64,000 nucleotides of DNA, taken from assembly GCA_029260075.1 (NCBI GenBank), contig JAJDDY010000089.1:1-64000 (forward strand). Direction: 5' to 3'. The notes under the pieces were generated by a model. It was not told the DNA's origin. It was given only the letters and a program-made list of their open reading frames with translations, and did not search any database. Both the position numbers and the translations under genes were made by a program. This stretch comes from Phycisphaerae bacterium. Lineage in GTDB: Bacteria > Planctomycetota > Phycisphaerae > UBA1845. Positions 1-64,000 of the stretch are shown in pieces; within the stretch, counting starts at the first letter, position 1, and every line of letters starts with the position of its first letter.

Positions 1-99
1 TCCATCCTTGACTCGTTTCGCCACCCTGGGCCCATCCATAAGCCCTTCAGACCCCAGCAGTGTACGACAGTCGATGAAAAGATGTGTAGAACAACGAGG

Positions 100-200
100 G
101 CAACGCCCTGGGCTGGAATAGGACGCCCCGTTAGGGCTGTAGGATGCGCGTAGTCGCAACGGCGACACCTTCCGTTGTTACGCCCAAACTGTCTTGCACC
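100..200. repeat. Family E palindromic repeat, copy 1
   Basis: This stretch carries CCCTGGGCTGGAATAGGACG, then CCCCGTTAGGGCTGTAGG and an end near GTCTTGCACCC. A second copy at 24354-24456 matches through the whole stretch with scattered substitutions, so this is a dispersed repeat rather than unique spacer. I see no gene in positions 1-236: the short frames here are GC-driven and have no family features. The element type is inferred from resemblance to REP-like dispersed repeats. Confidence 0.7.
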
Positions 201-236
201 CAACCAAACATCCACGCAACGAGTGTTCGACGTCGG

Positions 237-2273
237 TCACGGAAAAGCCGAGTCTGCCCGTCTAAGAAACTCCGTCTCATCGATCGCCTCTACGTCAAGC
301 TTCTCTGCTTTGGACAGCTTCGAGCCCGGCGATGCGCCAAACACGAGAAGATTCGTTTTGCTGCTGACCGTGGGTGCCACCTTGCCGCCGAGTCGCTTGA
401 TCAGCCCCTTGGCTTCCTCGCGGCCCATCGTCTCCAGCGTTCCGGTTACCACGACGGTCAATCCCTCGAATGGGCCACTGGCGACGTCTGGGCGCTTTGG
501 CTGGGTCATGTTGACCCCGACCGCTTCGAGCCGTTCAACCGATCTCGCACCCTCCTTGCTCTTGAAGAAATGCACAATGCTGGCCGCCATCTCTGGACCG
601 ACACCGTCAACCGCCGTTAACGATTCCTCGGTGGCTGCAACGATGTTGGGCATGCTTTCGAAGTGATCCGCCAGCAACTCTGCGGTACTCGCACCGACGT
701 GACGTATGTTGAGCGCAGCGAGCAGACGGAACAACGGCCGTTGCTTACTGACTTCGATTCCGGCAAGCAGATTATCGACACTCTTCTCGCCCAAACGTCC
801 GAGCTCAATGAGTTCGTCGCGTCGCTCATTGAGATGATAGACGTCGGCGTAGTCGTGCAAGAAACCGGCATCAACGAGTGTTTCGATCAATACCGCACCG
901 GCACCTTCGATGTCCATGCAGTTGCGGGAGGCGAAGTGGGTGAGTCGTTCCTTCAGTTGCGCCGGACAGGTCGGATTGATGCAGCGGATGTACACGCCAC
1001 CTTCGTCCTGTTCCACATCACCCTTGCAGACCGGGCATTGCGTTGGCCGAGGGATGGGCGTTGCGCCTTCGGGTTTCGTGGAAAGGAGTTTCACGACCTG
1101 TGGAATGATCTCACCCGCCTTTTGCACCCTGACGGCGGCGCCGATGTACAGACCAAGCCGCTCCACCTGATCGAAGTTGTGCAGCGATGCATGGCGAACC
1201 ATGGTGCCGGATAGTTTCCTCTCCTCCATCACAGCGCGTGGCGTAATGGTACCGGTCTTGCCCACCTGGTAATCAACGCTGAGCAGGACGCTGTCGGCAT
1301 GCTCGGGTGCGAATTTGTAGGCGATACACCAGCGCGGGTAGCGACTGGTGGCGGCGAGCGTTTCCCGCTGGGCAAGATCGTCGACCTTAATCACCAGGCC
1401 GTCCGTCTCATAGGTAAAATCCTTGCGCTTCTTGTCCCAAACATCCAGCCTGTCGATGATCTTCTCGATTGACTCATACGGCGTGCGCATCGGGTCTACC
1501 GGAATGCCCCAGCTCTTAAGCTGCGCAAAAAGTTCGTCGTCGGTCTTCGCGGTCATGGGTTCGATGCGGCCGAATCCGTGGGCGATGAACATCAAGCCCC
1601 GCCCGGCGATCTTGCTCGAATCATGCTTCTTGAGCGTGCCGGTGGTGGCGTTTCTCGGATTGGCGAACGTCGTTTCGCCCTGCTTTTTCCGCGCCGCATT
1701 GAAGCGTTTGAATTCCTTCACCGGCCAAACGATTTCACCGCGTACTTCGAGTAGTGCCGGAACGCCAGCACCGACTAAGCATTGCGGTATCGACGTCACC
1801 GTCCTTGCATTGGTCGTGATGTTGTCGCCCGTGGTTCCGTCGCCGCGCGTCGCGGCCAGAACGAGCAGGCCGTGTTCGTAGGTCAAGGCAACCGCAACCC
1901 CGTCGATTTTCGGATCAACGATGTAGCTATACTTCTGCGCCGACAACCCCTTGGCGATGCGTTCATCGAAATCGCGCAACTGCTGAGCGTCGTACGTGTT
2001 GTCCACAGACAGCATGGGCGTCGCGTGGGTCACATGCCTAAATCCCTTGGTCGGCGTTCCACCCACTCGCTGGGTTGGAGAATCCTCCGTTACCAGATCG
2101 GGGTGGGCGGACTCTAGCGATCGCAGCATCTCAAACAGCTTGTCGTATTGCTGATCCGTTATGGTCGGCTTCGCGACGACGTAGTAGGCGTGGTCGTGGC
2201 GACGGATTTCGTCGCGGAGCTTCTCGATTCGTTGGGCCGGCGTGCTGTCCATGAGCTTCATTATCCCCGACAT
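237..2273 (-). CDS. ligA: NAD-dependent DNA ligase LigA
   Basis: Seals nicks in duplex DNA with NAD+ as AMP donor during replication and repair. The protein is 678 residues, the normal LigA length. Visible in order: the N-terminal Ia region (HDHAYYV), the adenylation motif KIDG with the lysine near residue 122, the four-Cys zinc finger (CPVC...CINPTC, about residues 411-436), helix-hairpin-helix segments, and a C-terminal BRCT domain (VVVTGTLETMGREEAK). The reading frame is open much further upstream, but that stretch has no LigA similarity and overlaps the divergent fxsA gene, so I start at the ATG giving MSGIMKLMDSTPAQRIEKL; ATGs at 2261 or 2252 are also possible. Monocistronic. Confidence 0.96.
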   Translation of the reverse strand: MSGIMKLMDSTPAQRIEKLRDEIRRHDHAYYVVAKPTITDQQYDKLFEMLRSLESAHPDLVTEDSPTQRVGGTPTKGFRHVTHATPMLSVDNTYDAQQLRDFDERIAKGLSAQKYSYIVDPKIDGVAVALTYEHGLLVLAATRGDGTTGDNITTNARTVTSIPQCLVGAGVPALLEVRGEIVWPVKEFKRFNAARKKQGETTFANPRNATTGTLKKHDSSKIAGRGLMFIAHGFGRIEPMTAKTDDELFAQLKSWGIPVDPMRTPYESIEKIIDRLDVWDKKRKDFTYETDGLVIKVDDLAQRETLAATSRYPRWCIAYKFAPEHADSVLLSVDYQVGKTGTITPRAVMEERKLSGTMVRHASLHNFDQVERLGLYIGAAVRVQKAGEIIPQVVKLLSTKPEGATPIPRPTQCPVCKGDVEQDEGGVYIRCINPTCPAQLKERLTHFASRNCMDIEGAGAVLIETLVDAGFLHDYADVYHLNERRDELIELGRLGEKSVDNLLAGIEVSKQRPLFRLLAALNIRHVGASTAELLADHFESMPNIVAATEESLTAVDGVGPEMAASIVHFFKSKEGARSVERLEAVGVNMTQPKRPDVASGPFEGLTVVVTGTLETMGREEAKGLIKRLGGKVAPTVSSKTNLLVFGASPGSKLSKAEKLDVEAIDETEFLRRADSAFP

Positions 2274-2360
2274 CGACGCCGCACGCCAACTGCAACGATC
2301 ACGTAAACACGTCGTCCTCGGCCATGGACGCCTACGCCCGTTCGCGGTAGTCTCGATCCC

Positions 2361-2837
2361 ATGCTCCTTCCGCTTCTCTTGATCCTGACCGTGGTGCCCC
2401 TGACGGAACTGATGATCTTGCTCCGACTGGCGGAACGGTTCAGTTGGGAGCGAACGCTGATCCTCGTGGTCGTCACCGGCGTGATCGGAGCCTACCTTGC
2501 GCGGCGCGAGGGGGTCAAGACCATGACGAAGATACAAGCGGACCTGAGCCGAGGCGTCATGCCCACCGACGCGATGCTCGACGGCGTGCTGATCTTACTG
2601 GCAGGCATCGTGCTTGTGACGCCGGGAATCATGACCGACGCGCTGGGGTTCGCCCTCCTGATCCGACCAATTCGGCGCTGGGTCCGCAAGCGCCTCGTCC
2701 AAGCGGTTCGACAACGCATGACGATCGTTACACCGCACGACGTCGGGGAAGATTTCGTAGACGTTCAGCCGCTTCACCCGCACGACGCGGACGATGACGT
2801 TATCGATCACCCTCGACTGGATCATGGGAGCCATTGA
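2361..2837 (+). CDS. fxsA: FxsA family membrane protein
   Basis: A 158-residue inner-membrane protein of the FxsA family. In E. coli, FxsA overproduction relieves phage T7 exclusion by the F plasmid; its normal role is not settled. The sequence shows two N-terminal hydrophobic segments, the family signature around TELMILLRLAERFSW, and LLAGIVLVTPGIMTDALGFALL, the VTPGxxTD motif typical of the family. The last 35 residues are acidic and His/Asp-rich, probably a cytoplasmic tail. Its stop overlaps the start of the next gene (TGATG), so the two are probably translationally coupled. Confidence 0.9.
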   Translation: MLLPLLLILTVVPLTELMILLRLAERFSWERTLILVVVTGVIGAYLARREGVKTMTKIQADLSRGVMPTDAMLDGVLILLAGIVLVTPGIMTDALGFALLIRPIRRWVRKRLVQAVRQRMTIVTPHDVGEDFVDVQPLHPHDADDDVIDHPRLDHGSH

Positions 2838-3217
2838 TGGCGGTCAACCGATGGATCGGTATTGCAGCCGTCTTGGCGGTAACCGCCGTAGGGCTCGGGG
2901 CACTCGGAGCCCATGCGATGAAGGGCGTCTTCTCTACCGATCAACTGGCGTCGTATCAGGTGGCTGTTCAATATCAAATGTACCATGCCCTCGGATTGCT
3001 TGGCGTGGCGTGGTGGATTGACCATAGCCGATCTCGACTCGCCTCGGCGGGTGCTTGGTTCATGTTCGTCGGCGTGGTCATGTTTTCGGGAAGCATTTAC
3101 GGTCTGGTGTTCACGGCTGCGGCGTGGCTGGGACCGGTCACGCCCGTGGGTGGTTTGCTTATGATGGTCGGGTGGTTGCTGCTGGCAATCTCAGCGGTAA
3201 GAGGCGGAAACCGTTAA
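2837..3217 (+). CDS. DUF423 small integral membrane protein
   Basis: A 126-residue protein of the DUF423 family (E. coli YgdD, Bacillus YwdK), function unknown. The family pattern is clear: GALGAHAMK near the N-terminus, YQVAVQYQMYHALGLL, FSGSIYGLVF, and a final TPVGGLLMMVGWLLLA. I predict four transmembrane helices. The ATG at 2837 shares one base with the fxsA stop; a TTG three bases earlier is possible but less likely. Co-transcription with fxsA is inferred from the overlap. Confidence 0.9.
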   Translation: MAVNRWIGIAAVLAVTAVGLGALGAHAMKGVFSTDQLASYQVAVQYQMYHALGLLGVAWWIDHSRSRLASAGAWFMFVGVVMFSGSIYGLVFTAAAWLGPVTPVGGLLMMVGWLLLAISAVRGGNR

Positions 3218-3245
3218 GAGGGCGTATGAAAAGGGTGATTACAAA

Positions 3246-3315
3246 CCGAGCCGCGACCGTAAGGAAGTGGTTTTCGCCCACGAAACCGAACCGCTTCCTT
3301 ACGGTCGCGGCTCGG
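3246..3315. repeat. Family A inverted repeat (core only)
   Basis: A 70-base imperfect inverted repeat starting CCGAGCCGCGACCGTAAGGA and ending with its reverse complement (CTTACGGTCGCGGCTCGG). The arms pair over about 25 bases around a short AT-richer loop. This is the core of the family A element seen across the window; the CTAG-containing outer ends are not recognisable here. It lies directly after the DUF423 stop and might also act as a transcriptional hairpin. Confidence 0.85.
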
Positions 3316-3342
3316 AAAAAGCGTTCTTAGGCACACTCTAGT

Positions 3343-3371
3343 GGATCACCGGCTGGAAGCCGGTGCCACAC
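3343..3371. repeat. Family B REP palindrome
   Basis: Reads GGATCACCGGCTGG then AAGCCGGTGCCACAC; the core CACCGGCTGGAAGCCGGTG is a near-perfect palindrome. Identical or near-identical copies lie at 20770, 21709, 21750, 22301, 22336, 30465, 44192 and 45420. The copies inside purH flank a REP-associated transposase domain, which makes that domain the obvious candidate mobilising enzyme. Confidence 0.88.
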
Positions 3372-3426
3372 TTGTTCAACCAAGCTGTTAAGGAAACACT
3401 GGGCGACCCGTACTGGAGTTGGACTG

Positions 3427-3729
3427 TTGACCACACTTGATGAACACACTGTACGCCACGTAGCCAAGCTCGCCCGGCTCAAGCTGAGCGATGAGGAAGT
3501 GCGGGCTTTTCAGGAACAGCTCACCGCCATCATGGACCATTTCGCCCTGCTCGACGAAGTCGACACGACCGGCGTCGAGCCGACGGCGCATGCCCTGGCC
3601 ATCGATAACGTGCTGCGCGACGATGTGGTTCAAGCGCCACTTCCGACTGAGCAGACGCTTCGCAACACGCCCGCGCGACATGGCGACCACTTCCAAGTTC
3701 CGAAAGTGTTGAATCAGGAAAGCTCGTAA
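3427..3729 (+). CDS. gatC: Asp-tRNA(Asn)/Glu-tRNA(Gln) amidotransferase subunit C
   Basis: A 100-residue GatC, the small subunit that wraps around GatA and GatB and stabilises the tRNA-dependent amidotransferase. Family hallmarks are HVAKLARLKLSDEE at the N-terminus, LDEVDTTGVEPTAHAL in the middle and LRDDVV toward the end. The start is a TTG: GGAG at 3415-3418 lies eight bases upstream and no in-frame ATG fits the family N-terminus. gatA follows after three bases. No gatB is in this window. Confidence 0.93.
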   Translation: MTTLDEHTVRHVAKLARLKLSDEEVRAFQEQLTAIMDHFALLDEVDTTGVEPTAHALAIDNVLRDDVVQAPLPTEQTLRNTPARHGDHFQVPKVLNQESS

Positions 3730-3732
3730 GCG

Positions 3733-5202
3733 ATGAGCCGCCGCGACACACAGTTCGACACCGCACAATCCGTCGCCGGCGGCGAGCGCTCGGCCGAAGA
3801 GATCGTGCGCGAATGCTTCGAACGTATCACAACCACCGACGTCGATTTGCACGCCATGCTCAGCCACGACGCCGATCGATCGATCGCGCTGGCACGCACT
3901 GTCGACGCCGCCCGGGCGAGCGGTCAACCGCTGGGGCCGCTCGCCGGTGTGCCACTAGCTATCAAAGACAACATGTGTACGACGTTCGGCGCGACGACAT
4001 GCGGATCGAAAATGCTCGAACGATTCGAGTCGCCGTACAGCGCCCATGTCGTCGAACGTCTTGAAGACGCCGGCGCCATCATCATCGGCAAAACGAATCT
4101 CGACGAATTCGCCATGGGTTCCAGCACGGAACACGGGGCGTTCGGCGCAACGCGTAACCCGTGGAACACAGCCCGTGTGTCTGGTGGATCGTCCGGCGGA
4201 TCGGCCGCGGCGGTGGCAGCCGGTCTTGTGCCCGCAGCGTTGGGCAGTGACACCGGCGGGTCGGTCCGTCAACCGGCGGCGTTTTGCGGCGTGGTGGGTC
4301 TCAAGCCGTCGTATGGCCGCGTGTCGCGATACGGGCTCGTAGCGTTCGGCAGCAGCCTCGATCAGATCGGCCCCTTGACGCTCGACGTGCGCGACGCGGC
4401 GCTGATGCTCGGTGTCATCGCGGGGCACGACGCGCGCGATTCCACAAGCGTCAACCAACCCGTGCCGGACTACGTAGCCGAATTGGATCAACCACTGGCT
4501 GGCGTGCGCATCGGCATAAGCGACGAGTACTTCGGCGACGGGCTCGATGACGACATGCGGACCACAGTGATGAACGCGATCGAGTTGATGCGCGATGAGG
4601 GTGCCAAGATCGTGTCAATCAACCTTCCGCACATGAAATATTCGGTAGCCTGCTACTACGTCATCGCCACCGCCGAAGCGTCGAGCAACCTCGCGCGGTT
4701 CGACGGCGTTCGCTATGGATACCGAACGGCGACACCCACCGGCGTGGTCGATATGTACGAGTCGTCGCGTGGCGAGGGTTTCGGCGAAGAGGTCAAGCGT
4801 CGCATCATGCTCGGCACCTACGCGCTCTCCAGCGGCTACGCTGACGCCTATTACCTCAAAGCCCTTGCAGTACGCACGCTCATCAAACGCGACTTCGACA
4901 ACGCCTTCGAACACGTGGACGTCATCGCGTCACCGACAACACCGACGGCAGCGTTTGCCCTTGGCGAAAACGCCGGCGATCCCCTGGCGATGTACCTACA
5001 AGACATTTACACGATTTCCGCCAACCTCGCGGGCGTCTGCGCCATAAGTTTGCCCTGTGGACACAGCCCGACCAACTTGCCGCTCGGTTTGCAATTGATG
5101 GGGCCTGCGTTCGGCGAGGAGCGACTCCTGAGCGTCGCCCATCAGTATCAACGCCACACGGACCATCACCGAAAGGCCCCGCCGAGCGCTTCGGCTGCGT
5201 AG
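3733..5202 (+). CDS. gatA: Asp-tRNA(Asn)/Glu-tRNA(Gln) amidotransferase subunit A
   Basis: The glutaminase subunit: it releases ammonia from glutamine and passes it to GatB, which amidates misacylated tRNA. The protein is 489 residues, normal for GatA. The amidase-signature catalytic set is present: Lys78 in VPLAIKDN, the GGSSGGSA loop (residues 151-157) with the cis-Ser, and nucleophile Ser177 in [10 protein letters not shown]. The C-terminal [18 protein letters not shown] is also typical. It sits three bases after gatC and seven bases before an acetyltransferase gene, as the second gene of a tight four-gene run. Confidence 0.96.
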
Positions 5203-5209
5203 TCAAGCA

Positions 5210-6010
5210 ATGGAACGATCTCCCGTAAATTCGCTGCTGCGTTCCACACAAGCGCTGTGCGCTCAGTTGTGCGATAAGGAAACGCTTGACTACGGCATTG
5301 CCTACTACTGCAGGGCGTTTTCCGGGCTGCCGGATGTCAACCAATTTCGAGAGGTTGTTGTCGATGACCCGACGTGTGTCGTTCAAGCGTACGAGCAAGC
5401 TGAGTCGTGGTTTCGCGATCGCGAATTGGCGTGCCATCGATGGGCACCCGCCACAGGCGTCGCGACTGCTGAGCTATCCGATATGCTCATCGCTCACGGG
5501 TTCAAAGCTCGAACGTACACGGCCATGTTCTTGAACGAATGGGTCGATCTCGAACCGGCGGATGATGTGCGTATCTTGCCCGCGCGGGCCATGCGAGAGG
5601 CGTTTCGGGCTACGTTTGTCGATGCGTCAACACCGATGTCGAAGTCAGCCCGCGAGACGATCGCCGACGCAGCCAACGAACGATTGAACGACCCGCAATA
5701 CGACATGTTCGTCGCTACCGTCTCGGGAAAACCGGCCGGCCGATGCGCGCTCTATCAGGTTGGCGATATCGCACGCGTGTTGGAACTTTCCATATTGGAC
5801 AACTACGCAGGGTGCGGAGTCGATCGCATGCTGGTGTCCCACGCCCTACGGTTAGCGAAACGACTCGGCATGAGCAACATCTGCACGCAGGTCTCAAGTG
5901 ACGACGATGTCGCCGAACGTCTGTTCACGTCGGCTGGTTTTGTCGCCGGCGAATCGATTGTGGAATTCGAGCGCGACTCAGACACCGCTGTGGATGCGTC
6001 GGCGTGCTGA
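5210..6010 (+). CDS. GNAT-family N-acetyltransferase
   Basis: A 266-residue protein whose C-terminal half (about residues 115-255) looks like a GNAT acetyltransferase: VATVSGKPAGRCALYQVGDIARVLELSILDNYAGCGVDRMLV supplies the beta4 strand and acetyl-CoA loop (a degenerate Q/RxxGxG/A), and SSDDDVAERLFTSAGFVAGES the terminal helix. The N-terminal 110 residues resemble a second, degenerate GNAT-like half. The substrate cannot be read from sequence. The gene starts seven bases after gatA and overlaps the next gene by seven bases, so it is probably in the gatCA transcript. Confidence 0.78.
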   Translation: MERSPVNSLLRSTQALCAQLCDKETLDYGIAYYCRAFSGLPDVNQFREVVVDDPTCVVQAYEQAESWFRDRELACHRWAPATGVATAELSDMLIAHGFKARTYTAMFLNEWVDLEPADDVRILPARAMREAFRATFVDASTPMSKSARETIADAANERLNDPQYDMFVATVSGKPAGRCALYQVGDIARVLELSILDNYAGCGVDRMLVSHALRLAKRLGMSNICTQVSSDDDVAERLFTSAGFVAGESIVEFERDSDTAVDASAC

Positions 6011-7236
6011 TCAATGCGCGATATGTCGTTCCCGTCGATGGCCCGGTCATCACCGACGGCGCGCTGACGATACGTGATGGGCTCATCACCAACGTCGGAC
6101 CAGCCAAGAAGATCACGCGTGCTGCGAACGAAACGACGATCGACTATGGCGACGCGGTCATCGTGCCGGGGTTCGTTAACGCCCACACGCATCTTGAACT
6201 CACCGGGCTGGCCGGACGAATGACGCCAAGCTCGGACTTCGTCGGCTGGCTTCGCAGTCTGGTCGAAACATTTCGGCAAGACCCGCCCACGTGTCAATCG
6301 GTACAGACGGCCGTGCGAGACGGGGTCGAACAATCGCTGGCTTGCGGCGTGACCACGGTGGGTGACATCACTTCGGCACCCGCTTGGACGCGTGAATCGC
6401 TGGCTGCTTCAAGCATGTCGGGCGTATCGTTCGGCGAGGTGATCGCCATCGGCAAACGACGAGGACTGCTTGAGCAACGACTCAACCAAGCCGCTACGAC
6501 GGAATGTGTGACGGATCGACTTCGAGCAGGGATTTCGCCGCACGCGCCTTACACGGTGGAACCAGACGGCTTGCGGGCCTGCGCCCATCGTTCCGATCAA
6601 CTCGACATGCCACTGTGCATTCACCTGGCTGAGACAGCGTACGAACGGAGCTTCTCGAACAATTGCACCGGTCCGCTGGCCGATTATCTTCGGTCCTTGG
6701 GTGTGTGGGACGAGCAGATACCGAAAAGCGGATGCGGACCGGTCGAGCTGGCTCATCGAACCGGCGTGCTCAGCCAGCGTACGGTTATCGCGCACGCGAA
6801 CTATGTCGACGACGCGGACATCGAACTCATTCGCGCCGCCCACGCCACCGTCGCCTATTGCCCGCGCACGCACCATGCGTTCGATCACGCACCCCATCGA
6901 TTTCGCGACATGCTGCGCGCGGGTATCAATGTGTGCGCCGGCACGGACAGCTTGGCTTCCAACCCCAGCCTATCGATCCTCGACGAACTGCGGTTCATCC
7001 ACGAGTTGTACCCGGATTTCCCCACGCACGATCTGTTAACCATGGGAACAATTGCCGGAGCCCGAGCGCTCGAATTGACTGACGAGGTCGGGTCACTCGC
7101 CGTCGGTAAGCGCGCCAACTTGGTCGTCCTATCCCACGACTCCGGTTCACCGACCGACGACTGGTCCACGATCTTCGAATCCATGAAGACGACCACGGTT
7201 GTCTATGTGGAAGGCGAGACGATCACAAATGGCTAG
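6004..7236 (+). CDS. Amidohydrolase / nucleoside deaminase-like metalloenzyme
   Basis: A 410-residue amidohydrolase-superfamily enzyme of the cytosine / S-adenosylhomocysteine deaminase branch. Metal-site motifs are complete: VNAHTHLEL (HxH), a central His in CIHLAETAYE, HANYVDDADI, and the Asp of GTDSLASNPSLSILDEL. A menaquinone-pathway aminofutalosine deaminase role is possible given the HTHLELTG motif, but I cannot separate it from other deaminases. The start is a GTG overlapping the GNAT stop by seven bases. The TAG stop lies inside the CTAG end of a family A element. Confidence 0.85.
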   Translation: MLINARYVVPVDGPVITDGALTIRDGLITNVGPAKKITRAANETTIDYGDAVIVPGFVNAHTHLELTGLAGRMTPSSDFVGWLRSLVETFRQDPPTCQSVQTAVRDGVEQSLACGVTTVGDITSAPAWTRESLAASSMSGVSFGEVIAIGKRRGLLEQRLNQAATTECVTDRLRAGISPHAPYTVEPDGLRACAHRSDQLDMPLCIHLAETAYERSFSNNCTGPLADYLRSLGVWDEQIPKSGCGPVELAHRTGVLSQRTVIAHANYVDDADIELIRAAHATVAYCPRTHHAFDHAPHRFRDMLRAGINVCAGTDSLASNPSLSILDELRFIHELYPDFPTHDLLTMGTIAGARALELTDEVGSLAVGKRANLVVLSHDSGSPTDDWSTIFESMKTTTVVYVEGETITNG

Positions 7237-7371
7237 TGCTTTGTCACAGCTAGAATGACGGGTTTACCGAGCCGCGCCCGTAAGGGAGCGGACGTTTGAA
7301 ATCCGCTCGCGACAGCTAGAAACGCTCCCTCACGGTCGCGGCTCGGATCGGACGGACCCGTCACTTGAGTC
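7233..7371. repeat. Family A MITE-like element; supplies a stop codon
   Basis: Begins CTAGTGCTTTGTCACAGC, continues AATGACGGGTTTACCGAGCC, then the long GC hairpin (CCGCGCCCGTAAGGGAGCGG against its complement, arms ending about 7346), then CGGACCCGTCACTTGAGTCG. The right end is abutted by a family C repeat before the expected terminal CTAG. The TAG at 7234-7236 is the stop codon of the amidohydrolase gene, so the element starts inside the gene's last codons. Confidence 0.82.
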
Positions 7372-7433
7372 GTGGGGGAGTCGAATCGGCGCCGGATTCC
7401 ACTCCCCCACCCCTGAAGAGGTGAGCCACCCAG
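7372..7433. repeat. Family C palindromic repeat
   Basis: Reads GTGGGGGAGTCGAATC...GATTCCACTCCCCCAC and then CTGAAGAGGTGAGCCACCCA. Two hairpin-forming parts follow each other. Related copies lie at 13149, 23392, 32886 and 41745. The copy directly abuts the family A element. Confidence 0.78.
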
Positions 7434-7553
7434 GTCAATGGCGGCTCATCAACGCAACGCTGACACGGCTCGAAAATCTGATGAGCGCCGCGCCATGCCT
7501 CTAACATGGCGCAATCCATCACAGTCGAATGCGCCGACCGGCTGAGTATTCCG

Positions 7554-7559
7554 TATAAT
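7554..7559 (+). promoter_or_regulatory. Possible -10 element upstream of ribBA
   Basis: A perfect TATAAT lies about 150 bases before ribBA, but the -35 position 17 bases upstream (GCGCCG) is poor, so the promoter is uncertain. The rest of 7434-7705 holds no convincing gene: the 67-codon frame at 7506 lacks family features. I looked for an FMN riboswitch and did not see the conserved core. Confidence 0.25.
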
Positions 7560-7705
7560 TTGTACTCTCGTGCTCGGTTTGATAGCATGGTCCGCGTGGC
7601 GCAGATCTTGCAAGGTCTTTGCCCGTTGCACAAGGTACAGGTTCAGGAACGATTGTACGGTCGATACCGCTCGGCGTTTCGGACCGTTAAGAAAGATTCC
7701 ACCGT

Positions 7706-8953
7706 ATGAGCGACTCCCCTCTTTCTCCCATCGAACAGGCCTTTGAAGATCTACGCGCCGGCAAGTTCATCATTCTGGTCGACGACGAGAACCGGGAAAA
7801 CGAAGGTGATCTGGTCATGGCTGCGCAACACGTTACGGCCGACGCGGTCAACTTCATGGTGACCGTGGGGCGCGGCGTGCTCTGTCTGCCCATGACCGGT
7901 CAGCGCTGCGAGGAACTCAACCTACATTTGCAAAGCACGATCAACACCACGCCCTTCGCTACGGCGTTCACCGTAACGGTCGACGCCCACCAGCGGTTCG
8001 GCGTGACCACTGGCGTGTCGGCGACTGATCGGGCCAAGACCATCGAAGTGGCGTGCGCACCAGACACGACACCGTCCGACCTTCTTCGGCCCGGACACAT
8101 CAACCCGCTGCTTGCGCGCGATGGCGGCGTGCTCGTCCGCGCCGGTCAGACGGAGGGGTCAGTCGATCTTTGTCAATTGGCCGGCCTGCGTCCGATGGCT
8201 GCCATTATCGAGATCATGAACGATGACGGTACCATGGCACGCATGCCCGACTTGGAAAGCCTCGCCCAACGCCATGACCTGAACATCTACTCAGTCGCCG
8301 ACATTATCGAATATCGAATGAAGCGTGAATCGTTCGTGCAACGCGGTGCGATTGCCAAGTTGCCTACACCGTACGGAGATTTTGCGCTCATTGAGTATCA
8401 ATCGCCGATCGACCACGAACCACACTTGGCGCTTTGTTGCGGCGGCGTGGGCGAACTCGACGACTCCGGCCACTCCATCGTCCACGACGAACCCGTACTC
8501 ATTCGCGTTGAGTCGGAATGCATGACCGGGCATGTGTTCAGCTCGTGCCGCTGCGACTGTGGTCAGCAGCTCAACGCCGCAATGCAGATGATTCAAGAGG
8601 TCGGCAAAGGCGCGCTCATCTATCTACGTCAGGAGGGGCGGGGCATCGGACTGCACAACAAACTGCGTGCCTACGAGCTTCAGGACGGAGGGCTCGATAC
8701 GGTCGAAGCCAACGTGAAACTCGGATTGCCCGTAGACCGACGCGACTACGGTGTCGGCGCCCACATCATTCGCGACCTCGGCCTTCGCCAATTGCGCGTG
8801 TTGACCAACAACCCCAAGAAGGTCAACAGGCTTGAAGTATACGGAATCAAAGTCACCGAGCAGCTACCGATACAGATCCCACCGAACGAGCACAACATCG
8901 CCTACCTCAAGACCAAGAAGGCGAAAATGGGGCACATACTGCCCGAACTCTAG
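7706..8953 (+). CDS. ribBA: Bifunctional DHBP synthase / GTP cyclohydrolase II
   Basis: Supplies both riboflavin precursors: the N-terminal RibB half makes 3,4-dihydroxy-2-butanone 4-phosphate from ribulose 5-phosphate, and the C-terminal RibA half opens GTP. RibB motifs are [10 protein letters not shown] (residues 26-35) and RPGHINPL (128-135). The usual GHTEA metal-ligand motif reads GQTEG here (Gln148). RibA shows [15 protein letters not shown] with the three zinc-binding Cys, RQEGRGIGL and NNPKKV. At 415 residues the length is normal. The start is the ATG in TCCACCGTATGAGCGAC. Monocistronic in this view. Confidence 0.95.
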
Positions 8954-9083
8954 CCAACCGCGACACCGGGTTGGCACCCAGAAACGACGGAACCGCTGTA
9001 GCCTCTGACCAGCGCGAATCCTCGACAAGGGAGCGTACCCGCGCGTGTCACGGACAAATCGACTACTGCGGCCGATATTTGCC

Positions 9084-9113
9084 TTGACTTTGGGGATCAT
9101 GATTGACTATTAT
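9084..9113 (+). promoter_or_regulatory. Candidate sigma-70-type promoter for the subtilisin gene
   Basis: TTGACT at 9084-9089 and TATTAT at 9108-9113 are separated by 18 bases. Transcription from here would give a leader of about 170 bases before the protease start at 9290. The rest of 8954-9289 shows no gene. No transcript evidence is available from sequence alone. Confidence 0.5.
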
Positions 9114-9289
9114 GGGTCCGAGTTCTTCGAGGCCTTCTCAGGCGACGTTGACTGTGCCTATGATCAATTGGGTTCGGGAGATCTGCACACTCTTGCCTAA
9201 CGTCCCAGGCTGTCGCTGCGCTTCGAGAACGTCGGGACAGACGACGGGAGATCTGCTCCGGCATCGCTTCTACACATCGGAGGAAACAG

Positions 9290-11641
9290 ATGAGTAACGG
9301 GAATTGTCATTTCGTTGCGCGAGGGTTGCGCGCTTCGGCGATAGCGGCCGTAGTTCTTGGGGCCGTCGGCGTGTTCGGACAGAACACCTTGGTTGTCGAC
9401 GAATCGTATTACGAGGGCGTCGGGGCTCCGCTCTCCGGCGCTGCGGCGGGACAGCCCACCGCCATGCCGGCCGGTCACGAAATCACCATGTCGGCGCAAG
9501 CCGGACGGGTGAGTGTACTGGTCCATTTTGACCCAGCGCTCGCTCCGGGCGCCAATCCGCGTGCGAACATTCGCGCATTCGCCGCCAACAACAACGGCGT
9601 CGTTCGCCACGAGTATCGCGTGGTCATGCCAAACGTGATGAACCTGAGAAACGTTCCTCAGGGCAAACTCAACGCGCTCCGTAATATGCCCGGGGTCACC
9701 AGGGTCGACATCGATGAATGGCATCCGAATTTGGTAAGCCTGCATGACGCCACGGTCCTGGTCAACGGTTTGCAGAGTCAAATCGCGGCTGCCGGTCTTT
9801 CAGCCGACGGTGCCGGTATCCGCGTCTGCGTTTGCGATACGGGTATTGACTCGGACCACGTCATGTATGCGAGCCGGATTGACACGGCCGCCGGATTCGA
9901 CTTCCACAACAACGACCCGGACCCGGAAGACGACAACGGACACGGCTCGCACGTATCCGGAATCGCGGTCGGCGGTGTTGGCCTAAACGTGGACTTCGGA
10001 TGTGGCGCGGGACCCCAGGCGTTGCAGGGTATGGCCCCGGCAGCAACGCTGATCGGCGCCAAAATCCTTAACTCGGGCGGCGGCGGTTTTGACAGCAATA
10101 TCATCGCGGGTATTGACTACTGCGCCGACCAGTCACCGTCGGGCGGTCGTGCTGACGTCATCAACCTGAGCATCGGTACCGGCAACTTCACCAGCGGCGC
10201 GTGTACGCATAGCTGGGCCGTGGCCTCAAACAATGCGGTCGCCAATGGCGTGGTCGTTGTGGCCGCCTCCGGTAATGAGAACAACTCAAACTCGATGGGT
10301 TCGCCAGCGTGCGGCGCTGATGTAATTGCCGTGGGTGCCGTATACAAGGCCGACTACCCGACGTGCGAAGACAACACGACCAACTGGCTTTGGGGCAGCT
10401 GCAACGACTTCGGTCCCGTTCAAGATCAGATCGTCTGTTTCAGCAACGAAAGTGATTTCCTTGATGTGTCCGCACCAGGCGCCAACGTTTGGTCGGCGAG
10501 CAATGCGGCTGGTGGAAGCTCGATCACGGGCAAGTCCGGCACGAGCATGGCGTCACCGATGGTGGCCGGTCTGGCTGCGTTGATCCTTAGCGCCGATCCT
10601 ACCCTGACACCCGCCGAGGTTCGCCAGATCATTCGCGACGGCGCCGTCGATCTTGGTCCGGCCGGTTTCGATCGAGCCTACGGCTTTGGCCGCATCGATG
10701 CGATCGGTTCGTTGCAACTCGTCGGACCGGGTTGCACGACCAACGCAGATTGCAACGACGCCAACGACTGTACAACGGACACGTGCGTGGGTGGATTGTG
10801 CCAGAATAACGCGGTGGCCGACGACACATCGTGCAGCGGGGGTGTTTGCTGTGGCGGTTCATGCACCGCTTCGACCTGTTCGCTCGATTCCGATTGCGAT
10901 GATGCTGACGCCTGCACGACAGATACGTGCAACGGAGCGGGCTCGTGCGCAGCTTCTTGCTCGAACACGCCCATCAGTTGCCCGGTCGGCGAAGCGTGCG
11001 TCGGTGGCGTCTGCCAGCCGCAGGTTTGCAACAACAACGGCACGTGCGACGCCGGCGAAGACTGCAACAACTGTGCTGGCGACTGCATCAGTGGCACGTC
11101 CAGCGGCGCCGTCTGCGGCAACAACATCTGCGAAGCCGGTAACGGTGAGAATTGCGTTACGTGCGCTGCGGATTGCAACGGCAAACAAAGCGGCAAGCCG
11201 AGTTCGCGTTTCTGCTGTGGTGACGGCGGTGGCACCAACCCGCTACCCTGTAGCGATTCGGCTTGCACAAGTGGCGGCAACACCTGCACCGATATCCCGG
11301 CAAGTGGTGCAACGTTCTGCTGTGGCGATACCGTCTGCGAAGGTAACGAAGACAGTAACAACTGCGCTGTGGATTGTGGCGCACCCGCGTTCTGCGGTGA
11401 CGGCACATGCGATGCAGGTGAAGACACGTGCAACTGTGCCGCCGATTGCGGCTCACCGGCACCAAGCGAAACCAACTGCTCGAACGGTGTGGATGACGAC
11501 TGCGATGGTGCTACGGATTGCAACGACACCGATTGCAGCGGCGATCCGGCCTGCTCGTGCGGAGGCAACAAGGCGTCATGCTCGGTCAATAGCGACTGCT
11601 GTTCGAATAACTGCAAGAACGGCAGTTGCAAGGGCGGCTAA
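9290..11641 (+). CDS. Secreted subtilisin-family (S8) serine protease with Cys-rich tail
   Basis: A 783-residue exported protease. An N-terminal signal segment (residues about 13-31) is followed by an inhibitor-I9-like propeptide (VSVLVHFDPALAPG... to VDIDEWHP). The catalytic triad is complete: Asp near 183 in VCVCDTGIDS, His near 218 in NGHGSHVSG, Ser near 419 in KSGTSMASPMVAG. After about residue 480 the protein changes to some 300 residues of Cys-rich repeats (TxNADCNDANDCTTDTC, CGDGTCDAGEDTCNCAADCG), ending in a knottin-like CSVNSDCCSNNCKNGSC. These tails occur in planctomycetal and myxobacterial surface proteins and probably anchor or bind; that role is inferred. A promoter and a terminator bracket it as a single-gene unit. 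Confidence 0.93.
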   Translation: MSNGNCHFVARGLRASAIAAVVLGAVGVFGQNTLVVDESYYEGVGAPLSGAAAGQPTAMPAGHEITMSAQAGRVSVLVHFDPALAPGANPRANIRAFAANNNGVVRHEYRVVMPNVMNLRNVPQGKLNALRNMPGVTRVDIDEWHPNLVSLHDATVLVNGLQSQIAAAGLSADGAGIRVCVCDTGIDSDHVMYASRIDTAAGFDFHNNDPDPEDDNGHGSHVSGIAVGGVGLNVDFGCGAGPQALQGMAPAATLIGAKILNSGGGGFDSNIIAGIDYCADQSPSGGRADVINLSIGTGNFTSGACTHSWAVASNNAVANGVVVVAASGNENNSNSMGSPACGADVIAVGAVYKADYPTCEDNTTNWLWGSCNDFGPVQDQIVCFSNESDFLDVSAPGANVWSASNAAGGSSITGKSGTSMASPMVAGLAALILSADPTLTPAEVRQIIRDGAVDLGPAGFDRAYGFGRIDAIGSLQLVGPGCTTNADCNDANDCTTDTCVGGLCQNNAVADDTSCSGGVCCGGSCTASTCSLDSDCDDADACTTDTCNGAGSCAASCSNTPISCPVGEACVGGVCQPQVCNNNGTCDAGEDCNNCAGDCISGTSSGAVCGNNICEAGNGENCVTCAADCNGKQSGKPSSRFCCGDGGGTNPLPCSDSACTSGGNTCTDIPASGATFCCGDTVCEGNEDSNNCAVDCGAPAFCGDGTCDAGEDTCNCAADCGSPAPSETNCSNGVDDDCDGATDCNDTDCSGDPACSCGGNKASCSVNSDCCSNNCKNGSCKGG

Positions 11642-11668
11642 CGTTGCTTGAGTAGCGTAACGATCATG

Positions 11669-11702
11669 GGGCGAGTCGGATCGATCCGGCTCGCCCTTTT
11701 TT
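11669..11702 (+). terminator. Rho-independent terminator of the subtilisin gene
   Basis: GGGCGAG (11669-11675) pairs with CTCGCCC (11690-11696), the interior CGGATCGATCCG extends the stem, and six T residues follow. It lies 28 bases after the stop codon and is the only textbook intrinsic terminator I find in the window. Confidence 0.9.
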
Positions 11703-11771
11703 CTGGACGAATCCTCTGTACCCACACGACAACTGCGGCTCGGCGCGACGAAGGCTTCGCCTATCCTGCGA

Positions 11772-13055
11772 CTATCGTCGATCGACAACAATCCTGCCGT
11801 CCTGAATGACCACCACCGGATTGCGTAGCACGGCGATATCGGCAAGCGGATTACCGGACACCGCGATCAGGTCAGCCACATAGCCGGTCTCCAAGCGCCC
11901 AAGATCGTCCCCACGACTTAGCACGCCCGCCGCCGTGGCGGTGGCAGCCTGTACGACCTTGGCTGGCGACATGCCGTACGCCACCATAAGCTTGAGCTCG
12001 CGATGATTCTCGCCGTGCGTGAACACGCCGACGTCACTACCGCACGCAATGGTAACGCCCGACGCCAGCGCTCTGCGAAACATGGCCTTGGACTTCACTA
12101 CGCGCGGCGGGTCAGGTGTTCCCACCTTCCAACCAGCGTACCGCGCGATGGCGTCACCGGCTGCCAGCGTCGGGCAAAGCACGACGCCGCCGTCGCGCAT
12201 TAGCGCGAAGACTTCTGCCGACGCCTCACTACCATGTTCGATCGTCTTGACGCCGGCACGCACGGCGCGACGAATGGCTTCGTCGGTTACGGCGTGGGCG
12301 GCAACGGGCAACCCAACGCTACGGGCTTCGTCGACGACGGCATCGAGCTCGTCCTGCGAAAACGTCGGATACGACTTGCCGTCCGACCGGCGACGATAGT
12401 CAGCGTAAACCTTGATCCAATCCGCCCCGGCGGCAATCTGCTCCCGGGTCGCCCTGCGCACACCGTCGACACCATCAGCCACCTGAGCACCTTTGGGCAT
12501 GGACCATCGGGGATCGAAACCGGATGGGCCATAACAACCCGTCGCGACGATCGCTCGGGTGGCGGCGAAGATGCGCGGACCGGGAATCATGCGGCTTGCG
12601 ATCGCATCACGCAACGCGAGATCGGCGAACCCGGCGCCCTCGGTGCCCAAGTCGCGAATCGTTGTGAACCCAGCCTCAAGCGTCGCCGCCGCCGCGGTGA
12701 CGGCGCGAATCGTACGCAACCCGACTGATTCCTTGAGCACCTGATCGTTCCACGTAGCTTCGTTGTAGGGGTGCAGAAGCAGGTGCGAGTGAAGATCGAT
12801 CAAACCCGGCAGCAACGTCAGGCCGCTGAGGTCAACACGTACCGCATCCGGATGAGCGTTTTCGGTTCGACCGATGGCGACGATCTTGCCATCGCGAAGC
12901 AACACGTCGCGCGGATCGAGAAGGCGTTGACCGGACGGGTCGAGCAGTCGCGCGCCGGTAAGCACGACGGTAGCGTGCCGGTCGTCTTGACCACAAAGCG
13001 GTTGGGCGGCTGTCGCGGTCAGCATGAACACGATGGCGAGGTTACGATTCATCAT
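11772..13055 (-). CDS. Exported amidohydrolase (imidazolonepropionase/prolidase-like)
   Basis: A 427-residue protein with a signal peptide (MNRNLAIVFMLTATAAQPLCG) followed by an amidohydrolase fold. Metal-site motifs: GLIDLHSHLLLHP (HxH), Lys in DWIKVYADY as the probable carboxylated bridging ligand, AAHAVTDEAI, KTIEHGSEAS, and Asp in IACGSDVGVFTHGEN. This set matches the Xaa-Pro dipeptidase / imidazolonepropionase-like branch used on N-acyl amino acids or dipeptides; the substrate is not evident. The start could be either of two adjacent ATG codons (13055 or 13052). It converges with the subtilisin gene, whose terminator lies between them. Confidence 0.85.
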   Translation of the reverse strand: MMNRNLAIVFMLTATAAQPLCGQDDRHATVVLTGARLLDPSGQRLLDPRDVLLRDGKIVAIGRTENAHPDAVRVDLSGLTLLPGLIDLHSHLLLHPYNEATWNDQVLKESVGLRTIRAVTAAAATLEAGFTTIRDLGTEGAGFADLALRDAIASRMIPGPRIFAATRAIVATGCYGPSGFDPRWSMPKGAQVADGVDGVRRATREQIAAGADWIKVYADYRRRSDGKSYPTFSQDELDAVVDEARSVGLPVAAHAVTDEAIRRAVRAGVKTIEHGSEASAEVFALMRDGGVVLCPTLAAGDAIARYAGWKVGTPDPPRVVKSKAMFRRALASGVTIACGSDVGVFTHGENHRELKLMVAYGMSPAKVVQAATATAAGVLSRGDDLGRLETGYVADLIAVSGNPLADIAVLRNPVVVIQDGRIVVDRR

Positions 13056-13148
13056 GGCTATCTTTCCCCTTGGGGTAGTGACACGAGCACAGCAGTCAGC
13101 CGACGTGACGAGTGGGTCATAGTTTTCGCCGTATGGAACGACAACGGA

Positions 13149-13192
13149 CGCCGGATTCGATTACCCCACCTCTAATAGGATGGGCCACCGAG
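13149..13192. repeat. Family C repeat remnant
   Basis: CCGGATTCGATTACCCCACC followed by TCTAATAGGATGGGCCACC matches the right half of family C copies such as 41787-41829, with a few changes (TACCCCAC for TCCCCCAC). The left half is not present. It lies just after the stop of the ABC permease gene. Confidence 0.65.
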
Positions 13193-13198
13193 GATCCA

Positions 13199-16100
13199 TC
13201 ACTCTGCCCGGAGCGACGGCAGTAGCGGAGATCGTAGTGCGGAGCGTACAGCGATCATGGCCGCAGACACACCAAGCGCAAGCACGCCGGCGAGCGTTAG
13301 TCCGAGGGACGACCACGGGATCGACGAAGCCCGTGTGGCGATGTGCGGGGCGATAGCGAGCATGGCCGAAAGCGAACCGGCCGCCAGTCCAACCAGCAGC
13401 AGCACGAGGTTTTCAGCAAGCACGACACCGCCAATGGCCCGGCGCGAAAAACCGAGCGCACGCAACAGCGCCAACTCGCCGCGCCGCTCCCACACGTTGC
13501 GCAACAATACGGCAGCCAAGCCGATCGTACCTAAGATCAAACCGAAACCCCCTAGCGTTTGAAAAGTCGCCAAGTAGGTGTTCTGCACCGCGAGATACGC
13601 CGCCAATCGTGATCGGCTTGAACCCGTGTCAAACCCGAATGCGGCCAACTCCGATTCCAAGAACGACGCCGCGTCGCTAGGCTCGTCGGGGGTCTCGACA
13701 AGGAAGAACGAATAGCCGCTGATCGAGGGAAACAAACGCGAGAAGTCAGTCTCCGACACGACCAACTCGTCCTGGAGCATGCTGCCTTTGAGCAACGCCA
13801 CGAAACGAAGTCGAACGGTTTCACCGTGTTCATCTTCGATTTCGAGATCTTTCCCAAGCCCCAAATGCAACTGCCACAGCACGGCACTCTCGTCGCCGAT
13901 GACGGGGATGGTACCGTCGGAGAACGTTCGCCTGAGCAACAGCCATGGGTTGGTTCGCTCGGCGTCGGTCTCCGCCATGGTTCCACCAAACTGGAACCCG
14001 CCGCGCTCGATGAGTGCATCCGTCGCCCCGGCGATGCGCGGCTTGGTCGGGCGATAGAGATTCAGACAGCTTGAATCGTCACCGGTACGGAGTCGCAACG
14101 GCAGGACGAGGACATCGTCCAACGCCGACGCTGATACGGGGTCGATGTTGAGCGCCTCCCGACCCGCCGGGGTGTTCAGGTCGTAAACAAGAGGCACCGA
14201 AGACTCGGCGTAGTATGTGAACCCCCCTGTTCCGGAAAATCGATCGGTACTTGAAGCCGCCGGGTCGACGTGAAACGCTTCCAACGCGGCGATCAAGAAC
14301 GTCGCCGACGCGAACAGGCTGGCGGTCATAACGCTTCGGTTTACGCGGCGCCGGGCATTGCGCATTCCCAACCTCACCAGTGCGCCGCTTCCGGCGCGAT
14401 GGATCACGCCGGCGCGATCACCGGAAAGACGGCGGGCGAACATGGCCAGACATGCTGTGAGCATGGCGGCACCGCTTCCGAAAAACGCACCAGCCGCTGG
14501 AGCGGAGTCACTGAACACCGGCCATAACGCCAACGCGCCGGCCAGGAAAAACCCGCCGAACATGAGCGTTGGCGTTAACCACTTCCGCTTAGACGATTGA
14601 CCCACCCGCTCGCGTCCCGACGCGACCACGCCAGCCAACAGTGACGTCGGCGATAGTCGCGTGAGCCCTCGGATAGACCACGCGATCGACGCCAACGCCA
14701 CAAGGACGCCTGAAGCGAAACCAACGCCCAACGAAAGCGAAGACGCATGCATGCGAAGGAACGGTGCGTTGACCGCAGCCGACCACCACGAGCGCAGGCC
14801 GGCAAGCATCAACCAGGCGTATCCGAGTGAACAGGCTACGCCGAGGACGCTTCCCACGGTGGCCAAGACCAACCCCTCGCCCAACAGAAGACGCGACACC
14901 GTGCGCGGTGAAAACCCCGTCGCCAACAGCAGACCGATCTCGCCCGCACGCCGCTCGACACCGAGGCGAAACAGAAGCGCCACGAGCATGGCTGCGGACC
15001 CGATCAGGAAGAAGCTGAACGAAACAAAGAGCACGCCGAAGTCCGTCGTGCCCGCTCCGGCGTCAAGCAGCCTCTGTCGCACCGGGTCGAACGTCAAATC
15101 TAGTTCGGATGGATGCCAGAGCTGTGTCAGTGCCGTCGCGAAATCAGAAGCCGCGCCGGAAGGCTTGACGCTCGGGTCGGTGGGTCTAAGACGTATCGAC
15201 GTGAGCGTACCGAACCGGTCCGCTTGTTCAGCCCAAAGTCGCTTGCCGTCTACGAGGGTGATGAACGCCTTGGGGGTCGTCTTGTACTCATCCCAATAGC
15301 GCTCATCCTTATCGCGAATGGCAGAAAGCTGCATGGGAAACGGCGGATCCCAGTCAGCCAGGTTGTCCGTGTCGGTTACGCCGGTGTACTCCGGCACGAA
15401 GCCCGGATCGGCGGCGGCGCCGGTCAAACCCACGACCGTGCGCAGCATGAACGTCTGCCGCTGTGTTTCCAACCGCCCCAGCGCCCCGGTCACATAGTAT
15501 TCCAACGTAATACGATCACCCGGACCAGCCCGAAGATCATCAGCCGCCCATTGGTTCAAGATGATCTCGCCGGGTTGAAGTGCCTCCGCTTTGTCACCCG
15601 CTATCGTGATCATCGCCCGGGCCGTGGGACCCTCCGGGTCGATGGCCGCGACCGTGGAAAACGGTATTCCTGAAGTATTGTTCCCGTCTGCGCTGATTCG
15701 ATTGGCTAGGTAACTCTGCACGCCGGACACATCGAAACCGGCATCGCCGGCAGCCTCCCGCGCCGCACGCTCGATGGCTGGCTCAACCAACATGCCCTCA
15801 CTTTCGAGAGCGATGTAGCCAAGTTTGTCATTGACGCGAAGTCGAAGGCCGACGTCGTCGAGAGTGAGGTTCTTATCCAGCACGTCCTGCAGCGAACCGC
15901 ACGAACCAGCAGACGGCGTGTCGCCGCCCTTGCACGCAACGAACATGGCGTTGACCCGATCGCGCCGATCCAACGATCGTTGCAGGGTCGCCAGCGGTAC
16001 GTAGGCGTTCAGCGGTAGCACGTGTCGCGGACTGAGGCTGAACGCGCCGATGTCCTCCGCAGGTATGACCGCCCGGACCGCTAATCGAAGTGTCGCGGTC

Positions 16101-16621
16101 GTGTCATCACGTCGACCAAGTAGGGTCTCCGTGGAGATGGCTCCGGCCTTGCCGAACCGAAGGAGTACGTCATCACCCACGTCGGCGTGAAGTTCATCAG
16201 CGAGCGGTTGATTGATGACGACGGAACGAGGACGCTCTTCGCCCACGTCAAACGCTTTGTCGCGCGCGCTGAGACGCCAAAATCGTTCGTCGACGCCGAG
16301 TGCGTTGATTCGGTTGGCCCGAGCGCCGGTGTCGGCGTGGGCGATGCTGCCGTTCACCATGATCGCGGGGCAAACATCCTGATGACTTTCTTTCGCGATC
16401 GTCGCCGCCAGCGATTCCTGAACGAACCGATTGGATACGAGGGCTTGGTCCACACCGCCGAGTCGCCCGATCGCCGTTTCCCGCAAACTCCCGCGCATCG
16501 AGTCGCCGACGACGAGGGCACCCGTTAGGGCAGCCGCCCCGACGGCGACGCCTAGAACAACGGCCACGTTGGTGCGGCCGTGGTATATCAGGCTTTGACG
16601 TTGCAGCGTTCGTCGGTGCAA
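13199..16621 (-). CDS. ABC transporter permease, FtsX/MacB type
   Basis: A 1,140-residue permease. It starts with one N-terminal transmembrane helix (TNVAVVLGVAVGAAALTGALVVGDSMRGSLR, the MacB-type entry), then a long periplasmic region, a first FtsX bundle (around residues 530-680), further membrane segments, a second periplasmic region and a final FtsX bundle ending ALALGVSAAMIAVRSALRS. Two FtsX domains in one chain form a complete transmembrane unit working with the ATPase encoded nine bases upstream. This architecture belongs to the LolCDE/MacB group that moves lipoproteins or extrudes peptides and lipids across the envelope without carrying substrate through the membrane; the cargo here is unknown. 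Confidence 0.88.
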   Translation of the reverse strand: MHRRTLQRQSLIYHGRTNVAVVLGVAVGAAALTGALVVGDSMRGSLRETAIGRLGGVDQALVSNRFVQESLAATIAKESHQDVCPAIMVNGSIAHADTGARANRINALGVDERFWRLSARDKAFDVGEERPRSVVINQPLADELHADVGDDVLLRFGKAGAISTETLLGRRDDTTATLRLAVRAVIPAEDIGAFSLSPRHVLPLNAYVPLATLQRSLDRRDRVNAMFVACKGGDTPSAGSCGSLQDVLDKNLTLDDVGLRLRVNDKLGYIALESEGMLVEPAIERAAREAAGDAGFDVSGVQSYLANRISADGNNTSGIPFSTVAAIDPEGPTARAMITIAGDKAEALQPGEIILNQWAADDLRAGPGDRITLEYYVTGALGRLETQRQTFMLRTVVGLTGAAADPGFVPEYTGVTDTDNLADWDPPFPMQLSAIRDKDERYWDEYKTTPKAFITLVDGKRLWAEQADRFGTLTSIRLRPTDPSVKPSGAASDFATALTQLWHPSELDLTFDPVRQRLLDAGAGTTDFGVLFVSFSFFLIGSAAMLVALLFRLGVERRAGEIGLLLATGFSPRTVSRLLLGEGLVLATVGSVLGVACSLGYAWLMLAGLRSWWSAAVNAPFLRMHASSLSLGVGFASGVLVALASIAWSIRGLTRLSPTSLLAGVVASGRERVGQSSKRKWLTPTLMFGGFFLAGALALWPVFSDSAPAAGAFFGSGAAMLTACLAMFARRLSGDRAGVIHRAGSGALVRLGMRNARRRVNRSVMTASLFASATFLIAALEAFHVDPAASSTDRFSGTGGFTYYAESSVPLVYDLNTPAGREALNIDPVSASALDDVLVLPLRLRTGDDSSCLNLYRPTKPRIAGATDALIERGGFQFGGTMAETDAERTNPWLLLRRTFSDGTIPVIGDESAVLWQLHLGLGKDLEIEDEHGETVRLRFVALLKGSMLQDELVVSETDFSRLFPSISGYSFFLVETPDEPSDAASFLESELAAFGFDTGSSRSRLAAYLAVQNTYLATFQTLGGFGLILGTIGLAAVLLRNVWERRGELALLRALGFSRRAIGGVVLAENLVLLLVGLAAGSLSAMLAIAPHIATRASSIPWSSLGLTLAGVLALGVSAAMIAVRSALRSPLLPSLRAE

Positions 16622-16630
16622 TTCAGCCCC

Positions 16631-17296
16631 CTACCGTTTGGTCAAATGACCCTCGCAAAGCTTGAAACGCGTATCGAACCGCTCGGCGAGCGTGGTGCTG
16701 TGGGTGACGACAATCATCGCCGCGTCCACTTCGTGATGTACCTCGATCAGCAGGTCCGCCACGGTATCCGCCGTCTTGCCATCGAGGTTGCCCGTGGGCT
16801 CATCCGCCACCAAGAGCACCGGCTTGTTGACCAGCGCCCGGGCGATGGCCACGCGTTGGCGCTCGCCGCCGGATAGCTCCGCCGGTCGATGGTCTAACCG
16901 ATCGGTCAGTCCGACGCGGTCAGCCAGCTCGCGTGCGCGATCGATAGTGCCCGTGCTGCCGGCGTGGGCCAGTGTGGGGATGAGAATGTTTTCCAGCACC
17001 GAGCACTGCGGCAGCAGGTGGTGCTCTTGAAACACGAACCCGACGCGATCGTTGCGGAACCTCGCCAGGGCTTGCTCGTCGAGCTCGAACGGGTTGCATC
17101 CGTCGATGGTCACGGTGCCCGAAGTCGGTTCGTCCAGCGTGGCGATGATGTTGAGCAGCGTGCTCTTGCCACATCCCGAAGGCCCCATGATGGAAACTGA
17201 CGAACCGCGGGCGACCGAGAGGGACACATCGCGCAAGACCTCAAGTTCGCCACTGCGCGTCGCATAGGCCTTGCGCACCGAATCAATCGTTAGCAT
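16631..17296 (-). CDS. ABC transporter ATP-binding protein, LolD/MacB type
   Basis: A 221-residue ATPase that powers the adjacent permease. Walker A GPSGCGKST, Q-loop in FVFQEHHLLPQ, signature LSGGERQR, Walker B LLVADEPTGNLD and the switch His in VVTHS are all present. The EPTGNLD variant and short length are typical of the LolD/MacB/FtsE group. I use the ATG giving MLTIDSVRKAY, which overlaps the upstream glycosyltransferase stop by 14 bases; a TTG at 17305 would add three residues. The permease begins nine bases downstream. Confidence 0.93.
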   Translation of the reverse strand: MLTIDSVRKAYATRSGELEVLRDVSLSVARGSSVSIMGPSGCGKSTLLNIIATLDEPTSGTVTIDGCNPFELDEQALARFRNDRVGFVFQEHHLLPQCSVLENILIPTLAHAGSTGTIDRARELADRVGLTDRLDHRPAELSGGERQRVAIARALVNKPVLLVADEPTGNLDGKTADTVADLLIEVHHEVDAAMIVVTHSTTLAERFDTRFKLCEGHLTKR

Positions 17297-18608
17297 CACG
17301 TCCAACGCTCCGCTTGCCCGCGTATTGGCGGTAGACCGACCACGTCGCCTCCGCCATCACCTTGTCTGTAAAGTCAGTTTGAACCGCCGCGCGACCGCTA
17401 TGTCCAAGCTGTCGCCGCAACTGTTGATCATCCATCAATCGCGCGATCGCACCAGCCAGCGCCTCAGCATCTCCGGGATCATACAACAGACCGCCGCCCG
17501 TCGCGCCCACCAACTCGCGAAACGATCCATGATCAGGCTGAACCACCGGCACGCCGCTGGCCATGGCTTCGAGCACAAAAAGACCCTTGGCTTCGCGGTA
17601 TTCGGTCGGAACGGAAAACACATCAAGCGAGCGTAGGAATTTCGCTTTTTCCTCCCGGCTGACCGATCCAACGTATTCAAATCCGTCATCGATACTACGC
17701 TGACGAAGCTCGTCCAGCACACGTTCGAGATATTTTTTGTCGGCGGCGCCCAAGTATCCGGCGGCTCTCACACGACACTTGCGACCTTGACGTCGAAGTA
17801 TCGCGAACGCATCGCAAAGGCGAGCCAACCCCTTTTCGGGACAGATGCGCGCCAGGTAGCCGATCGTGAAGGGTCTGTCGTCGTTCTGTTCACGCCACGT
17901 AGCCGAATCCGGGTCTGCGAAATCACCCGTGCGAATCCCGAGCGGCGTGTGGTGTACTTTCGCGTCGCCAAGGGAAAACCGCTCGGTCGCGTAGTGTGCG
18001 TAGTAACTCGTGGGTGACAAGAACCCGTCGACGTCAGCCGCACGTTGCCGGATGAGTTCATCAGTCTGCGCCGCGTAGGTCGCCGGAAGTTGATCAATGA
18101 ACAGATCTTCGCCGCTCAACGTGCAGACGACTGAGGCTCCGAGTTCCGCCCTGAGTCGCCGCGCCAGACCGGCAAACAACAGGTTGGGCAGGTTGATCAG
18201 GTCGGGCTTCAGCGGACGCAGCGAAGCGATCAAACGATCGAGTTCGGAGCGCAACGGCCCCTCCTCGCCGCGAAGCATGGCCACCGTAAGGGCTCCAACG
18301 GCGTCGGTGTGGTGCTCGCCGGCCAAGCGCAACGCCATGCGCAAGAGCACCGGGGCGTCGAGCATGCGTGTCATCCAACCGGGAAACATTCGAAACAGCG
18401 CGGACTTCTGCCGAAGGTAGATGTTGATGCCGCCAAACAGAACCCGGCGCTGACTAACATCCGTCTCATCGGTGCGGATGGGCGTGTAGAGCGGAATCAA
18501 GACGACGTCGCGACCCTGTTCGATCAGCGTGGCCGCAAGGCGGTTGTCGCGCAGGCAACTTCCGCAGTACATTCCGCCCGCTCCGGCAATCAGATACGCC
18601 ACCCTCAT
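17283..18608 (-). CDS. Group 1 glycosyltransferase (GT4-like)
   Basis: A 441-residue GT-B glycosyltransferase. The N-terminal domain starts MRVAYLIAGAGGMYCGSCL, with the glycine-rich loop near the acceptor site. The C-terminal nucleotide-sugar domain has IGYLARICPEKGLARL, then FSVPTEYREAKGLFVLEAMASGVPVV, the EX7E motif typical of GT4 enzymes, and GLLYDPGDAEALAGAI. Substrates are unknown. Translational overlap with the ABC ATPase suggests a three-gene operon, glycosyltransferase-ATPase-permease, possibly making and handling an envelope glycoconjugate; that link is inferred from position only. Confidence 0.88.
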   Translation of the reverse strand: MRVAYLIAGAGGMYCGSCLRDNRLAATLIEQGRDVVLIPLYTPIRTDETDVSQRRVLFGGINIYLRQKSALFRMFPGWMTRMLDAPVLLRMALRLAGEHHTDAVGALTVAMLRGEEGPLRSELDRLIASLRPLKPDLINLPNLLFAGLARRLRAELGASVVCTLSGEDLFIDQLPATYAAQTDELIRQRAADVDGFLSPTSYYAHYATERFSLGDAKVHHTPLGIRTGDFADPDSATWREQNDDRPFTIGYLARICPEKGLARLCDAFAILRRQGRKCRVRAAGYLGAADKKYLERVLDELRQRSIDDGFEYVGSVSREEKAKFLRSLDVFSVPTEYREAKGLFVLEAMASGVPVVQPDHGSFRELVGATGGGLLYDPGDAEALAGAIARLMDDQQLRRQLGHSGRAAVQTDFTDKVMAEATWSVYRQYAGKRSVGRDAND

Positions 18609-19227
18609 AGGCTGATTTCATCCTCCGCACGCGCCCGTATGACCCGCCAACCCGTATCATACAGGTCGAAGATTACCGCTTGGGCCGGGTGAGCGACATT
18701 CTTTCCCCGGCAGACCACGTTGGCAACCCGCGGGCGACCCAACGGCGCCGAAGACGCCCATCACGGCTCCGGAAAGTGGCAGCGACTTGACTAAGTGGCG
18801 TCCCATACGCAAGAATACGGAAGTTGTGGTGCTTGCGGTCCGTCCGTTGGGTGGGCCGGTCCGGCTCCGCCACCGTGGAGTCCGTCGTAAGATTGTGTCA
18901 CGATCCACCCGCCGGTGTTTCCCGATGGCTTGTGCATGGCCACTGTTTCCGCTGGTGCGTGAATCCCTTCGTGCTGGTGCGTGAGTCCCTTCTCGCACCC
19001 TCGCTCGCGGGGAATCTACTTGGAACGCGTGCGAGAAAATATATTAGACGGTATGCGATGAACCGAGCCGCGCCCGTGAGGAAGCGGTCTTCACGCCACG
19101 TACCCAAATCGCTTCCTCACGGACGCGGCTCGGCATGAGGCTTCTCGCACGTTCTTAGAGTATGGGGACGAGACAGGAACCTCGCCCCAGCAACCTGCTT
19201 ATTCACCCGCTTGAGGAGTGACGCCAC
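18609..19227. other. Intergenic region with family D and family A repeats
   Basis: No gene is supported in these 619 bases. Positions 18951-18970 and 18973-18999 are two direct copies of the family D unit GCTGGTGCGTGA(A/G)TCCCTTC, the second extended by TCGCACC. Positions 19063-19133 are a family A hairpin core starting CCGAGCCGCGCCCGTGAGGA. The stretch 18720-18900 shows no recognisable element. The ribosome-binding site of the next gene is at 19212-19217. Confidence 0.7.
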
Positions 19228-20496
19228 GTGCTAGAACGTGTCAAGTTCGTATCGATATTGGTCCTTGCACTTTTCGGATCGCCTGCGCTGGCGGCGGACC
19301 AACCGCTTGTCGACGACGCCCAACTCGCCAAGTCCGGTCTGTCTCGCTTCTGGCAGGCGAAGCTGCCGCTTCCCAAAGGGGACACGATCGACACGGGATA
19401 CCTCGTCGATGATCAGCTTTACGTGGTCACAGATGGCGGCGGGGTTTATGCATTAACGGCCCGCGAGGGGCTTATCCGGTGGGCTGAACAGCTCACCGAG
19501 CGCGATTATGTCATCTACCGACCGACGCATCTCGCCGCCGTCGACGACAACGGGCCGGTCATTATTCCCACGACGACGCGCGTCTTCATCATTGACCGCG
19601 TGACCGGCCGCCGACTATATGCCTTCACACCGAAGTCCGGCATCAACGGTCCGATCGTTGGGGCGGACGACAAGCTCTTCCTGGGTAGCGCCGACGGGCG
19701 AGCTTACTCGTTGCAGTTGGTCGACTGGCGCCCGACGTCACCGCTCCAACGATGGATGGTCACCGCCGGCGGTGCGGTCACGGCGGCCCCCATCCTCGAC
19801 GACAACGGCATGTTGCTGTTCGCATCGCACGGTGGGCAGGTGTACTACTGCGACGCCCTCGACAAGACGCTGCACTGGTCGTACCCAACCGGCGGCGCCA
19901 TCAACGGCGACCCGGCAATGGACGACTTGGGTGTATACGTGGCCAGCATGGACCGCTCGCTATACAAAATCCACCGACAAACGGGCCGGATGCTCTGGCG
20001 CTATCGCATGCCGCAGCCACTGCACGAAGGGCCAACGCTTGTTGGTGAAACGATCTATCAGTACGGTCGCGATCAAGGTCTGACAGCTATCGATTCGGAA
20101 ACCGGCGACGAAAAGTGGCGTATCAAAGAGGGGCGTTCGCTTATCGCCCATACCGTCCCGGGCGACTTTGTGTTTACCCAGTCCCGAAAAATACTGCTGG
20201 TCGATCATGATAACGGCAGCGTTGTACACACTGTCGAAAGTGCGGACGTTTCGGGGGCCGTGGTCAACACGCGGGACGCGGCCATTTTCCTTCTGGCCAA
20301 AGATGGTCGCGTGCTCTGCGCCCGAACGGACGACGTGCCCTATCTTAAGCGCCAGCAGATGATCGCAGCCACCGCCCGCTTGAACCGTACGGCCAAGGCG
20401 GCGACGAACAATCCGCTCGACGGTAAGCGCATCGCCAAACCCAAGCGCAACGCCGCTGCCGATGACCCGCTCAAGAGTCGCTGGGACCGACCGTAG
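19228..20496 (+). CDS. Exported PQQ-like beta-propeller protein
   Basis: A 422-residue protein with a signal peptide (VSILVLALFGSPALAAD). The body is made of PQQ-like/BamB-type blades: DGGGVYALTAREGLIRWAEQ, DRVTGRRLYAFTPKSGINGP, DDNGMLLFASHGGQVYYCDALDKTLHW and DSETGDEKWRIKEG, each with the characteristic xxxGxxxW/Y ending. This indicates a periplasmic or surface propeller for protein contacts; there is no cofactor evidence for dehydrogenase activity. The C-terminal 50 residues are basic and probably disordered. The start is GTG with GAGGAG about ten bases upstream. The stop TAG coincides with the beginning of a family A element. Confidence 0.85.
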   Translation: MLERVKFVSILVLALFGSPALAADQPLVDDAQLAKSGLSRFWQAKLPLPKGDTIDTGYLVDDQLYVVTDGGGVYALTAREGLIRWAEQLTERDYVIYRPTHLAAVDDNGPVIIPTTTRVFIIDRVTGRRLYAFTPKSGINGPIVGADDKLFLGSADGRAYSLQLVDWRPTSPLQRWMVTAGGAVTAAPILDDNGMLLFASHGGQVYYCDALDKTLHWSYPTGGAINGDPAMDDLGVYVASMDRSLYKIHRQTGRMLWRYRMPQPLHEGPTLVGETIYQYGRDQGLTAIDSETGDEKWRIKEGRSLIAHTVPGDFVFTQSRKILLVDHDNGSVVHTVESADVSGAVVNTRDAAIFLLAKDGRVLCARTDDVPYLKRQQMIAATARLNRTAKAATNNPLDGKRIAKPKRNAAADDPLKSRWDRP

Positions 20497-20607
20497 CGCT
20501 TTGTCACACATCGAATGAGTGGTTTACCGAACCGCCACCGTAAGGAAGCGGATGATTGCAATCCGGTCGTGACCGCTCGAAAACACTCCCTCACGGTCGC
20601 GGCTCGG
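20494..20607. repeat. Family A element, truncated; supplies a stop codon
   Basis: Begins TAGCGCTTTGTCAC at the stop codon of the propeller gene, then ATCGAATGAGTGGTTTACCG, then the hairpin arms (CGTAAGGAAGCGG against CACTCCCTCACGGTCGCGG). The right outer end is missing and is replaced at 20611 by family D units. Confidence 0.78.
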
Positions 20608-20611
20608 ATTT

Positions 20612-20667
20612 GCTGGTGCGTGAACCCTTTCTCGCACCTTGCTGGTGCGTGAATCCTTTCTCGCACC
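20612..20667. repeat. Family D direct repeats, two copies
   Basis: Two direct units, GCTGGTGCGTGAACCCTTTC and GCTGGTGCGTGAATCCTTTC, each followed by TCGCACC, at 20612-20638 and 20641-20667. The same unit is duplicated at 18951-18999. The remaining 20668-20769 contains a short GC-rich inverted segment (GAGGTGCGTCCGGGACGCAC) and no gene. Confidence 0.75.
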
Positions 20668-20769
20668 CGTACTCCCGGGATTCCTCCCCCGCTGACTCCC
20701 GAAGGCCGGAGGTGCGTCCGGGACGCACCCTCTGCGAGGGCGCCATACCATAAGGAAGAAATCGCTCTT

Positions 20770-20798
20770 GGATCACCGGCTGGAAGCCGGTGCCACAC
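20770..20798. repeat. Family B REP palindrome upstream of purH
   Basis: GGATCACCGGCTGGAAGCCG followed by GTGCCACAC, identical to the copy at 3343. It lies 60 bases before the purH start codon, in the same orientation as the right-hand copies inside purH. Confidence 0.88.
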
Positions 20799-20857
20799 TT
20801 TCCTCAACAGGCTGATAGCCCGCTGGCGAGATTGGTCTAGTTGGTTACGATGGGGCC

Positions 20858-23218
20858 ATGGCTGAGCGAAAGATCAAACGGGCGCTGATCAGCGTGTACG
20901 ACAAGACCGGAATCGTTGACTTCGCCCGCGCGCTGGTCGGCGAGTTCGGGATCGAAATCATCTCCACCGGCGGAACGGCCAAGCTTCTTCAGGAAAACGA
21001 CATACCGGTAACGCTCGTCGAGCAGGTTACGGGTTTCCCCGAGATGATGGACGGGCGGGTCAAAACCCTGCACCCGAAGATTCACGCCGCCATCCTCGCC
21101 GACCGCGACAACCCCGAGCACATGCGCCAACTGGTCGAGCAGGACATCGAACCGATCGACATGGTGGTCGTAAACCTCTATCCATTTGAGGAGACCATCA
21201 AGAAACCGGGCTGCACGTTAGAGCAAGCCATAGAAATGATCGACATCGGCGGGCCGTGCATGCTTCGGGCGGCGGCGAAGAATCATAAGCATGTGCTGAT
21301 TCTCTCCAACCGTTGCCACTACAAGCGAACCTTGAAGTTTCTGCGCGGCGACACTGAAGAACTGGGAGAAGACTGGCCACGGTGGCTGATGGTACGAGGA
21401 TTTCAACGCACGACGTCGTATGAATGTTCCGTGCATTCATATTTTGCGAAGGGGCTTTGGGCAACTCCTTTGCCACCAGTACGATTCCTGGACCTAACCT
21501 GCGCTCTTCCGTCTCTGTCGGGTGAGCTCCGGTACGGCGAGAATCCCCACCAGCGATCATCGGTCTACGACACAAACCAGCAGGAATCGGACTCGAATTT
21601 GCCAGGGGCCGGTTACGAGACCGAAACAGCGATGCCTTCCTTCAACAACTACGCCGACGGCCACGCGGCGATGGAACTGTGTAGAGAACTAACACGGGAG
21701 CTAACCATGTGTGGCACCGGCTTCCAGCCGGTGATCCCATCAACCAACGCACCGGCTTCCAGCCGGTGGCCATCCATCGAAGGGGACCACTCTTCACGCC
21801 GCAACTTACCACACCTAGAGACGACGAGCCGATCTTACTTCGTCACCATTCGCACCAAGGATCGGACACTCTCACCTTCTTCGAAAGACATCATCCTCAA
21901 ATCCTGCCGACATTGGCATGGAGAAAGAATGACGCTACATGCGGCGGTGGTTATGCCCGACCATGTGCATCTCCTGTTGACACCCTTCGAAACAGAGTCC
22001 GCTGCCAGTGTTGCGCTCGGCGAAATCCTCCACAGCATCAAGAGCTTTAGTGCGAACGAGGTCAACAAGAACGATGCGCGGACCGGTCCGCTTTGGCTTG
22101 ACGAGCGGTGGGACCGGATGATGAGAAGCGAGAAGGAGTTTATCGAGACGTGGGAGTACATCGAGACCAACCCGGACCGGGCGAAACTCGGAGAAGACTA
22201 CAAGTGGTTCTGGAGTAGTGCGACCGGTTTTGAAGAAGCGGGTGTCGTTCAATCGGGGGGTGAAGGTTCTTCCGGTGGGTCGAAGGATGAGGAATCTGCA
22301 CACCGGCTGGAAGCCGGTGCTGCTCGGGCAGGACCGGATCACCGGCTGGAAGCCGGTGCCACACAAAGCGGCGCCACGCAAACCAATACAAAACAAGAGC
22401 GCACGGCCTTTGGATGCGTCTTCATCAAACACACCAATGCTTGCGGGGCATGTGTGACTGACGATCCGATTGAAGCCTACCGGCAGGCTTATCTTGGCGA
22501 TCCGAATGCGGCTATGGGTGGTATTCTAGCGTGCAACTTCGACATTAAGGCCGACTTCGCCAAGACGGTTATGGAAACCTATAGCCTGTTCGGCAAAGAC
22601 GCAGGTGCCGGCGGTTTCTTTGTGGAAGTCTGGATCGCACCGAGCTTCGACGAGGACGCGGTCGAGATCATTCAATCGACCAAGAAATGGGGTGAGCGCG
22701 TACGACTGCTCACGGTCGGCGACATGAGCGCGTCACCCGATGAGCAAGAGTTGGAATACAAGTCCATCGCCGGAGGCGTGCTCGTACAGACGCGCGACCT
22801 TGTTGGGCTTAAAGAAGATCAGTGGAAGGTCGTCACGAAGCGAAAGCCAACCGATGCGGAGATGGCTGACCTGCGACTGGCGTGGCTGGTATGCAAACAT
22901 ACCAAGAGCAACGCGATCACCATTTGCAAAGACAACATGCTCATCGGTAATGGCGCCGGGCAGATGTCGAGGGTGATGAGCTGTCGTATCGCCGTGTGGC
23001 TCGCTGAAGAAAACGGACACGAGGCGAAACTGGCCGGCAGCGTCGCGGCGTCGGATGCTTTTTTTCCGTTTCCGGATGGTCCAGCCCTGCTCATGGACGC
23101 CGGCGTCACAGCCATCATTCAACCCGGCGGGTCGAAACGCGACGACGACACGATCGCGGCGTGTAACGAGCGGGACGTGGCTATGATTGTTACTGGGACG
23201 CGGCACTTCAAACACTAA
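20858..23218 (+). CDS. purH: PurH (AICAR transformylase / IMP cyclohydrolase) with in-frame RAYT domain insertion
   Basis: Catalyses the last two steps of IMP synthesis. Residues 1-282 are the cyclohydrolase domain plus the start of the transformylase: ISVYDKTGIVDFA, ISTGGTAKLL, TGFPEMMDGRVKTLHPKIH, VVVNLYPFEETI, LRYGENPHQ, FNNYADGHAAMELC. Residues about 515-786 are the rest of the transformylase, with the catalytic Lys524-His525 pair in FIKHTNACG, then VVTKRKPTDAEM, SNAI, GAGQMSRV, SDAFFPFPDG, IQPGGSKRDDD and TGTRHFKH. Normal PurH is about 510-550 residues; this frame has 786. The extra 232 residues (283-514) hold a REP-associated tyrosine transposase domain flanked by translated REP palindromes. 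No stop or frameshift interrupts it. Whether the product folds and works is unknown. Confidence 0.92.
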   Translation: MAERKIKRALISVYDKTGIVDFARALVGEFGIEIISTGGTAKLLQENDIPVTLVEQVTGFPEMMDGRVKTLHPKIHAAILADRDNPEHMRQLVEQDIEPIDMVVVNLYPFEETIKKPGCTLEQAIEMIDIGGPCMLRAAAKNHKHVLILSNRCHYKRTLKFLRGDTEELGEDWPRWLMVRGFQRTTSYECSVHSYFAKGLWATPLPPVRFLDLTCALPSLSGELRYGENPHQRSSVYDTNQQESDSNLPGAGYETETAMPSFNNYADGHAAMELCRELTRELTMCGTGFQPVIPSTNAPASSRWPSIEGDHSSRRNLPHLETTSRSYFVTIRTKDRTLSPSSKDIILKSCRHWHGERMTLHAAVVMPDHVHLLLTPFETESAASVALGEILHSIKSFSANEVNKNDARTGPLWLDERWDRMMRSEKEFIETWEYIETNPDRAKLGEDYKWFWSSATGFEEAGVVQSGGEGSSGGSKDEESAHRLEAGAARAGPDHRLEAGATQSGATQTNTKQERTAFGCVFIKHTNACGACVTDDPIEAYRQAYLGDPNAAMGGILACNFDIKADFAKTVMETYSLFGKDAGAGGFFVEVWIAPSFDEDAVEIIQSTKKWGERVRLLTVGDMSASPDEQELEYKSIAGGVLVQTRDLVGLKEDQWKVVTKRKPTDAEMADLRLAWLVCKHTKSNAITICKDNMLIGNGAGQMSRVMSCRIAVWLAEENGHEAKLAGSVAASDAFFPFPDGPALLMDAGVTAIIQPGGSKRDDDTIAACNERDVAMIVTGTRHFKH
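21709..22364 (+). mobile_element. REP-RAYT-REP unit inserted in frame in purH
   Basis: Left flank: two REP palindromes in one orientation at 21709-21737 (GTGTGGCACCGGCTTCCAGC...) and 21750-21768. Right flank: two in the opposite orientation at 22301-22320 and 22336-22364 (...GGAAGCCGGTGCCACAC). Between them lies a Y1/HUH transposase domain read in the purH frame: SYFVTIRTKDRTL at residue 326, the HUH motif MPDHVHLLL (His369, His371), PLWLDERWDRMMRSEKEF, and WEYIETNPDRAKL with the probable catalytic Tyr434. The arrangement equals the REPtron layout known for RAYT genes, but without its own stop codon and inside another gene. Confidence 0.85.
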
Positions 23219-23261
23219 CGCCGCTCGCTGCCTAAGGATGTTTGGGAAGGGTTGCCTCAAA

Positions 23262-23330
23262 CCGAGCCGCGACCTTCAGGGAGCGGTTGTCGCGTGTGAA
23301 CCGGACCGCTCTCTTACGGTTGCGGCTCTG
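23262..23330. repeat. Family A hairpin core
   Basis: CCGAGCCGCGACCTTCAGGG pairs with CTCTTACGGTTGCGGCTC after a loop of about 25 bases. It is more diverged than other copies, and the CTAG ends are not visible. It starts 44 bases after the purH stop. Confidence 0.72.
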
Positions 23331-23391
23331 AAAGAGACTTCTTAAGAACGTAATAAGATCATGGATCACCGGGTGGACTGCCTCGTTGGAT

Positions 23392-23452
23392 GTGGGGGAC
23401 GCAACTCGGGCGTCGATTCGACTCCCCCACGGCTGACGCCGTGGGCCACCCA
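23392..23452. repeat. Family C palindromic repeat
   Basis: GTGGGGGACGCAACTCGGGC...GATTCGACTCCCCCAC followed by GGCTGACGCCGTGGGCCACC. Just before it, at 23362-23374, GGATCACCGGGTGG looks like a family B half-palindrome. The remaining spacer to 23542 has only the ribosome-binding site AGGAGG at 23526-23531. Confidence 0.75.
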
Positions 23453-23542
23453 ACCGGTCAATAGACCGATGACGGCGCATCAGTAGGCACACGGACTCTA
23501 TGGCGGTGCGACACTTCAGATACGTAGGAGGCGGTGACTGCG

Positions 23543-24091
23543 ATGAAGCTTTACACCAAACGGGGAGACGACGGCACGACGGACCTCATCGGAGGTTCGC
23601 GCGTATCCAAGGACGCGCCGCGCGTCACAGCTTATGGCGACGTGGACGAGACGAACTCAGCCATTGGCCTTGCACTGGCGGCGTGCGGTGACGACAACAC
23701 GATCTTCGCCATATTGCGCCCCATACAATCCGACCTGTTTTCGCTCGGCGCAGAATTGGCTGACGCGCGCGATCGAGACGCGACGGTTTCCGTGACAGAC
23801 GGTGCCGTGCAACAGCTTGAGGTTTGGATCGACGAAGCATCTGCGGAGGTGGTGCCGCTCAAACAGTTCGTGCTGCCCGGCGGATCAGAACTCGCCGCCC
23901 GGTTGCACGTGGCGCGAACCGTAGCCCGCCGGGCGGAGCGATCAACCGTCTCCTTGAGTCGGGTTGATCCGGTTCGATCCACGGCGTTGATATACCTGAA
24001 CCGATTGAGCGATCTTCTTTTCGCCCTGGCACGGTTAGCCAACCATCAAGAGAAGACGGAGGAGATTCCCTGGCAACCACCGAGGCGATAG
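23543..24091 (+). CDS. PduO-type cob(I)alamin adenosyltransferase
   Basis: Transfers the adenosyl group of ATP to cob(I)alamin to make coenzyme B12. The protein is 182 residues. Motifs: KLYTKRGDDGTTDLIGGSRV at the N-terminus (the ATP-binding TxxGDxGxT motif), YGDVDETNSAIGLA, FVLPGGSELAARLHVARTVARRAER, and YLNRLSDLLFALAR at the end. All are hallmarks of the PduO family. I start at the ATG because AGGAGG sits 11 bases upstream; the GTG at 23534 is only two bases from that site. No other cobalamin gene is nearby. Confidence 0.95.
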   Translation: MKLYTKRGDDGTTDLIGGSRVSKDAPRVTAYGDVDETNSAIGLALAACGDDNTIFAILRPIQSDLFSLGAELADARDRDATVSVTDGAVQQLEVWIDEASAEVVPLKQFVLPGGSELAARLHVARTVARRAERSTVSLSRVDPVRSTALIYLNRLSDLLFALARLANHQEKTEEIPWQPPRR

Positions 24092-24179
24092 GACCGGACT
24101 TGCCCAATACTGCGTGATCCGCTGGGGTGCGTGACAGAATCGGCGAGAACGGTATAGCGGTCTGCTCGATTCTTGCATG

Positions 24180-24456
24180 TCCCTTCGGTCAATGCGCCAC
24201 GCCGCCGCGGCGCCCTGAGAGGGCAATCTACCTCGCCTAGGGCAACGCTCTGGGACTGGTCCGAGAGGGGTGCAGCGCAAGCTCTGAAGGAGCGATATAT
24301 AAGGTTATTCCGCCCTTTCAGGGCTGGCACGCTATAGCTTCACAAAAACCCAGGCGTTGCCCTGGGCTGGATTAGGGCGTCCCGTTGGGGCTGTAGGATG
24401 CGCGCGTAGTGGAAACGGCGACAGCGTTCATTGGCACGCCCAGACTGTCTTACACC
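24180..24456. repeat. Composite palindromic repeat region including family E, copy 2
   Basis: Positions 24354-24456 match the repeat at 100-200 (GCGTTGCCCTGGGCTGG, then CCCGTTGGGGCTGTAGGATG, and ending GTCTTACACCC). Immediately upstream are related units: GGCGCCCTGAGAGGGCAATC, TCTGAAGGAGCGATATATAA and CGCCCTTTCAGGGCTGGCAC, each a short palindrome. Together they form a mosaic of REP-like units. In 24457-24717 I see no gene; AGCGAGAAAGGATTCACGCT at 24491 resembles an inverted family D unit. Confidence 0.65.
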
Positions 24457-24717
24457 CGATCCGCTGTGCATCCCTTTGCGGCACTTGCCAAGGAGCGAGA
24501 AAGGATTCACGCTCCAGCGTACTGAGTGCTGAGAAGCACTAACATGCTCCAGCGCTTCCACTGTGGAGGAAGAGAAACACGTCCGTGCGGCAAGGACTTC
24601 ACGCGGCCATGGCCACCGGGTAGGCTTCCTTTCCTTGCGGTGTGTCGCCGATTCATGGATTGAACCACCGCCGATCCGGGACGTAGTATCTCGACGGAGT
24701 AGACCAAGCGACACATC

Positions 24718-27700
24718 ATGCCAAGCGTTCTTCGAATCGCCGATCCCGACGCCATTCGCCCGCGGCACGTGGTGATGATCATCTTGGTCATCGTCACGGT
24801 CGGCGGCGGCGCATTGCTTCTGAGCGCCTCCGATCCCGATGTGTTTCGTGACGGGGCTGTGGACTGGCAAGAACAGTCACCGCTTCGAGCCGTCGTCGAG
24901 CTGCTGTGTCTCGGCTATCAATTCCCCACCAACTACGCGGGCGACGTGAAGAACTATATCTTGGGGCTTGGCTCCGGTTTGGCCCTCCTCGCTCTGGGTA
25001 TCGCCTTGGTGGCGAGGGGGCGATCGGCCGACGAGGCGGCGCAAGCCAAACCCCGTAATCAACCCGCGCCAACCGAAGCAAACGCCAACGACGAGTCGCC
25101 CCCTACGGACACCAAACCGCAGATGGCCCCACTGTTGGCGGCGCAGGTTTTGATCGTACTGTACTTGGGCTGGACGCTGCTCAGCAGTGCTTGGTCATCC
25201 GCACCCGGGCTGTCGCTCGGCGCCGGCGTCCTGCTCACGATTCAACTACTCTGGTCACTTGCGATCGGTAACGGGCTCAACCCGAAAGCGGCACGCATCG
25301 CCGCGCGCATCGTGCTGACGATCTCCACGTTCGCAGCAACCATCGCCATCTGGTACTTCATGGAACGCAACTGGCGACTTCGGGCCAAGTTCCCTTTCGG
25401 CAATCCGACTTTTCTCGCCGCCGCACTGATCCCCGGCATCCTCCTCGGCGTGGCGTATCTCTGCGAACTCATCGAACGCGCCCGGCGCGGGCGACCGATG
25501 AGCCAAGTGCCCCTGATGATCGCCGCATTGGCGGCCGTCGGCGTGACGGGCTGGGCGTTTTACCTGACCGGATCGCGCGGCGGCGCCGTCGGACTCGTGT
25601 TCGGCTTGCTCGCCATGGCGATGTTCGCGCTGCGAGGGCGTGCCCGATGGCTTCCGGTGGTGCTGGCCGTGCTGCTTGCGGTTGGCGGCTCGTGGTATTT
25701 TCTGCGGAGCAGCGAAGCCGGTGGCGGTCGAGGAGTGACCATCCGTTTGCGCCTTGCCGCGTGGCAATATGCGTTGGATATGGTGTCGGACAAACCGCTG
25801 CTCGGTCATGGGCGCGGCGGGTTTACGCTTCTGGGAGATGCATACGCGGTTAACGATGTGCTGGCCGACCCGGAAGCGTTGAAAACGCGGATCGCGCACG
25901 TACATAACGAGTGGTTGGAGGTAATGGTCGACGTCGGATCGATCGGCCTCGTGTTGATTGCCGTCGCACTGGTGCTTTCGATCAAAGCGGGCCTTTTGGC
26001 CATGCGCGCTACGCCTCATCGCGCGGAGCGCTGGACATTGGTCGCGCTACTCGGCGGACTCGTTGCGCTAATCGTCGAGGAATCGTTCGGCGTCGGATTG
26101 CGTGTGTCGGGCGTTGCGACGATGTTTTTCACGATGCTCGGTTTGATTTGGGCGCTTTCAGGATATCGCGCTACCGGTCTGGTCGATCGCATCGCGAGCT
26201 TGAAACAAGGCCGAATCGCCGGCGCCGTCGTTTGCGGCTTCCTCGGTATCGGCGCTCTGCTGGCGACTCAGCGTGATTTCTCAGCCGCACGTTTGGCGCA
26301 TGAGGTCGGCACGAAATTCCGCGAGAACGATTTTGATGCGTTGTTCCCGTTGGCACGCGGCGCCGTCGGTCGGCTTGACCCTCAACGATCTTTGCTCAAC
26401 CGGTTCCGTCTGTCGGAGTCACACCTCCTTGCGGCGGAATGGTTTGGGGCCCGCGCCCATGACCGCGAGAAGCGAGCCTACACCGAAGACCCCGTCAATC
26501 AAAGGCTACAGTTTCTCGCCAACGAAGATTACGGCCTGAGCAACGACCACTGTCGCCAAGGCATCGATTCGCTGGACATACTGACGACGCAGTCGCCGGG
26601 GTTCATCAACCACGGCGTGCTCGCATATCGCCTCCACCTTGCCCTGGCCAACAACCCGCCGGTTCGCGAGGACCCGGCGCAGCAACTCGCCGAACTGCGC
26701 GACGCCGGACTGGCCATTCAGGTCGAATTGCAGCGCCAGCCTTTCGACCCCGAAATCGCGGCCGCCTACGTCATCGCCCTGCTGTCGCTCGACGGCGCCA
26801 ACGTGGACCGCTCCGTCCTCAACGAAGCACTGGCCCGACCGCTTAGGTATCGATCCATCGAATCGGCGTATGTCGATCTGCTGATGCAAGACAATGTAGC
26901 CGCGATCGTCAACAGTAGTATTGAGCCCGATGCGGCCGCCGAACCGGCGGCTGCCCATTCCGAAACGAGCCCTGCGAAAGCGAACGAACCGGCCGAAACG
27001 TGGCTGCCGGAGCGATTGCGTTTGGCGTGTGCAGCGCGGTTCTTGCGTGGTGACCACAAGACGGCCGTGCCTTTGCTCGAACGCGCGGTGCGGCTCTACG
27101 AGAACATGCCAATCCCGCGTCCGTTAGGCGCGGCCGCCTGCGTGGCAGAATTGGCGGATGGACGTTTTTTCGCCGACCCGTTTGACGCCGAATCGGCACT
27201 CAACATCGCGCAGCAGGCCGTAGACATGACGCCCAAGTCGCTGAACGGGCGCAAACTCGCGCTGCGCATATTGACGCGGATGGTGGACTACCACTTGGCG
27301 CTCGGCGATGAGCACATAGCTGTATCACTGCTTCGCGAAACCGGCCCACCCAACGCCGATCAAGCGCTCATTGTTCAGGAACTTGCCGCGCGATATATCC
27401 GACTGTGCAAGACGTTCCTTGAGCCCGTTGTGGTTGGGCCCCCGGCGCCGGATGCACGTCCCGATCGAATGACGCAACTGCGCCGATGGTCGGCCCGGTC
27501 GATCGAACTCAACAGCAGCGACCCCGAGGCCTATCTCGTGGCGTCTGAGCTGTCCGTGCGCGATGGAAACGACGCCGCCGTCGCCGCACACCTTCTGCAC
27601 GCCATCCAACGCGGGCTCGATCCTGGCGCGACCTTGCAATCGCTAAGCGTTGCATTGGACCGGTTTCCTAAGAGCGAACCGCTCAATCAACTTCGCGCCA

Positions 27701-27825
27701 AGCTGTCCATTCCCCTAAACGAAATCCTACGTGTCCAGAAATCAACGGCTGAAGGATTCGCAGTGGAACCGCCGACGCCCAAACCCGAATCCGACTTGCC
27801 TGGCGACAGCACCCGAAACCCGTGA
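24718..27825 (+). CDS. O-antigen ligase-like (Wzy_C) membrane protein with TPR C-terminus
   Basis: A 1,035-residue protein. The N-terminal half has about 12 predicted membrane helices with a charged loop (residues about 105-135) and the Wzy_C/O-antigen ligase signature: an Arg-rich loop near ARRGRPMS, DKPLLGHGRGGFTLLGDAY and IAHVHNEWLEVMVDVGSIGLVL, where the H-x-x-W/x-L-E pattern marks the periplasmic active loop. The C-terminal 500 residues are helical with degenerate TPR-like repeats. Such proteins polymerise or ligate surface polysaccharide. A glycosidase gene follows, which fits a polysaccharide locus. Confidence 0.85.
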   Translation: MPSVLRIADPDAIRPRHVVMIILVIVTVGGGALLLSASDPDVFRDGAVDWQEQSPLRAVVELLCLGYQFPTNYAGDVKNYILGLGSGLALLALGIALVARGRSADEAAQAKPRNQPAPTEANANDESPPTDTKPQMAPLLAAQVLIVLYLGWTLLSSAWSSAPGLSLGAGVLLTIQLLWSLAIGNGLNPKAARIAARIVLTISTFAATIAIWYFMERNWRLRAKFPFGNPTFLAAALIPGILLGVAYLCELIERARRGRPMSQVPLMIAALAAVGVTGWAFYLTGSRGGAVGLVFGLLAMAMFALRGRARWLPVVLAVLLAVGGSWYFLRSSEAGGGRGVTIRLRLAAWQYALDMVSDKPLLGHGRGGFTLLGDAYAVNDVLADPEALKTRIAHVHNEWLEVMVDVGSIGLVLIAVALVLSIKAGLLAMRATPHRAERWTLVALLGGLVALIVEESFGVGLRVSGVATMFFTMLGLIWALSGYRATGLVDRIASLKQGRIAGAVVCGFLGIGALLATQRDFSAARLAHEVGTKFRENDFDALFPLARGAVGRLDPQRSLLNRFRLSESHLLAAEWFGARAHDREKRAYTEDPVNQRLQFLANEDYGLSNDHCRQGIDSLDILTTQSPGFINHGVLAYRLHLALANNPPVREDPAQQLAELRDAGLAIQVELQRQPFDPEIAAAYVIALLSLDGANVDRSVLNEALARPLRYRSIESAYVDLLMQDNVAAIVNSSIEPDAAAEPAAAHSETSPAKANEPAETWLPERLRLACAARFLRGDHKTAVPLLERAVRLYENMPIPRPLGAAACVAELADGRFFADPFDAESALNIAQQAVDMTPKSLNGRKLALRILTRMVDYHLALGDEHIAVSLLRETGPPNADQALIVQELAARYIRLCKTFLEPVVVGPPAPDARPDRMTQLRRWSARSIELNSSDPEAYLVASELSVRDGNDAAVAAHLLHAIQRGLDPGATLQSLSVALDRFPKSEPLNQLRAKLSIPLNEILRVQKSTAEGFAVEPPTPKPESDLPGDSTRNP

Positions 27826-27922
27826 TCGCCGCACCGCCCCGCGTCATACCGCAGACACACGTCCTGTGTCGGAAACTGTCAAGCCGGTTGTGGGTTGGCG
27901 CGATCGTCGATACCTTGAGATC

Positions 27923-28960
27923 ATGCCGGAAGATTCCCTAGCTGACCGCCGCACGCACCGGGTGAGTCGCTCGCGCTCCCGTTGCCTTGTTGTCGCAACC
28001 GCGGCGCTCGCCCTCACCAGTGCTGTTTGGGCTGGTGCGCCAACGCCGAAGCAGGATGCATATCGCCGAACTGCCCCGCTCGAATGGGGTCTCTATCAGA
28101 TACTCTGGTCGCGGGAATACAACGAGCAACTCAAGACGGAGTTGAGTCGCTTCGCATCCAAGCCCAACTACGTCATGTTCTATCGCGACCTTGGACGACC
28201 GTTTCCGAAGTTGGCGATTGATAGCATCGACAGCCAAGGCGCGACGACCATCGTGTCACTCGAACTTTGGCAGTGGCATGGCCAGCGTAAGGGGTCGTAC
28301 CTGCCGGCGATTCGCGACGGTGAGTTCGATAAGTTCTTCCGCCGTTGGGCCATGGCCGCCAAGACTGACGGACGGCGTGTGCTGTTGAGGTTCGGTTTTG
28401 AATTCAACGGCAACTGGTTCACCTGGGGTGGCGATCCGAAAGCGCTTGTGGCTGCATGGCGGCACGCGCACGATATTTTCTCCGAAGTCGGCGCCACAAA
28501 CGTCGAGTGGATCTGGTCGCCGAATGTGACGAGCGTGCCAGAGACACCCGCCAACGCCATGCACCACTACTACCCCGGCGATGCGTACGTCGACTGGGTC
28601 GGGGTCGATGGCTACAACTTCGGCGACGATCACGACCCTTGGCATAAGTGGCAGTCGTGCGCGTCCGTGTTCGACGGTGTGCTGAAGGATTTTCAACAAC
28701 GCTACCCAACGAAGCCCGCGATGTTGGCTGAGTTCGGCTGCGCGCACGGCAAACCCGGGCAGCGAGGGCCTTGGATACGAAACGCCCACGCGGCGTTGAT
28801 CCAATACCCGCAGTTGCGTGCGGTCATCTGGTTCAACTATGACAAGCGCCGAGAGCGAGAGCCCAACTGGCGAATCGACGTAACAGCGGCGTCGCTACGT
28901 GCGTTCAACGAATCCTTCGCCGCACCGCAGGTACGCAATCGGGCAGCACGGACAAAGTAG
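27923..28960 (+). CDS. Exported glycoside hydrolase, GH26-like (beta-mannanase type)
   Basis: A 345-residue protein with a signal segment (CLVVATAALALTSAVWAG). The body is a TIM barrel resembling GH26: the acid/base Glu near residue 159 in LLRFGFEFNGNWFTWGG and the nucleophile Glu near 270 in AMLAEFGCAHG, with NVEWIWSPNV, YYPGDAYVDWVGVDGYN and RAVIWFNYDK at the expected strand ends. The family usually cuts beta-mannan or related glycans; the substrate here is not known. The frame is open further upstream, but the ATG at 27923 gives a proper signal peptide and follows the previous gene by about 100 bases. Confidence 0.85.
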   Translation: MPEDSLADRRTHRVSRSRSRCLVVATAALALTSAVWAGAPTPKQDAYRRTAPLEWGLYQILWSREYNEQLKTELSRFASKPNYVMFYRDLGRPFPKLAIDSIDSQGATTIVSLELWQWHGQRKGSYLPAIRDGEFDKFFRRWAMAAKTDGRRVLLRFGFEFNGNWFTWGGDPKALVAAWRHAHDIFSEVGATNVEWIWSPNVTSVPETPANAMHHYYPGDAYVDWVGVDGYNFGDDHDPWHKWQSCASVFDGVLKDFQQRYPTKPAMLAEFGCAHGKPGQRGPWIRNAHAALIQYPQLRAVIWFNYDKRREREPNWRIDVTAASLRAFNESFAAPQVRNRAARTK

Positions 28961-29189
28961 TCTGCGGAGCAACGAAGAGGCTCCGGTATGCAAGAGCCTC
29001 CAGCCCGGGTGAACCGCCGGTGCAAACGGCCTCCGCACGTGCCCACTTCCACCCCCAATCGATTGACTCTACACGCACGGTTGCGTTGCCATCGGAACCC
29101 GTCTACGCTGGCGGGCGCGAGTGAATGGCGCTGCCCGGCACGTGCCGCCACCGTCGCGATTTCCCACGAAACTCGGCATGGAGCATTGC
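28961..29189. other. Spacer before the M16 pair
   Basis: No gene seen. Positions 28977-29006 can fold as a short hairpin (GAGGCTCC...GCAAGAGCCTCC). GGAG at 29180-29183 is the ribosome-binding site that decides the start of the next gene. Confidence 0.5.
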
Positions 29190-30449
29190 ATGAGCAACAT
29201 CGTTCACGACACCTTGCCGTGCGGCATTGAATATGGCGTCATGCACCTGCCCGGCCGGCACATCGTTTCATTCCAGATACGAATGCTGTCCGGCGTCTGC
29301 CTGGAACCGGACGACAAGCTGGGTCTCGCTCGACTGCTCAGCCACACGATCGACATGGGCACGGAAGCGCACACCGGTCGCGAAATCGCTGACGCTTTCG
29401 ACGCCATAGGAGCGTCGCACGGCGGCGGTACCGGGCGTGAAACGACGACGTTCTCCTGCACGACCCTGCCGGATCACTTTGAACGGTCGCTCGAACTCCA
29501 CGCCGAATTCCTAAGAACGCCCACGTTTCCTACGGACGTTGTCGACGTGCACATCGACCTGCAGAAACAAGAGCTGGTCGCATTAGAAGACGATGCGTCG
29601 TCGTTGGCTGACAAACTGATGGGCGAGAAAGCCTACGGATCCGTGCTCGGGCGCCATGCCCTGGGCAACGAAGCCTCGCTCGCGCAAATCACGCGCACGG
29701 ATATCCACGATCATTGGAAGTCCAACTTTTGTGCGGGACGCATGCTTGTGACGGTGGCGGGACCGATCGAACCGAAACGGGTGGCTGACCTATTGCAACA
29801 ATCGTTCGAGGGGTTTGGTTCTCAGGAGCGCAGCGGGCGCGAGCCGTTCAAAGGCGACTTCGCACCTGGGATGTATCACCAAGACAAAGACCTGGAGCAG
29901 GAACAAATCGGTATCTGCTGGCCCGGCGTCGACGCGACGCACGAGGCGTTCGCAACCCAACAAATTCTTCTCGGCGTCTTGTCGGGCGGAATGAGCGGAC
30001 GGCTGTTCACTGAGGTACGGGAAAAGCAAGGTCTTGTTTACTGGGTCAGCGCCTGGCAGGAGACGCCGCGCAACACGGGCATGCTCTTCATGGGCGCTTC
30101 AACCATGCCGGACCGCTGCGATCAGACGTATCGAACGCTGCTGCGTGAAGTGGAACGTATCGCTGAAGACCTTGAGCAAGACGAACTCGATCGCGCCGTC
30201 ACAGGACTGGCGGCGCACCTCGACACACGCGGCGACAGCACACGAGCGCGATGCGGCGAATTGGCCAACGACATTTTCTTCTTCGGCCGACCGATATCGC
30301 ACGAGGAAAAGATCGGAAAACTTGAAGCCGTAACGATTGACTCGATACGGACGTACCTTAATGACTATCCGCGCGACCGGTTGTGTGTGGTCACGCTTGG
30401 TCCGAGGGCACTCGCGGACGAAGCGGTGAGAACGCGAAGGATGGACTAA
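29190..30449 (+). CDS. M16 peptidase family subunit lacking the zinc motif
   Basis: A 419-residue M16B-type protein. The zinc-binding HxxEH is degenerate: the corresponding site reads His52-Thr-Ile-Asp55-Met56 (LLSHTIDMGTEAH), so metal binding and proteolysis by this chain are unlikely. The distal substrate-binding Arg/Tyr pair is kept in LFTEVREKQGLVYWVSAW (Arg near 276, Tyr near 284). In known bacterial and mitochondrial M16B heterodimers, one subunit brings zinc and the other brings Arg/Tyr. The partner gene at 30659 has the opposite pattern. GGAG six bases upstream fixes the ATG at 29190 rather than the ATG at 29178. Confidence 0.9.
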   Translation: MSNIVHDTLPCGIEYGVMHLPGRHIVSFQIRMLSGVCLEPDDKLGLARLLSHTIDMGTEAHTGREIADAFDAIGASHGGGTGRETTTFSCTTLPDHFERSLELHAEFLRTPTFPTDVVDVHIDLQKQELVALEDDASSLADKLMGEKAYGSVLGRHALGNEASLAQITRTDIHDHWKSNFCAGRMLVTVAGPIEPKRVADLLQQSFEGFGSQERSGREPFKGDFAPGMYHQDKDLEQEQIGICWPGVDATHEAFATQQILLGVLSGGMSGRLFTEVREKQGLVYWVSAWQETPRNTGMLFMGASTMPDRCDQTYRTLLREVERIAEDLEQDELDRAVTGLAAHLDTRGDSTRARCGELANDIFFFGRPISHEEKIGKLEAVTIDSIRTYLNDYPRDRLCVVTLGPRALADEAVRTRRMD

Positions 30450-30464
30450 GGAAGAAGAGTTATT

Positions 30465-30602
30465 GGATCACCGGCTGGAAGCCGGTGCCACACAGAATGC
30501 CACACAATGTGCCACAGCGGATGCCATACACAGGTGCCACAGAGAATGCTACACCGGGTGCCATGCAGAATACTACTCAGGGTGCCATCGAGGGTACCGC
30601 GG
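30465..30602. repeat. REP palindrome extended by degenerate 12-base tandem repeats
   Basis: A family B palindrome (30465-30493) is followed by about eight further units of 12-13 bases that start GCCACA or GCCAT and end in AAT or GGT: GCCACACAGAAT, GCCACACAATGT, GCCACAGCGGAT, GCCATACACAGGT, GCCACAGAGAAT, GCTACACCGGGT, GCCATGCAGAAT, ACTACTCAGGGT, GCCATCGAGGGT. The units look like an expansion of the palindrome's own GCCACAC tail. Confidence 0.75.
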
Positions 30603-30658
30603 CCGTTTGCCGCATCCGTAGAATATGACATCAATCGAAACCGAGGACGGATCGACCG

Positions 30659-31933
30659 ATGAATAGCCCCTATACACAACATACGCTACCCAACGGATTG
30701 CGCGTGGTGATCGAGACGATGCCCGACGTGCGCAGCGCCGCCGCCGGGTTCCTGGTTCGCACCGGGGCACGCGACGAGACGCGCGACCTCGCCGGCGTCT
30801 CGCACTTCCTCGAACACATGATGTTCAAAGGAACGCCCAACCGAACATGGCGCGACATCACCATCGACTTCGACCGCATGGGCAGCACGTACAACGCCTT
30901 CACCAGCGAAGACTGCACGGTGTACTACGGATGGGTGCGACAGTCCGACATCGAAAAACAAATCGCCCTGCTGGCTGACATGATGCGATCGGAAATTCCT
31001 GAAGAGGAGTTCGGCAAAGAACGCAAGGTCATCCTCGAAGAAATCGCCATGGCCAAGGACAGCCTGGAACACCTCGCGTTCGATTTCATTCAAGACAAGC
31101 TTTTCGCCGGACACCCCCTCGCCTGGCCGATTCTCGGGTATGAAGACACCGTGGCAGACATGTCTCGCGACGCCCTGTGGCAATATTTCCAGCGTCGATA
31201 CGCGCCCGACAACATGATCCTGATCGTCGCCGGAAATGTTGATCCGAATCACATCATCGACGTCGCAGACAAGCTGTGCGGCGGTTGGGCGGCATCGGGT
31301 ACCGACTCGCAGCGCCAACCACCGACCATGAAAACCGGCACCGACGTGTTCACGCTCGACCGGTTCAATCAGCAGATCATCGCGCTGTCGTTTCCCTCGG
31401 TAAGTTCACGCGACGAACTGTGCGAAACCGCGGGCGTGGCGGCGTCTATTCTCGGCGGCGACAACTCGCGATTCTTTTGGAACATCGTTCAGGAGGGTAT
31501 CGCCCCGCGCGTCGGTGCCCACTGCATGGACTATACCGACTTCGGCGTCATGATCCTCTACGGTTCGTGCCAACCGGAAGGAATCCCTGCATTATACGAC
31601 GCGATCAAAGAACAAGCCGATAAGATCACCCGCGACGGCGTCAAACCGGAAGAGGTCGAGCGGGTCAAGAACAAGCGACGCACGGGTCTCGCCGTCGAAG
31701 CGGAAACGCCATACCATCGACTCACGCAGTTGATGGACGACATGGAGCAATACGGCGAACCAAGGACCGTGGATCAGCGTTTGGCCGAAGTGGATGCGGT
31801 GACCGTGGACTCCATCGCCAACTATTTCGAAGCCTACCCCATCAACATCGGCGGGCACCTCGCCAGCGTTGGACCGAGTCAGTGGCCCAACACCGAGGGC
31901 GAACCGGGCGGCAACGGCGTATCGACGGCGTAG
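30659..31933 (+). CDS. M16 family zinc peptidase (catalytic subunit)
   Basis: A 424-residue M16B peptidase. The inverted zinc motif HxxEH is intact at His49-Phe-Leu-Glu52-His53 (SHFLEHMMFKGT), with the distal Glu in KVILEEIAMAKD about 76 residues later. The C-terminal half lacks the usual R..GL.Y substrate motif: the aligned stretch reads FWNIVQEGIAPRVGAH. This complements the preceding gene, so the two probably form an obligate heterodimer that degrades or processes peptides. There is no clear signal peptide on either chain. The intervening 209 bases hold a REP palindrome and tandem repeats. Confidence 0.93.
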   Translation: MNSPYTQHTLPNGLRVVIETMPDVRSAAAGFLVRTGARDETRDLAGVSHFLEHMMFKGTPNRTWRDITIDFDRMGSTYNAFTSEDCTVYYGWVRQSDIEKQIALLADMMRSEIPEEEFGKERKVILEEIAMAKDSLEHLAFDFIQDKLFAGHPLAWPILGYEDTVADMSRDALWQYFQRRYAPDNMILIVAGNVDPNHIIDVADKLCGGWAASGTDSQRQPPTMKTGTDVFTLDRFNQQIIALSFPSVSSRDELCETAGVAASILGGDNSRFFWNIVQEGIAPRVGAHCMDYTDFGVMILYGSCQPEGIPALYDAIKEQADKITRDGVKPEEVERVKNKRRTGLAVEAETPYHRLTQLMDDMEQYGEPRTVDQRLAEVDAVTVDSIANYFEAYPINIGGHLASVGPSQWPNTEGEPGGNGVSTA

Positions 31934-31966
31934 GATCATCATGACTCGATCAAGGCTTGACCCATT

Positions 31967-32800
31967 ATGACCGCCACGACCGAAACGCTGGACGTCAAAG
32001 TTGTCTATAGCGCCGGCGGACCAAGGCGTAAGCGCCGGCGTTCAACGTCCCCGCGCCCATCCGGAGGCTCCGCGCAGCGCAGTCGCCTTCCGCTAATCCT
32101 CGTTGGGATGATGAGCCTATCGTTCGCCGGCGCGTTGCACTATGCGGCGTGGTGGAAGGTCGACAAGAAGCTGTACCTTCGCCTGATGATGTTCGGCGAA
32201 TTCCCCATGGACGCGCAGGCGACGGCTGGAAAAATGTTCCCATCGAATCGCATCGGGACCAAGACCAAGCCAACGCAAGCGAAGTCCGCACCCCCTGCCT
32301 TCACCGTGTCATCGCAACAAATTGCGCTCGGGGGCAGCGTGTATGGCTGGTTGACCCTCGCGGTAATTTCCACCTGCACGCTCGCGTTGTCGGGTGGATC
32401 GATGCTCGGTCGCCGGTCGGGTTCGTTCATGCGCATCCTGGCGTGGCTCGTGGTGACCGGCACGCTTGGTGGGTTGGGCTGGGGCGCTTGGACGTACGGG
32501 ATGCAGTACAAACCGAACGAGTTGCGGCTCGCGATGGGCGGTGTCGTGCTGCTTGCCGCCGCGCTGGGCGTGGCGCTGGGGCGCGGCGTGCGCCGCTGGA
32601 CCTATATCGCGTCGATCACAACCATTCTGTGGGCGGGTGGTAGCGTAGCCGCACTCTACTTCGCCAAGCAGTACGGTTGGCTCGAGCCGGATCTTGTCCC
32701 CGTCGAAACGACAACAAAGTTCATGGCCGTCGTATTCGCCGCCCACTCGGCGTGGGGTTGGTTGCTGCTGCCTCTCGCCTCACGTGCATCGCGCTGGTAG
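31967..32800 (+). CDS. Integral membrane protein of unknown function
   Basis: A 277-residue protein that I do not recognise. A basic, Ser/Pro-rich N-terminal tail (residues 17-43, PRRKRRRSTSPRPSGGSAQR) is followed by a transmembrane helix (LPLILVGMMSLSFAGALHYA), a loop of about 55 residues, and five further hydrophobic segments ending at LLLPLASRASRW. There are no catalytic motifs or Cys pairs. It starts 33 bases after the M16 catalytic subunit and may be co-transcribed with it. The codon composition matches the neighbours, and the clean membrane pattern supports a real gene. Confidence 0.75.
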   Translation: MTATTETLDVKVVYSAGGPRRKRRRSTSPRPSGGSAQRSRLPLILVGMMSLSFAGALHYAAWWKVDKKLYLRLMMFGEFPMDAQATAGKMFPSNRIGTKTKPTQAKSAPPAFTVSSQQIALGGSVYGWLTLAVISTCTLALSGGSMLGRRSGSFMRILAWLVVTGTLGGLGWGAWTYGMQYKPNELRLAMGGVVLLAAALGVALGRGVRRWTYIASITTILWAGGSVAALYFAKQYGWLEPDLVPVETTTKFMAVVFAAHSAWGWLLLPLASRASRW

Positions 32801-32885
32801 CACCGCGTTCCGGCACGTTCCATCTCCTGCGACGTGCAATTCGCACCCAACGAGTGCTCTGTCATCGCTCTATTGACGGGTTCGG

Positions 32886-32963
32886 TGGGCCATCTTTTTA
32901 GAGGTGGGGGAGTCGAATCCGGTGTCGATTCGACTCCCCCAAGGCTAAAGCCATGGGCCACCC
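32886..32963. repeat. Family C palindromic repeat
   Basis: Starts TGGGCCATCTTTTTAGAGG, continues GTGGGGGAGTCGAATC with its complement GATTCGACTCCCCC, and ends GGCTAAAGCCATGGGCCACC. It is the fullest family C copy, with three hairpins in series. The 80 bases before it contain no gene. Confidence 0.78.
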
Positions 32964-32979
32964 AGACGGGGTTGGCAAT

Positions 32980-33051
32980 GCCCGCTTCCTTACGGTCGCG
33001 GCTCTGATCGGCCACACGGAACCCGACGTCTTAGCTGTGACAAGGCACTAG
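32980..33051. repeat. Family A element end; supplies a stop codon on the minus strand
   Basis: On the minus strand it reads GCTAGTGCCTTGTCACAGCT, then AAGACGTCGGGTTCC, then a hairpin arm AGAGCCGCGACCGTAAGGAA. The other half is missing and family C abuts it. The TAG at 33050-33048 is the stop codon of the large amidohydrolase gene, the same arrangement as at 7233 and 47002. Confidence 0.78.
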
Positions 33052-36000
33052 CGCCCCGTCAAGCTCGGCGGTCCGTTCAGTTCACCAAGAGGCGGTAGCT
33101 TTGGTTCCGGACGGTTCTTGAACTTCTTGTAGCTCTCGGTGTGCATACTGGTCAATTCTATCGGCTTGCCCGCGATGAACATGTGCGACACCTGACTAAC
33201 CGTCTGCAGCGGCGTATCGGTAGTTACGATCAGGTCAGCCAGCTTGCCGACCTCGATCGAACCGACTCGGTCGTCGATGCCAAGAATTTTCGCGGCGCCG
33301 AGCGTCAACGCATATTCCGCCTTCTCGCGCGACAGGCCATGCGCCACAGCCATGCCCGCTTGAATCCCGAGGTTGTACGCCCCGCTTGCGCTTTCCGACG
33401 CGAAGCAGAACCGTACGCCGGCGCGGTCGAGCACGCCGGCGCATCGGTAGACAGCGTCCCACGGCTCGAAGCGGCCGCGCGGGTAACTCAGAGGCGTGCC
33501 TAGAATCACGGGAATGTCTTTTTCCGCCAGGATATCCGCAAGCTTCCACGACTCGGTCGCCCCGCCGAGTATCGGGCGAAGTTCGTGCTTCTCTGCGAAC
33601 TCGATCGTTTCCAACATCTGCTTATAGCCACCCGCGCCAAAGACCACGGGCTTCTCGCCGCGAACGTAGGGCACCATGGAATCGAGGACGAGGTTGATTT
33701 CGAAATCGACGTCGGCGTCCGTCTTGGCCAGCGCCTTCACCTTCGCGTAATGCTTGGCTTGCTCCATGAACTCATTGAGTTCGCGCATGGCATCCGTGTG
33801 ATCTTTGGTGCGTTGCTTCCGCGTCTCTTTGGGCATCCGCTCCGGGAGTGACGGCACCGTCATATGAAGCGCATAGTCGTCAACGATGAGCATTTCCGGC
33901 GCTGTCCAACCATCAAGACGAATCACGGCGCTTCGTCCCGCAATTTGCACGGCGCTACCCCCACGACGACGTCCACCGGCGCTGGGCTTGGTGAGCGCTG
34001 TCGTAATGCCCGCCGTTCGGGCGACGCGCATGAGTTCGCTGTGCGAATGTACGGCGCTGGCGGCGCGGAGGTGCGGGGCGAACTTCGCAATATCCGAGCT
34101 GTCCTGTGACGCTCGAATCGAACCGATCTCACCCAAGCCGAGGCTCCCGCCCGCGTCGATCAAACCCGGGTATACATGCATGCCCGATGCGTCGATAACG
34201 CCGGCGCCGGGTGGAATCACGACGTCGGTGCCGACGGCGTGTATGCGATCTTCGATGATCACGACGGTCGCGTTCTCCATGGGCGGGGCGCTGATCGGAT
34301 GAACCGTAGCCCCGGTGATGGCGTAGGCGCGATGCTCGGTCGCAGGGATCGTCATGTTCGTCGCATGCCGCAGATTGAGCATACCGGCCGGTTCGGTCGG
34401 CTCGGGTCGTAAGTCTTCGAAGAACACTTCGCCATCGATAACCGTCATGATGCACTTGCTGAACGTGTTGAGCGGGTGGCCGTTGAAGATGGCCAGATCG
34501 CCGTCCTTTCCGACTTCGAGACTGCCCACGCGATCGTCGATCAACAACTGCATGGCCGGATTGATCGTCACCAGACGAAGGGTCTCGTTTTCCGTCAGGT
34601 TACCCCACTTGATGCTCTTGGCCGCCTCTTGCCCGAAATAGCGAATGGTGTTCGGTGAATCGGAATTGATCGAGACGTTGATGCCGTGGTCGGTCATCAG
34701 CGCCGCGTTGTACGGGATCGCGCCGTAGGCTTCGAGTTTGTACGCCCAGAAGTTGGAGAACGTCGACGCCCCGCTGCCGTGTCGAGCGATTTCCGGTGCA
34801 ATGCGATACCCTTCGAGCACGTGCTGCAATGTGCCGATACGAAAACCATAATCCTCCGCCGTCGCGAGCAGGCGGAGGATTTCGTCGCTGCGATAGCAGT
34901 GCGAGTGAACGGTCAGCTCACCGGTCAAGATGTCGCGCATGGCGTCGAGGCGCAGATCGCGGCGCGGTGGGACGACGTCTTCGCCAGCGCGCGTTCGAAC
35001 TTCGTAGTCTTCCCACTGGGCTTGATAGGCTTTGCCCGCTTGAAGCGCCGAGCGAATGACCGCCTCCACGCCCATTCGCGTGTTGGGGAATCGTTTGCCC
35101 CACGCCATCGGCCGGTTCGACTGTTTGACGTTTTCGCCGAGCGCGAACTTGATCGTGCGCGGGGCATCCGTCAGAAGCATCTCAGCCGCCGACCGTCCGT
35201 ACTTGGTCTTGACGATCGCGTTTTGACCGCCGATGGGGTTGGCCGAACCGTGCATCACATGGTGCGTGGTCGTTCCGCCGGCGGCTGCGCGGAAGATGCC
35301 GACGCTCGTGGGATCGATCAAATCGCCAATGCGTACTTCGGCGCTGATGGCCAGTGCCCATTCGTTGACACCGCTGAGGCCAAGGTGCGAGTGACAGTCG
35401 ACGAAGCCGGGTATGATGAATCGCCCCTGCCCATCGATAACCGTCACGCCCTCCGGAACTTCGAGGATTTGTCCGATGGCTTCGATCTTCCCGTCGCGGA
35501 TTAGGATGGACGCGTGATCCAGCGTCGGTCCGGTGACCGGAATGATCGTGGCGTTTTGGATCAGCACGTTCCCGCCCGTCTTGGTCTTGGGGATGCGGTC
35601 GGCTTTGATCTCGGAAGCAAACGTGGGGCCGGCGTCACGCTCCGGCGATTCATCACCCGAAGACTCATCCGACGCCCCGGTCTCATCGTCCTTGTCGACG
35701 ACTTGATCACCGGCGTCCGCCTTGCCGTCCTTGTCGCCGCCCTTCTTACCGTTCGATTCTTCGTCCTCAGGGAATTCGAACTTCTTACCATCCACGACCA
35801 CGTACCTGACCTTGGATTCCTTATCAGTGATCGGCTTGGTCATCAACGTGATATTCGCGATGCGACCCCGCGTCATCGAACCGATCTGGTCTTCCACGCC
35901 GAAGATAGACGCGGCATTGACCGTTAGCGCCGCCACAGCCACGTCTTCGGGAAGTCCGCGCTCAATGACCATGCGAAGGTTGTCGAACAGCTCGGAGGGC

Positions 36001-37214
36001 TTGTCGAAATCGCGCGTACGCAGCGCAAACGGAATACCCGCTTCGTGGAGCCGGACGGCGTTGCTCACCTGCTCTTCCCAAAGTCTGGGCAGCTCCTTGC
36101 GAACTTTGAGCGGTTGATAGATCTTCTTTTCGTCCTTCTTGTCCTCGCCTGCCTTGTCCTCGGATTGAAGTTCGTTCGACACCTTACGGGCGTCGCCCCG
36201 ACGTTTCTTCCCCTTCAAATTCTTGCCATACTCCGGCTCTTCGTCGAACTTGACGCTCACGATCAACGGGATGTGCTCGTCTCTGATCCGATCAGCCACC
36301 TTCCATGCTTCCTTAGCACCGCTGATCACGATTCTCAGGTTGAACTCTTTGGTAAGGTCCAAGGCACGCCGGATTTCGTTTTCGGAGTTGGCTTCGAAGA
36401 CCAACGGTTGAGCTCGCCGAAGCACGGGCTCGAGCGCTTCCAACGCCGCGTCGACAGGAGCGCGTCGGGCCGAGCGAGGGTGTCGTTGAGTAAACTTGCG
36501 TACCTTCACGCTTCTGGCGGTGTCAAGCATCACCTGCCGAAACTGAGCGAACACACCGAGCAGCGTTAGGGGATAGCTTCCGTCCTCGCCGGTGCTGAAC
36601 GACCCGTGCATGGCTACGTTGTCCGCCAAGACGCTACGGCGAATGGGAGCGTCCCCGAGCATGAGTACGTCACTCGATCCGGAAAAGATGCCGTCGCGCG
36701 GCGCTATCAACGCTGCGGTGAAGCCGGATTGACGATACGCATCCAGCGACTTTTCTTCCGGGTTGTACAGATCGACCGCCCGCAACTCCGGACGAATGCC
36801 GCGCCGGTTGGCGAACCGGGTCGCGGGCAACGGACCTTGTCGCGGGTCGGGGTTCTCGTCCTCGATTCGCGTTCGATCCGCTTCAGTCCGCTCGTCCTCG
36901 GACACACCGAGATGCGCGTGCGCGTCGATGAATCCCGGATAGGCGATCAAACCCTTGCCGTCGACGAGCACGGCGTCCGCCGGGATGGTCACATCCACAC
37001 CGACGGCCACGATCCGACCGTCGGCGATCACAATCGTCGCACCCTCGATCGTTGCGCCCGGCTGAGTGAACGCCGTCACATCGGTGATCGCCATCGGCGG
37101 ATCGACTGCGGCAAACGACTGCGGCGCAGCCCCACCTTCGCCCAAGCGCAAACCGCCAACCATCGCCACCGCAACAGCGACCATAATCCACCGACCTCTG
37201 ACTTGTAGATTCAT
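33048..37214 (-). CDS. Exported protein with three tandem amidohydrolase modules
   Basis: A 1,388-residue protein with a signal-like N-terminus (WIMVAVAVAMVGGLRLGEGG). Module 1 has GFIDAHAHLG with His99 and His101; module 2, around residue 605, has GFVDCHSHLGL; module 3, around 1,020, reads GLIDAGGSLGL, so its metal-binding HxH is gone. Each module starts with the composite beta-sandwich (I.DGRI.AVG) and ends with G.IE.GK.ADL. An acidic, Lys/Gly-rich linker (about 485-525, DEESNGKKGGDKDG...) separates modules 1 and 2. The usual planctomycetal or Bacteroidetes versions I know of carry one or two modules. The start is the ATG with AGGA nine bases upstream; the frame is open further but without similarity. 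Confidence 0.87.
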   Translation of the reverse strand: MNLQVRGRWIMVAVAVAMVGGLRLGEGGAAPQSFAAVDPPMAITDVTAFTQPGATIEGATIVIADGRIVAVGVDVTIPADAVLVDGKGLIAYPGFIDAHAHLGVSEDERTEADRTRIEDENPDPRQGPLPATRFANRRGIRPELRAVDLYNPEEKSLDAYRQSGFTAALIAPRDGIFSGSSDVLMLGDAPIRRSVLADNVAMHGSFSTGEDGSYPLTLLGVFAQFRQVMLDTARSVKVRKFTQRHPRSARRAPVDAALEALEPVLRRAQPLVFEANSENEIRRALDLTKEFNLRIVISGAKEAWKVADRIRDEHIPLIVSVKFDEEPEYGKNLKGKKRRGDARKVSNELQSEDKAGEDKKDEKKIYQPLKVRKELPRLWEEQVSNAVRLHEAGIPFALRTRDFDKPSELFDNLRMVIERGLPEDVAVAALTVNAASIFGVEDQIGSMTRGRIANITLMTKPITDKESKVRYVVVDGKKFEFPEDEESNGKKGGDKDGKADAGDQVVDKDDETGASDESSGDESPERDAGPTFASEIKADRIPKTKTGGNVLIQNATIIPVTGPTLDHASILIRDGKIEAIGQILEVPEGVTVIDGQGRFIIPGFVDCHSHLGLSGVNEWALAISAEVRIGDLIDPTSVGIFRAAAGGTTTHHVMHGSANPIGGQNAIVKTKYGRSAAEMLLTDAPRTIKFALGENVKQSNRPMAWGKRFPNTRMGVEAVIRSALQAGKAYQAQWEDYEVRTRAGEDVVPPRRDLRLDAMRDILTGELTVHSHCYRSDEILRLLATAEDYGFRIGTLQHVLEGYRIAPEIARHGSGASTFSNFWAYKLEAYGAIPYNAALMTDHGINVSINSDSPNTIRYFGQEAAKSIKWGNLTENETLRLVTINPAMQLLIDDRVGSLEVGKDGDLAIFNGHPLNTFSKCIMTVIDGEVFFEDLRPEPTEPAGMLNLRHATNMTIPATEHRAYAITGATVHPISAPPMENATVVIIEDRIHAVGTDVVIPPGAGVIDASGMHVYPGLIDAGGSLGLGEIGSIRASQDSSDIAKFAPHLRAASAVHSHSELMRVARTAGITTALTKPSAGGRRRGGSAVQIAGRSAVIRLDGWTAPEMLIVDDYALHMTVPSLPERMPKETRKQRTKDHTDAMRELNEFMEQAKHYAKVKALAKTDADVDFEINLVLDSMVPYVRGEKPVVFGAGGYKQMLETIEFAEKHELRPILGGATESWKLADILAEKDIPVILGTPLSYPRGRFEPWDAVYRCAGVLDRAGVRFCFASESASGAYNLGIQAGMAVAHGLSREKAEYALTLGAAKILGIDDRVGSIEVGKLADLIVTTDTPLQTVSQVSHMFIAGKPIELTSMHTESYKKFKNRPEPKLPPLGELNGPPSLTGR

Positions 37215-37414
37215 TGGGAAACATCCTGAATTCGAGTTCACTGACCTGTTTGGACGCAGCCGCACCGCTGCATTGCGGGCTCCGGCCGACCCCGCTCGAT
37301 GCAGGGTGAGTCTATCGAACGGCGACCAACATGTCGACAACCGGGCGAGATCGGACGATAATGGCTTCGCTCGCGACACGATCGAACGGTACGACTTGGT
37401 CTTAGGGAGGGCTG

Positions 37415-39049
37415 ATGCCCATACAACTCCGCAACATTCGCCTTGCCTTGGATCAACCGGAATCCGACCTGCCCGCGCTCTTGGCGCGTCGGCTTCGTGT
37501 GTCCGTCGAAGCCATACGTACCTACTCCATCGTTCGGCGATCGCTCGACGCGCGGCGTAAGGACGACATCCACTTCATCTATCAGGTGGAGCTTGGGCTC
37601 GATGAACCACCGGCGGCGGAGCAACGACGGATCACTCGCTTGCGTAGAAACGACGCGGCTTGGCTGCCCTCGCCGGAAGTTTCCGAACCCACGTGCGGCG
37701 AGCGGGCGATGCGCCACCGACCGATCATTATCGGGTTCGGTCCGGGCGGGATGTTCGCCGCCCTTCGTCTCGCTCAATTCGGCTATCGCCCGATCGTTCT
37801 GGAACGCGGGCGCGAGGTACGCCGCCGCCACCGCGACATCATGCAACGATTCTATAAAGATCGTGATTTCGACCCGGAGTCGAACCTGCTCTTTGGCGAA
37901 GGGGGCGCCGGCACGTACAGCGACGGCAAGCTCTACACCCGCGTCAACGACCCGCTCTGTCGCATGGTGCTCGAACAGTTCTACCAACACGGAGCCGATC
38001 CGGACATCCTGATCGACACCCGTCCGCACATCGGCAGCGACCGCCTGCCCACAATCTGCCAACGCATCCGAAACAAGATAGAATCACTGGGCGGCGAGGT
38101 TCGTTTCGAGTGCCAAATTGATGACATCAACGTGGCAGGCGGAGCACTCGAAGGGTTACGCGTCCGCGGCATTGATGAAACGATTGACGCCGGACCCACC
38201 ATACTCGCCATCGGCCATTCAGCCCGCGACACCATTCGCATGCTCTGCGGACACGGTATCGCCGTCGTGCCGAAACCGTTCCAAATCGGCGTGCGCATCG
38301 AACACCCGCAAAGCATGGTCGACCAATGGCAATACGGCGCCGCGGCGGGTCACAGCCAGCTCGGTCCGGCGGAGTACCACATGATCGCCAAACGAACCGC
38401 CGGCGAGTCGGGCGATGTGTTTAGCTTCTGCATGTGCCCCGGCGGGATGATTCTCCCCACGAACGAATCCGACGGATTGATCGCCACCAACGGAGCAAGT
38501 CGGGCCGGGCGATCAAGCCCGTTCGCCAACAGTGGGTTCGTGCTTTCGGTCGACCCGTCGACGCTGGGTTTGTCCGACGACGCGGAGGGCGCTCTAAGGG
38601 GTCTGGAATACCTCGAACGGTGGGAGCGTATGGCGTTCGAATCGACCGGCGGCTCATACCGCCTTCCGGTGCAGCGAATATCTGATTTTCTCGAGCGCCG
38701 TGCGTCCAACGGAACCATCAACGTGAGCTATCCACTCGGCGCCGAGTGGAGTGATGTGGCCTCGCTGCTTCCGAGCACGGTGACCGAAGCACTCCACCGC
38801 GCCCTACCCATGCTCGCGCAGCGCTTTGACGGCTTCGCCGGGGCGGAAGGCCTCGTTTCCGCTCCGGAGACACGGGCGAGCTCGCCGGTTCGCATTCTTC
38901 GCGATCGAACGACCCGCATCGCAGTCGGATGTGACGGACTCTATCCCGTGGGCGAGGGCGCGGGCTACGCCGGGGGCATCATCAGCGCCGCGGTCGACGG
39001 CATCAAGTCCGCCGACGCCATCATCAGCACCTACGCGCAGCCGTCGTAA
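37415..39049 (+). CDS. NAD(P)/FAD-dependent oxidoreductase, COG2509 type
   Basis: A 544-residue flavoprotein of the uncharacterised FAD-dependent dehydrogenase group. A 100-residue N-terminal domain (MPIQLRNIRLALDQP...), typical of this group, precedes the Rossmann loop PIIIGFGPGGMFAALRLAQFG and the glutamate-bearing strand IVLERGREV. Further motifs are LLFGEGGAGTYSDGKLYTR, TILAIGHSARDT, FCMCPGGMILPT and GLYPVGEGAGYAGGIISAAVDG, the C-terminal FAD-contact motif. The substrate is not known for the family. GGGAGG sits six bases upstream of the ATG. Divergent from the triple amidohydrolase gene. Confidence 0.9.
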   Translation: MPIQLRNIRLALDQPESDLPALLARRLRVSVEAIRTYSIVRRSLDARRKDDIHFIYQVELGLDEPPAAEQRRITRLRRNDAAWLPSPEVSEPTCGERAMRHRPIIIGFGPGGMFAALRLAQFGYRPIVLERGREVRRRHRDIMQRFYKDRDFDPESNLLFGEGGAGTYSDGKLYTRVNDPLCRMVLEQFYQHGADPDILIDTRPHIGSDRLPTICQRIRNKIESLGGEVRFECQIDDINVAGGALEGLRVRGIDETIDAGPTILAIGHSARDTIRMLCGHGIAVVPKPFQIGVRIEHPQSMVDQWQYGAAAGHSQLGPAEYHMIAKRTAGESGDVFSFCMCPGGMILPTNESDGLIATNGASRAGRSSPFANSGFVLSVDPSTLGLSDDAEGALRGLEYLERWERMAFESTGGSYRLPVQRISDFLERRASNGTINVSYPLGAEWSDVASLLPSTVTEALHRALPMLAQRFDGFAGAEGLVSAPETRASSPVRILRDRTTRIAVGCDGLYPVGEGAGYAGGIISAAVDGIKSADAIISTYAQPS

Positions 39050-39128
39050 CGGGCTACAATCATGCGGTCGCGTCGCCACGGGCCACGCACGAGATTCCTA
39101 ACAACCACGCGATCGAACTGGCGGTGCG

Positions 39129-40133
39129 ATGACTGAAGACTTCATCATTGGTTCGAAACTGGGCGAGTTGGTTAGCGACGTTGTCGAAAGCTACAATGCC
39201 AACAGCATGACGCAACATATCGACCGCGTCTACCTGCCCGCCCGCACACAAATCGTTCAACTGGTGAAGGACCTTCTCGAACTGATCTACCCCGGATTCA
39301 TCGGCCGACAACACCTCACGAAACACAACGTCGCCTTTCACGTGGGCGACCTTCTACCCCGCATCGCCGAGACGGTGTTTGGCCAAATCCACCACTGCCT
39401 TTGCTATGCGGATGAATCCCAACTGGCGGTTGGCCAGTCGCCCGCACCGTGCGAACAAAAGGCGCGGGAACTCACGGTAAAATTTCTCGAAGGCATCCCG
39501 GCGATTCGAGCCCAACTCGCCGGCGACGTCCAAGCCGCGTTTGACGGCGATCCGGCGGCTATGAACACGGACGAAGTGATACTTGCCTACCCCGGCCTGT
39601 TGGCCATAACTGTCCATCGACTCGGTCACGCGCTGTACGATCTCGACGTGCCGCTCATGCCGCGCATCATGTCGGAGTGGGCGCACGCTCGAACCGGCAT
39701 CGACATCCACGCCGGAGCTCGCATCGGTGACGATTTCTTCATCGACCACGGTACGGGCGTCGTCATCGGCGAGACCACGGACATCGGCCAGGGCGTCAAG
39801 ATCTACCAGGGTGTCACACTTGGGGCACTTTCGTTTCCCAAGGACGAGCGCGGAAGGGTGATCCGCGAGGCCAAGCGCCACCCCACCGTCGAAGACGGCG
39901 TCACCATCTACGCCAACGCGATCATCCTCGGCGGCGATACGGTCATCGGAGCCGGATCGGTCATCGGCGGGTCGGTGTTCGTCACCGCCAGCGTACCGCC
40001 CAACTCGGTGGTCACGTTCCAACCGCCCGAGCTTCGCCTCAAGACGCGCCGCGAAAAGCCACCCGAACCGGGCGACAGAACCGCCGATCCCGACGATGGC
40101 CCGCCGAATGCCATGCCGGACTACGTCATCTGA
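39129..40133 (+). CDS. Serine O-acetyltransferase (EpsC/CysE type)
   Basis: Makes O-acetylserine from serine and acetyl-CoA, the first step of cysteine synthesis. The protein is 334 residues, with a long helical N-terminal domain. The left-handed beta-helix carries TGIDIHAGARIGDDFFIDHGTGVVIGETTDIG and VKIYQGVTLGALSFPKDERGR, the catalytic His/Asp context of the family, then hexapeptide repeats ANAIILGGDTVIGAGSVIGGSVFV. The long N-terminus resembles the EpsC-like form seen in Planctomycetes and Bacteroidetes rather than the E. coli CysE length. The C-terminal 35 residues are charged and Pro-rich. No cysteine synthase gene is adjacent. Confidence 0.92.
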   Translation: MTEDFIIGSKLGELVSDVVESYNANSMTQHIDRVYLPARTQIVQLVKDLLELIYPGFIGRQHLTKHNVAFHVGDLLPRIAETVFGQIHHCLCYADESQLAVGQSPAPCEQKARELTVKFLEGIPAIRAQLAGDVQAAFDGDPAAMNTDEVILAYPGLLAITVHRLGHALYDLDVPLMPRIMSEWAHARTGIDIHAGARIGDDFFIDHGTGVVIGETTDIGQGVKIYQGVTLGALSFPKDERGRVIREAKRHPTVEDGVTIYANAIILGGDTVIGAGSVIGGSVFVTASVPPNSVVTFQPPELRLKTRREKPPEPGDRTADPDDGPPNAMPDYVI

Positions 40134-40170
40134 ACCCCTCCGCCGCCGCGCCGAGCCAGTTGGCTGATTT

Positions 40171-40311
40171 GGGTGCCCCATTCTTCGCGTCGCCGTGTAA
40201 CGCACCACACGGAAGCAAGAATGTTCCGTGACGCGAAGGGTGGGGAACTGCTGCTGTTCGCGTGAACTATCTGTCGCCCACCCTTCGCCTACGGCGAAGA
40301 ATGGGGCACCC
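40171..40311. repeat. Nested inverted repeat of an additional palindrome family
   Basis: The outer arms GGGTGCCCCATTCTTCGC (40171-40188) and GCGAAGAATGGGGCACCC (40294-40311) are perfect inverted copies. The inner arms GCGAAGGGTGGG (40233-40244) and CCCACCCTTCGC (40277-40288) are also perfect. The 141-base structure would fold as a long two-step hairpin. It lies between cysE and the acyl-CoA dehydrogenase gene and is the only copy in the window. Confidence 0.8.
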
Positions 40312-40357
40312 GCCGAAACTGACTTGCACCCGTCGTGACCGGCCAAGCCAACGACCT

Positions 40358-40387
40358 TTGACGGCGGACCCTGTTTCTACTTACTAT
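40358..40387 (+). promoter_or_regulatory. Candidate promoter for the acyl-CoA dehydrogenase gene
   Basis: TTGACG at 40358-40363 and TACTAT at 40382-40387 are 18 bases apart. The implied leader before the ATG at 40431 is about 37 bases. It matches the sigma-70 consensus moderately well; no operator is seen. Confidence 0.5.
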
Positions 40388-40430
40388 TCAGTCCCGGCAA
40401 TGACGCCGGCGAAACACAGAGAGTCAAGAA

Positions 40431-41594
40431 ATGCCCGACAGCAAAACACCCGACTTCTACAACATCGAGTCCATGCTCAGCGAGGACGAGCGGCAGACGC
40501 GCGACGCCGTCGCCCGCTTCGTCGACGACCGCGTGCTGCCCATTATCGCGGAGTGTTTCGAGAAGGAACGCTTCCCCGACGAACTCGTCCCGGAAATGGC
40601 CGAGCTAGGTCTGTTCGGTCCGACGTTCGAGGACTACGGCTGCGCCGGCCTCAACAGCGTCTGCTATGGGTTGATCATGCAGGAGCTCGAGCGCGGCGAC
40701 AGCGGCGTACGCAGCTTCGCGTCCGTCCAGAGTGGCCTTTGCATGTTTCCGATCCATGCGTACGGCTCGGACGAGCAGAAACAACGCTGGCTTCCCGACA
40801 TGGCCCGTGGCAAGGCCATCGGTTGCTTCGGACTCACCGAACCCGACGGCGGTAGCGACCCCGGAGCAATGAAAACCAACGCCAAGATAGACGGCAGCGA
40901 CTGGGTGCTCAACGGCGCCAAAATGTGGATCACCAGCGGCACGGTCGCGGACGTGGCCATCGTTTGGGCCATGACAGACGATGGCCTGATGGGATTTCTG
41001 GTCGAAAAAGGAACGCCGGGCTACACGACGCGGGATATCAAACACAAGATGTCACTTCGGGCGTCGATCACCAGCGAATTGTTCTTCGACAATTGCCGCA
41101 TCCCCGCCGCCAATCAACTCCCCAACGCCAAGGGTCTTGGGGCACCACTAAGTTGTCTGACTCAAGCACGGTACGGCATCGCTTGGGGCGGTATCGGTGC
41201 GGCCATGGCGTGCTATCAGGAAGCCCTCGCATTCTGCCGCGAACGCAACTTGTTCGGCAGCCCACTCACGCACAAGCAGCACATGCAAATCCGCCTGGCC
41301 GACATGGCGAGACGGATCACCACGGGTCAGCTTCTGGCGCTGCAACTGGGCCGACTCAAGGACAAGGGCGAAATGCACCACACGCACGTTTCGCTGGCCA
41401 AGTGGAACAACGTACGCGTGGGTGTCGACATCGCCCGCGAAGCCCGCGACATCCTCGGCGCCGGGGGCATCAGCGTCGAATGCTGCCCCATCCGACACAT
41501 GCTCAACCTCGAAAGCGTCATCACCTATGAGGGAACCGAGACGATCCACCAACTCATCGTCGGGCGTGAGATTACGGGTACGGCGGCGTTTTAG
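40431..41594 (+). CDS. Acyl-CoA dehydrogenase, glutaryl-CoA dehydrogenase-like
   Basis: A 387-residue FAD enzyme that oxidises acyl-CoA to enoyl-CoA. Family motifs: GLFGPTFEDYGCAGLNSV, CFGLTEPDGGSDPGAM (flavin and substrate contacts), WITSGTVADVAIVW, RYGIAWGGIGAAMACYQEALAFC, and the catalytic base Glu in SVITYEGTETIHQLIVGREITG. The ITYEGT context and the overall pattern best match glutaryl-CoA dehydrogenases, which also decarboxylate. That specificity is inferred; a general short-chain enzyme is possible. The neighbouring E1 gene suggests a region for acyl-CoA metabolism. Confidence 0.9.
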   Translation: MPDSKTPDFYNIESMLSEDERQTRDAVARFVDDRVLPIIAECFEKERFPDELVPEMAELGLFGPTFEDYGCAGLNSVCYGLIMQELERGDSGVRSFASVQSGLCMFPIHAYGSDEQKQRWLPDMARGKAIGCFGLTEPDGGSDPGAMKTNAKIDGSDWVLNGAKMWITSGTVADVAIVWAMTDDGLMGFLVEKGTPGYTTRDIKHKMSLRASITSELFFDNCRIPAANQLPNAKGLGAPLSCLTQARYGIAWGGIGAAMACYQEALAFCRERNLFGSPLTHKQHMQIRLADMARRITTGQLLALQLGRLKDKGEMHHTHVSLAKWNNVRVGVDIAREARDILGAGGISVECCPIRHMLNLESVITYEGTETIHQLIVGREITGTAAF

Positions 41595-41614
41595 GGGGGA
41601 AGGCGAATGGCAAA

Positions 41615-41684
41615 CCGAGCCGCGACGGTAAGGGAGTGGTTTTTGCCCACGAAGACAGACCACTTCCTCGCGGGCGCGGCTCGG
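41615..41684. repeat. Family A hairpin core
   Basis: CCGAGCCGCGACGGTAAGGG pairs with CTCGCGGGCGCGGCTCGG across a loop of about 30 bases. It starts 20 bases after the acyl-CoA dehydrogenase stop. The outer CTAG ends are absent, as in the copy at 3246, with which it shares the loop-like TTTTGCCCACGAA. Confidence 0.8.
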
Positions 41685-41744
41685 AAAGAGGCTTCCTAAG
41701 TACGCTCTAGGAACCAAGTACTTTCTCGGCGGCCCACTAATGGG

Positions 41745-41830
41745 CTGGGTGGTCCATGGCTTTAGCCGTGGGTGAAACGAACCGGCAACGGATTCGCCTC
41801 CCCCACCTCTGAAGAGATGGGCCACCTAGG
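41745..41830. repeat. Family C palindromic repeat, long form
   Basis: TGGGTGGTCCATGGCTTTAG at the left matches the inverse of the right-hand end of the copy at 32886; the right end reads CCCCCACCTCTGAAGAGATG then GGCCACCTA. The left and right ends can pair, so the full element is one large palindrome. It ends 54 bases before the E1 start. Confidence 0.78.
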
Positions 41831-41884
41831 CCATTGCAACCCCTCGAAACGACGCAAACAGAATACGAGACCGAGCCATAACCT

Positions 41885-44173
41885 ATGAGCAAGCGAAGTT
41901 TCAATTTCAATCGTGCCCAGGTCGTTGACGAGAATTTTCTGGCTATGCTGCGCGGAATCGCGGACGGACGTGGTACGACTCCGCCGGGAACCCCCCTCAA
42001 TCCCCCCTTGGTAAGGGGGGAAAGCATTACCGCGTCTGGTAACCGAGATGTGCTCGGTAGCCGCGATGCGATCGAGCTGTTCGAGTCACAGATCACCTCG
42101 CGGATGATCGACCTCGTCGCTCGTGAGATGCGCTCGCGCAACGAGGGGTTCTACACCATCGGCAGCAGCGGGCACGAGGGTAACGCCGTGGTCGGGCGGG
42201 TCACGCGACACACCGACATCGCTTTCCTTCACTACCGCTCCGGTGCGTTTGTGGCCGAGCGAGCCCGTCAAGTACCGGGCGTCGACTTCGTTCGCGACAC
42301 GATCCTCGGCATGGCCGCCAGCAGCGAGGATCCGATCACCGGCGGTCGACACAAGGTGTGGGGCAACCGTGCGCTCAACATCCCGCCGCAAACATCAACC
42401 ATCGCAAGCCATCTTCCCAAAGCCGTCGGCACGGCGCTGGCGCTGGGTCGGGCCAAACGACTACGCGTCAACAAAGACATCCCCAACGACGCCATCGTGG
42501 TCTGCTCGTTCGGCGATGCGTCGACGAATCACGCCACGGCTCAAGCGGCGTTCAACACCGCAGCCCTAACCAACCACCAACGGCTACCCGTCCCGATTCT
42601 GTTCGTGTGCGAAGACAACGGACTCGGCATCAGCGTGGAAACGCCACCCGGTTGGATCCAAAAGCAGTTCACCCACCGCTACGGCATCGAATATTTCCAA
42701 GCTGATGGCCTCGACCTCGTCGACGCCCACCGGGGCGTCACCGAAGCCGTCGAGCACTGCCGCACCCGCCGCTGCCCGGTCTTCCTGCACCTCGGCGTCG
42801 TTCGCCTGCTGGGGCACGCGGGTAGCGACCCGGAGATGGAATACCACTCGCTGGAACAGATTGAATCTGCGGAGGCCAAAGACCCACTGCTGGCCACGGC
42901 GCGATGGCTCATTGCCCAAGACATGATGACCGCCGCCGAAGCGATTGAGTTGTACGAACGCATCCGCCTTCGCGTGCGCGAAGCAGCCACCTACGCGGCC
43001 ACTACACCCAAGCTCAAGTCGGCCGAAGAGATTATGGCCACCATCGCACCGCACACTCCGGACGCCGTCGCAACCGAAGCATCGCGAACGGCGCCGACCG
43101 AGCAACGCATCAAAACCTTCGGCGGCGAAGACAGACTCCCCGAACAGGGCCAGCCGCGTCACATGGCCGCACTCATCAACTACGCCCTCCACGACTTGTT
43201 CATCAAATACCCCGAAGCGATTCTCTTCGGCGAAGACGTCGCCAAGCGCGGCGGTGTGTACTACGTGACGGCCGGTCTTAGCGCCAAGTTCGGCGTCGGA
43301 CGGGTGTTTAACTCGATGCTGGACGAGACGAGTATTTTGGCCATGGGCATTGGCGCCGCCCATCTGGGCATGATTCCCATTCCGGAGATTCAATACCTTG
43401 CGTACTACCACAACGCGGAAGATCAAATTCGCGGCGAGGCGGCGTCGTTGCAGTATTTCTCGAAGGGGCAGTACAAGAACCCCATGGTGATGCGCATCGC
43501 CGGGTGGGCGTATCAGAAAGGGTTCGGCGGTCACTTCCATAATGACAACAGCATCGCCGCCCTACGTGACGTTCCGGGCTTGATTATCGCATCCCCGGCG
43601 CGCGGCGACGACGCCGTGAAGATGCTCCGCACGTGCATGGCGATGGCCAAGGTCGACGGTGTCGTCGTCGCCTTCATCGAGCCAATCGCCCTATACAAAA
43701 CGCGTGACCTTCACGATAAGAAAGATGGCCTCTGGTGCTTCGCCTACCCGCCGCCGGACCAAGCGATCCCCATTGGCGAGGGGATGGTCTACGATGAAGA
43801 CGCGACCGACTTGACGATCATCACCTATGCGAACGGTACCTACATGTCGCTGCAGGCCGCACGACGTGTTCGCGATAAACACGGCAAGCGCGTCCGCGTC
43901 GTCGACCTCCGCTGGCTCAATCCGCTCAACGAAAACTTCATCGTTGAGCAAGCGACGGATACGGGATTGGTGCTCGTGGTAGACGAATCGCGCCGCACGG
44001 GCGGTATCGCAGAAGGCATACTTGCGTGCATCCACGAGCGCTGCGGCGACCGGGTCCGCGCATCCCGGCTGACCGCCCACGATTCCTTCATCCCCCTCGG
44101 ACCCGCAGCGGACCACGTCTTACCCACTGTAGACAAGATCGAATGCGCACTAACCAACCTGCTCGGGGGCTAG
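41885..44173 (+). CDS. Fused alpha-beta 2-oxo acid dehydrogenase E1 component
   Basis: A 762-residue thiamine-diphosphate enzyme with both E1 chains in one polypeptide, resembling branched-chain 2-oxoisovalerate dehydrogenase. The alpha half (about 60-400) has YTIGSSGHEGNAVV, AFLHYRSGAF and the ThDP motif CSFGDASTNHATAQAAFN. The beta half (about 415-762) has ILFGEDVAKRGGVYYVTAGL, RVFNSMLDETSILAMGIGAA, PEIQYLAYYHNAEDQIRGEAASL and the C-terminal VVDLRWLNPLN. Residues 30-46 (GTTPPGTPLNPPLVRGE) are the translation of an inserted palindrome and are foreign to the family. No E2 or E3 gene is in the window. Confidence 0.92.
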   Translation: MSKRSFNFNRAQVVDENFLAMLRGIADGRGTTPPGTPLNPPLVRGESITASGNRDVLGSRDAIELFESQITSRMIDLVAREMRSRNEGFYTIGSSGHEGNAVVGRVTRHTDIAFLHYRSGAFVAERARQVPGVDFVRDTILGMAASSEDPITGGRHKVWGNRALNIPPQTSTIASHLPKAVGTALALGRAKRLRVNKDIPNDAIVVCSFGDASTNHATAQAAFNTAALTNHQRLPVPILFVCEDNGLGISVETPPGWIQKQFTHRYGIEYFQADGLDLVDAHRGVTEAVEHCRTRRCPVFLHLGVVRLLGHAGSDPEMEYHSLEQIESAEAKDPLLATARWLIAQDMMTAAEAIELYERIRLRVREAATYAATTPKLKSAEEIMATIAPHTPDAVATEASRTAPTEQRIKTFGGEDRLPEQGQPRHMAALINYALHDLFIKYPEAILFGEDVAKRGGVYYVTAGLSAKFGVGRVFNSMLDETSILAMGIGAAHLGMIPIPEIQYLAYYHNAEDQIRGEAASLQYFSKGQYKNPMVMRIAGWAYQKGFGGHFHNDNSIAALRDVPGLIIASPARGDDAVKMLRTCMAMAKVDGVVVAFIEPIALYKTRDLHDKKDGLWCFAYPPPDQAIPIGEGMVYDEDATDLTIITYANGTYMSLQAARRVRDKHGKRVRVVDLRWLNPLNENFIVEQATDTGLVLVVDESRRTGGIAEGILACIHERCGDRVRASRLTAHDSFIPLGPAADHVLPTVDKIECALTNLLGG
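41991..42020. repeat. Palindrome translated in frame inside the E1 gene
   Basis: CCCCCCTCAATCCCCCCTTG followed by GTAAGGGGGG. CCCCCCTT (42002-42009) pairs with AAGGGGGG (42013-42020) around GGT. This motif is a known type of dispersed repeat in several bacterial phyla and is read as TPLNPPLVRG. It lies near the N-terminus, before the conserved ThDP domain begins, where extra residues are likely tolerated. Confidence 0.8.
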
Positions 44174-44671
44174 CAGCGACCTGTCGAAAAAGTGTGGCAC
44201 CGGCTTTCAGCCGGTGATCCATAAGCGATTTCTGCCTCGTGATGGGGACGCAAGCCGAAGCGACGTCCCTTGGGCGGACTCCTAGCCCACCGATTAGAAT
44301 GGGCGAGGGTCTTTCTATGAGGGTGCTTAGGAAGTCTCTTTCAGTGCCGCGCCCGTAAGGAAACGGTGCGGTTTCAAGTGTGAAAACCACTCCCTAACGG
44401 TCGCGGCTCGGTTCGAAGCACGCCTTCTCAAGCACCGTCTAACGGACTGTTGAAACTTGTAGTCCGAGCCGATGCACGCGACTCCGCCGTTGAACCTACG
44501 CCACATCAATGTCAACTTGTCGGGCGCCGCCCCCGGCGTCCCGAAAACGTGTTATAATAACAACCGTCGATTCCATCGGGCATATCTCGTGCTGGTGGTG
44601 TAGACTGTAGACGGCGAGTTACACCAAGTCTTGACTTACACCAACTGGTCGCCGATACGGGAGGTAGAACG
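44174..44671. other. Intergenic region with REP and family A repeats
   Basis: No gene is supported. Positions 44192-44220 are a family B palindrome (GTGTGGCACCGGCTTTCAGC, one base different from others). Positions 44344-44411 are a family A core (GTGCCGCGCCCGTAAGGAAA paired with CCCTAACGGTCGCGGCTCG). A TATAAT occurs at 44553-44558 without a good -35. TTACACCA-type direct repeats lie at about 44620-44652. GGGAGG at 44659-44664 is the ribosome-binding site of the next gene. Confidence 0.65.
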
Positions 44672-45325
44672 ATGTCCGATTATACCACACACATTCTCGC
44701 GTTGGCGTGGCCTGCGCTCACGACGGTCTATTGGGTTTTCCTAATCGTCGGCGGCGGCTTGATGGCCATGTCGCTCATGGGCGGTGACGCCGACGCTGAT
44801 TTGGACGTGGATTTCGATGTCGACGTAGATGTCGACGTCGATGTGGACGTGTCGCTCGACGGCGATGCGGACGTCGGCCACATGGACGTCGGCTCGCTGG
44901 CCACTTGGTTTTCGATGAAGTTCGTCGTGTTCTTCTGTGCGATGTTCGGCTTGATCGGCGTGACCATGACGAGCTTGAGCGATCAAGAGTCGACCGTGAT
45001 TCTGGCGATGGCCACGGGCGGCGGTATCGCCGTCGGTCAGATTGCGCACCAGACATTGCGCTATCTCCGCAAATCGTCGGGCAGCAGCACGCCGCAAACG
45101 AGCGACTACATTAACAAGACAGCCCGCGTGACGATCGCGGTCGGCCCGAAGGACAAGGGTGAGGTAGCCCTGCGTGTCGGACGGGCGGAACGATTCATTG
45201 CCGCCCTATCCAAACGCCCGGACGCAAACTTCAGTCCGGGCGACAAAGTGGCCGTGGTCGCGTACGACGGCGGTGTCGCCGAAATCGTCTCGCAAGAAGA
45301 ATACGAGTTTATGACGGAAGCCTAA
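44672..45325 (+). CDS. NfeD-like membrane protein with Asp-Val repeat
   Basis: A 217-residue protein. The first membrane segment (LAWPALTTVYWVFLIVGGGLMAMSL) is followed by a strikingly regular Asp-rich stretch (residues about 39-70, alternating Asp-Val), then two more membrane helices (MKFVVFFCAMFGLIGVTM and VILAMATGGGIAVGQIAHQTL) and a C-terminal beta domain of about 75 residues (TARVTIAVGPKDKGEV...) consistent with the OB fold of NfeD/YuaF proteins. The flotillin gene follows on the same strand. In Bacillus the corresponding yuaF-floT pair works together in membrane microdomains; the pairing supports this call. Confidence 0.8.
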   Translation: MSDYTTHILALAWPALTTVYWVFLIVGGGLMAMSLMGGDADADLDVDFDVDVDVDVDVDVSLDGDADVGHMDVGSLATWFSMKFVVFFCAMFGLIGVTMTSLSDQESTVILAMATGGGIAVGQIAHQTLRYLRKSSGSSTPQTSDYINKTARVTIAVGPKDKGEVALRVGRAERFIAALSKRPDANFSPGDKVAVVAYDGGVAEIVSQEEYEFMTEA

Positions 45326-45419
45326 CAGCCTGTTGAAGAATGCTTGTATTCAAGCACGGTGCCTCAAGCTCGCCCGTGACGACGGGCCGCGTCCCGATAA
45401 GGAGGCGGAAATCGCTAAT

Positions 45420-45448
45420 GGATCACCGGCTGGAAGCCGGTGCCACAC
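45420..45448. repeat. Family B REP palindrome between NfeD-like and flotillin genes
   Basis: GGATCACCGGCTGGAAGCCG followed by GTGCCACAC, identical to the copies at 3343 and 20770. The rest of 45326-45652 shows a short inverted stretch at 45372-45391 (CGCCCGTGACGACGGGC) and no gene. Its presence separates two genes that would otherwise form a compact operon. Confidence 0.85.
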
Positions 45449-45652
45449 GTGTTCAACGGGCTACTAATCGTCCACTAACACAACGTAAGTCGATTCGCGA
45501 AATGGGGTAGCCCATCCGGCCGAGACCGGTCACAATCCGAAATCGACAGGTGCAATTCATGATTGGCGGGCGAATCCCGCCAGACGTTTCCGCCCGTGTT
45601 TCGACGGCCCGCGTGGTCGAAACATGGAGGATACAAACGAAGGAGATACAAC

Positions 45653-47005
45653 GTGAACTTATCAATGTTAGCAGCAACTGACAACCTCTCCCCGGGGATA
45701 ATCATCGGCGGCGGGCTTTTGTTTGCCATGGCCGTACTTGCCGTAGCCATTTCCAAATGGCTCGTGGTGGGCAACCCAAGTGAAATGCTCATCATCAGCG
45801 GTAAGCGTCAAAAGGACGGTCTTGGATATCGAACGCTAATCGGCGGTCGAACCTTTGTGATCCCGCTTCTCGAAAAGGTCTCCCGAGTCAGCCTGCGGAA
45901 CATGCAGGTTCAGCTCGAAGTCAGCGCTCAAGCGGGTGGCGGTACGATGATGCCCGTGGCGATCAACGGCGTCGCCAACGTCAAAGTCAGCTCTGACCCG
46001 GGCGAGCGGGCCAACGCCATCGAACGCTTTCTGGATCAGCCTTCGTTGGAACTCCAACGCGTTGCCCGCGAAACGCTCGAAGGTGGCGTGCGTGCCGTCA
46101 TCGGAAAGATGACGCCGGAAGAAATCGTCGAAGACCGTGACAAGTTCGTCGAAACGGTTATGCACGAGGTGAACGACGACTTCAGCAAGCTCGGCTTGCT
46201 CATCGACAGCGTCAACATTCAAAACGTCAAGGACGACCAGCAATACCTCGAATCGATCGCGAGAAAGGCGTCCGCCGAAGTGAGATCCATGGCACGCAAA
46301 GCGGAGGCATCACGTGCGTCCGAAGCAGACATCAAAGAGGCAGAAGCAAGTGCGGCGGCGCGAACCGCCAAAGCGATCCGCGACGCCGAAGCTAAGACGG
46401 CTGAGGCTGCGTCACGACAGAAAGCAGAAGAGGCACGACTCCACGCCGACAAGGCCATCGCCGAAGCCAACAACGAACTACGGATTCGCAAGGCGGAACT
46501 CGCCAAGAACGCCGCGATTAAGGAAACCGAACAGCAGGAAGCTGTCGCCAAATCCGAAGAGGCACGACTCCACGCGACCGACGTGCAGGCCGCTCTGGCC
46601 AATCGAGACGTGGCGCTGGCCAAGGCGGAAGGTGACGCCGCAAGTGTTCTTGAAGAAGGAAAGGCCCGCGCCGCCGCCATCGAGTGCATCGGCGAGGCCA
46701 TTCAGAAACACCCCGACGCCCTGAGGGTCATGCTCATCGAGCTCATGCCCAGCGTCGTGAGCGAAGTGGCCAAGAGCGTCAACAACATCGCCCTCGGTCA
46801 GGTGACCGTCATCGACAGTGGTAACGGCAACGGAATCGCCGGCGCCGCCCTCGGACGCGCCAAGGCTATGTCCGAAACACTGGCGACACTCGAAACCATT
46901 CTCGGTGTCGACTTCCGCGACCTGACGAAGACGATCGCCACGGGCATGACCAAGCCCAAGGGTCGCGACCACGCCCCCGATGCCACGCTGGCGTCACGGA
47001 GCTAG
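45653..47005 (+). CDS. Flotillin family (SPFH) protein
   Basis: A 450-residue flotillin. An N-terminal membrane-inserted hydrophobic segment (PGIIIGGGLLFAMAVLAVAIS) is followed by the SPFH domain (SEMLIISGKRQKDGLGYRTLIGG... through SIARKASAEVRSMARKAEA) and a long Ala/Glu-rich coiled coil (residues about 210-345), the flotillin oligomerisation region. Known homologues organise ordered membrane microdomains. I start at GTG because AGGAG lies seven bases upstream, giving MNLSMLAATDNLSPG; an ATG four codons later is the alternative. The TAG stop is part of a family A terminus. Probably functions with the NfeD-like protein upstream. Confidence 0.93.
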   Translation: MNLSMLAATDNLSPGIIIGGGLLFAMAVLAVAISKWLVVGNPSEMLIISGKRQKDGLGYRTLIGGRTFVIPLLEKVSRVSLRNMQVQLEVSAQAGGGTMMPVAINGVANVKVSSDPGERANAIERFLDQPSLELQRVARETLEGGVRAVIGKMTPEEIVEDRDKFVETVMHEVNDDFSKLGLLIDSVNIQNVKDDQQYLESIARKASAEVRSMARKAEASRASEADIKEAEASAAARTAKAIRDAEAKTAEAASRQKAEEARLHADKAIAEANNELRIRKAELAKNAAIKETEQQEAVAKSEEARLHATDVQAALANRDVALAKAEGDAASVLEEGKARAAAIECIGEAIQKHPDALRVMLIELMPSVVSEVAKSVNNIALGQVTVIDSGNGNGIAGAALGRAKAMSETLATLETILGVDFRDLTKTIATGMTKPKGRDHAPDATLASRS

Positions 47006-47167
47006 TGCGTTGTCACAGCTAAATCTACGGGTTGTGACGGCATCGGAGCCGCGGGCGCCAGCCCGGGAATCGGTCCCGCCGCTGGCGCGGCGGGCTCTGA
47101 CCGGCGGGCGTGGCTTCGGTGGTGCGGGCGGCGACAACCCGAAGACTACGGTGTGACGCTGCACTAG
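47002..47167. repeat. Family A variant element with complete CTAG ends; supplies a stop codon
   Basis: Left end CTAGTGCGTTGTCACAGCTA, right end (reverse complement) CTAGTGCAGCGTCACACCGT; the terminal inverted repeat extends about 34 bases with mismatches. The interior differs from other copies: GAGCCGCGGGCGCCAGC pairs with GCTGGCGCGGCGGGCTC. At 166 bases it is the clearest complete element. The TAG at 47003-47005 is the flotillin stop codon. Confidence 0.85.
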
Positions 47168-47306
47168 TGCGTTGTCACGACTCAAGTGACAGGTTCGTCC
47201 GGTCCGAACCGCGACCGTGGGGGAGCGCTTTCGAGCTGTCACAACGGGATTGGAAAAGTCCGCGTCCTTACGGTCGCGGCTCGGTAAACCCGTCATCGGA
47301 CACGTG
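47164..47306. repeat. Family A element sharing its CTAG with the preceding element
   Basis: Starts CTAGTGCGTTGTCACGACTC at the same CTAG that ends the previous element, then AAGTGACAGGTTCGTCCGG, hairpin arms GAACCGCGACCGTGGGGGAG and CCTTACGGTCGCGGCTCGG, and AAACCCGTCATCGGACACG. The right-hand CTAG is lost. The methyltransferase gene begins about 30 bases later. Confidence 0.8.
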
Positions 47307-47337
47307 GGTAACCGGTGTTCGGAGACATGGGTAACAC

Positions 47338-48087
47338 ATGACAACAGCGCTCGCGGCACTGCCGGAGTGGGTCAAGAGCCCGCTCCGGCGCATAAGAAAC
47401 ACGGCGTGCGCCGCCTTCTTTTATGGAACGGGAAGATTCTGCCCTGTCTGTGGCAAGTCGTCTCGCCGCTTCCGCCGGTACGGAAGGGTGCTTCGCGAAG
47501 ACGCCCAATGCGTTCGTTGTGACGCTCTTGAACGCCATCGCTTCTTGTGGCTATTCCTGTCACAGAAAACCGACCTTTTCGACGGGAAATCGAAGACCGT
47601 CCTCCACGTCGCGCCAGAGCCGTGTTTCGAAGCACGCTTCAAAGACCGGCTTGGGGCACGCTATCTGACGGCAGATCTGTTCAACCCCCGAGCGATGGTC
47701 AAGATGGATATCACCGACATCCACTACCCCGACGAATCATTTGACGTCGTCTATTGCAGTCACGTATTGGAACACGTTCTTGATGACCGCCAGGCCATGA
47801 GGGAATTCGCTCGCGTGCTCAAGACTGATGGCTGGGCGATACTCCTCGTTCCAATCACAAGCGATACGACCTTTGAAGATTCCTCAGTAGTCGAACCGCA
47901 AGATCGCTTGAGGGTGTTCGGGCAGGAAGATCATGTCCGAAAGTACGGCCCGGATTACGTCGATCGCCTTCGCGACGCGGGGTTCCGTGTAGCCACCACA
48001 AACGTGGAAGACATGGTTCAAACAGAGGAGGCTAAAAGCATGGGCCTGACCTCGGCCAGCGGTGAAATTTTCGTTTGTACGAAGTGA
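47338..48087 (+). CDS. Class I SAM-dependent methyltransferase with N-terminal zinc ribbon
   Basis: A 249-residue protein. Residues about 35-62 hold a Cys4 knuckle (CPVCGKSS...CVRCDALER). The methyltransferase fold follows: VLHVAPEPCFEARFK in place of the usual glycine-rich motif I, VKMDITDIHYPDESFDVVYCSHVLEHVLDDRQAM (methyltransferase type 11 signature), then REFARVLKTDGWAILLVP. The HVAPE motif replaces the VGCGTG type, which is seen in a group of uncharacterised methyltransferases often linked to surface polysaccharide loci. The substrate is unknown. Confidence 0.85.
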   Translation: MTTALAALPEWVKSPLRRIRNTACAAFFYGTGRFCPVCGKSSRRFRRYGRVLREDAQCVRCDALERHRFLWLFLSQKTDLFDGKSKTVLHVAPEPCFEARFKDRLGARYLTADLFNPRAMVKMDITDIHYPDESFDVVYCSHVLEHVLDDRQAMREFARVLKTDGWAILLVPITSDTTFEDSSVVEPQDRLRVFGQEDHVRKYGPDYVDRLRDAGFRVATTNVEDMVQTEEAKSMGLTSASGEIFVCTK

Positions 48088-48133
48088 TTTCAACGCTCAA
48101 CGAATCAGCACATAAGCAACTCCAGCCTCGCCA

Positions 48134-49153
48134 TCAATTCCGATACGTCTCGTGACATGCCTTGCACGAACGCATGAGCACTTGGAGTCGTCCGCTCATG
48201 TCGTCTGTCGACAAACGCCCCTCGGCGCATCCGTCCTCCACCGCCTCGCCATACTTCGACGCGTCCGCGATTCGCAAACGGAAATCCGGCGACTTCGCCT
48301 TGACCTGATCATCGTCCAACAGGTCACGCAACAGGTCCGCCAGCCGCCCCGCCTCCGCAACCGGCACGAGGTCGGGATGGTCATCGGGCGTTTTCCAACC
48401 CGCACGTTCGATAAGCTTGAGGCGATCGAGGCAGCCATCGATTTCGACCATGGTCTTGATGAGACCGCTCGTTTTCCACGCAGCGGGAAACTCATTTCCA
48501 GCCGCCGCTAACTCCTCCGACCCCGCAAGACGTGTATCCACGACCCACCGGAAGAGACCTGCATATTCCTTGGACGTGCCGGACACACGCATACGCCCCA
48601 CGGCCTGGTCGGGCGTGAGCCGGCCAAGCGCGACCGCAACTGCACCCGATGCAGCAGCGGACCGATGCTTGCCGTGGTGGCAGTGAATGTATATCGGCGC
48701 GAGCGGCGCTTGCGCTAGCGCCAGCTGCACCGCCCTAGCCAACTCCAGCGTCCGCCCGCGAACCGCTCCGTCATAACCGATGGGTAGGTGAACATATCGC
48801 ACACCGCGCGCTGCGGCGATGTTCGCGGACGGTACAGCGCCATCGACAGACATGACCATCCGAACACCCATGGCCTGAAGCGTCGAAAAACCCGCGTCGC
48901 CCTCCGGCGCAGACCCCGACAGCAACGCCGGACCATAGGCCACCACATTGTGTAGGCCGGGGTAGTCCACAGGTAGACTCGCGTTTGGCGAGGGCAGTTG
49001 AACAGTCGCCCGGCCAGAACGCTGCGTGAACACCGAACCCGCGTCGTCATCGTGTATGGACCGACCGGCATGTTCGGGGCGCGCGCAGCACGTTTGAACG
49101 ATGGGAAGAGCGAGGACGACAATTGTAATCGTGCGGTGCCTCATGGAGTTCAT
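48134..49153 (-). CDS. Exported dual-specificity-phosphatase-like protein fused to a haem-binding C-terminus
   Basis: A 339-residue protein with a signal peptide (ITIVVLALPIVQTCCARP). Residues about 70-200 form a phosphatase-like domain with the P-loop HCHHGKHRS (His157, Cys158, Arg164), preceded by VHLPIGYDG. Residues about 235-339 look like a helical cytochrome c prime-type domain ending in a single haem-binding motif CKACH (Cys330, Cys333, His334) nine residues from the C-terminus, the usual place for that fold. Cys-dependent phosphatase chemistry outside the cytoplasm together with a covalent haem is unusual. The start is uncertain: 49153 or 49144; the open frame extends further upstream without a signal peptide match. 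Confidence 0.8.
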   Translation of the reverse strand: MNSMRHRTITIVVLALPIVQTCCARPEHAGRSIHDDDAGSVFTQRSGRATVQLPSPNASLPVDYPGLHNVVAYGPALLSGSAPEGDAGFSTLQAMGVRMVMSVDGAVPSANIAAARGVRYVHLPIGYDGAVRGRTLELARAVQLALAQAPLAPIYIHCHHGKHRSAAASGAVAVALGRLTPDQAVGRMRVSGTSKEYAGLFRWVVDTRLAGSEELAAAGNEFPAAWKTSGLIKTMVEIDGCLDRLKLIERAGWKTPDDHPDLVPVAEAGRLADLLRDLLDDDQVKAKSPDFRLRIADASKYGEAVEDGCAEGRLSTDDMSGRLQVLMRSCKACHETYRN

Positions 49154-49226
49154 AATAGACACACCAGCTTCACCGGCAAGGACCCAATAGACTCGCACAC
49201 CGCCGCGCGTATGGGTGATACGACCG

Positions 49227-49377
49227 GTGTTCTGCCACGCATCGAATGATGGGTTTACCGAGCCACGCCCGTAAGGAAGCGGACCTTTCAAATCCGGTCG
49301 TGACAGGTTGAAATCGCTCCCTCACGGTCGCGGCTCGGATCGGACGAGCCCGTCAATCGGGTCATGACAAAGCACTA
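49227..49377. repeat. Family A element, near complete
   Basis: Left end degenerate (GTTCTGCCACGCATCGAATG), then GGGTTTACCGAGCCACGCCC, the complementary arm CTCCCTCACGGTCGCGGCTC, and a right end GTCATGACAAAGCACTAG, which is the inverse of the CTAGTGCTTTGTCAC terminus. Positions 49378-49512 show no gene. This copy lies in the 5' flank of the phosphatase fusion rather than at a stop codon. Confidence 0.82.
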
Positions 49378-49512
49378 GCAAGAATGCTGCCAGGAGATAC
49401 CTACTAAGGACGAAATCCCTATCGTGCTGCGGCCAAGATTCCTATCTCGCCCATTCGCACCGGCCGGGGAACGGCCGCTACACCCCGTGGAACGCGATCT
49501 GCCCGAATGGAT

Positions 49513-50640
49513 CTAATGCTTGGGCAATGCTTCGATGAGTTGGTCGATTTCCTTGTCGGAGGTGTAGCAATGGGGACTGGCGCGCAGTCGGCCGGAGCGG
49601 ACCGCGATGACGATGCGGTGCTCGGCCTGCAGGTGTCGCTGTATCTGATCGTGATCGTGCAAGTCTGATATGAACGCAACGATACCGCTCGACTCAGTGG
49701 GCGTTCGCGGGCTGAACACGCGATAGCCCTTGTCACGCAAACCGTCTGCCAGGCGACTGGTCAGGTACAAGACGCGGTGGGCGATGTGTTCGATGCCGAT
49801 TTCTGAAACAAGTTCGAGGGCTCCGCCAAGACCGTAGATGCCCGCGTGGTTGTAGCTGCCCGCGTCGTAGCGCCGGGCGGAATCGGCGAAATCGAACTGG
49901 TAGCGGTTGAAGTTGAACGGGTCTTTCATGGACATCCAACCGATCGTGGTCGGCCTGAGGTGTCCTTGAAGTTCCTTGCGGACGTAGAAAATACCGGAAC
50001 CTTCCGGCGCGCAGAGCCACTTGTGTCCATCGGCTGCCAGAAAATCGATCCCCATGGCTTTCACGTCGATGGGCAACAAGCCGAGCGACTGAATCGCATC
50101 GACGCAGAGCAACACGCCTTTGCTCTGACAAAACTGCCCGAGGGTCGCGAGGTCGAAGCGGTATCCGCTGGCGAACTCGACGGACGAAACGCTCACAACG
50201 CGCGTCCGGCTATCCACCGATTCCATTAAGCGCTCTAGCGACACTCGACCGTCCTCTTCGAGCACCGTACGCACTTCGACGCCCCGTTCACGAAGGGCTT
50301 GCCACGGATAGAGATTCGCGGGAAATTCGACGTTGGTGATGACCACGTTGTCACCGCGTTGCCACGTCAAACCGTTGGCGACGAAGCTGATGCCCTCACT
50401 CGTACACTTGGTGAACGTCACCTCGTCGGCGTTCGCGTTGATGAGTTGAGCTAGCTGGTTGCGCACCACGTCGGCGTGTTTGTAAAATCCGCCGTGTACA
50501 TAGGAGTTCTCTTCCGCATGCCCCACGTACTTTCTGATCGCGTCCGCCGAGCGTTTGCTGATGGGCGCAGCCGCAGCGTGATTTTGGAAGTTGTAGTTCC
50601 GCGTGATCGGAAACTCTTGTCGTAGTGCGTTCCAATCCAT
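49513..50640 (-). CDS. Class V aminotransferase (cysteine desulfurase-like fold)
   Basis: A 375-residue PLP enzyme of fold type I. Motifs: YNFQNHAAAAPISKRSADAIRKY (the N-terminal substrate region), EVTFTKCTSEGISFVANGL, LLCVDAIQSLGLLPIDVKAMGIDFLAADGHKWLCAPEGSG with the Schiff-base Lys in DGHKW, and IVIAVRSGRLRASPHCYTSDKEID, the Arg-containing C-terminal motif. This matches the isopenicillin-N-epimerase/selenocysteine-lyase-like branch rather than a true IscS. The substrate is unknown. The frame is open to 50775 but family similarity begins at MDWNALRQEFP. Confidence 0.88.
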   Translation of the reverse strand: MDWNALRQEFPITRNYNFQNHAAAAPISKRSADAIRKYVGHAEENSYVHGGFYKHADVVRNQLAQLINANADEVTFTKCTSEGISFVANGLTWQRGDNVVITNVEFPANLYPWQALRERGVEVRTVLEEDGRVSLERLMESVDSRTRVVSVSSVEFASGYRFDLATLGQFCQSKGVLLCVDAIQSLGLLPIDVKAMGIDFLAADGHKWLCAPEGSGIFYVRKELQGHLRPTTIGWMSMKDPFNFNRYQFDFADSARRYDAGSYNHAGIYGLGGALELVSEIGIEHIAHRVLYLTSRLADGLRDKGYRVFSPRTPTESSGIVAFISDLHDHDQIQRHLQAEHRIVIAVRSGRLRASPHCYTSDKEIDQLIEALPKH

Positions 50641-51092
50641 GATGCGTCGACCATTATCCTTTCGAACAATCCGGACATCGCCGGTCTGCCTGAAAATTCC
50701 GAACAGAGCCGTCACGTGCAGCGGAACCAACTCGTCACACCGCGTATCTATTATACCATGCGGACAGCGCTGCATATCGCACAGTCCGTTGTTTCTCGAC
50801 GTGCCGCGGCACCAACATCCGCACTATATGCTAGGCTCGGCTCGGTGTCGTTTCCATCGGTCCGAAGCACAATGATGTAAGAAGAGCACTTCATCCCGAT
50901 GTGGACCGCATGGAAATCGGACCAGCCATCCGTCCCAATACGCGGCTGGCGTTAGGTAATCATCGCGAACGCCGACTGAGCCACGCCGGGTGCAGGCGAA
51001 CGATCCCTCGCACCGACCGCGGACCGATAAATCGCCTGCGCTCCATCGCGGACGGAGTCGACCTCGAGGCCTGGTTTTGCAGCAACCCGCAC
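50641..51092. other. Non-coding spacer
   Basis: I see no gene or recognisable repeat in these 450 bases. The overlapping short frames on both strands lack family features. It contains the upstream region of the minus-strand aminotransferase gene. Confidence 0.5.
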
Positions 51093-51241
51093 GTGCTCTG
51101 TCACGACCCAAGTGACGGATTCGTCCGATCCGAGCCGCGACCGTGAGGAAGCGTTCCCAACCTGTCACCACAAGCTTTCGAACGTCCGCTTCCTCACGGG
51201 CGCGGCTCCGTAGACCCGTCATTCGCTGTGCGACACAGCAC
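51093..51241. repeat. Family A element, complete but degenerate ends
   Basis: GTGCTCTGTCACGACCCAAG at the left is the inverse of GCGACACAGCAC at the right, although the terminal CTAG is lost. The interior has GATCCGAGCCGCGACCGTGA paired with CCTCACGGGCGCGGCTCCG. Length 149 bases, equal to the other full copies. Confidence 0.82.
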
Positions 51242-51373
51242 TTGGAGGACATGGAATCCATTTCCCGCCAGAAGTGATTGAGTATGACGGTCGCGGTCCG
51301 TATGATACCGGCGCCTCGAACGATGGTGTCGGGGCGTCAACCGGAACAGCTTGGCTGGATCGGGACACCGGAC

Positions 51374-51904
51374 ATGGCCATGGACGTAACGGTAATCACG
51401 ACAGGCGGTACGATCGCCAAGACATACGATGAAGCGAGCGGCGCTCTGCACAACGATCGCCCTGTCGTGGAGTCCATCCTCGCACGCCTGCGGCTGCCGG
51501 ACTTGACCATATCCTACGATCACGTACTCATGAAAGATTCGTTGGATCTAACCGATTCGGATCGCGAACGAATTCTTGACGCCGTCCGCCGTGCCGTAAG
51601 TACCTCGGACGCGGTGGTCGTCGCCCACGGCACGGACACCCTCGCGACGACTGGCGAGCTATTGCTCAAAACGCTCGGCGACGTCCGGGTTCCGGTGGTG
51701 GTGACGGGAGCGATGCGACCGTTCGAGTTTCGCGATTCCGACGCGGCACAAAACGTCACCGAAGCGCTGTTGGCCTGTCGCCTCGTTTCGCCAGGGGTAT
51801 ACGCCGTGATGCACAACCGGGTGCTGGCGTTTCCGGGAGTCGTTAAGGACCGCGTCGGGCAATCATTTGTTCGCAACACCACTTGTCCGACGACGCCCTC
51901 GTAA
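51374..51904 (+). CDS. Short single-domain asparaginase-like protein
   Basis: A 176-residue protein equal to the N-terminal domain of L-asparaginases. The first Thr motif TTGGTIAKTYDE and the second Thr-Asp motif VVVAHGTDTLATTGELLL are intact, and VVVTGAMRPFEFRDSDA follows. Full enzymes have about 320-350 residues and a C-terminal domain; here the frame stops after the first domain. The Lys that normally precedes the GAMRP strand appears replaced (VRVPVVVTGAM). Short asparaginase-like proteins exist in many genomes, so this may be a stand-alone form rather than a fragment. The sequence after the stop has no C-terminal domain. Confidence 0.82.
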   Translation: MAMDVTVITTGGTIAKTYDEASGALHNDRPVVESILARLRLPDLTISYDHVLMKDSLDLTDSDRERILDAVRRAVSTSDAVVVAHGTDTLATTGELLLKTLGDVRVPVVVTGAMRPFEFRDSDAAQNVTEALLACRLVSPGVYAVMHNRVLAFPGVVKDRVGQSFVRNTTCPTTPS

Positions 51905-51983
51905 TCGCACCTACGGCCATTGTCGGCTCCTGACCATTCGCTCGAAGACAAACTAATTGCGTGCTCATTAGGACATACGAACT

Positions 51984-53642
51984 TTGAAGCTTGAACGAAT
52001 CATAGACCTACTCATTCCGACGCTGTTTGAAGACAACGACCTGTTGGCCATAGACAAACCGGCCGGCGTATCCACAGGGGGAAGCGAACGCGGTTCCGAT
52101 CCCGGGCTCGCCGAAATCGTGGCCGCGGTACGCAAGCGAGGCGAAACGTTGGCCCCAATCAATCGACTCGGTCGCTTTGAATCCGGCATCTTGCTCTTAG
52201 CTAAGCATGCCAACAGCGCCCAGCCAATTCGCACGGCGTTGCGTACCGGGCGAATTCGTCAGGACTACACAGCCATTGTTACCGGAAAGACCGCGGCGAC
52301 GCGGATGACGATCGGTGGACAGCACGGCGCGTCGCGCGGTAGCAAGAAAGGGAAACGGAAAACGACGGGCAAGCACCAACGGGACGGCGAGCCGGAGCTA
52401 GCCACCTCGCTCGAGATCGTCCGCCGCGATGGTCGTCGCGCCCTGGTGCGTTGTCGTACGTCGATCCCGACAACGCACGCGTTTCGTGCTCAGCTACGAG
52501 CGTCCGGCATGCGTATCGTGGGCGACAGCCTGAACGACCGGTCCTACCGCTTGGCGAAACCAGAACAAACTCGTCTGCATCTTTCGCGCATGACGTTTCG
52601 CTATGCTGGGAAAAAGGCACCGCTCTCACTCACGACCAAGACCCAATTGGACGTCGGAGATGCGCTGGCTGAGCGTCGGAACATCGGGCGTATCCTACGT
52701 GCCGCGCTGACCCGACGACTCCCCTGCTTCGCCAACACCGCCACCGACGCGTTCCGCATGCTGAGCGGCGAGTCGGATCAGGCTGCCGGGCTTGTGGCGG
52801 AGATGTTCGGGAGCGTGCTAGTTCTTCAGGTGCATGAGGATCGCAAATGGCCCGACAGGGACTTGGTTCACATCGCACAATGGTTCGAAAAAAACCTCGG
52901 CACACGAAGCACCTACGTCAAACGGTTCGTGAAGGATCGCTCCGCCGCCAAGGAACAAGCGGTGATGGCCATGTCCGATCCGAATCCGATGTGGGGTAAG
53001 CCCTCGGCCGAGGTCGTCAAGATTCGCGAGCAGCACGTGCGGTTCGGCATTCACCCGTACGACGGGTTCGCCGTGGGGCTCTTTCTCGATCAGCGCGACA
53101 ACCGCAAGCGAATCTTCGACATGGCGTTGAACAAGAACGTGCTGAACCTGTTCGCCTACACGTGTGGATTCTCTGTGGCTGCTGCCGTGGGCGGCGCGAC
53201 GCAATGCGTCAGCGTCGACATGTCACGCAAGTACCTCGACCGTGGTCGCGCCAACTTCGCCCTGAACGGACTCGATGCATCCGAGCATGAGTTCATCGAA
53301 GCCGATGCCCTCGATTATCTTCGTCGCGCGAAGCGGCAGGGTCGACGCTTCGATCTTGCGGTGGTCGACCCGCCCACCTTCGCCCACGGTCGCAAACGCG
53401 GGTCATCCTTCTCCGTCGCCCGCGACCTACCCGAACTGATCGGAGCCGCCGCCAACGTCGTCGAGCCGGGCGGGCACCTCCTTCTTTCAACCAACTATCG
53501 TCGCCTGACAGCCACCGATCTCCGCGATGCGGTCAAGAAGGGAGCGGGTCGTGGCGCGAAGATTATCGAGTCCCCGCTTCCGCCGGGTGATTTTCGCGGA
53601 GCATCCGGCTCGGCTCGAACGGTGATCGTGCGTTTCGCGTAG
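51984..53642 (+). CDS. Fusion of inactive RluA-type pseudouridine synthase with RlmI-type methyltransferase
   Basis: A 552-residue protein. Residues 1-225 resemble RluA: ILFEDNDLLAIDKPAGVS-like entry, then the active-site strand. The canonical HRLDxxTSG reads N60-R-L-G63-R-F-E-S-G68, so the catalytic Asp is Gly and the His is Asn. Residues 230-552 match the RlmI/RlmK class of 23S rRNA cytosine-C5 methyltransferases: GLVAEMFGSVLVLQVH, VLNLFAYTCGFSVAAAVGGA (SAM motif I), VVDPPTFAHGRKRG and HLLLSTNYRRL. The RluA part may only bind rRNA and guide the methyltransferase; that is inferred. The start is TTG with AGGA ten bases upstream. The basic insert GSKKGKRKTTGKHQ (about 112-125) may aid RNA binding. 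Confidence 0.87.
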   Translation: MKLERIIDLLIPTLFEDNDLLAIDKPAGVSTGGSERGSDPGLAEIVAAVRKRGETLAPINRLGRFESGILLLAKHANSAQPIRTALRTGRIRQDYTAIVTGKTAATRMTIGGQHGASRGSKKGKRKTTGKHQRDGEPELATSLEIVRRDGRRALVRCRTSIPTTHAFRAQLRASGMRIVGDSLNDRSYRLAKPEQTRLHLSRMTFRYAGKKAPLSLTTKTQLDVGDALAERRNIGRILRAALTRRLPCFANTATDAFRMLSGESDQAAGLVAEMFGSVLVLQVHEDRKWPDRDLVHIAQWFEKNLGTRSTYVKRFVKDRSAAKEQAVMAMSDPNPMWGKPSAEVVKIREQHVRFGIHPYDGFAVGLFLDQRDNRKRIFDMALNKNVLNLFAYTCGFSVAAAVGGATQCVSVDMSRKYLDRGRANFALNGLDASEHEFIEADALDYLRRAKRQGRRFDLAVVDPPTFAHGRKRGSSFSVARDLPELIGAAANVVEPGGHLLLSTNYRRLTATDLRDAVKKGAGRGAKIIESPLPPGDFRGASGSARTVIVRFA

Positions 53643-53817
53643 GCCTACGCGGATCGTTCGGCGTCGATTCCTGACCCCGGGCGCGGACTAACGACCGCGC
53701 CAACGCTTGACGATATCACGAGAAGATAATAAGTTCTCGCTCGGTTCGGCATGCACGACACAATGCTGTAACCGAGCGCTCGATCGGCAGGAAGAACGAA
53801 CTCACGCCGATTGCAGC

Positions 53818-53890
<73 letters not shown>

Positions 53891-54179
53891 GTCAAAAACG
53901 CGGCTTTTGTTGTTCACATCATTACCCGTAGCAGCGCCGTGGCACGAGCCCTCCACACACCAATCTGTGATCTTGCAGAACGTAGAGCGTCGATAGGCAT
54001 CTGGCAGCATCTCGTCGTCTTGCAAACGTCCTGGTACTATTGCGTGCGTGATGATACGGAAACAATTCAATGCCTTAATGTTGCCGATGCTGAGCGGTGC
54101 TGCAGCATCTATCCTCGTCGGCCCGCAGTTGTTGACGGTCTGAATTTACCTTGGTTGGAGCCGTCCGATCCAGGACTGG

Positions 54180-54593
54180 ATGGTATCCAACGGAGTGGGC
54201 GGACTCGCGGGATATTTTGGCGTTCTGCATATCAAGCTTCCCGACTACGCGATGGCGATCGTGGGCGGCGTGATCATTGGACTGGTGGCGCCGAGGCGAT
54301 GGTTGCCATTGTCGATCGCATTTTCAGCGAGCATGGTCGCGGCGCCGAAGTTGCTCCTGGCAATTTACGAACTGAGCTCTTCCAGCCTGAATGCTTGGGC
54401 TCGGATCATCGTCCTGATCTACACGTTGGCGGTCATCCCGTTCACCCTTGCCGCATCCTACCTGGTGTCACGCCGACGTCGACTGCGCGATCGTCGCAAA
54501 TCGCTCAACCTGTGCGTCGGGTGTGGCTATGACTTAACCGGGAAAGAATCAGCCGTATGCCCGGAGTGTGGTCAGGGCTTTGATCTTGAATAA
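54180..54593 (+). CDS. Small membrane protein with planctomycete CGYDLTG zinc ribbon (possibly interrupted)
   Basis: The open frame codes 137 residues: three hydrophobic segments, a basic stretch (SRRRRLRDRRK), and the zinc ribbon CVGCGYDLTG...CPECGQGFDLE, a pattern very common in planctomycetal membrane proteins. The same frame continues upstream as coding-like sequence from an ATG at 54051 (MIRKQFNALMLPML..., a membrane helix), but a single TGA at 54141-54143 interrupts it. So the true gene may be 54051-54593 with a nonsense mutation, a sequence error, or a reinitiation at 54180. Function unknown. Confidence 0.72.
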   Translation: MVSNGVGGLAGYFGVLHIKLPDYAMAIVGGVIIGLVAPRRWLPLSIAFSASMVAAPKLLLAIYELSSSSLNAWARIIVLIYTLAVIPFTLAASYLVSRRRRLRDRRKSLNLCVGCGYDLTGKESAVCPECGQGFDLE

Positions 54594-54764
54594 GTCACCG
54601 TCGAGGATGGATGAAGTGGAACGGCTTGACGGACCGGCGTGGCCCACTTCGACCAAACCGGACAACTTCACCGCCTGAACGAGAATCGCTAGCGAGCGGC
54701 AAGCTCAGTACATCCGCCCCCGCGCATCCGCACGATCTTCGGTCTCTTTAGAATGGAATTCGCG

Positions 54765-55310
54765 CTACGCTTCGGGTGGGTTCGGCTCGAGTCCTTGCAA
54801 ACCGGAATCGAAAGGTTTGTCGAACGCTTCGTCGAATGTGTAAACGCCGCGAAAGTCGTCGAGCGTGTCGCCGTCTTGCTTGCGCATCAGATCAAAATCG
54901 ATGAAGCCGAAGACGATGCGACCAAAGTCTGCGGTGGTTTTGACTTTCCAATCGTTGAGCACGACGTGAGCCATGATGCCCCATCGCTTGAGGGCGAAGT
55001 CGCGCAGCGCCCAGCAAAGTTCGCGGCCGCTGACGTGACGGTTGAGGTTTTCGCAGCCGCCGGCGGCTTCGATGGCTTCGACCACGGGTTCGGGCAGCAC
55101 ACCGGTGTGGTATTGAGCGACGAGGTCAGACCAGTCGAGCTCGTTGTCCAACATGAATTGCTGCAAGACGCGATGGGCTGGCGTCTCGGGACCGTGAACG
55201 TGGTCGGCGGCGTGACAGAGACCCTCGCGGACGAACAAGAACGCCTCCTCGCGGTAACGCCCAACGTGCCGCACGAGGTCTTGTAACGATTTGCCTGACT
55301 CTTCCACCAT
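54765..55310 (-). CDS. Minf_1886 family protein (Planctomycetes/Verrucomicrobia-restricted)
   Basis: A 181-residue protein of unknown function. The family pattern is clear: YREEAFLFVREGLCHAADHVHG, HVSGRELCWALRDFALKRWGIMAHVVLNDWKVKTTADFGRIVFGFIDFDLMRKQDGDTLDDFRGVYTF. This family is annotated as restricted to Planctomycetes and Verrucomicrobia, and so serves as a lineage marker. No membrane or catalytic motif is visible. The next upstream minus-strand gene, psp1-like, ends 160 bases away. Confidence 0.9.
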   Translation of the reverse strand: MVEESGKSLQDLVRHVGRYREEAFLFVREGLCHAADHVHGPETPAHRVLQQFMLDNELDWSDLVAQYHTGVLPEPVVEAIEAAGGCENLNRHVSGRELCWALRDFALKRWGIMAHVVLNDWKVKTTADFGRIVFGFIDFDLMRKQDGDTLDDFRGVYTFDEAFDKPFDSGLQGLEPNPPEA

Positions 55311-55471
55311 CGAGTACCACCCGTCGCGCTTCGATCGTTTTCCGCGAAGCCGAATCTACCCCTACATGATAGTCTATCGGTCGGAATCGGGGAGGCCATT
55401 CAAGCGGAAAACCTGACGACGCGGCAGAATGAACGGCTACCGCCCAAACGAAATCCGCTGTGCGTGATGGA

Positions 55472-56863
55472 TCAGGTTGAGCCGTCTGCCCCACCGCCAT
55501 CACCGGAACCGCCGCCACCGTTGTTTGATCCCGTTCCGCCGCCTGCGGAACCATCCGAATCGCGTCGTGTGCGGCGACGTCGGCGCTTTCTTCGCTTGCG
55601 CGGCGCCGCTTCACCGGTGGAGTCGGCGGGCTTGGGCGAGTCGGTCGACGTGGTGTCTTTGCCAGGTGTTGCGGACGCAGGCTGACCTTGATCGCTCGGC
55701 CTCGGGGCACGCTTGGGTTCGGTGGACCGTTCTGACCCGCCACGTTTTCCACCGGTTTGCTTCGCACCTGGCGGACCGCCCTGTCCCCCGGAGCCGCCCG
55801 TCCGGCGTCGCGGGCTGCGCGGTGTGTCGGATGCCTTAGTCTTGGCTTTGGGATCGGGCGGCGGCGGAGCTTTGACGTTGGTTTCGAGTATGTCTTCGAC
55901 CACAACGGCCATGACGCGATCGTCGTCCATACGAATCTGCGCGAGCTGTGTCAAGACCTGCCGGCCTATGATGACGCCATCGCCGTGCTCGGTGCGAACG
56001 CGAACACCCATCCTCGGCAGGCGTTTGTTCAGCTCTTCGTACCCGGTGTGCTCATACCTCAGGCAACACTTCAACCGACCGCATCGCCCGGAGACCTGCG
56101 ACGGATCGAGCGTGGCCTTTTGCAGCTTGGCCATGCGCATACTGATTGGCCGGAGTGTCTTGAGGAACACCTTGCAACAAATCTCTCGCCCACACGTTTC
56201 GAAGTCAGCCACAAGGCGGGCTTCGTCGCGGGCACCGATCTGACGCATTTCGATCCGCGTTCGATACTCCTCAGCCAGGTCGCGCACCATATCGCGAAAG
56301 TCGACACGCTCTGCGGCGGTGAAGTAGAATATAATCCGTTCGCCGCCGAATAGTGACTCGCAGTCGACGACCTTGATGGCCAGGTCACGCCGGATGGCCA
56401 CGGCGCGTGCGAAGTCGCGCTTGGGACGGGCCTCGTTTTGGATGTGACCATATTCGGCCAGATCGGCGGCGGTGGTCTCGCGGAGAATTCGCCCGGCTTC
56501 GAACACGTAGCTGTCCGTACCGCAGGCGTCGACCCACTTTTTCATCGCGTCGCGAGTGACAGATTTGTCGCACCCACCGCACGTTAGCGAAACCTGCTCG
56601 CCGATCTCGATACCGCGGCGCGTCTGCACGACGACCTTGCAGCCGCAGGAGAACTTCATATCGGGGGGATGCGAAAACTCACCGACCACGCGCATATAGC
56701 CGTACCGAACAGCTGTCGTGGGATAGATTTTTTCCAGACCGTTGCCGCACCGGCGGAGCGAATCCACCGCGCTACCCGTTCCGCAGCTTCCACAACCACC
56801 GTGATCCGATACGTCGGCAGCGCCGCCGTCGAACTGCTCCAGAGCCAGATTCGGTTCAACCAC
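55472..56863 (-). CDS. PSP1 C-terminal domain protein (RicT/YaaT-like)
   Basis: A 463-residue protein. The core (about 60-300) is the PSP1 domain: ERIIFYFTAAERVDFRDMVRDLAEEYRTRIEMRQIGARDEARL, FETCGREICCKVFLKTLRPISMRMAKLQKATLDPSQVSGRCGRLKCCLRYE. The paired Cys sites CGREICC and CGRLKCCL match those of Bacillus RicT, part of the Fe-S-containing Y-complex acting on RNA maturation. The N-terminal region adds extra Cys pairs (CGSCGTG, CGC, CGGC). The last 130 residues are Pro/Lys/Gly-rich and end in a Gly-rich tail, probably disordered. GTG start with AGAGG five bases upstream. Probably follows trxA in one transcript. Confidence 0.87.
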   Translation of the reverse strand: MVEPNLALEQFDGGAADVSDHGGCGSCGTGSAVDSLRRCGNGLEKIYPTTAVRYGYMRVVGEFSHPPDMKFSCGCKVVVQTRRGIEIGEQVSLTCGGCDKSVTRDAMKKWVDACGTDSYVFEAGRILRETTAADLAEYGHIQNEARPKRDFARAVAIRRDLAIKVVDCESLFGGERIIFYFTAAERVDFRDMVRDLAEEYRTRIEMRQIGARDEARLVADFETCGREICCKVFLKTLRPISMRMAKLQKATLDPSQVSGRCGRLKCCLRYEHTGYEELNKRLPRMGVRVRTEHGDGVIIGRQVLTQLAQIRMDDDRVMAVVVEDILETNVKAPPPPDPKAKTKASDTPRSPRRRTGGSGGQGGPPGAKQTGGKRGGSERSTEPKRAPRPSDQGQPASATPGKDTTSTDSPKPADSTGEAAPRKRRKRRRRRTRRDSDGSAGGGTGSNNGGGGSGDGGGADGST

Positions 56864-56973
56864 GATACCTCTCCGGATTGGTCAGGCGTTCCACCTCATA
56901 AACGGGGTAGTACGGTCCGGTCGAGGAGAAATGTTGCCTCCAACCGGAACCCTGCGATGCTCGGCGTAACAAG

Positions 56974-57312
56974 TCAACCGGCTTTCGCGACGCGGTCGAT
57001 CGCAGTCTGGAAGTCTTTCTTGCTGCGCAACCCGACAAACTTCTCGACGATCTCGCCGTCGTTGAAGAGTATGACCGTCGGAATCGCACTAACGGAAAAC
57101 CGGACCGATACTTCGCGATTGGCGTCGGTGTCGATCTTGCCGATCCGGACCTTGCCATCGTAGTCGGTGGCCAATTCGTCGATGACCGGACCGAGCGCCT
57201 TGCACGGGCCGCACCACTCTGCCCAGAAATCGACGAGTACGGGTTGATCCGCGCCAAGCACTTCGGTGTCGAAGTTGGCGTCGGTGAATTCCAATGTGTT
57301 GGTTCCTGCCAT
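56974..57312 (-). CDS. trxA: Thioredoxin
   Basis: A 112-residue thioredoxin that reduces protein disulfides in the cytoplasm. The active site is Trp33-Cys34-Gly-Pro-Cys37 in DFWAEWCGPCKALGPVIDELA, followed by KIDTDANREVSVRFSVSAIPTVILF with the cis-Pro. Length and sequence are ordinary. AAGGAG lies about eight bases upstream of the ATG. The psp1-like gene follows 110 bases downstream on the same strand, and its many Cys residues would suit a thiol-reductant neighbour, although that link is only positional. Confidence 0.97.
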   Translation of the reverse strand: MAGTNTLEFTDANFDTEVLGADQPVLVDFWAEWCGPCKALGPVIDELATDYDGKVRIGKIDTDANREVSVRFSVSAIPTVILFNDGEIVEKFVGLRSKKDFQTAIDRVAKAG

Positions 57313-57521
57313 GGTATCTCCTTGCTGCGTCTTCTCTTTGCCTGATGAGCAATGTTGCGAACGGCGAGTCTAGTCGTCACACGGACCACGGTCAACGGAC
57401 ACACAAGTCGAAAAAGCCGGCTCGGACGCGCCGATGTACCTAGATAATCCTGTTTCGGATGCGAACGGGCAACGCCGCGAGGTGGCCGACCGCGGTAGAT
57501 CGACTGAAGTAGACCGCAAAC

Positions 57522-57595
<74 letters not shown>

Positions 57596-57768
57596 TCACT
57601 CGCACAACCCGAACGGACAAACCCGGGCAACCGCCACCCCAAAATCTATGCAATAACGGAGGCGAGACGAGCCTGTGCGGCGCGCATCGTACACACAGCG
57701 TGTTATTATGCAAGGCGCAGGACATACGGTCGACCGCCGTTCGCTGAGAAACGCCGCAACGCCCACAC

Positions 57769-59157
57769 CTACGCGAGTGGCAGCCGCAGCCGAATATGCG
57801 TTCCGCCGGGCTGATCAGGAACGATCGAAACCGTCCCCCGGTGCATTTGAACGGCGTGACGCACGTTGGCCAGGCCGATCCCCGTCCCCTCTGCCGTAGT
57901 CGTAAAGAATAAGTCGAACACCCGTGTCCGAACGGCTTCCGGAATGCCCGGTCCGTTGTCGACGAAGTCGACCTCGACGTGCGGCGGCGTCTCCTGCGTT
58001 CGCCGGCAACGCAGTTCGACCTTGGCGGGCTCGGGCACATGATCGATCGCGTTCGCCAGGACTTCGATAACGGCTTGGACCATTCGCTCGCGATCCCCAC
58101 TTACCACAATCGTCAGATCGCAAAACTCGGACGTCAGATCCACGTTGCGGTCCTTCAGCTTGGGCGATATCTCTTGGATGGCCTGCTCGATCGCCCCGCG
58201 AAGGTCATAACGTTCCTCGGCGTGGGACGATTCTGAGGCGAAACGCAGCAGCCGCGTGATTCGCTGATCAAGTCGTCCGCACTCGGTCAAGATATCGTCG
58301 AGACGGCGGCGTGAACGGTCGTCCACTGTCCCGGCGTCACGGCAAAGCTGCGCCGAACTGGAGATGGCCGCCAGAGGATTGCGTATGCCGTGGGCGACGC
58401 CCGTGGAAAGTTCACCCACGGCCGCAAGGCGCTCGTGACGAGAGATGATTGCCTGTTGCTGGTCGACGACCATATCCTCGTGCATATGTTGCAGCTTGCG
58501 ACCATACCAAAACACCAGAATGAGAATGACGACAACTGTAGCGAGCAGGAGTTTTTCCAGACGCCCCCGCGCCAAGAGCTGCGAGCGATAGTTGTTGAGC
58601 AAGCTATCGACGCGCATCAAGAAGTTTTGCTCCAACTCCGTCAGACTGGTCAGCGCCGCGGCTTGGTTCTTGTCCATGGCCGCCATCGCGACGGACGCTC
58701 GCTCCAACTGGAACTGCAGGCTCGCGGGATCGTCCGTGAGCTTGGTGAAGACGGCAAAAACTTCGCGCTCCGCTTCAACCATGCCTTCGATCAGTTGGAG
58801 AAACTCCGAAAGATCCACGCCGTACTCTTCGGTACGCTTGAGCAAGAGGCGAAGGCGTTCCCGAGCGTCATGGAACGCCTGACGCTCGAACGCCGTGTGA
58901 CGCGACGCGAACACGCGATTGCCAGGCGTGTTGATATCGATCACAGCCAGCCGAAGGCTCGCCACCCACCGCTGCTTCGCGTGGATGGTGCCCAATCGCC
59001 GTAACGCCACCTCGTACGACTGCAACGTTCGGTGATAAACCACCAAGCTTGCGATGATCACGATCAGGTCGAACACCGCCAACATGAAGTAGTAATGGTA
59101 CCACCGCCACTGAGTCGTTCGTCGCTGCGTGCCCGATCCGGTTTCCGCTGCGGACAT
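57769..59157 (-). CDS. Membrane sensor histidine kinase, NtrB/AtoS-like
   Basis: A 462-residue kinase. Two membrane helices (HYYFMLAVFDLIVIIASLVVY and KLLLATVVVILILVFWYG) bracket an extracytoplasmic helical sensor of about 160 residues. Then comes the HisKA domain with the phospho-accepting His near residue 256 in AAVGELSTGVAHGIRNPLAAI and the ATPase domain: N box EVLANAIDHV, G1 DNGPGIPE, F box FDLFFTT, G2 GTGIGLANV. The H box sequence is typical of kinases for NtrC-family regulators. The divergently transcribed regulator gene at 59606 is the likely partner. Confidence 0.93.
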   Translation of the reverse strand: MSAAETGSGTQRRTTQWRWYHYYFMLAVFDLIVIIASLVVYHRTLQSYEVALRRLGTIHAKQRWVASLRLAVIDINTPGNRVFASRHTAFERQAFHDARERLRLLLKRTEEYGVDLSEFLQLIEGMVEAEREVFAVFTKLTDDPASLQFQLERASVAMAAMDKNQAAALTSLTELEQNFLMRVDSLLNNYRSQLLARGRLEKLLLATVVVILILVFWYGRKLQHMHEDMVVDQQQAIISRHERLAAVGELSTGVAHGIRNPLAAISSSAQLCRDAGTVDDRSRRRLDDILTECGRLDQRITRLLRFASESSHAEERYDLRGAIEQAIQEISPKLKDRNVDLTSEFCDLTIVVSGDRERMVQAVIEVLANAIDHVPEPAKVELRCRRTQETPPHVEVDFVDNGPGIPEAVRTRVFDLFFTTTAEGTGIGLANVRHAVQMHRGTVSIVPDQPGGTHIRLRLPLA

Positions 59158-59199
59158 CTTCGCATCACTCGTTTCTGTGTCGCCCTGTCGAAACAGTCA

Positions 59200-59348
59200 T
59201 AGCTCTGTCACGATTCAAGTGACGGGTTCATCCGAACCGAGCCGCGCCCGTGAGGGAGCGATTTCAAGCTGGCACGACCGGATTTCAAATGTCCGCTTCC
59301 GTACGGGCGCGGCTCGGTCAATGCGTCATTCGATGCATGACAGAACAC
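59200..59348. repeat. Family A element between the kinase and regulator genes
   Basis: TAGCTCTGTCACGATTCAAG at the left is the degenerate inverse of TGCATGACAGAACA at the right. The interior CCGAGCCGCGCCCGTGAGGG pairs with CGTACGGGCGCGGCTCGG. A partial family B palindrome (GTGTGGCACCGGAATGCCG) follows at 59363. The remaining stretch to 59605 has no gene; GGGAGG at 59591-59596 is the ribosome-binding site of the regulator. Confidence 0.78.
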
Positions 59349-59605
59349 AGGGCCTTTGACGTTGTGTGGCACCGGAATGCCGACCATGTGCAACAGATGG
59401 TTGGGCTCACGTCGTCCCGCGCGATCTTGGTCGCCGCGACACACAGCCTACCGCGCATTTCGTTACGGCACGAGTATCGCATCGTGCTACCTCCAAACGA
59501 ACGATCCGCGACCGAAGCGTTTCGCCGACGGCGCAACGGTGGTAGACTGACGGTCCGGCGGCGCTGGAACCGCAGCTTTGGTTACTCACCGGGAGGACTC
59601 TGACG

Positions 59606-61030
59606 TTGGCCAACATCCTGGTCATTGAAGACGAAGCAATACTTGCCCGCAACATCTGTGAATCGCTTGAGCTCGCGGGCCACGTCGCGCGGTGTGTTCG
59701 AAGCGGCGAAGAGGGCATACAAACCGCAACCACCGATCGCCCTGATCTGATCCTGACCGACCTACGTCTGCCCGGCATCGACGGTTTACAAGTCGTGCGT
59801 AGCCTGCGCACCGGCGGACCCATACCCGCCTTTATCGTGATGAGTGCGCACGGCGAGATTTCAACGGCCGTGGAAGCGATGAAGGCGGGGGCCACCGACT
59901 TCCTGACCAAACCGATCGACTTGGGCGCATTGCGACTGATTGTTCAGCGCGCGATCGATCGCCAGGACGTCGCCGACGAACTTCGATACTTCAAGGATCG
60001 CGAGCAGGCAAAGGGTACGTCGGACAACATCCTTGGTGAATCCGAACCCATGCGACGCGTCAAGACGCTTATGGGACGCATTGCCGCCACCCCCGCTTTG
60101 GCCGCGGACAACCCGCCGAACATCCTTATCACCGGTGAAACCGGAACGGGCAAGGGCCTCATTGCAAGAGCAATCCACTACGCCGGTCCGCGCCATGGCA
60201 AGAAGTTCGTTCACCTCAACTGCACGGCCATACCCGACCACCTGGCCGAGTCGGAATTGTTCGGCCACGTCAAAGGGGCGTTCACCGACGCCAAGACGGA
60301 AAAACGCGGACTATTTGAACTGGCGGACCATGGCACGTTATTCCTCGACGAGATCGGGCACATGCCCCACGCGCTTCAAGCGAAGCTTCTCGACGTGCTC
60401 GAGCGACGCCACATTCGCCCGGTCGGCGGAACACGCGACCGCGCCGTCGACGTCCACGTCATCGCCGCCACAAATCGCGACCTCGCGGAAGCCATCGGCG
60501 AACGCGACTTCCGCGAAGACCTCTACCATCGCCTGCGCGTGCTCACAGTTGAGTTGCCGCCGCTACGCGACCGTGGACCGGACATAGCCCAACTCGCCCA
60601 CCACTTCCTCAACCAGGCCACTGCGCGGTTCGGGCTGGGCGCTTGTGGGTTTTCCGACGCAGCGATAAGCGCGTTCGACGATTACGACTGGCCTGGGAAC
60701 GTACGTGAATTGATGCATACTATAGAGAGCGCCGCGCTGATTGTGGACGGTTCCGTCGTCGGACTGGAACACATCAACCTCAAACTCCCCGACCAGCCCG
60801 GTGCCATGAAGGTTGCACTGCCATCGTCCGACCGCACCATCACAGTCGATTTCTCTGGCGACGGACCAAAGCTGGACGAGATCGAAAACGAAATCATCCG
60901 CGCCGCTCTGGAATACTCCGACCACAACCTCAGCCGAGCCGCGCGCGTACTGGGTATATCACGAGACGCGATACGCTATCGACTCGATAAGTTCGATCGC
61001 AAAGATGGGCAGACGGTTTCGGACCGGTAG
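59606..61030 (+). CDS. Sigma-54-dependent response regulator, NtrC family
   Basis: A 474-residue activator. Receiver domain: [10 protein letters not shown] with the acidic pocket, phospho-acceptor Asp52 in [17 protein letters not shown] and the conserved Lys in LTKPID. AAA+ domain (about 145-375): Walker A GETGTGKG, the sigma-54 contact loop written GAFTDA instead of GAFTGA (about 224), Walker B LFLDEIG, and an arginine finger region [10 protein letters not shown]. The C-terminal Fis-type HTH is [20 protein letters not shown]. It should activate sigma-54 promoters on phosphorylation by the divergent kinase. TTG start with GGAGG about nine bases upstream. Confidence 0.95.
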
Positions 61031-61145
61031 GAACACGCACAAAAGTAGGCTACAGGTTTCCAACCGGCCAAGACAGCACAACACGCATCACCGCGCCGAC
61101 GGGGCGGACCTATAGCAAGACCAGGCGGTCCAGGAAGACCGCGCG

Positions 61146-61988
61146 TCATGGCGTGTCGTTGCCCGGAATCTTCTCGCTCGCCTTACTCTTCTCCGATTCG
61201 CTCTTGGCCACAAGCGCTGCAATCTCGTCGGGTAACTTGAATTGATCCTTGGGCATTTCGACGTTGTGCTTAATGCTGTCAATCGTAAGGACGCGCGTCT
61301 GGCCCATGACCTCGAAACGGGACTTGTACGGATACTGCACACCATTCAAGGCACGATAATCACCATTAAACACAACCACGTCGAAGTCACCCATGGCGGT
61401 GCTTAAGGTCAACTCGGTCCTATAGGGTAGATAAGTCTTGGTATCCACGTACGACGTGATCACTTCACCCTGCAACGGCGTCATTTCGACCTTGAAATAC
61501 TCCTTGCCGTCGAGCGTGTCCTTGCTCACACACTCGATCTTCTTGTATTGACTCTTCCAATCGAGCAGCCCATCGAAATTCGCTTCTCGAAGGGCCGCGG
61601 CTCGCTCGTCACCCTCCTTGATCTGCGGACCGGTCATCATCGCGAGCGCCCAAGCCACGCCATCCGAAACGCCTTCTTCGACCGACCCCATTCCTGCGAC
61701 GTCCATGGCCAGGTGCATGTTGCTCGGGCGAGAGAAGTGAATCAGCCCCTTGCCGATCACACCGGCCATACCGAAATCCATCGTCATTTTGACAACGCGG
61801 TTCTGGACTTTGCGCATGGCAGAAGCCCCACCGCCGCCTTCGATCATCTTTGCAATGATCTCCTTGCTACTGGGTAGGTCTTCAGCAAGACCAATAGACG
61901 TGTTGCATGCCACGGCCATAGATAGGGTAAGTATCAGGCGTGTGGGTATTGTGAAGACTTTCGCATTCGTGTTTGTGTGGATCATCAT
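61146..61988 (-). CDS. Exported protein resembling outer-membrane lipoprotein-sorting (LolA-like) fold
   Basis: A 280-residue exported protein with a signal peptide (TRLILTLSMAVACNTSIGLAEDL). The mature part is beta-rich, starting SKEIIAKMIEGGGGASAMRKVQNRVVKMTMDF, a pattern shared with LolA-like and peptidase-associated lipid-binding domains, with YVDTKTYLPYRTELTL and a late MPKDQFKLPDEI. No catalytic residues are seen. The call is by fold pattern only. The S41 protease gene ends 34 bases upstream on the same strand, so the two are probably one operon. AAGGA about eight bases upstream favours the ATG at 61988. Confidence 0.65.
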   Translation of the reverse strand: MMIHTNTNAKVFTIPTRLILTLSMAVACNTSIGLAEDLPSSKEIIAKMIEGGGGASAMRKVQNRVVKMTMDFGMAGVIGKGLIHFSRPSNMHLAMDVAGMGSVEEGVSDGVAWALAMMTGPQIKEGDERAAALREANFDGLLDWKSQYKKIECVSKDTLDGKEYFKVEMTPLQGEVITSYVDTKTYLPYRTELTLSTAMGDFDVVVFNGDYRALNGVQYPYKSRFEVMGQTRVLTIDSIKHNVEMPKDQFKLPDEIAALVAKSESEKSKASEKIPGNDTP

Positions 61989-62022
61989 CGATCTATTCCT
62001 TGTAACTGGACTCACTGTTTCT

Positions 62023-63366
62023 CTAATTTGTCTTGATCCAGGCGATCGCCGCCTGCATTACGATATCTTGATTGGCGAGTAAGGACTCACGCGTCAATTC
62101 GATCTGAACATCAGGGATCACACCTTTGGCTTCGAGCGTCTCCCCTCCCTCCGAAATGTAGTTCGCAAAAACATACTGAAAACCGTCCTCGTTGGGCAAG
62201 CGCTCGACGATTGAAGGAAGAGCCGCCCCCGCAGTCCGCGAGCCGAATATTCTCGCTCGGCCAATATCCTGTAAACCGCCGGCGAAAATCTCAGCCGTCG
62301 ACACCGACAGCCCATCAACCAGCACGGCCACAGGTCCGTCATACGTCGTGGCTCTGGGGAACACGACGAATTTCATTTCCTGGTTGCGAAGGTACATGGT
62401 GCCGAGTTGTGTGTTTCTTTCGCCGACCATCCAACCAGCCATACCCATGGACAAGGCCCCAATGCCCCCGAAGTTATGGCGAATATCGATGATCACGCCA
62501 TCGGCTTCCATGAACGAAGTCATGGCTTGGCCGAATTCCTTCATGAGATAGTTCGGGTGCAAGAACCCGTTGAACGCGATATACCCGATGTTGCCATCGA
62601 GCATCCTATGCCGTATTCGAACGACCATCTCAGGCAGACCCATCAGGTGCGTACGTTCGCCCGGCTCTGCTACGAGTACGAGGTCTACTTCTACGGTTCG
62701 ACCGTCGCCATCGAGGAGGCGAAGCTTGACTTCGTCACCCACATCCCCGAACAATTTCCGTGCGGTGGCCCGTGAAAGAATGAAATCACGCATGGTGCTG
62801 TCGGCGTATTGTTTCATTACCAAATTGATGATTTTCTCAGACTGGCGTCCGTTGACGGCAAGAAGCTCCCAACCGGTTTTGATCCCCTTATCGGCACCGG
62901 GATAACCCTCTTCCACCGTCGTGATGATCGCCTTGCCGTTGAGCACGCGGACGTCGAGTCCTGCGTAGCCATGCTCATCCTTCTTGTCGGAAGTGGACGA
63001 ATTATTGCCGCTCGCCTCGTCATCGCCGTCTTCGCCGTCGATACTTTCGTACGCCGACGCAGGAATAATCCCGAAGTGGGACTGCCCAAGCCTATTGAGC
63101 ATCTCTCTCATCGCCTTGCGAACTTCCGGCATCCGTTTGGCCTGCACGACACGCGGGCGATACTCCTCGCGAATCGCATCCCAATCCAAACCGTTGAGGT
63201 CCGCATCATAATGCTTGTCTCGAACCGTCTCCCAGACGACCTGGAACGATTCGAGATTGAGCGCCTTCTGCTCATCCGTCAGCACAGGCGTGCGGTGCGT
63301 GCTGCAGCCGGTCAGAAGCAAGGGAAACACAGCCAGTGACAAGGGATAAGACGCTAGTTTTCTCAT
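62023..63366 (-). CDS. S41-family protease, predicted lipoprotein
   Basis: A 447-residue protein. The N-terminus is a lipoprotein signal with lipobox LLTGC, cleaved at the Cys near residue 20. A PDZ-like segment (GYAGLDVRVLNGKAIITTVEEGYPGADKGIKTGWELLAVNG) precedes the S41 domain: IGYIAFNGFLHPNYL, VIIDIRHNFGGIGALSMGMAGWM, and the nucleophile Ser in VLVDGLSVSTAEIFAGGLQD. The Lys of classical Ctp proteases is not evident; the site reads RTAGAALPS, as in the tricorn-like branch of S41. GAGGAA about six bases upstream sets the ATG at 63366; the longer frame lacks a signal sequence. Confidence 0.9.
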   Translation of the reverse strand: MRKLASYPLSLAVFPLLLTGCSTHRTPVLTDEQKALNLESFQVVWETVRDKHYDADLNGLDWDAIREEYRPRVVQAKRMPEVRKAMREMLNRLGQSHFGIIPASAYESIDGEDGDDEASGNNSSTSDKKDEHGYAGLDVRVLNGKAIITTVEEGYPGADKGIKTGWELLAVNGRQSEKIINLVMKQYADSTMRDFILSRATARKLFGDVGDEVKLRLLDGDGRTVEVDLVLVAEPGERTHLMGLPEMVVRIRHRMLDGNIGYIAFNGFLHPNYLMKEFGQAMTSFMEADGVIIDIRHNFGGIGALSMGMAGWMVGERNTQLGTMYLRNQEMKFVVFPRATTYDGPVAVLVDGLSVSTAEIFAGGLQDIGRARIFGSRTAGAALPSIVERLPNEDGFQYVFANYISEGGETLEAKGVIPDVQIELTRESLLANQDIVMQAAIAWIKTN

Positions 63367-63594
63367 AGAACTTCCTCGTGTTAGATTTCGCGTGACCCAC
63401 ACATCCGTCAGACGTGTCGATGTAACATACGGCCCGATGACGCCGGGAAGGAGACGATCGCACGCGTGTCACGGCGTCCCCCTTTCCTTGCATCATGTTA
63501 GCAGATCGCAACGCCGGATCGATACGGAGGAATGTTGATTGTCGTCGAATTTTGTATACGAACTCCGCAAGCTACGCCGTGCTTGATCCGACGG

Positions 63595-64000
63595 TTAGTC
63601 CTTCGTTTGCAGCAGGTCAGCCATGGTCGTAGCGTCCTCAATCGAACTGACGTTTCCGGCGCCGTCGAAGGTCACCGTAAACGCCTCGCGGTTTGAATAG
63701 TTGTAGGTGATAACGAATCCGTCGGGCAAGCTGTTCTCTGCAAGCCGCTGTACGAGTCGGTCCTTGCTGAACTTGACAAGCGGGCTCGGCACGAGGTATT
63801 CGATGTCCTGACCGCCTACGCGTCGCTTTTTCTTGACCATAATGCGGTACTTCCTCGGCTCGCGGGCGATGTCGAACACCTGCGTCCACGACATGCCCGA
63901 AGTGATAGCCGCCTTGGCCGTACGAGCCTGCTCGTCCGCATCAAACGAGCCGTAGCCGCCACCATAATACAGTGCTGCCCACCCTACGCCGATCACAACA
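63595..64000 (-). CDS. Unidentified protein, 5' end cut by the window
   Basis: At least 134 residues of an unrecognised protein; the frame stays open to the end of the window, so the true start is outside. The visible part starts with a hydrophobic stretch (VVIGVGWAALYYGGGYG), probably the end of a membrane helix, and continues as a soluble basic domain (SWTQVFDIAREPRKYRIMVKKKRRVGGQDIEYLVPSP...) with a beta-rich end (FVITYNYSNREAFTVTFDGAGNVSSIED) that resembles a SmpA/OmlA-like two-layer fold. I do not assign a function. The 63367-63594 spacer upstream of the S41 gene has no recognisable feature. Confidence 0.6.
   Translation of the reverse strand, partial: VVIGVGWAALYYGGGYGSFDADEQARTAKAAITSGMSWTQVFDIAREPRKYRIMVKKKRRVGGQDIEYLVPSPLVKFSKDRLVQRLAENSLPDGFVITYNYSNREAFTVTFDGAGNVSSIEDATTMADLLQTKD

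Follow-up and report, generated by a model that had tools for sequence, protein, structure and literature searches.

The window, the whole 64-kb stretch of DNA that was analysed, carries on its reverse strand a gene whose product joins a phosphatase-like domain of the DSP/PTP fold to a C-terminal domain predicted to bind haem. The gene and its features are as follows:

48134..49153, (-) strand: fusion gene for an exported DSP-cytochrome of 339 aa, with its ATG at 49153 and its stop ending at 48134; full-length orthologues exist
49082..49153, (-) strand: signal region, residues 1-24, with a basic n-region, a hydrophobic core and CC at 22-23; a possible lipoprotein signal
48494..48991, (-) strand: DSP/PTP-fold domain, about residues 55-220, from AlphaFold2 (pLDDT ~95-99), Foldseek, VIA and profile matches
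48770..48772, (-) strand: D128, at the position of the general acid Asp105 of TpbA, from a profile alignment (PMC4409338)
48659..48685, (-) strand: catalytic P-loop H157-C158-H-H-G-K-H-R164-S165, from conservation among aligned relatives
48137..48490, (-) strand: four-helix bundle of the class II cytochrome c type, residues 222-339, from AlphaFold2, structural matches and profile matches
48449..48451, (-) strand: Met235 in helix A, the predicted distal haem ligand, from conservation, alignment to b562 and c-556, and structural ranges
48152..48166, (-) strand: haem-attachment motif C330-K-A-C333-H334, followed by the invariant R338, from conservation

The N-terminus, MNSMRHRTITIVVLALPIVQTCCARP, resembles by inspection a Sec or lipoprotein signal; a strict lipobox is present in 28 of 92 relatives and a relaxed lipobox in others. 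At the opposite end the chain reads ...RSCKACHETYRN, with CKACH spanning residues 330-334, five residues from the C-terminal end. The fusion gene stands alone: 46 bp past its stop lies the end of a convergent methyltransferase gene, and 359 bp before its start lies that of a same-strand aminotransferase class V gene. The genome from which the window comes has three cytochrome c assembly genes, and it encodes two other cytochrome c'-like exported proteins (L102 and L103, own-genome C77 and C19).

A dispersed intergenic repeat of ~145 bp occurs in both orientations at 47164-47307, 49227-49378, 51093-51241 and about ten more places in the window. Its core, CCCTCACGGTCGCGGCTCGG, has 18 matches in 64 kb versus 0.05 expected, and the repeat resembles a MITE or a REP-like element.

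The phosphatase-like domain

HCHHGKHRS, residues 157-165, forms a complete HCX5R loop. In the AlphaFold2 model, the DSP domain has periplasmic TpbA as its best Foldseek match (E 1.6e-6), and VIA superimposes it on solved DSPs over ~142-155 residues with Z 15-17. A family profile searched against the PDB likewise finds TpbA, at E 2.6e-9. PTP-SAK matches the window protein alone weakly (E 7e-4, under the Pfam cut-off) and 72 of 74 relatives, the best at 2e-8; family profiles also match the DUF442/BLH phosphatase-like family. The Pfam entries PTP-SAK and BLH_phosphatase (DUF442), among the best matches of this half of the protein, cover a phosphatase-like domain with no cytochrome partner.

Alignment of 92 sequences reveals invariant H157, C158, G161 and H163 in the loop, with R164 in 91/92, and further invariant positions of the domain at D104, H122, P124, Y127 and Y155. 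C158 is also present in all 38 further members from a profile search. CX5R is retained in all but one aligned sequence, a P-loop His is altered in a few, and the P-loop Arg is followed by Ser, which a minority of relatives replace by Gly. Conservation of the loop within the genome-scan set arises partly by selection, because the scan was seeded in part with YIHCHHGK; CxxCH was no seed.

In Pseudomonas aeruginosa, TpbA (PA3885) is an active DSP of the periplasm, with the sensor protein TpbB as its target (PMC4409338). Like the fusion protein it is exported, adopts the DSP fold and possesses an HCX5R loop, and D128 aligns with its Asp105; unlike the fusion protein it has no haem domain, and its loop reads HCKHGNNRT rather than HCHHGKHRS. 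The D128 position varies among Asp, Asn, Ser and His, with Asp in only about half of the relatives. TpbA without its general acid shows a 53% loss of catalytic efficiency (PMC4409338), and because the drop is only of this size, a variable D/N at 128 is compatible with activity. A disulfide redox switch was considered and rejected: no second Cys is conserved, and residue 203, a Cys in 57/92 sequences, is Trp in the window protein.

The predicted haem domain and its probable ligands

AlphaFold2 prediction of the full protein from 74 sequences yields a mean pLDDT of 90.7; from residue 51 onwards, blocks of ten residues score ~91-99. The haem domain predicted alone reaches pLDDT 95. Its four helices span residues 230-250, 264-278, 289-311 and 316-337, and a conserved W-P-HPDL loop leading from helix A to helix B marks the fusion family. 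The best Foldseek matches of this domain are cytochrome c' and engineered cytochrome cb562, at E 0.08 and above, none of them significant. The same two kinds of protein hold the top VIA ranks (Z 11.7-13.0), with Shewanella violacea cytochrome c' at Z 13.0 and an rmsd of 2.2 over 101 residues. Because helical bundles score high by chance, the structural match was weighed together with independent sequence-profile matches to cytochrome c' in the PDB (E 3e-6 to 4e-5). The haem-domain profile also matched designed PPR proteins, and these matches were set aside as repeat artefacts.

Cytochrom_C_2 matches the window protein alone at E 0.017, with 16.5 bits versus a cut-off of 26.5, and 67 of 74 relatives at E<=0.1, the best at 1.2e-7; an NCBIfam search of the window protein returned no match. 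The Pfam check suggested with the original prediction gives matches to both halves among the relatives, and matches under the cut-off for the window protein taken singly. The prediction itself, of an exported Cys-phosphatase domain and a class II haem domain in one chain, agrees with two confidently modelled domains bearing intact motifs. It had also allowed for CKACH lying outside any helical bundle or being absent from orthologues: a four-helix bundle is predicted around the motif with high confidence, and the orthologues keep CxxCH. From the fold and the motif we infer that the C-terminal domain covalently binds haem as a class II cytochrome, and the cytochrome c assembly genes of the genome favour this reading.

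Cytochrome c' and c-556/b562 possess the same four-helix bundle. Class II cytochromes c share with the fusion protein a C-terminal CxxCH and an Arg at His+4, and a Met at the distal position is common to c-556/b562 and the fusion protein. Class II cytochromes are free-standing, whereas here the domain comes after a phosphatase domain. NaxLS (Kusta0087/0088), from an anammox planctomycete and thus the same phylum, has the same bundle (Z 12.7, rmsd 2.5 over 103 residues) without a phosphatase domain, and Met235 would fall on its Cys32 by residue numbering. The partner of NaxLS is hydrazine synthase (PMC8388095).

The predicted distal side of the haem is marked by Met235, present in 92/92 aligned and 38/38 profile-found sequences (130/130). 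Global hhalign alignments, using standard b562, c-556 and Alcaligenes cytochrome c' reference sequences, put Met235 in register with Met7 of b562 and with Met12 of c-556; the b562 match is not significant, and its alignment register alone was taken. In the VIA superposition, model residues 12..121 correspond to b562 residues 1..106, so that by counting Met235 falls at residue 7 and His334 at residue 102, assuming gapless helices A and D. In b562 and c-556, these Met and His residues are the haem ligands. The start positions of hmmsearch matches put the distal site three residues off both other placements, and for this reason the placement was taken from hhalign and VIA.

Since the invariant Met235 superposes on the distal-ligand position, the haem is probably six-coordinate through His334 and Met235, c-556-like rather than an open NO-binding cytochrome c'. 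The distal site of Alcaligenes cytochrome c' is occupied by the non-ligating Leu16, and the Arg four residues past its haem His governs proximal NO binding (PMC11201058). R338 corresponds to this residue, Arg124. A non-ligating distal residue, the mark of a strict cytochrome c', is replaced by Met in every fusion-family sequence compared.

Distribution and arrangement of the two domains

CxxCH is kept in every relative with a complete C-terminus, comprising 92/92 aligned and 35/35 profile-found sequences. C330, C333, H334 and R338 are invariant in the 92 aligned sequences, at identities down to ~31-33%, and CxxCH turns up in 0.4% of shuffles of the window protein. The genome scan recovers 166 relatives; among the 80 retained, almost every one bears a planctomycete title, and the exceptions (Limnohabitans, Chitinophaga and similar) are metagenome bins.

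A search for the same architecture in Planctomycetota, suggested with the original prediction, was made across 392 genomes of the phylum with a profile seeded on neither motif. Strong matches occur in ~135/392 genomes, and ~130 of these, counted from the listed rows, reach the C-terminus and carry the full-length fusion. Of the 38 further members examined, three have no end, either because the contig stops or because the match is cut. Cultured Aquisphaera giovannonii carries the fusion gene on a plasmid, and the fusion is therefore no metagenome artefact. The literature search, with most subscription papers outside its reach, returned no description of a fusion between a PTP/DSP domain and a class II cytochrome, in keeping with the earlier statement that no characterised protein with this pairing was known. 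Both kinds of domain are known; their pairing appears new, no description of it having been found.

In two genomes the two domains are encoded by separate, neighbouring genes on the same strand. At one locus (L138, 773-1767, - strand), the phosphatase gene (1767-1216) overlaps the cytochrome gene (1219-773) by 4 bp, GTGA, and the cytochrome product is lipoprotein-like with its own signal peptide. At the other (L137, 641-1782, + strand), the phosphatase gene runs from 641 to 1267, and next comes a cytochrome gene whose start lies near 1312 or 1351. The Met and CxxCH are retained in each of the two free cytochromes. That the split domains stay adjacent genes supports joint work of the two and is the strongest evidence for it.

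Other arrangements also occur. L155 (482-2386, - strand) encodes a single protein combining a sodium/calcium exchanger domain (Na_Ca_ex, Pfam 1e-58), a DSP-like domain and a cytochrome domain; its P-loop is altered to TCETGRDR, with the loop His lost and CX5R kept, and its haem motif is CTRCH. L099 encodes a free-standing exported relative of the haem domain, 159 aa long, with the same Met, the HPDL loop and CATCH. Free TpbA-like phosphatases are common as well.

Comparison of the fusion loci reveals no phylum-wide conserved neighbour, operon partner or substrate gene, and no recurring denitrification or NO genes nearby. In a related subgroup (L038, L040, L042, L053 and L079), the fusion gene is divergent from an apparent RND efflux operon of outer-membrane factor, adaptor and pump. 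At three loci a convergent histidine kinase gene lies directly downstream of the fusion gene (L004:4840-6921, L006:6873-8846 and L020:7071-9041, all - strand). A CHASE8 sensor domain is present in three neighbours, which, paired by sequence inspection, are probably these kinases; at least two of the three look shared by descent. One CHASE8 kinase is encoded elsewhere in the window's genome, and E. coli has a CHASE8 protein too. YfiN/TpbB, the substrate of TpbA, has a sensor of the CHASE8 type, and a CHASE8 kinase next to the fusion gene, with its possible tie to a TpbA-type target, serves as a lead only.

Predicted function and alternatives

We tentatively predict that the fusion protein acts at the envelope as a phosphatase with TpbA-like chemistry, gated by its redox-active haem. 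It would be a DSP-type cysteine phosphatase, exported and in many cases lipid-anchored, with a C-terminal, haem-binding class II cytochrome, in which Cys158 would form the phosphocysteine and Arg164 would hold the phosphate, as in TpbA. The substrate, from which phosphate would be removed, may be an envelope protein or a small molecule. The haem domain would swap electrons with periplasmic carriers and sense or set the redox state, and phosphatase activity could be altered either via a redox-linked conformational change or via protection or re-reduction of the catalytic thiol. Redox regulation of the phosphatase by the haem, one branch of the original prediction, is plausible. Weighing against a haem-gated phosphatase are the general-acid Asp, seen in only about half of the relatives, and the lack of a conserved operon partner or substrate gene and of a second conserved Cys that could serve a disulfide switch.

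The other branch, regulation by NO, fares less well. A gas sensor, in which NO or CO on the haem switches the phosphatase, would suit the fold, which is that of NO-binding cytochrome c', and the invariant R338, equivalent of the proximal-NO Arg of Alcaligenes cytochrome c' (PMC11201058). Met at the distal site in 130/130 sequences, as against the non-ligating Leu16 of cytochrome c', points instead to a six-coordinate His/Met haem, and the loci show no recurrent denitrification or NO genes nearby, making this explanation quite unlikely. The cytochrome domain might otherwise be a structural or docking module that leaves catalysis unaffected and serves for dimerisation or for attachment to a respiratory complex. 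Cytochrome c' commonly dimerises via helices A and B (PMC5368077), and the split genes show that covalent joining is unnecessary; however, conservation is strongest at the distal Met and the haem-binding residues, beyond the needs of a scaffold, and we regard a purely structural role as somewhat unlikely. The idea that CKACH arose by chance in an ordinary secreted phosphatase could draw on the single-protein Pfam score, which lies under the cut-off, but every complete orthologue keeps the motif, inside a predicted bundle of the cytochrome c' fold, and this conservation rules chance out as a vanishingly improbable explanation.

The phosphatase half can also be read differently. Were the DSP fold repurposed, Cys158 would act by thiol redox chemistry on an oxyanion of sulfur or phosphorus, or bind a metal, while the His/Met haem moved electrons. 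Such a role would fit a haem that looks of the electron-transfer type, an unusually His-rich P-loop, a general-acid Asp and a Ser after the Arg that are not conserved, profile matches to the DUF442/BLH phosphatase-like family, and the three-part fusion of L155, which lost the loop histidines yet keeps CX5R. Against it, a complete P-loop with an invariant Cys and a nearly invariant Arg is the signature of a phosphatase, the closest solved relative, TpbA, is an active one, and the variable acid is weak evidence, TpbA losing only 53% of its efficiency without it (PMC4409338). Repurposing is accordingly doubtful, and it is improbable that the PTP fold acts as a haem-coupled periplasmic redox enzyme whose P-loop Cys works on an oxyanion or thiol and delivers electrons to its own cytochrome.

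The fusion is kept across a bacterial phylum, and its parts are still neighbours in the two genomes where they are split. It is invisible as a haem fusion to current annotation: the Aquisphaera plasmid member, for example, is annotated only as a dual-specificity phosphatase. If the haem controls the phosphatase, as our preferred reading of a haem-gated envelope phosphatase proposes, the protein would provide a direct, built-in link from periplasmic redox state to protein dephosphorylation, and envelope phospho-signalling in Planctomycetota would become testable with one purified protein. Envelope dephosphorylation may thus be tied to redox state in many planctomycetes.
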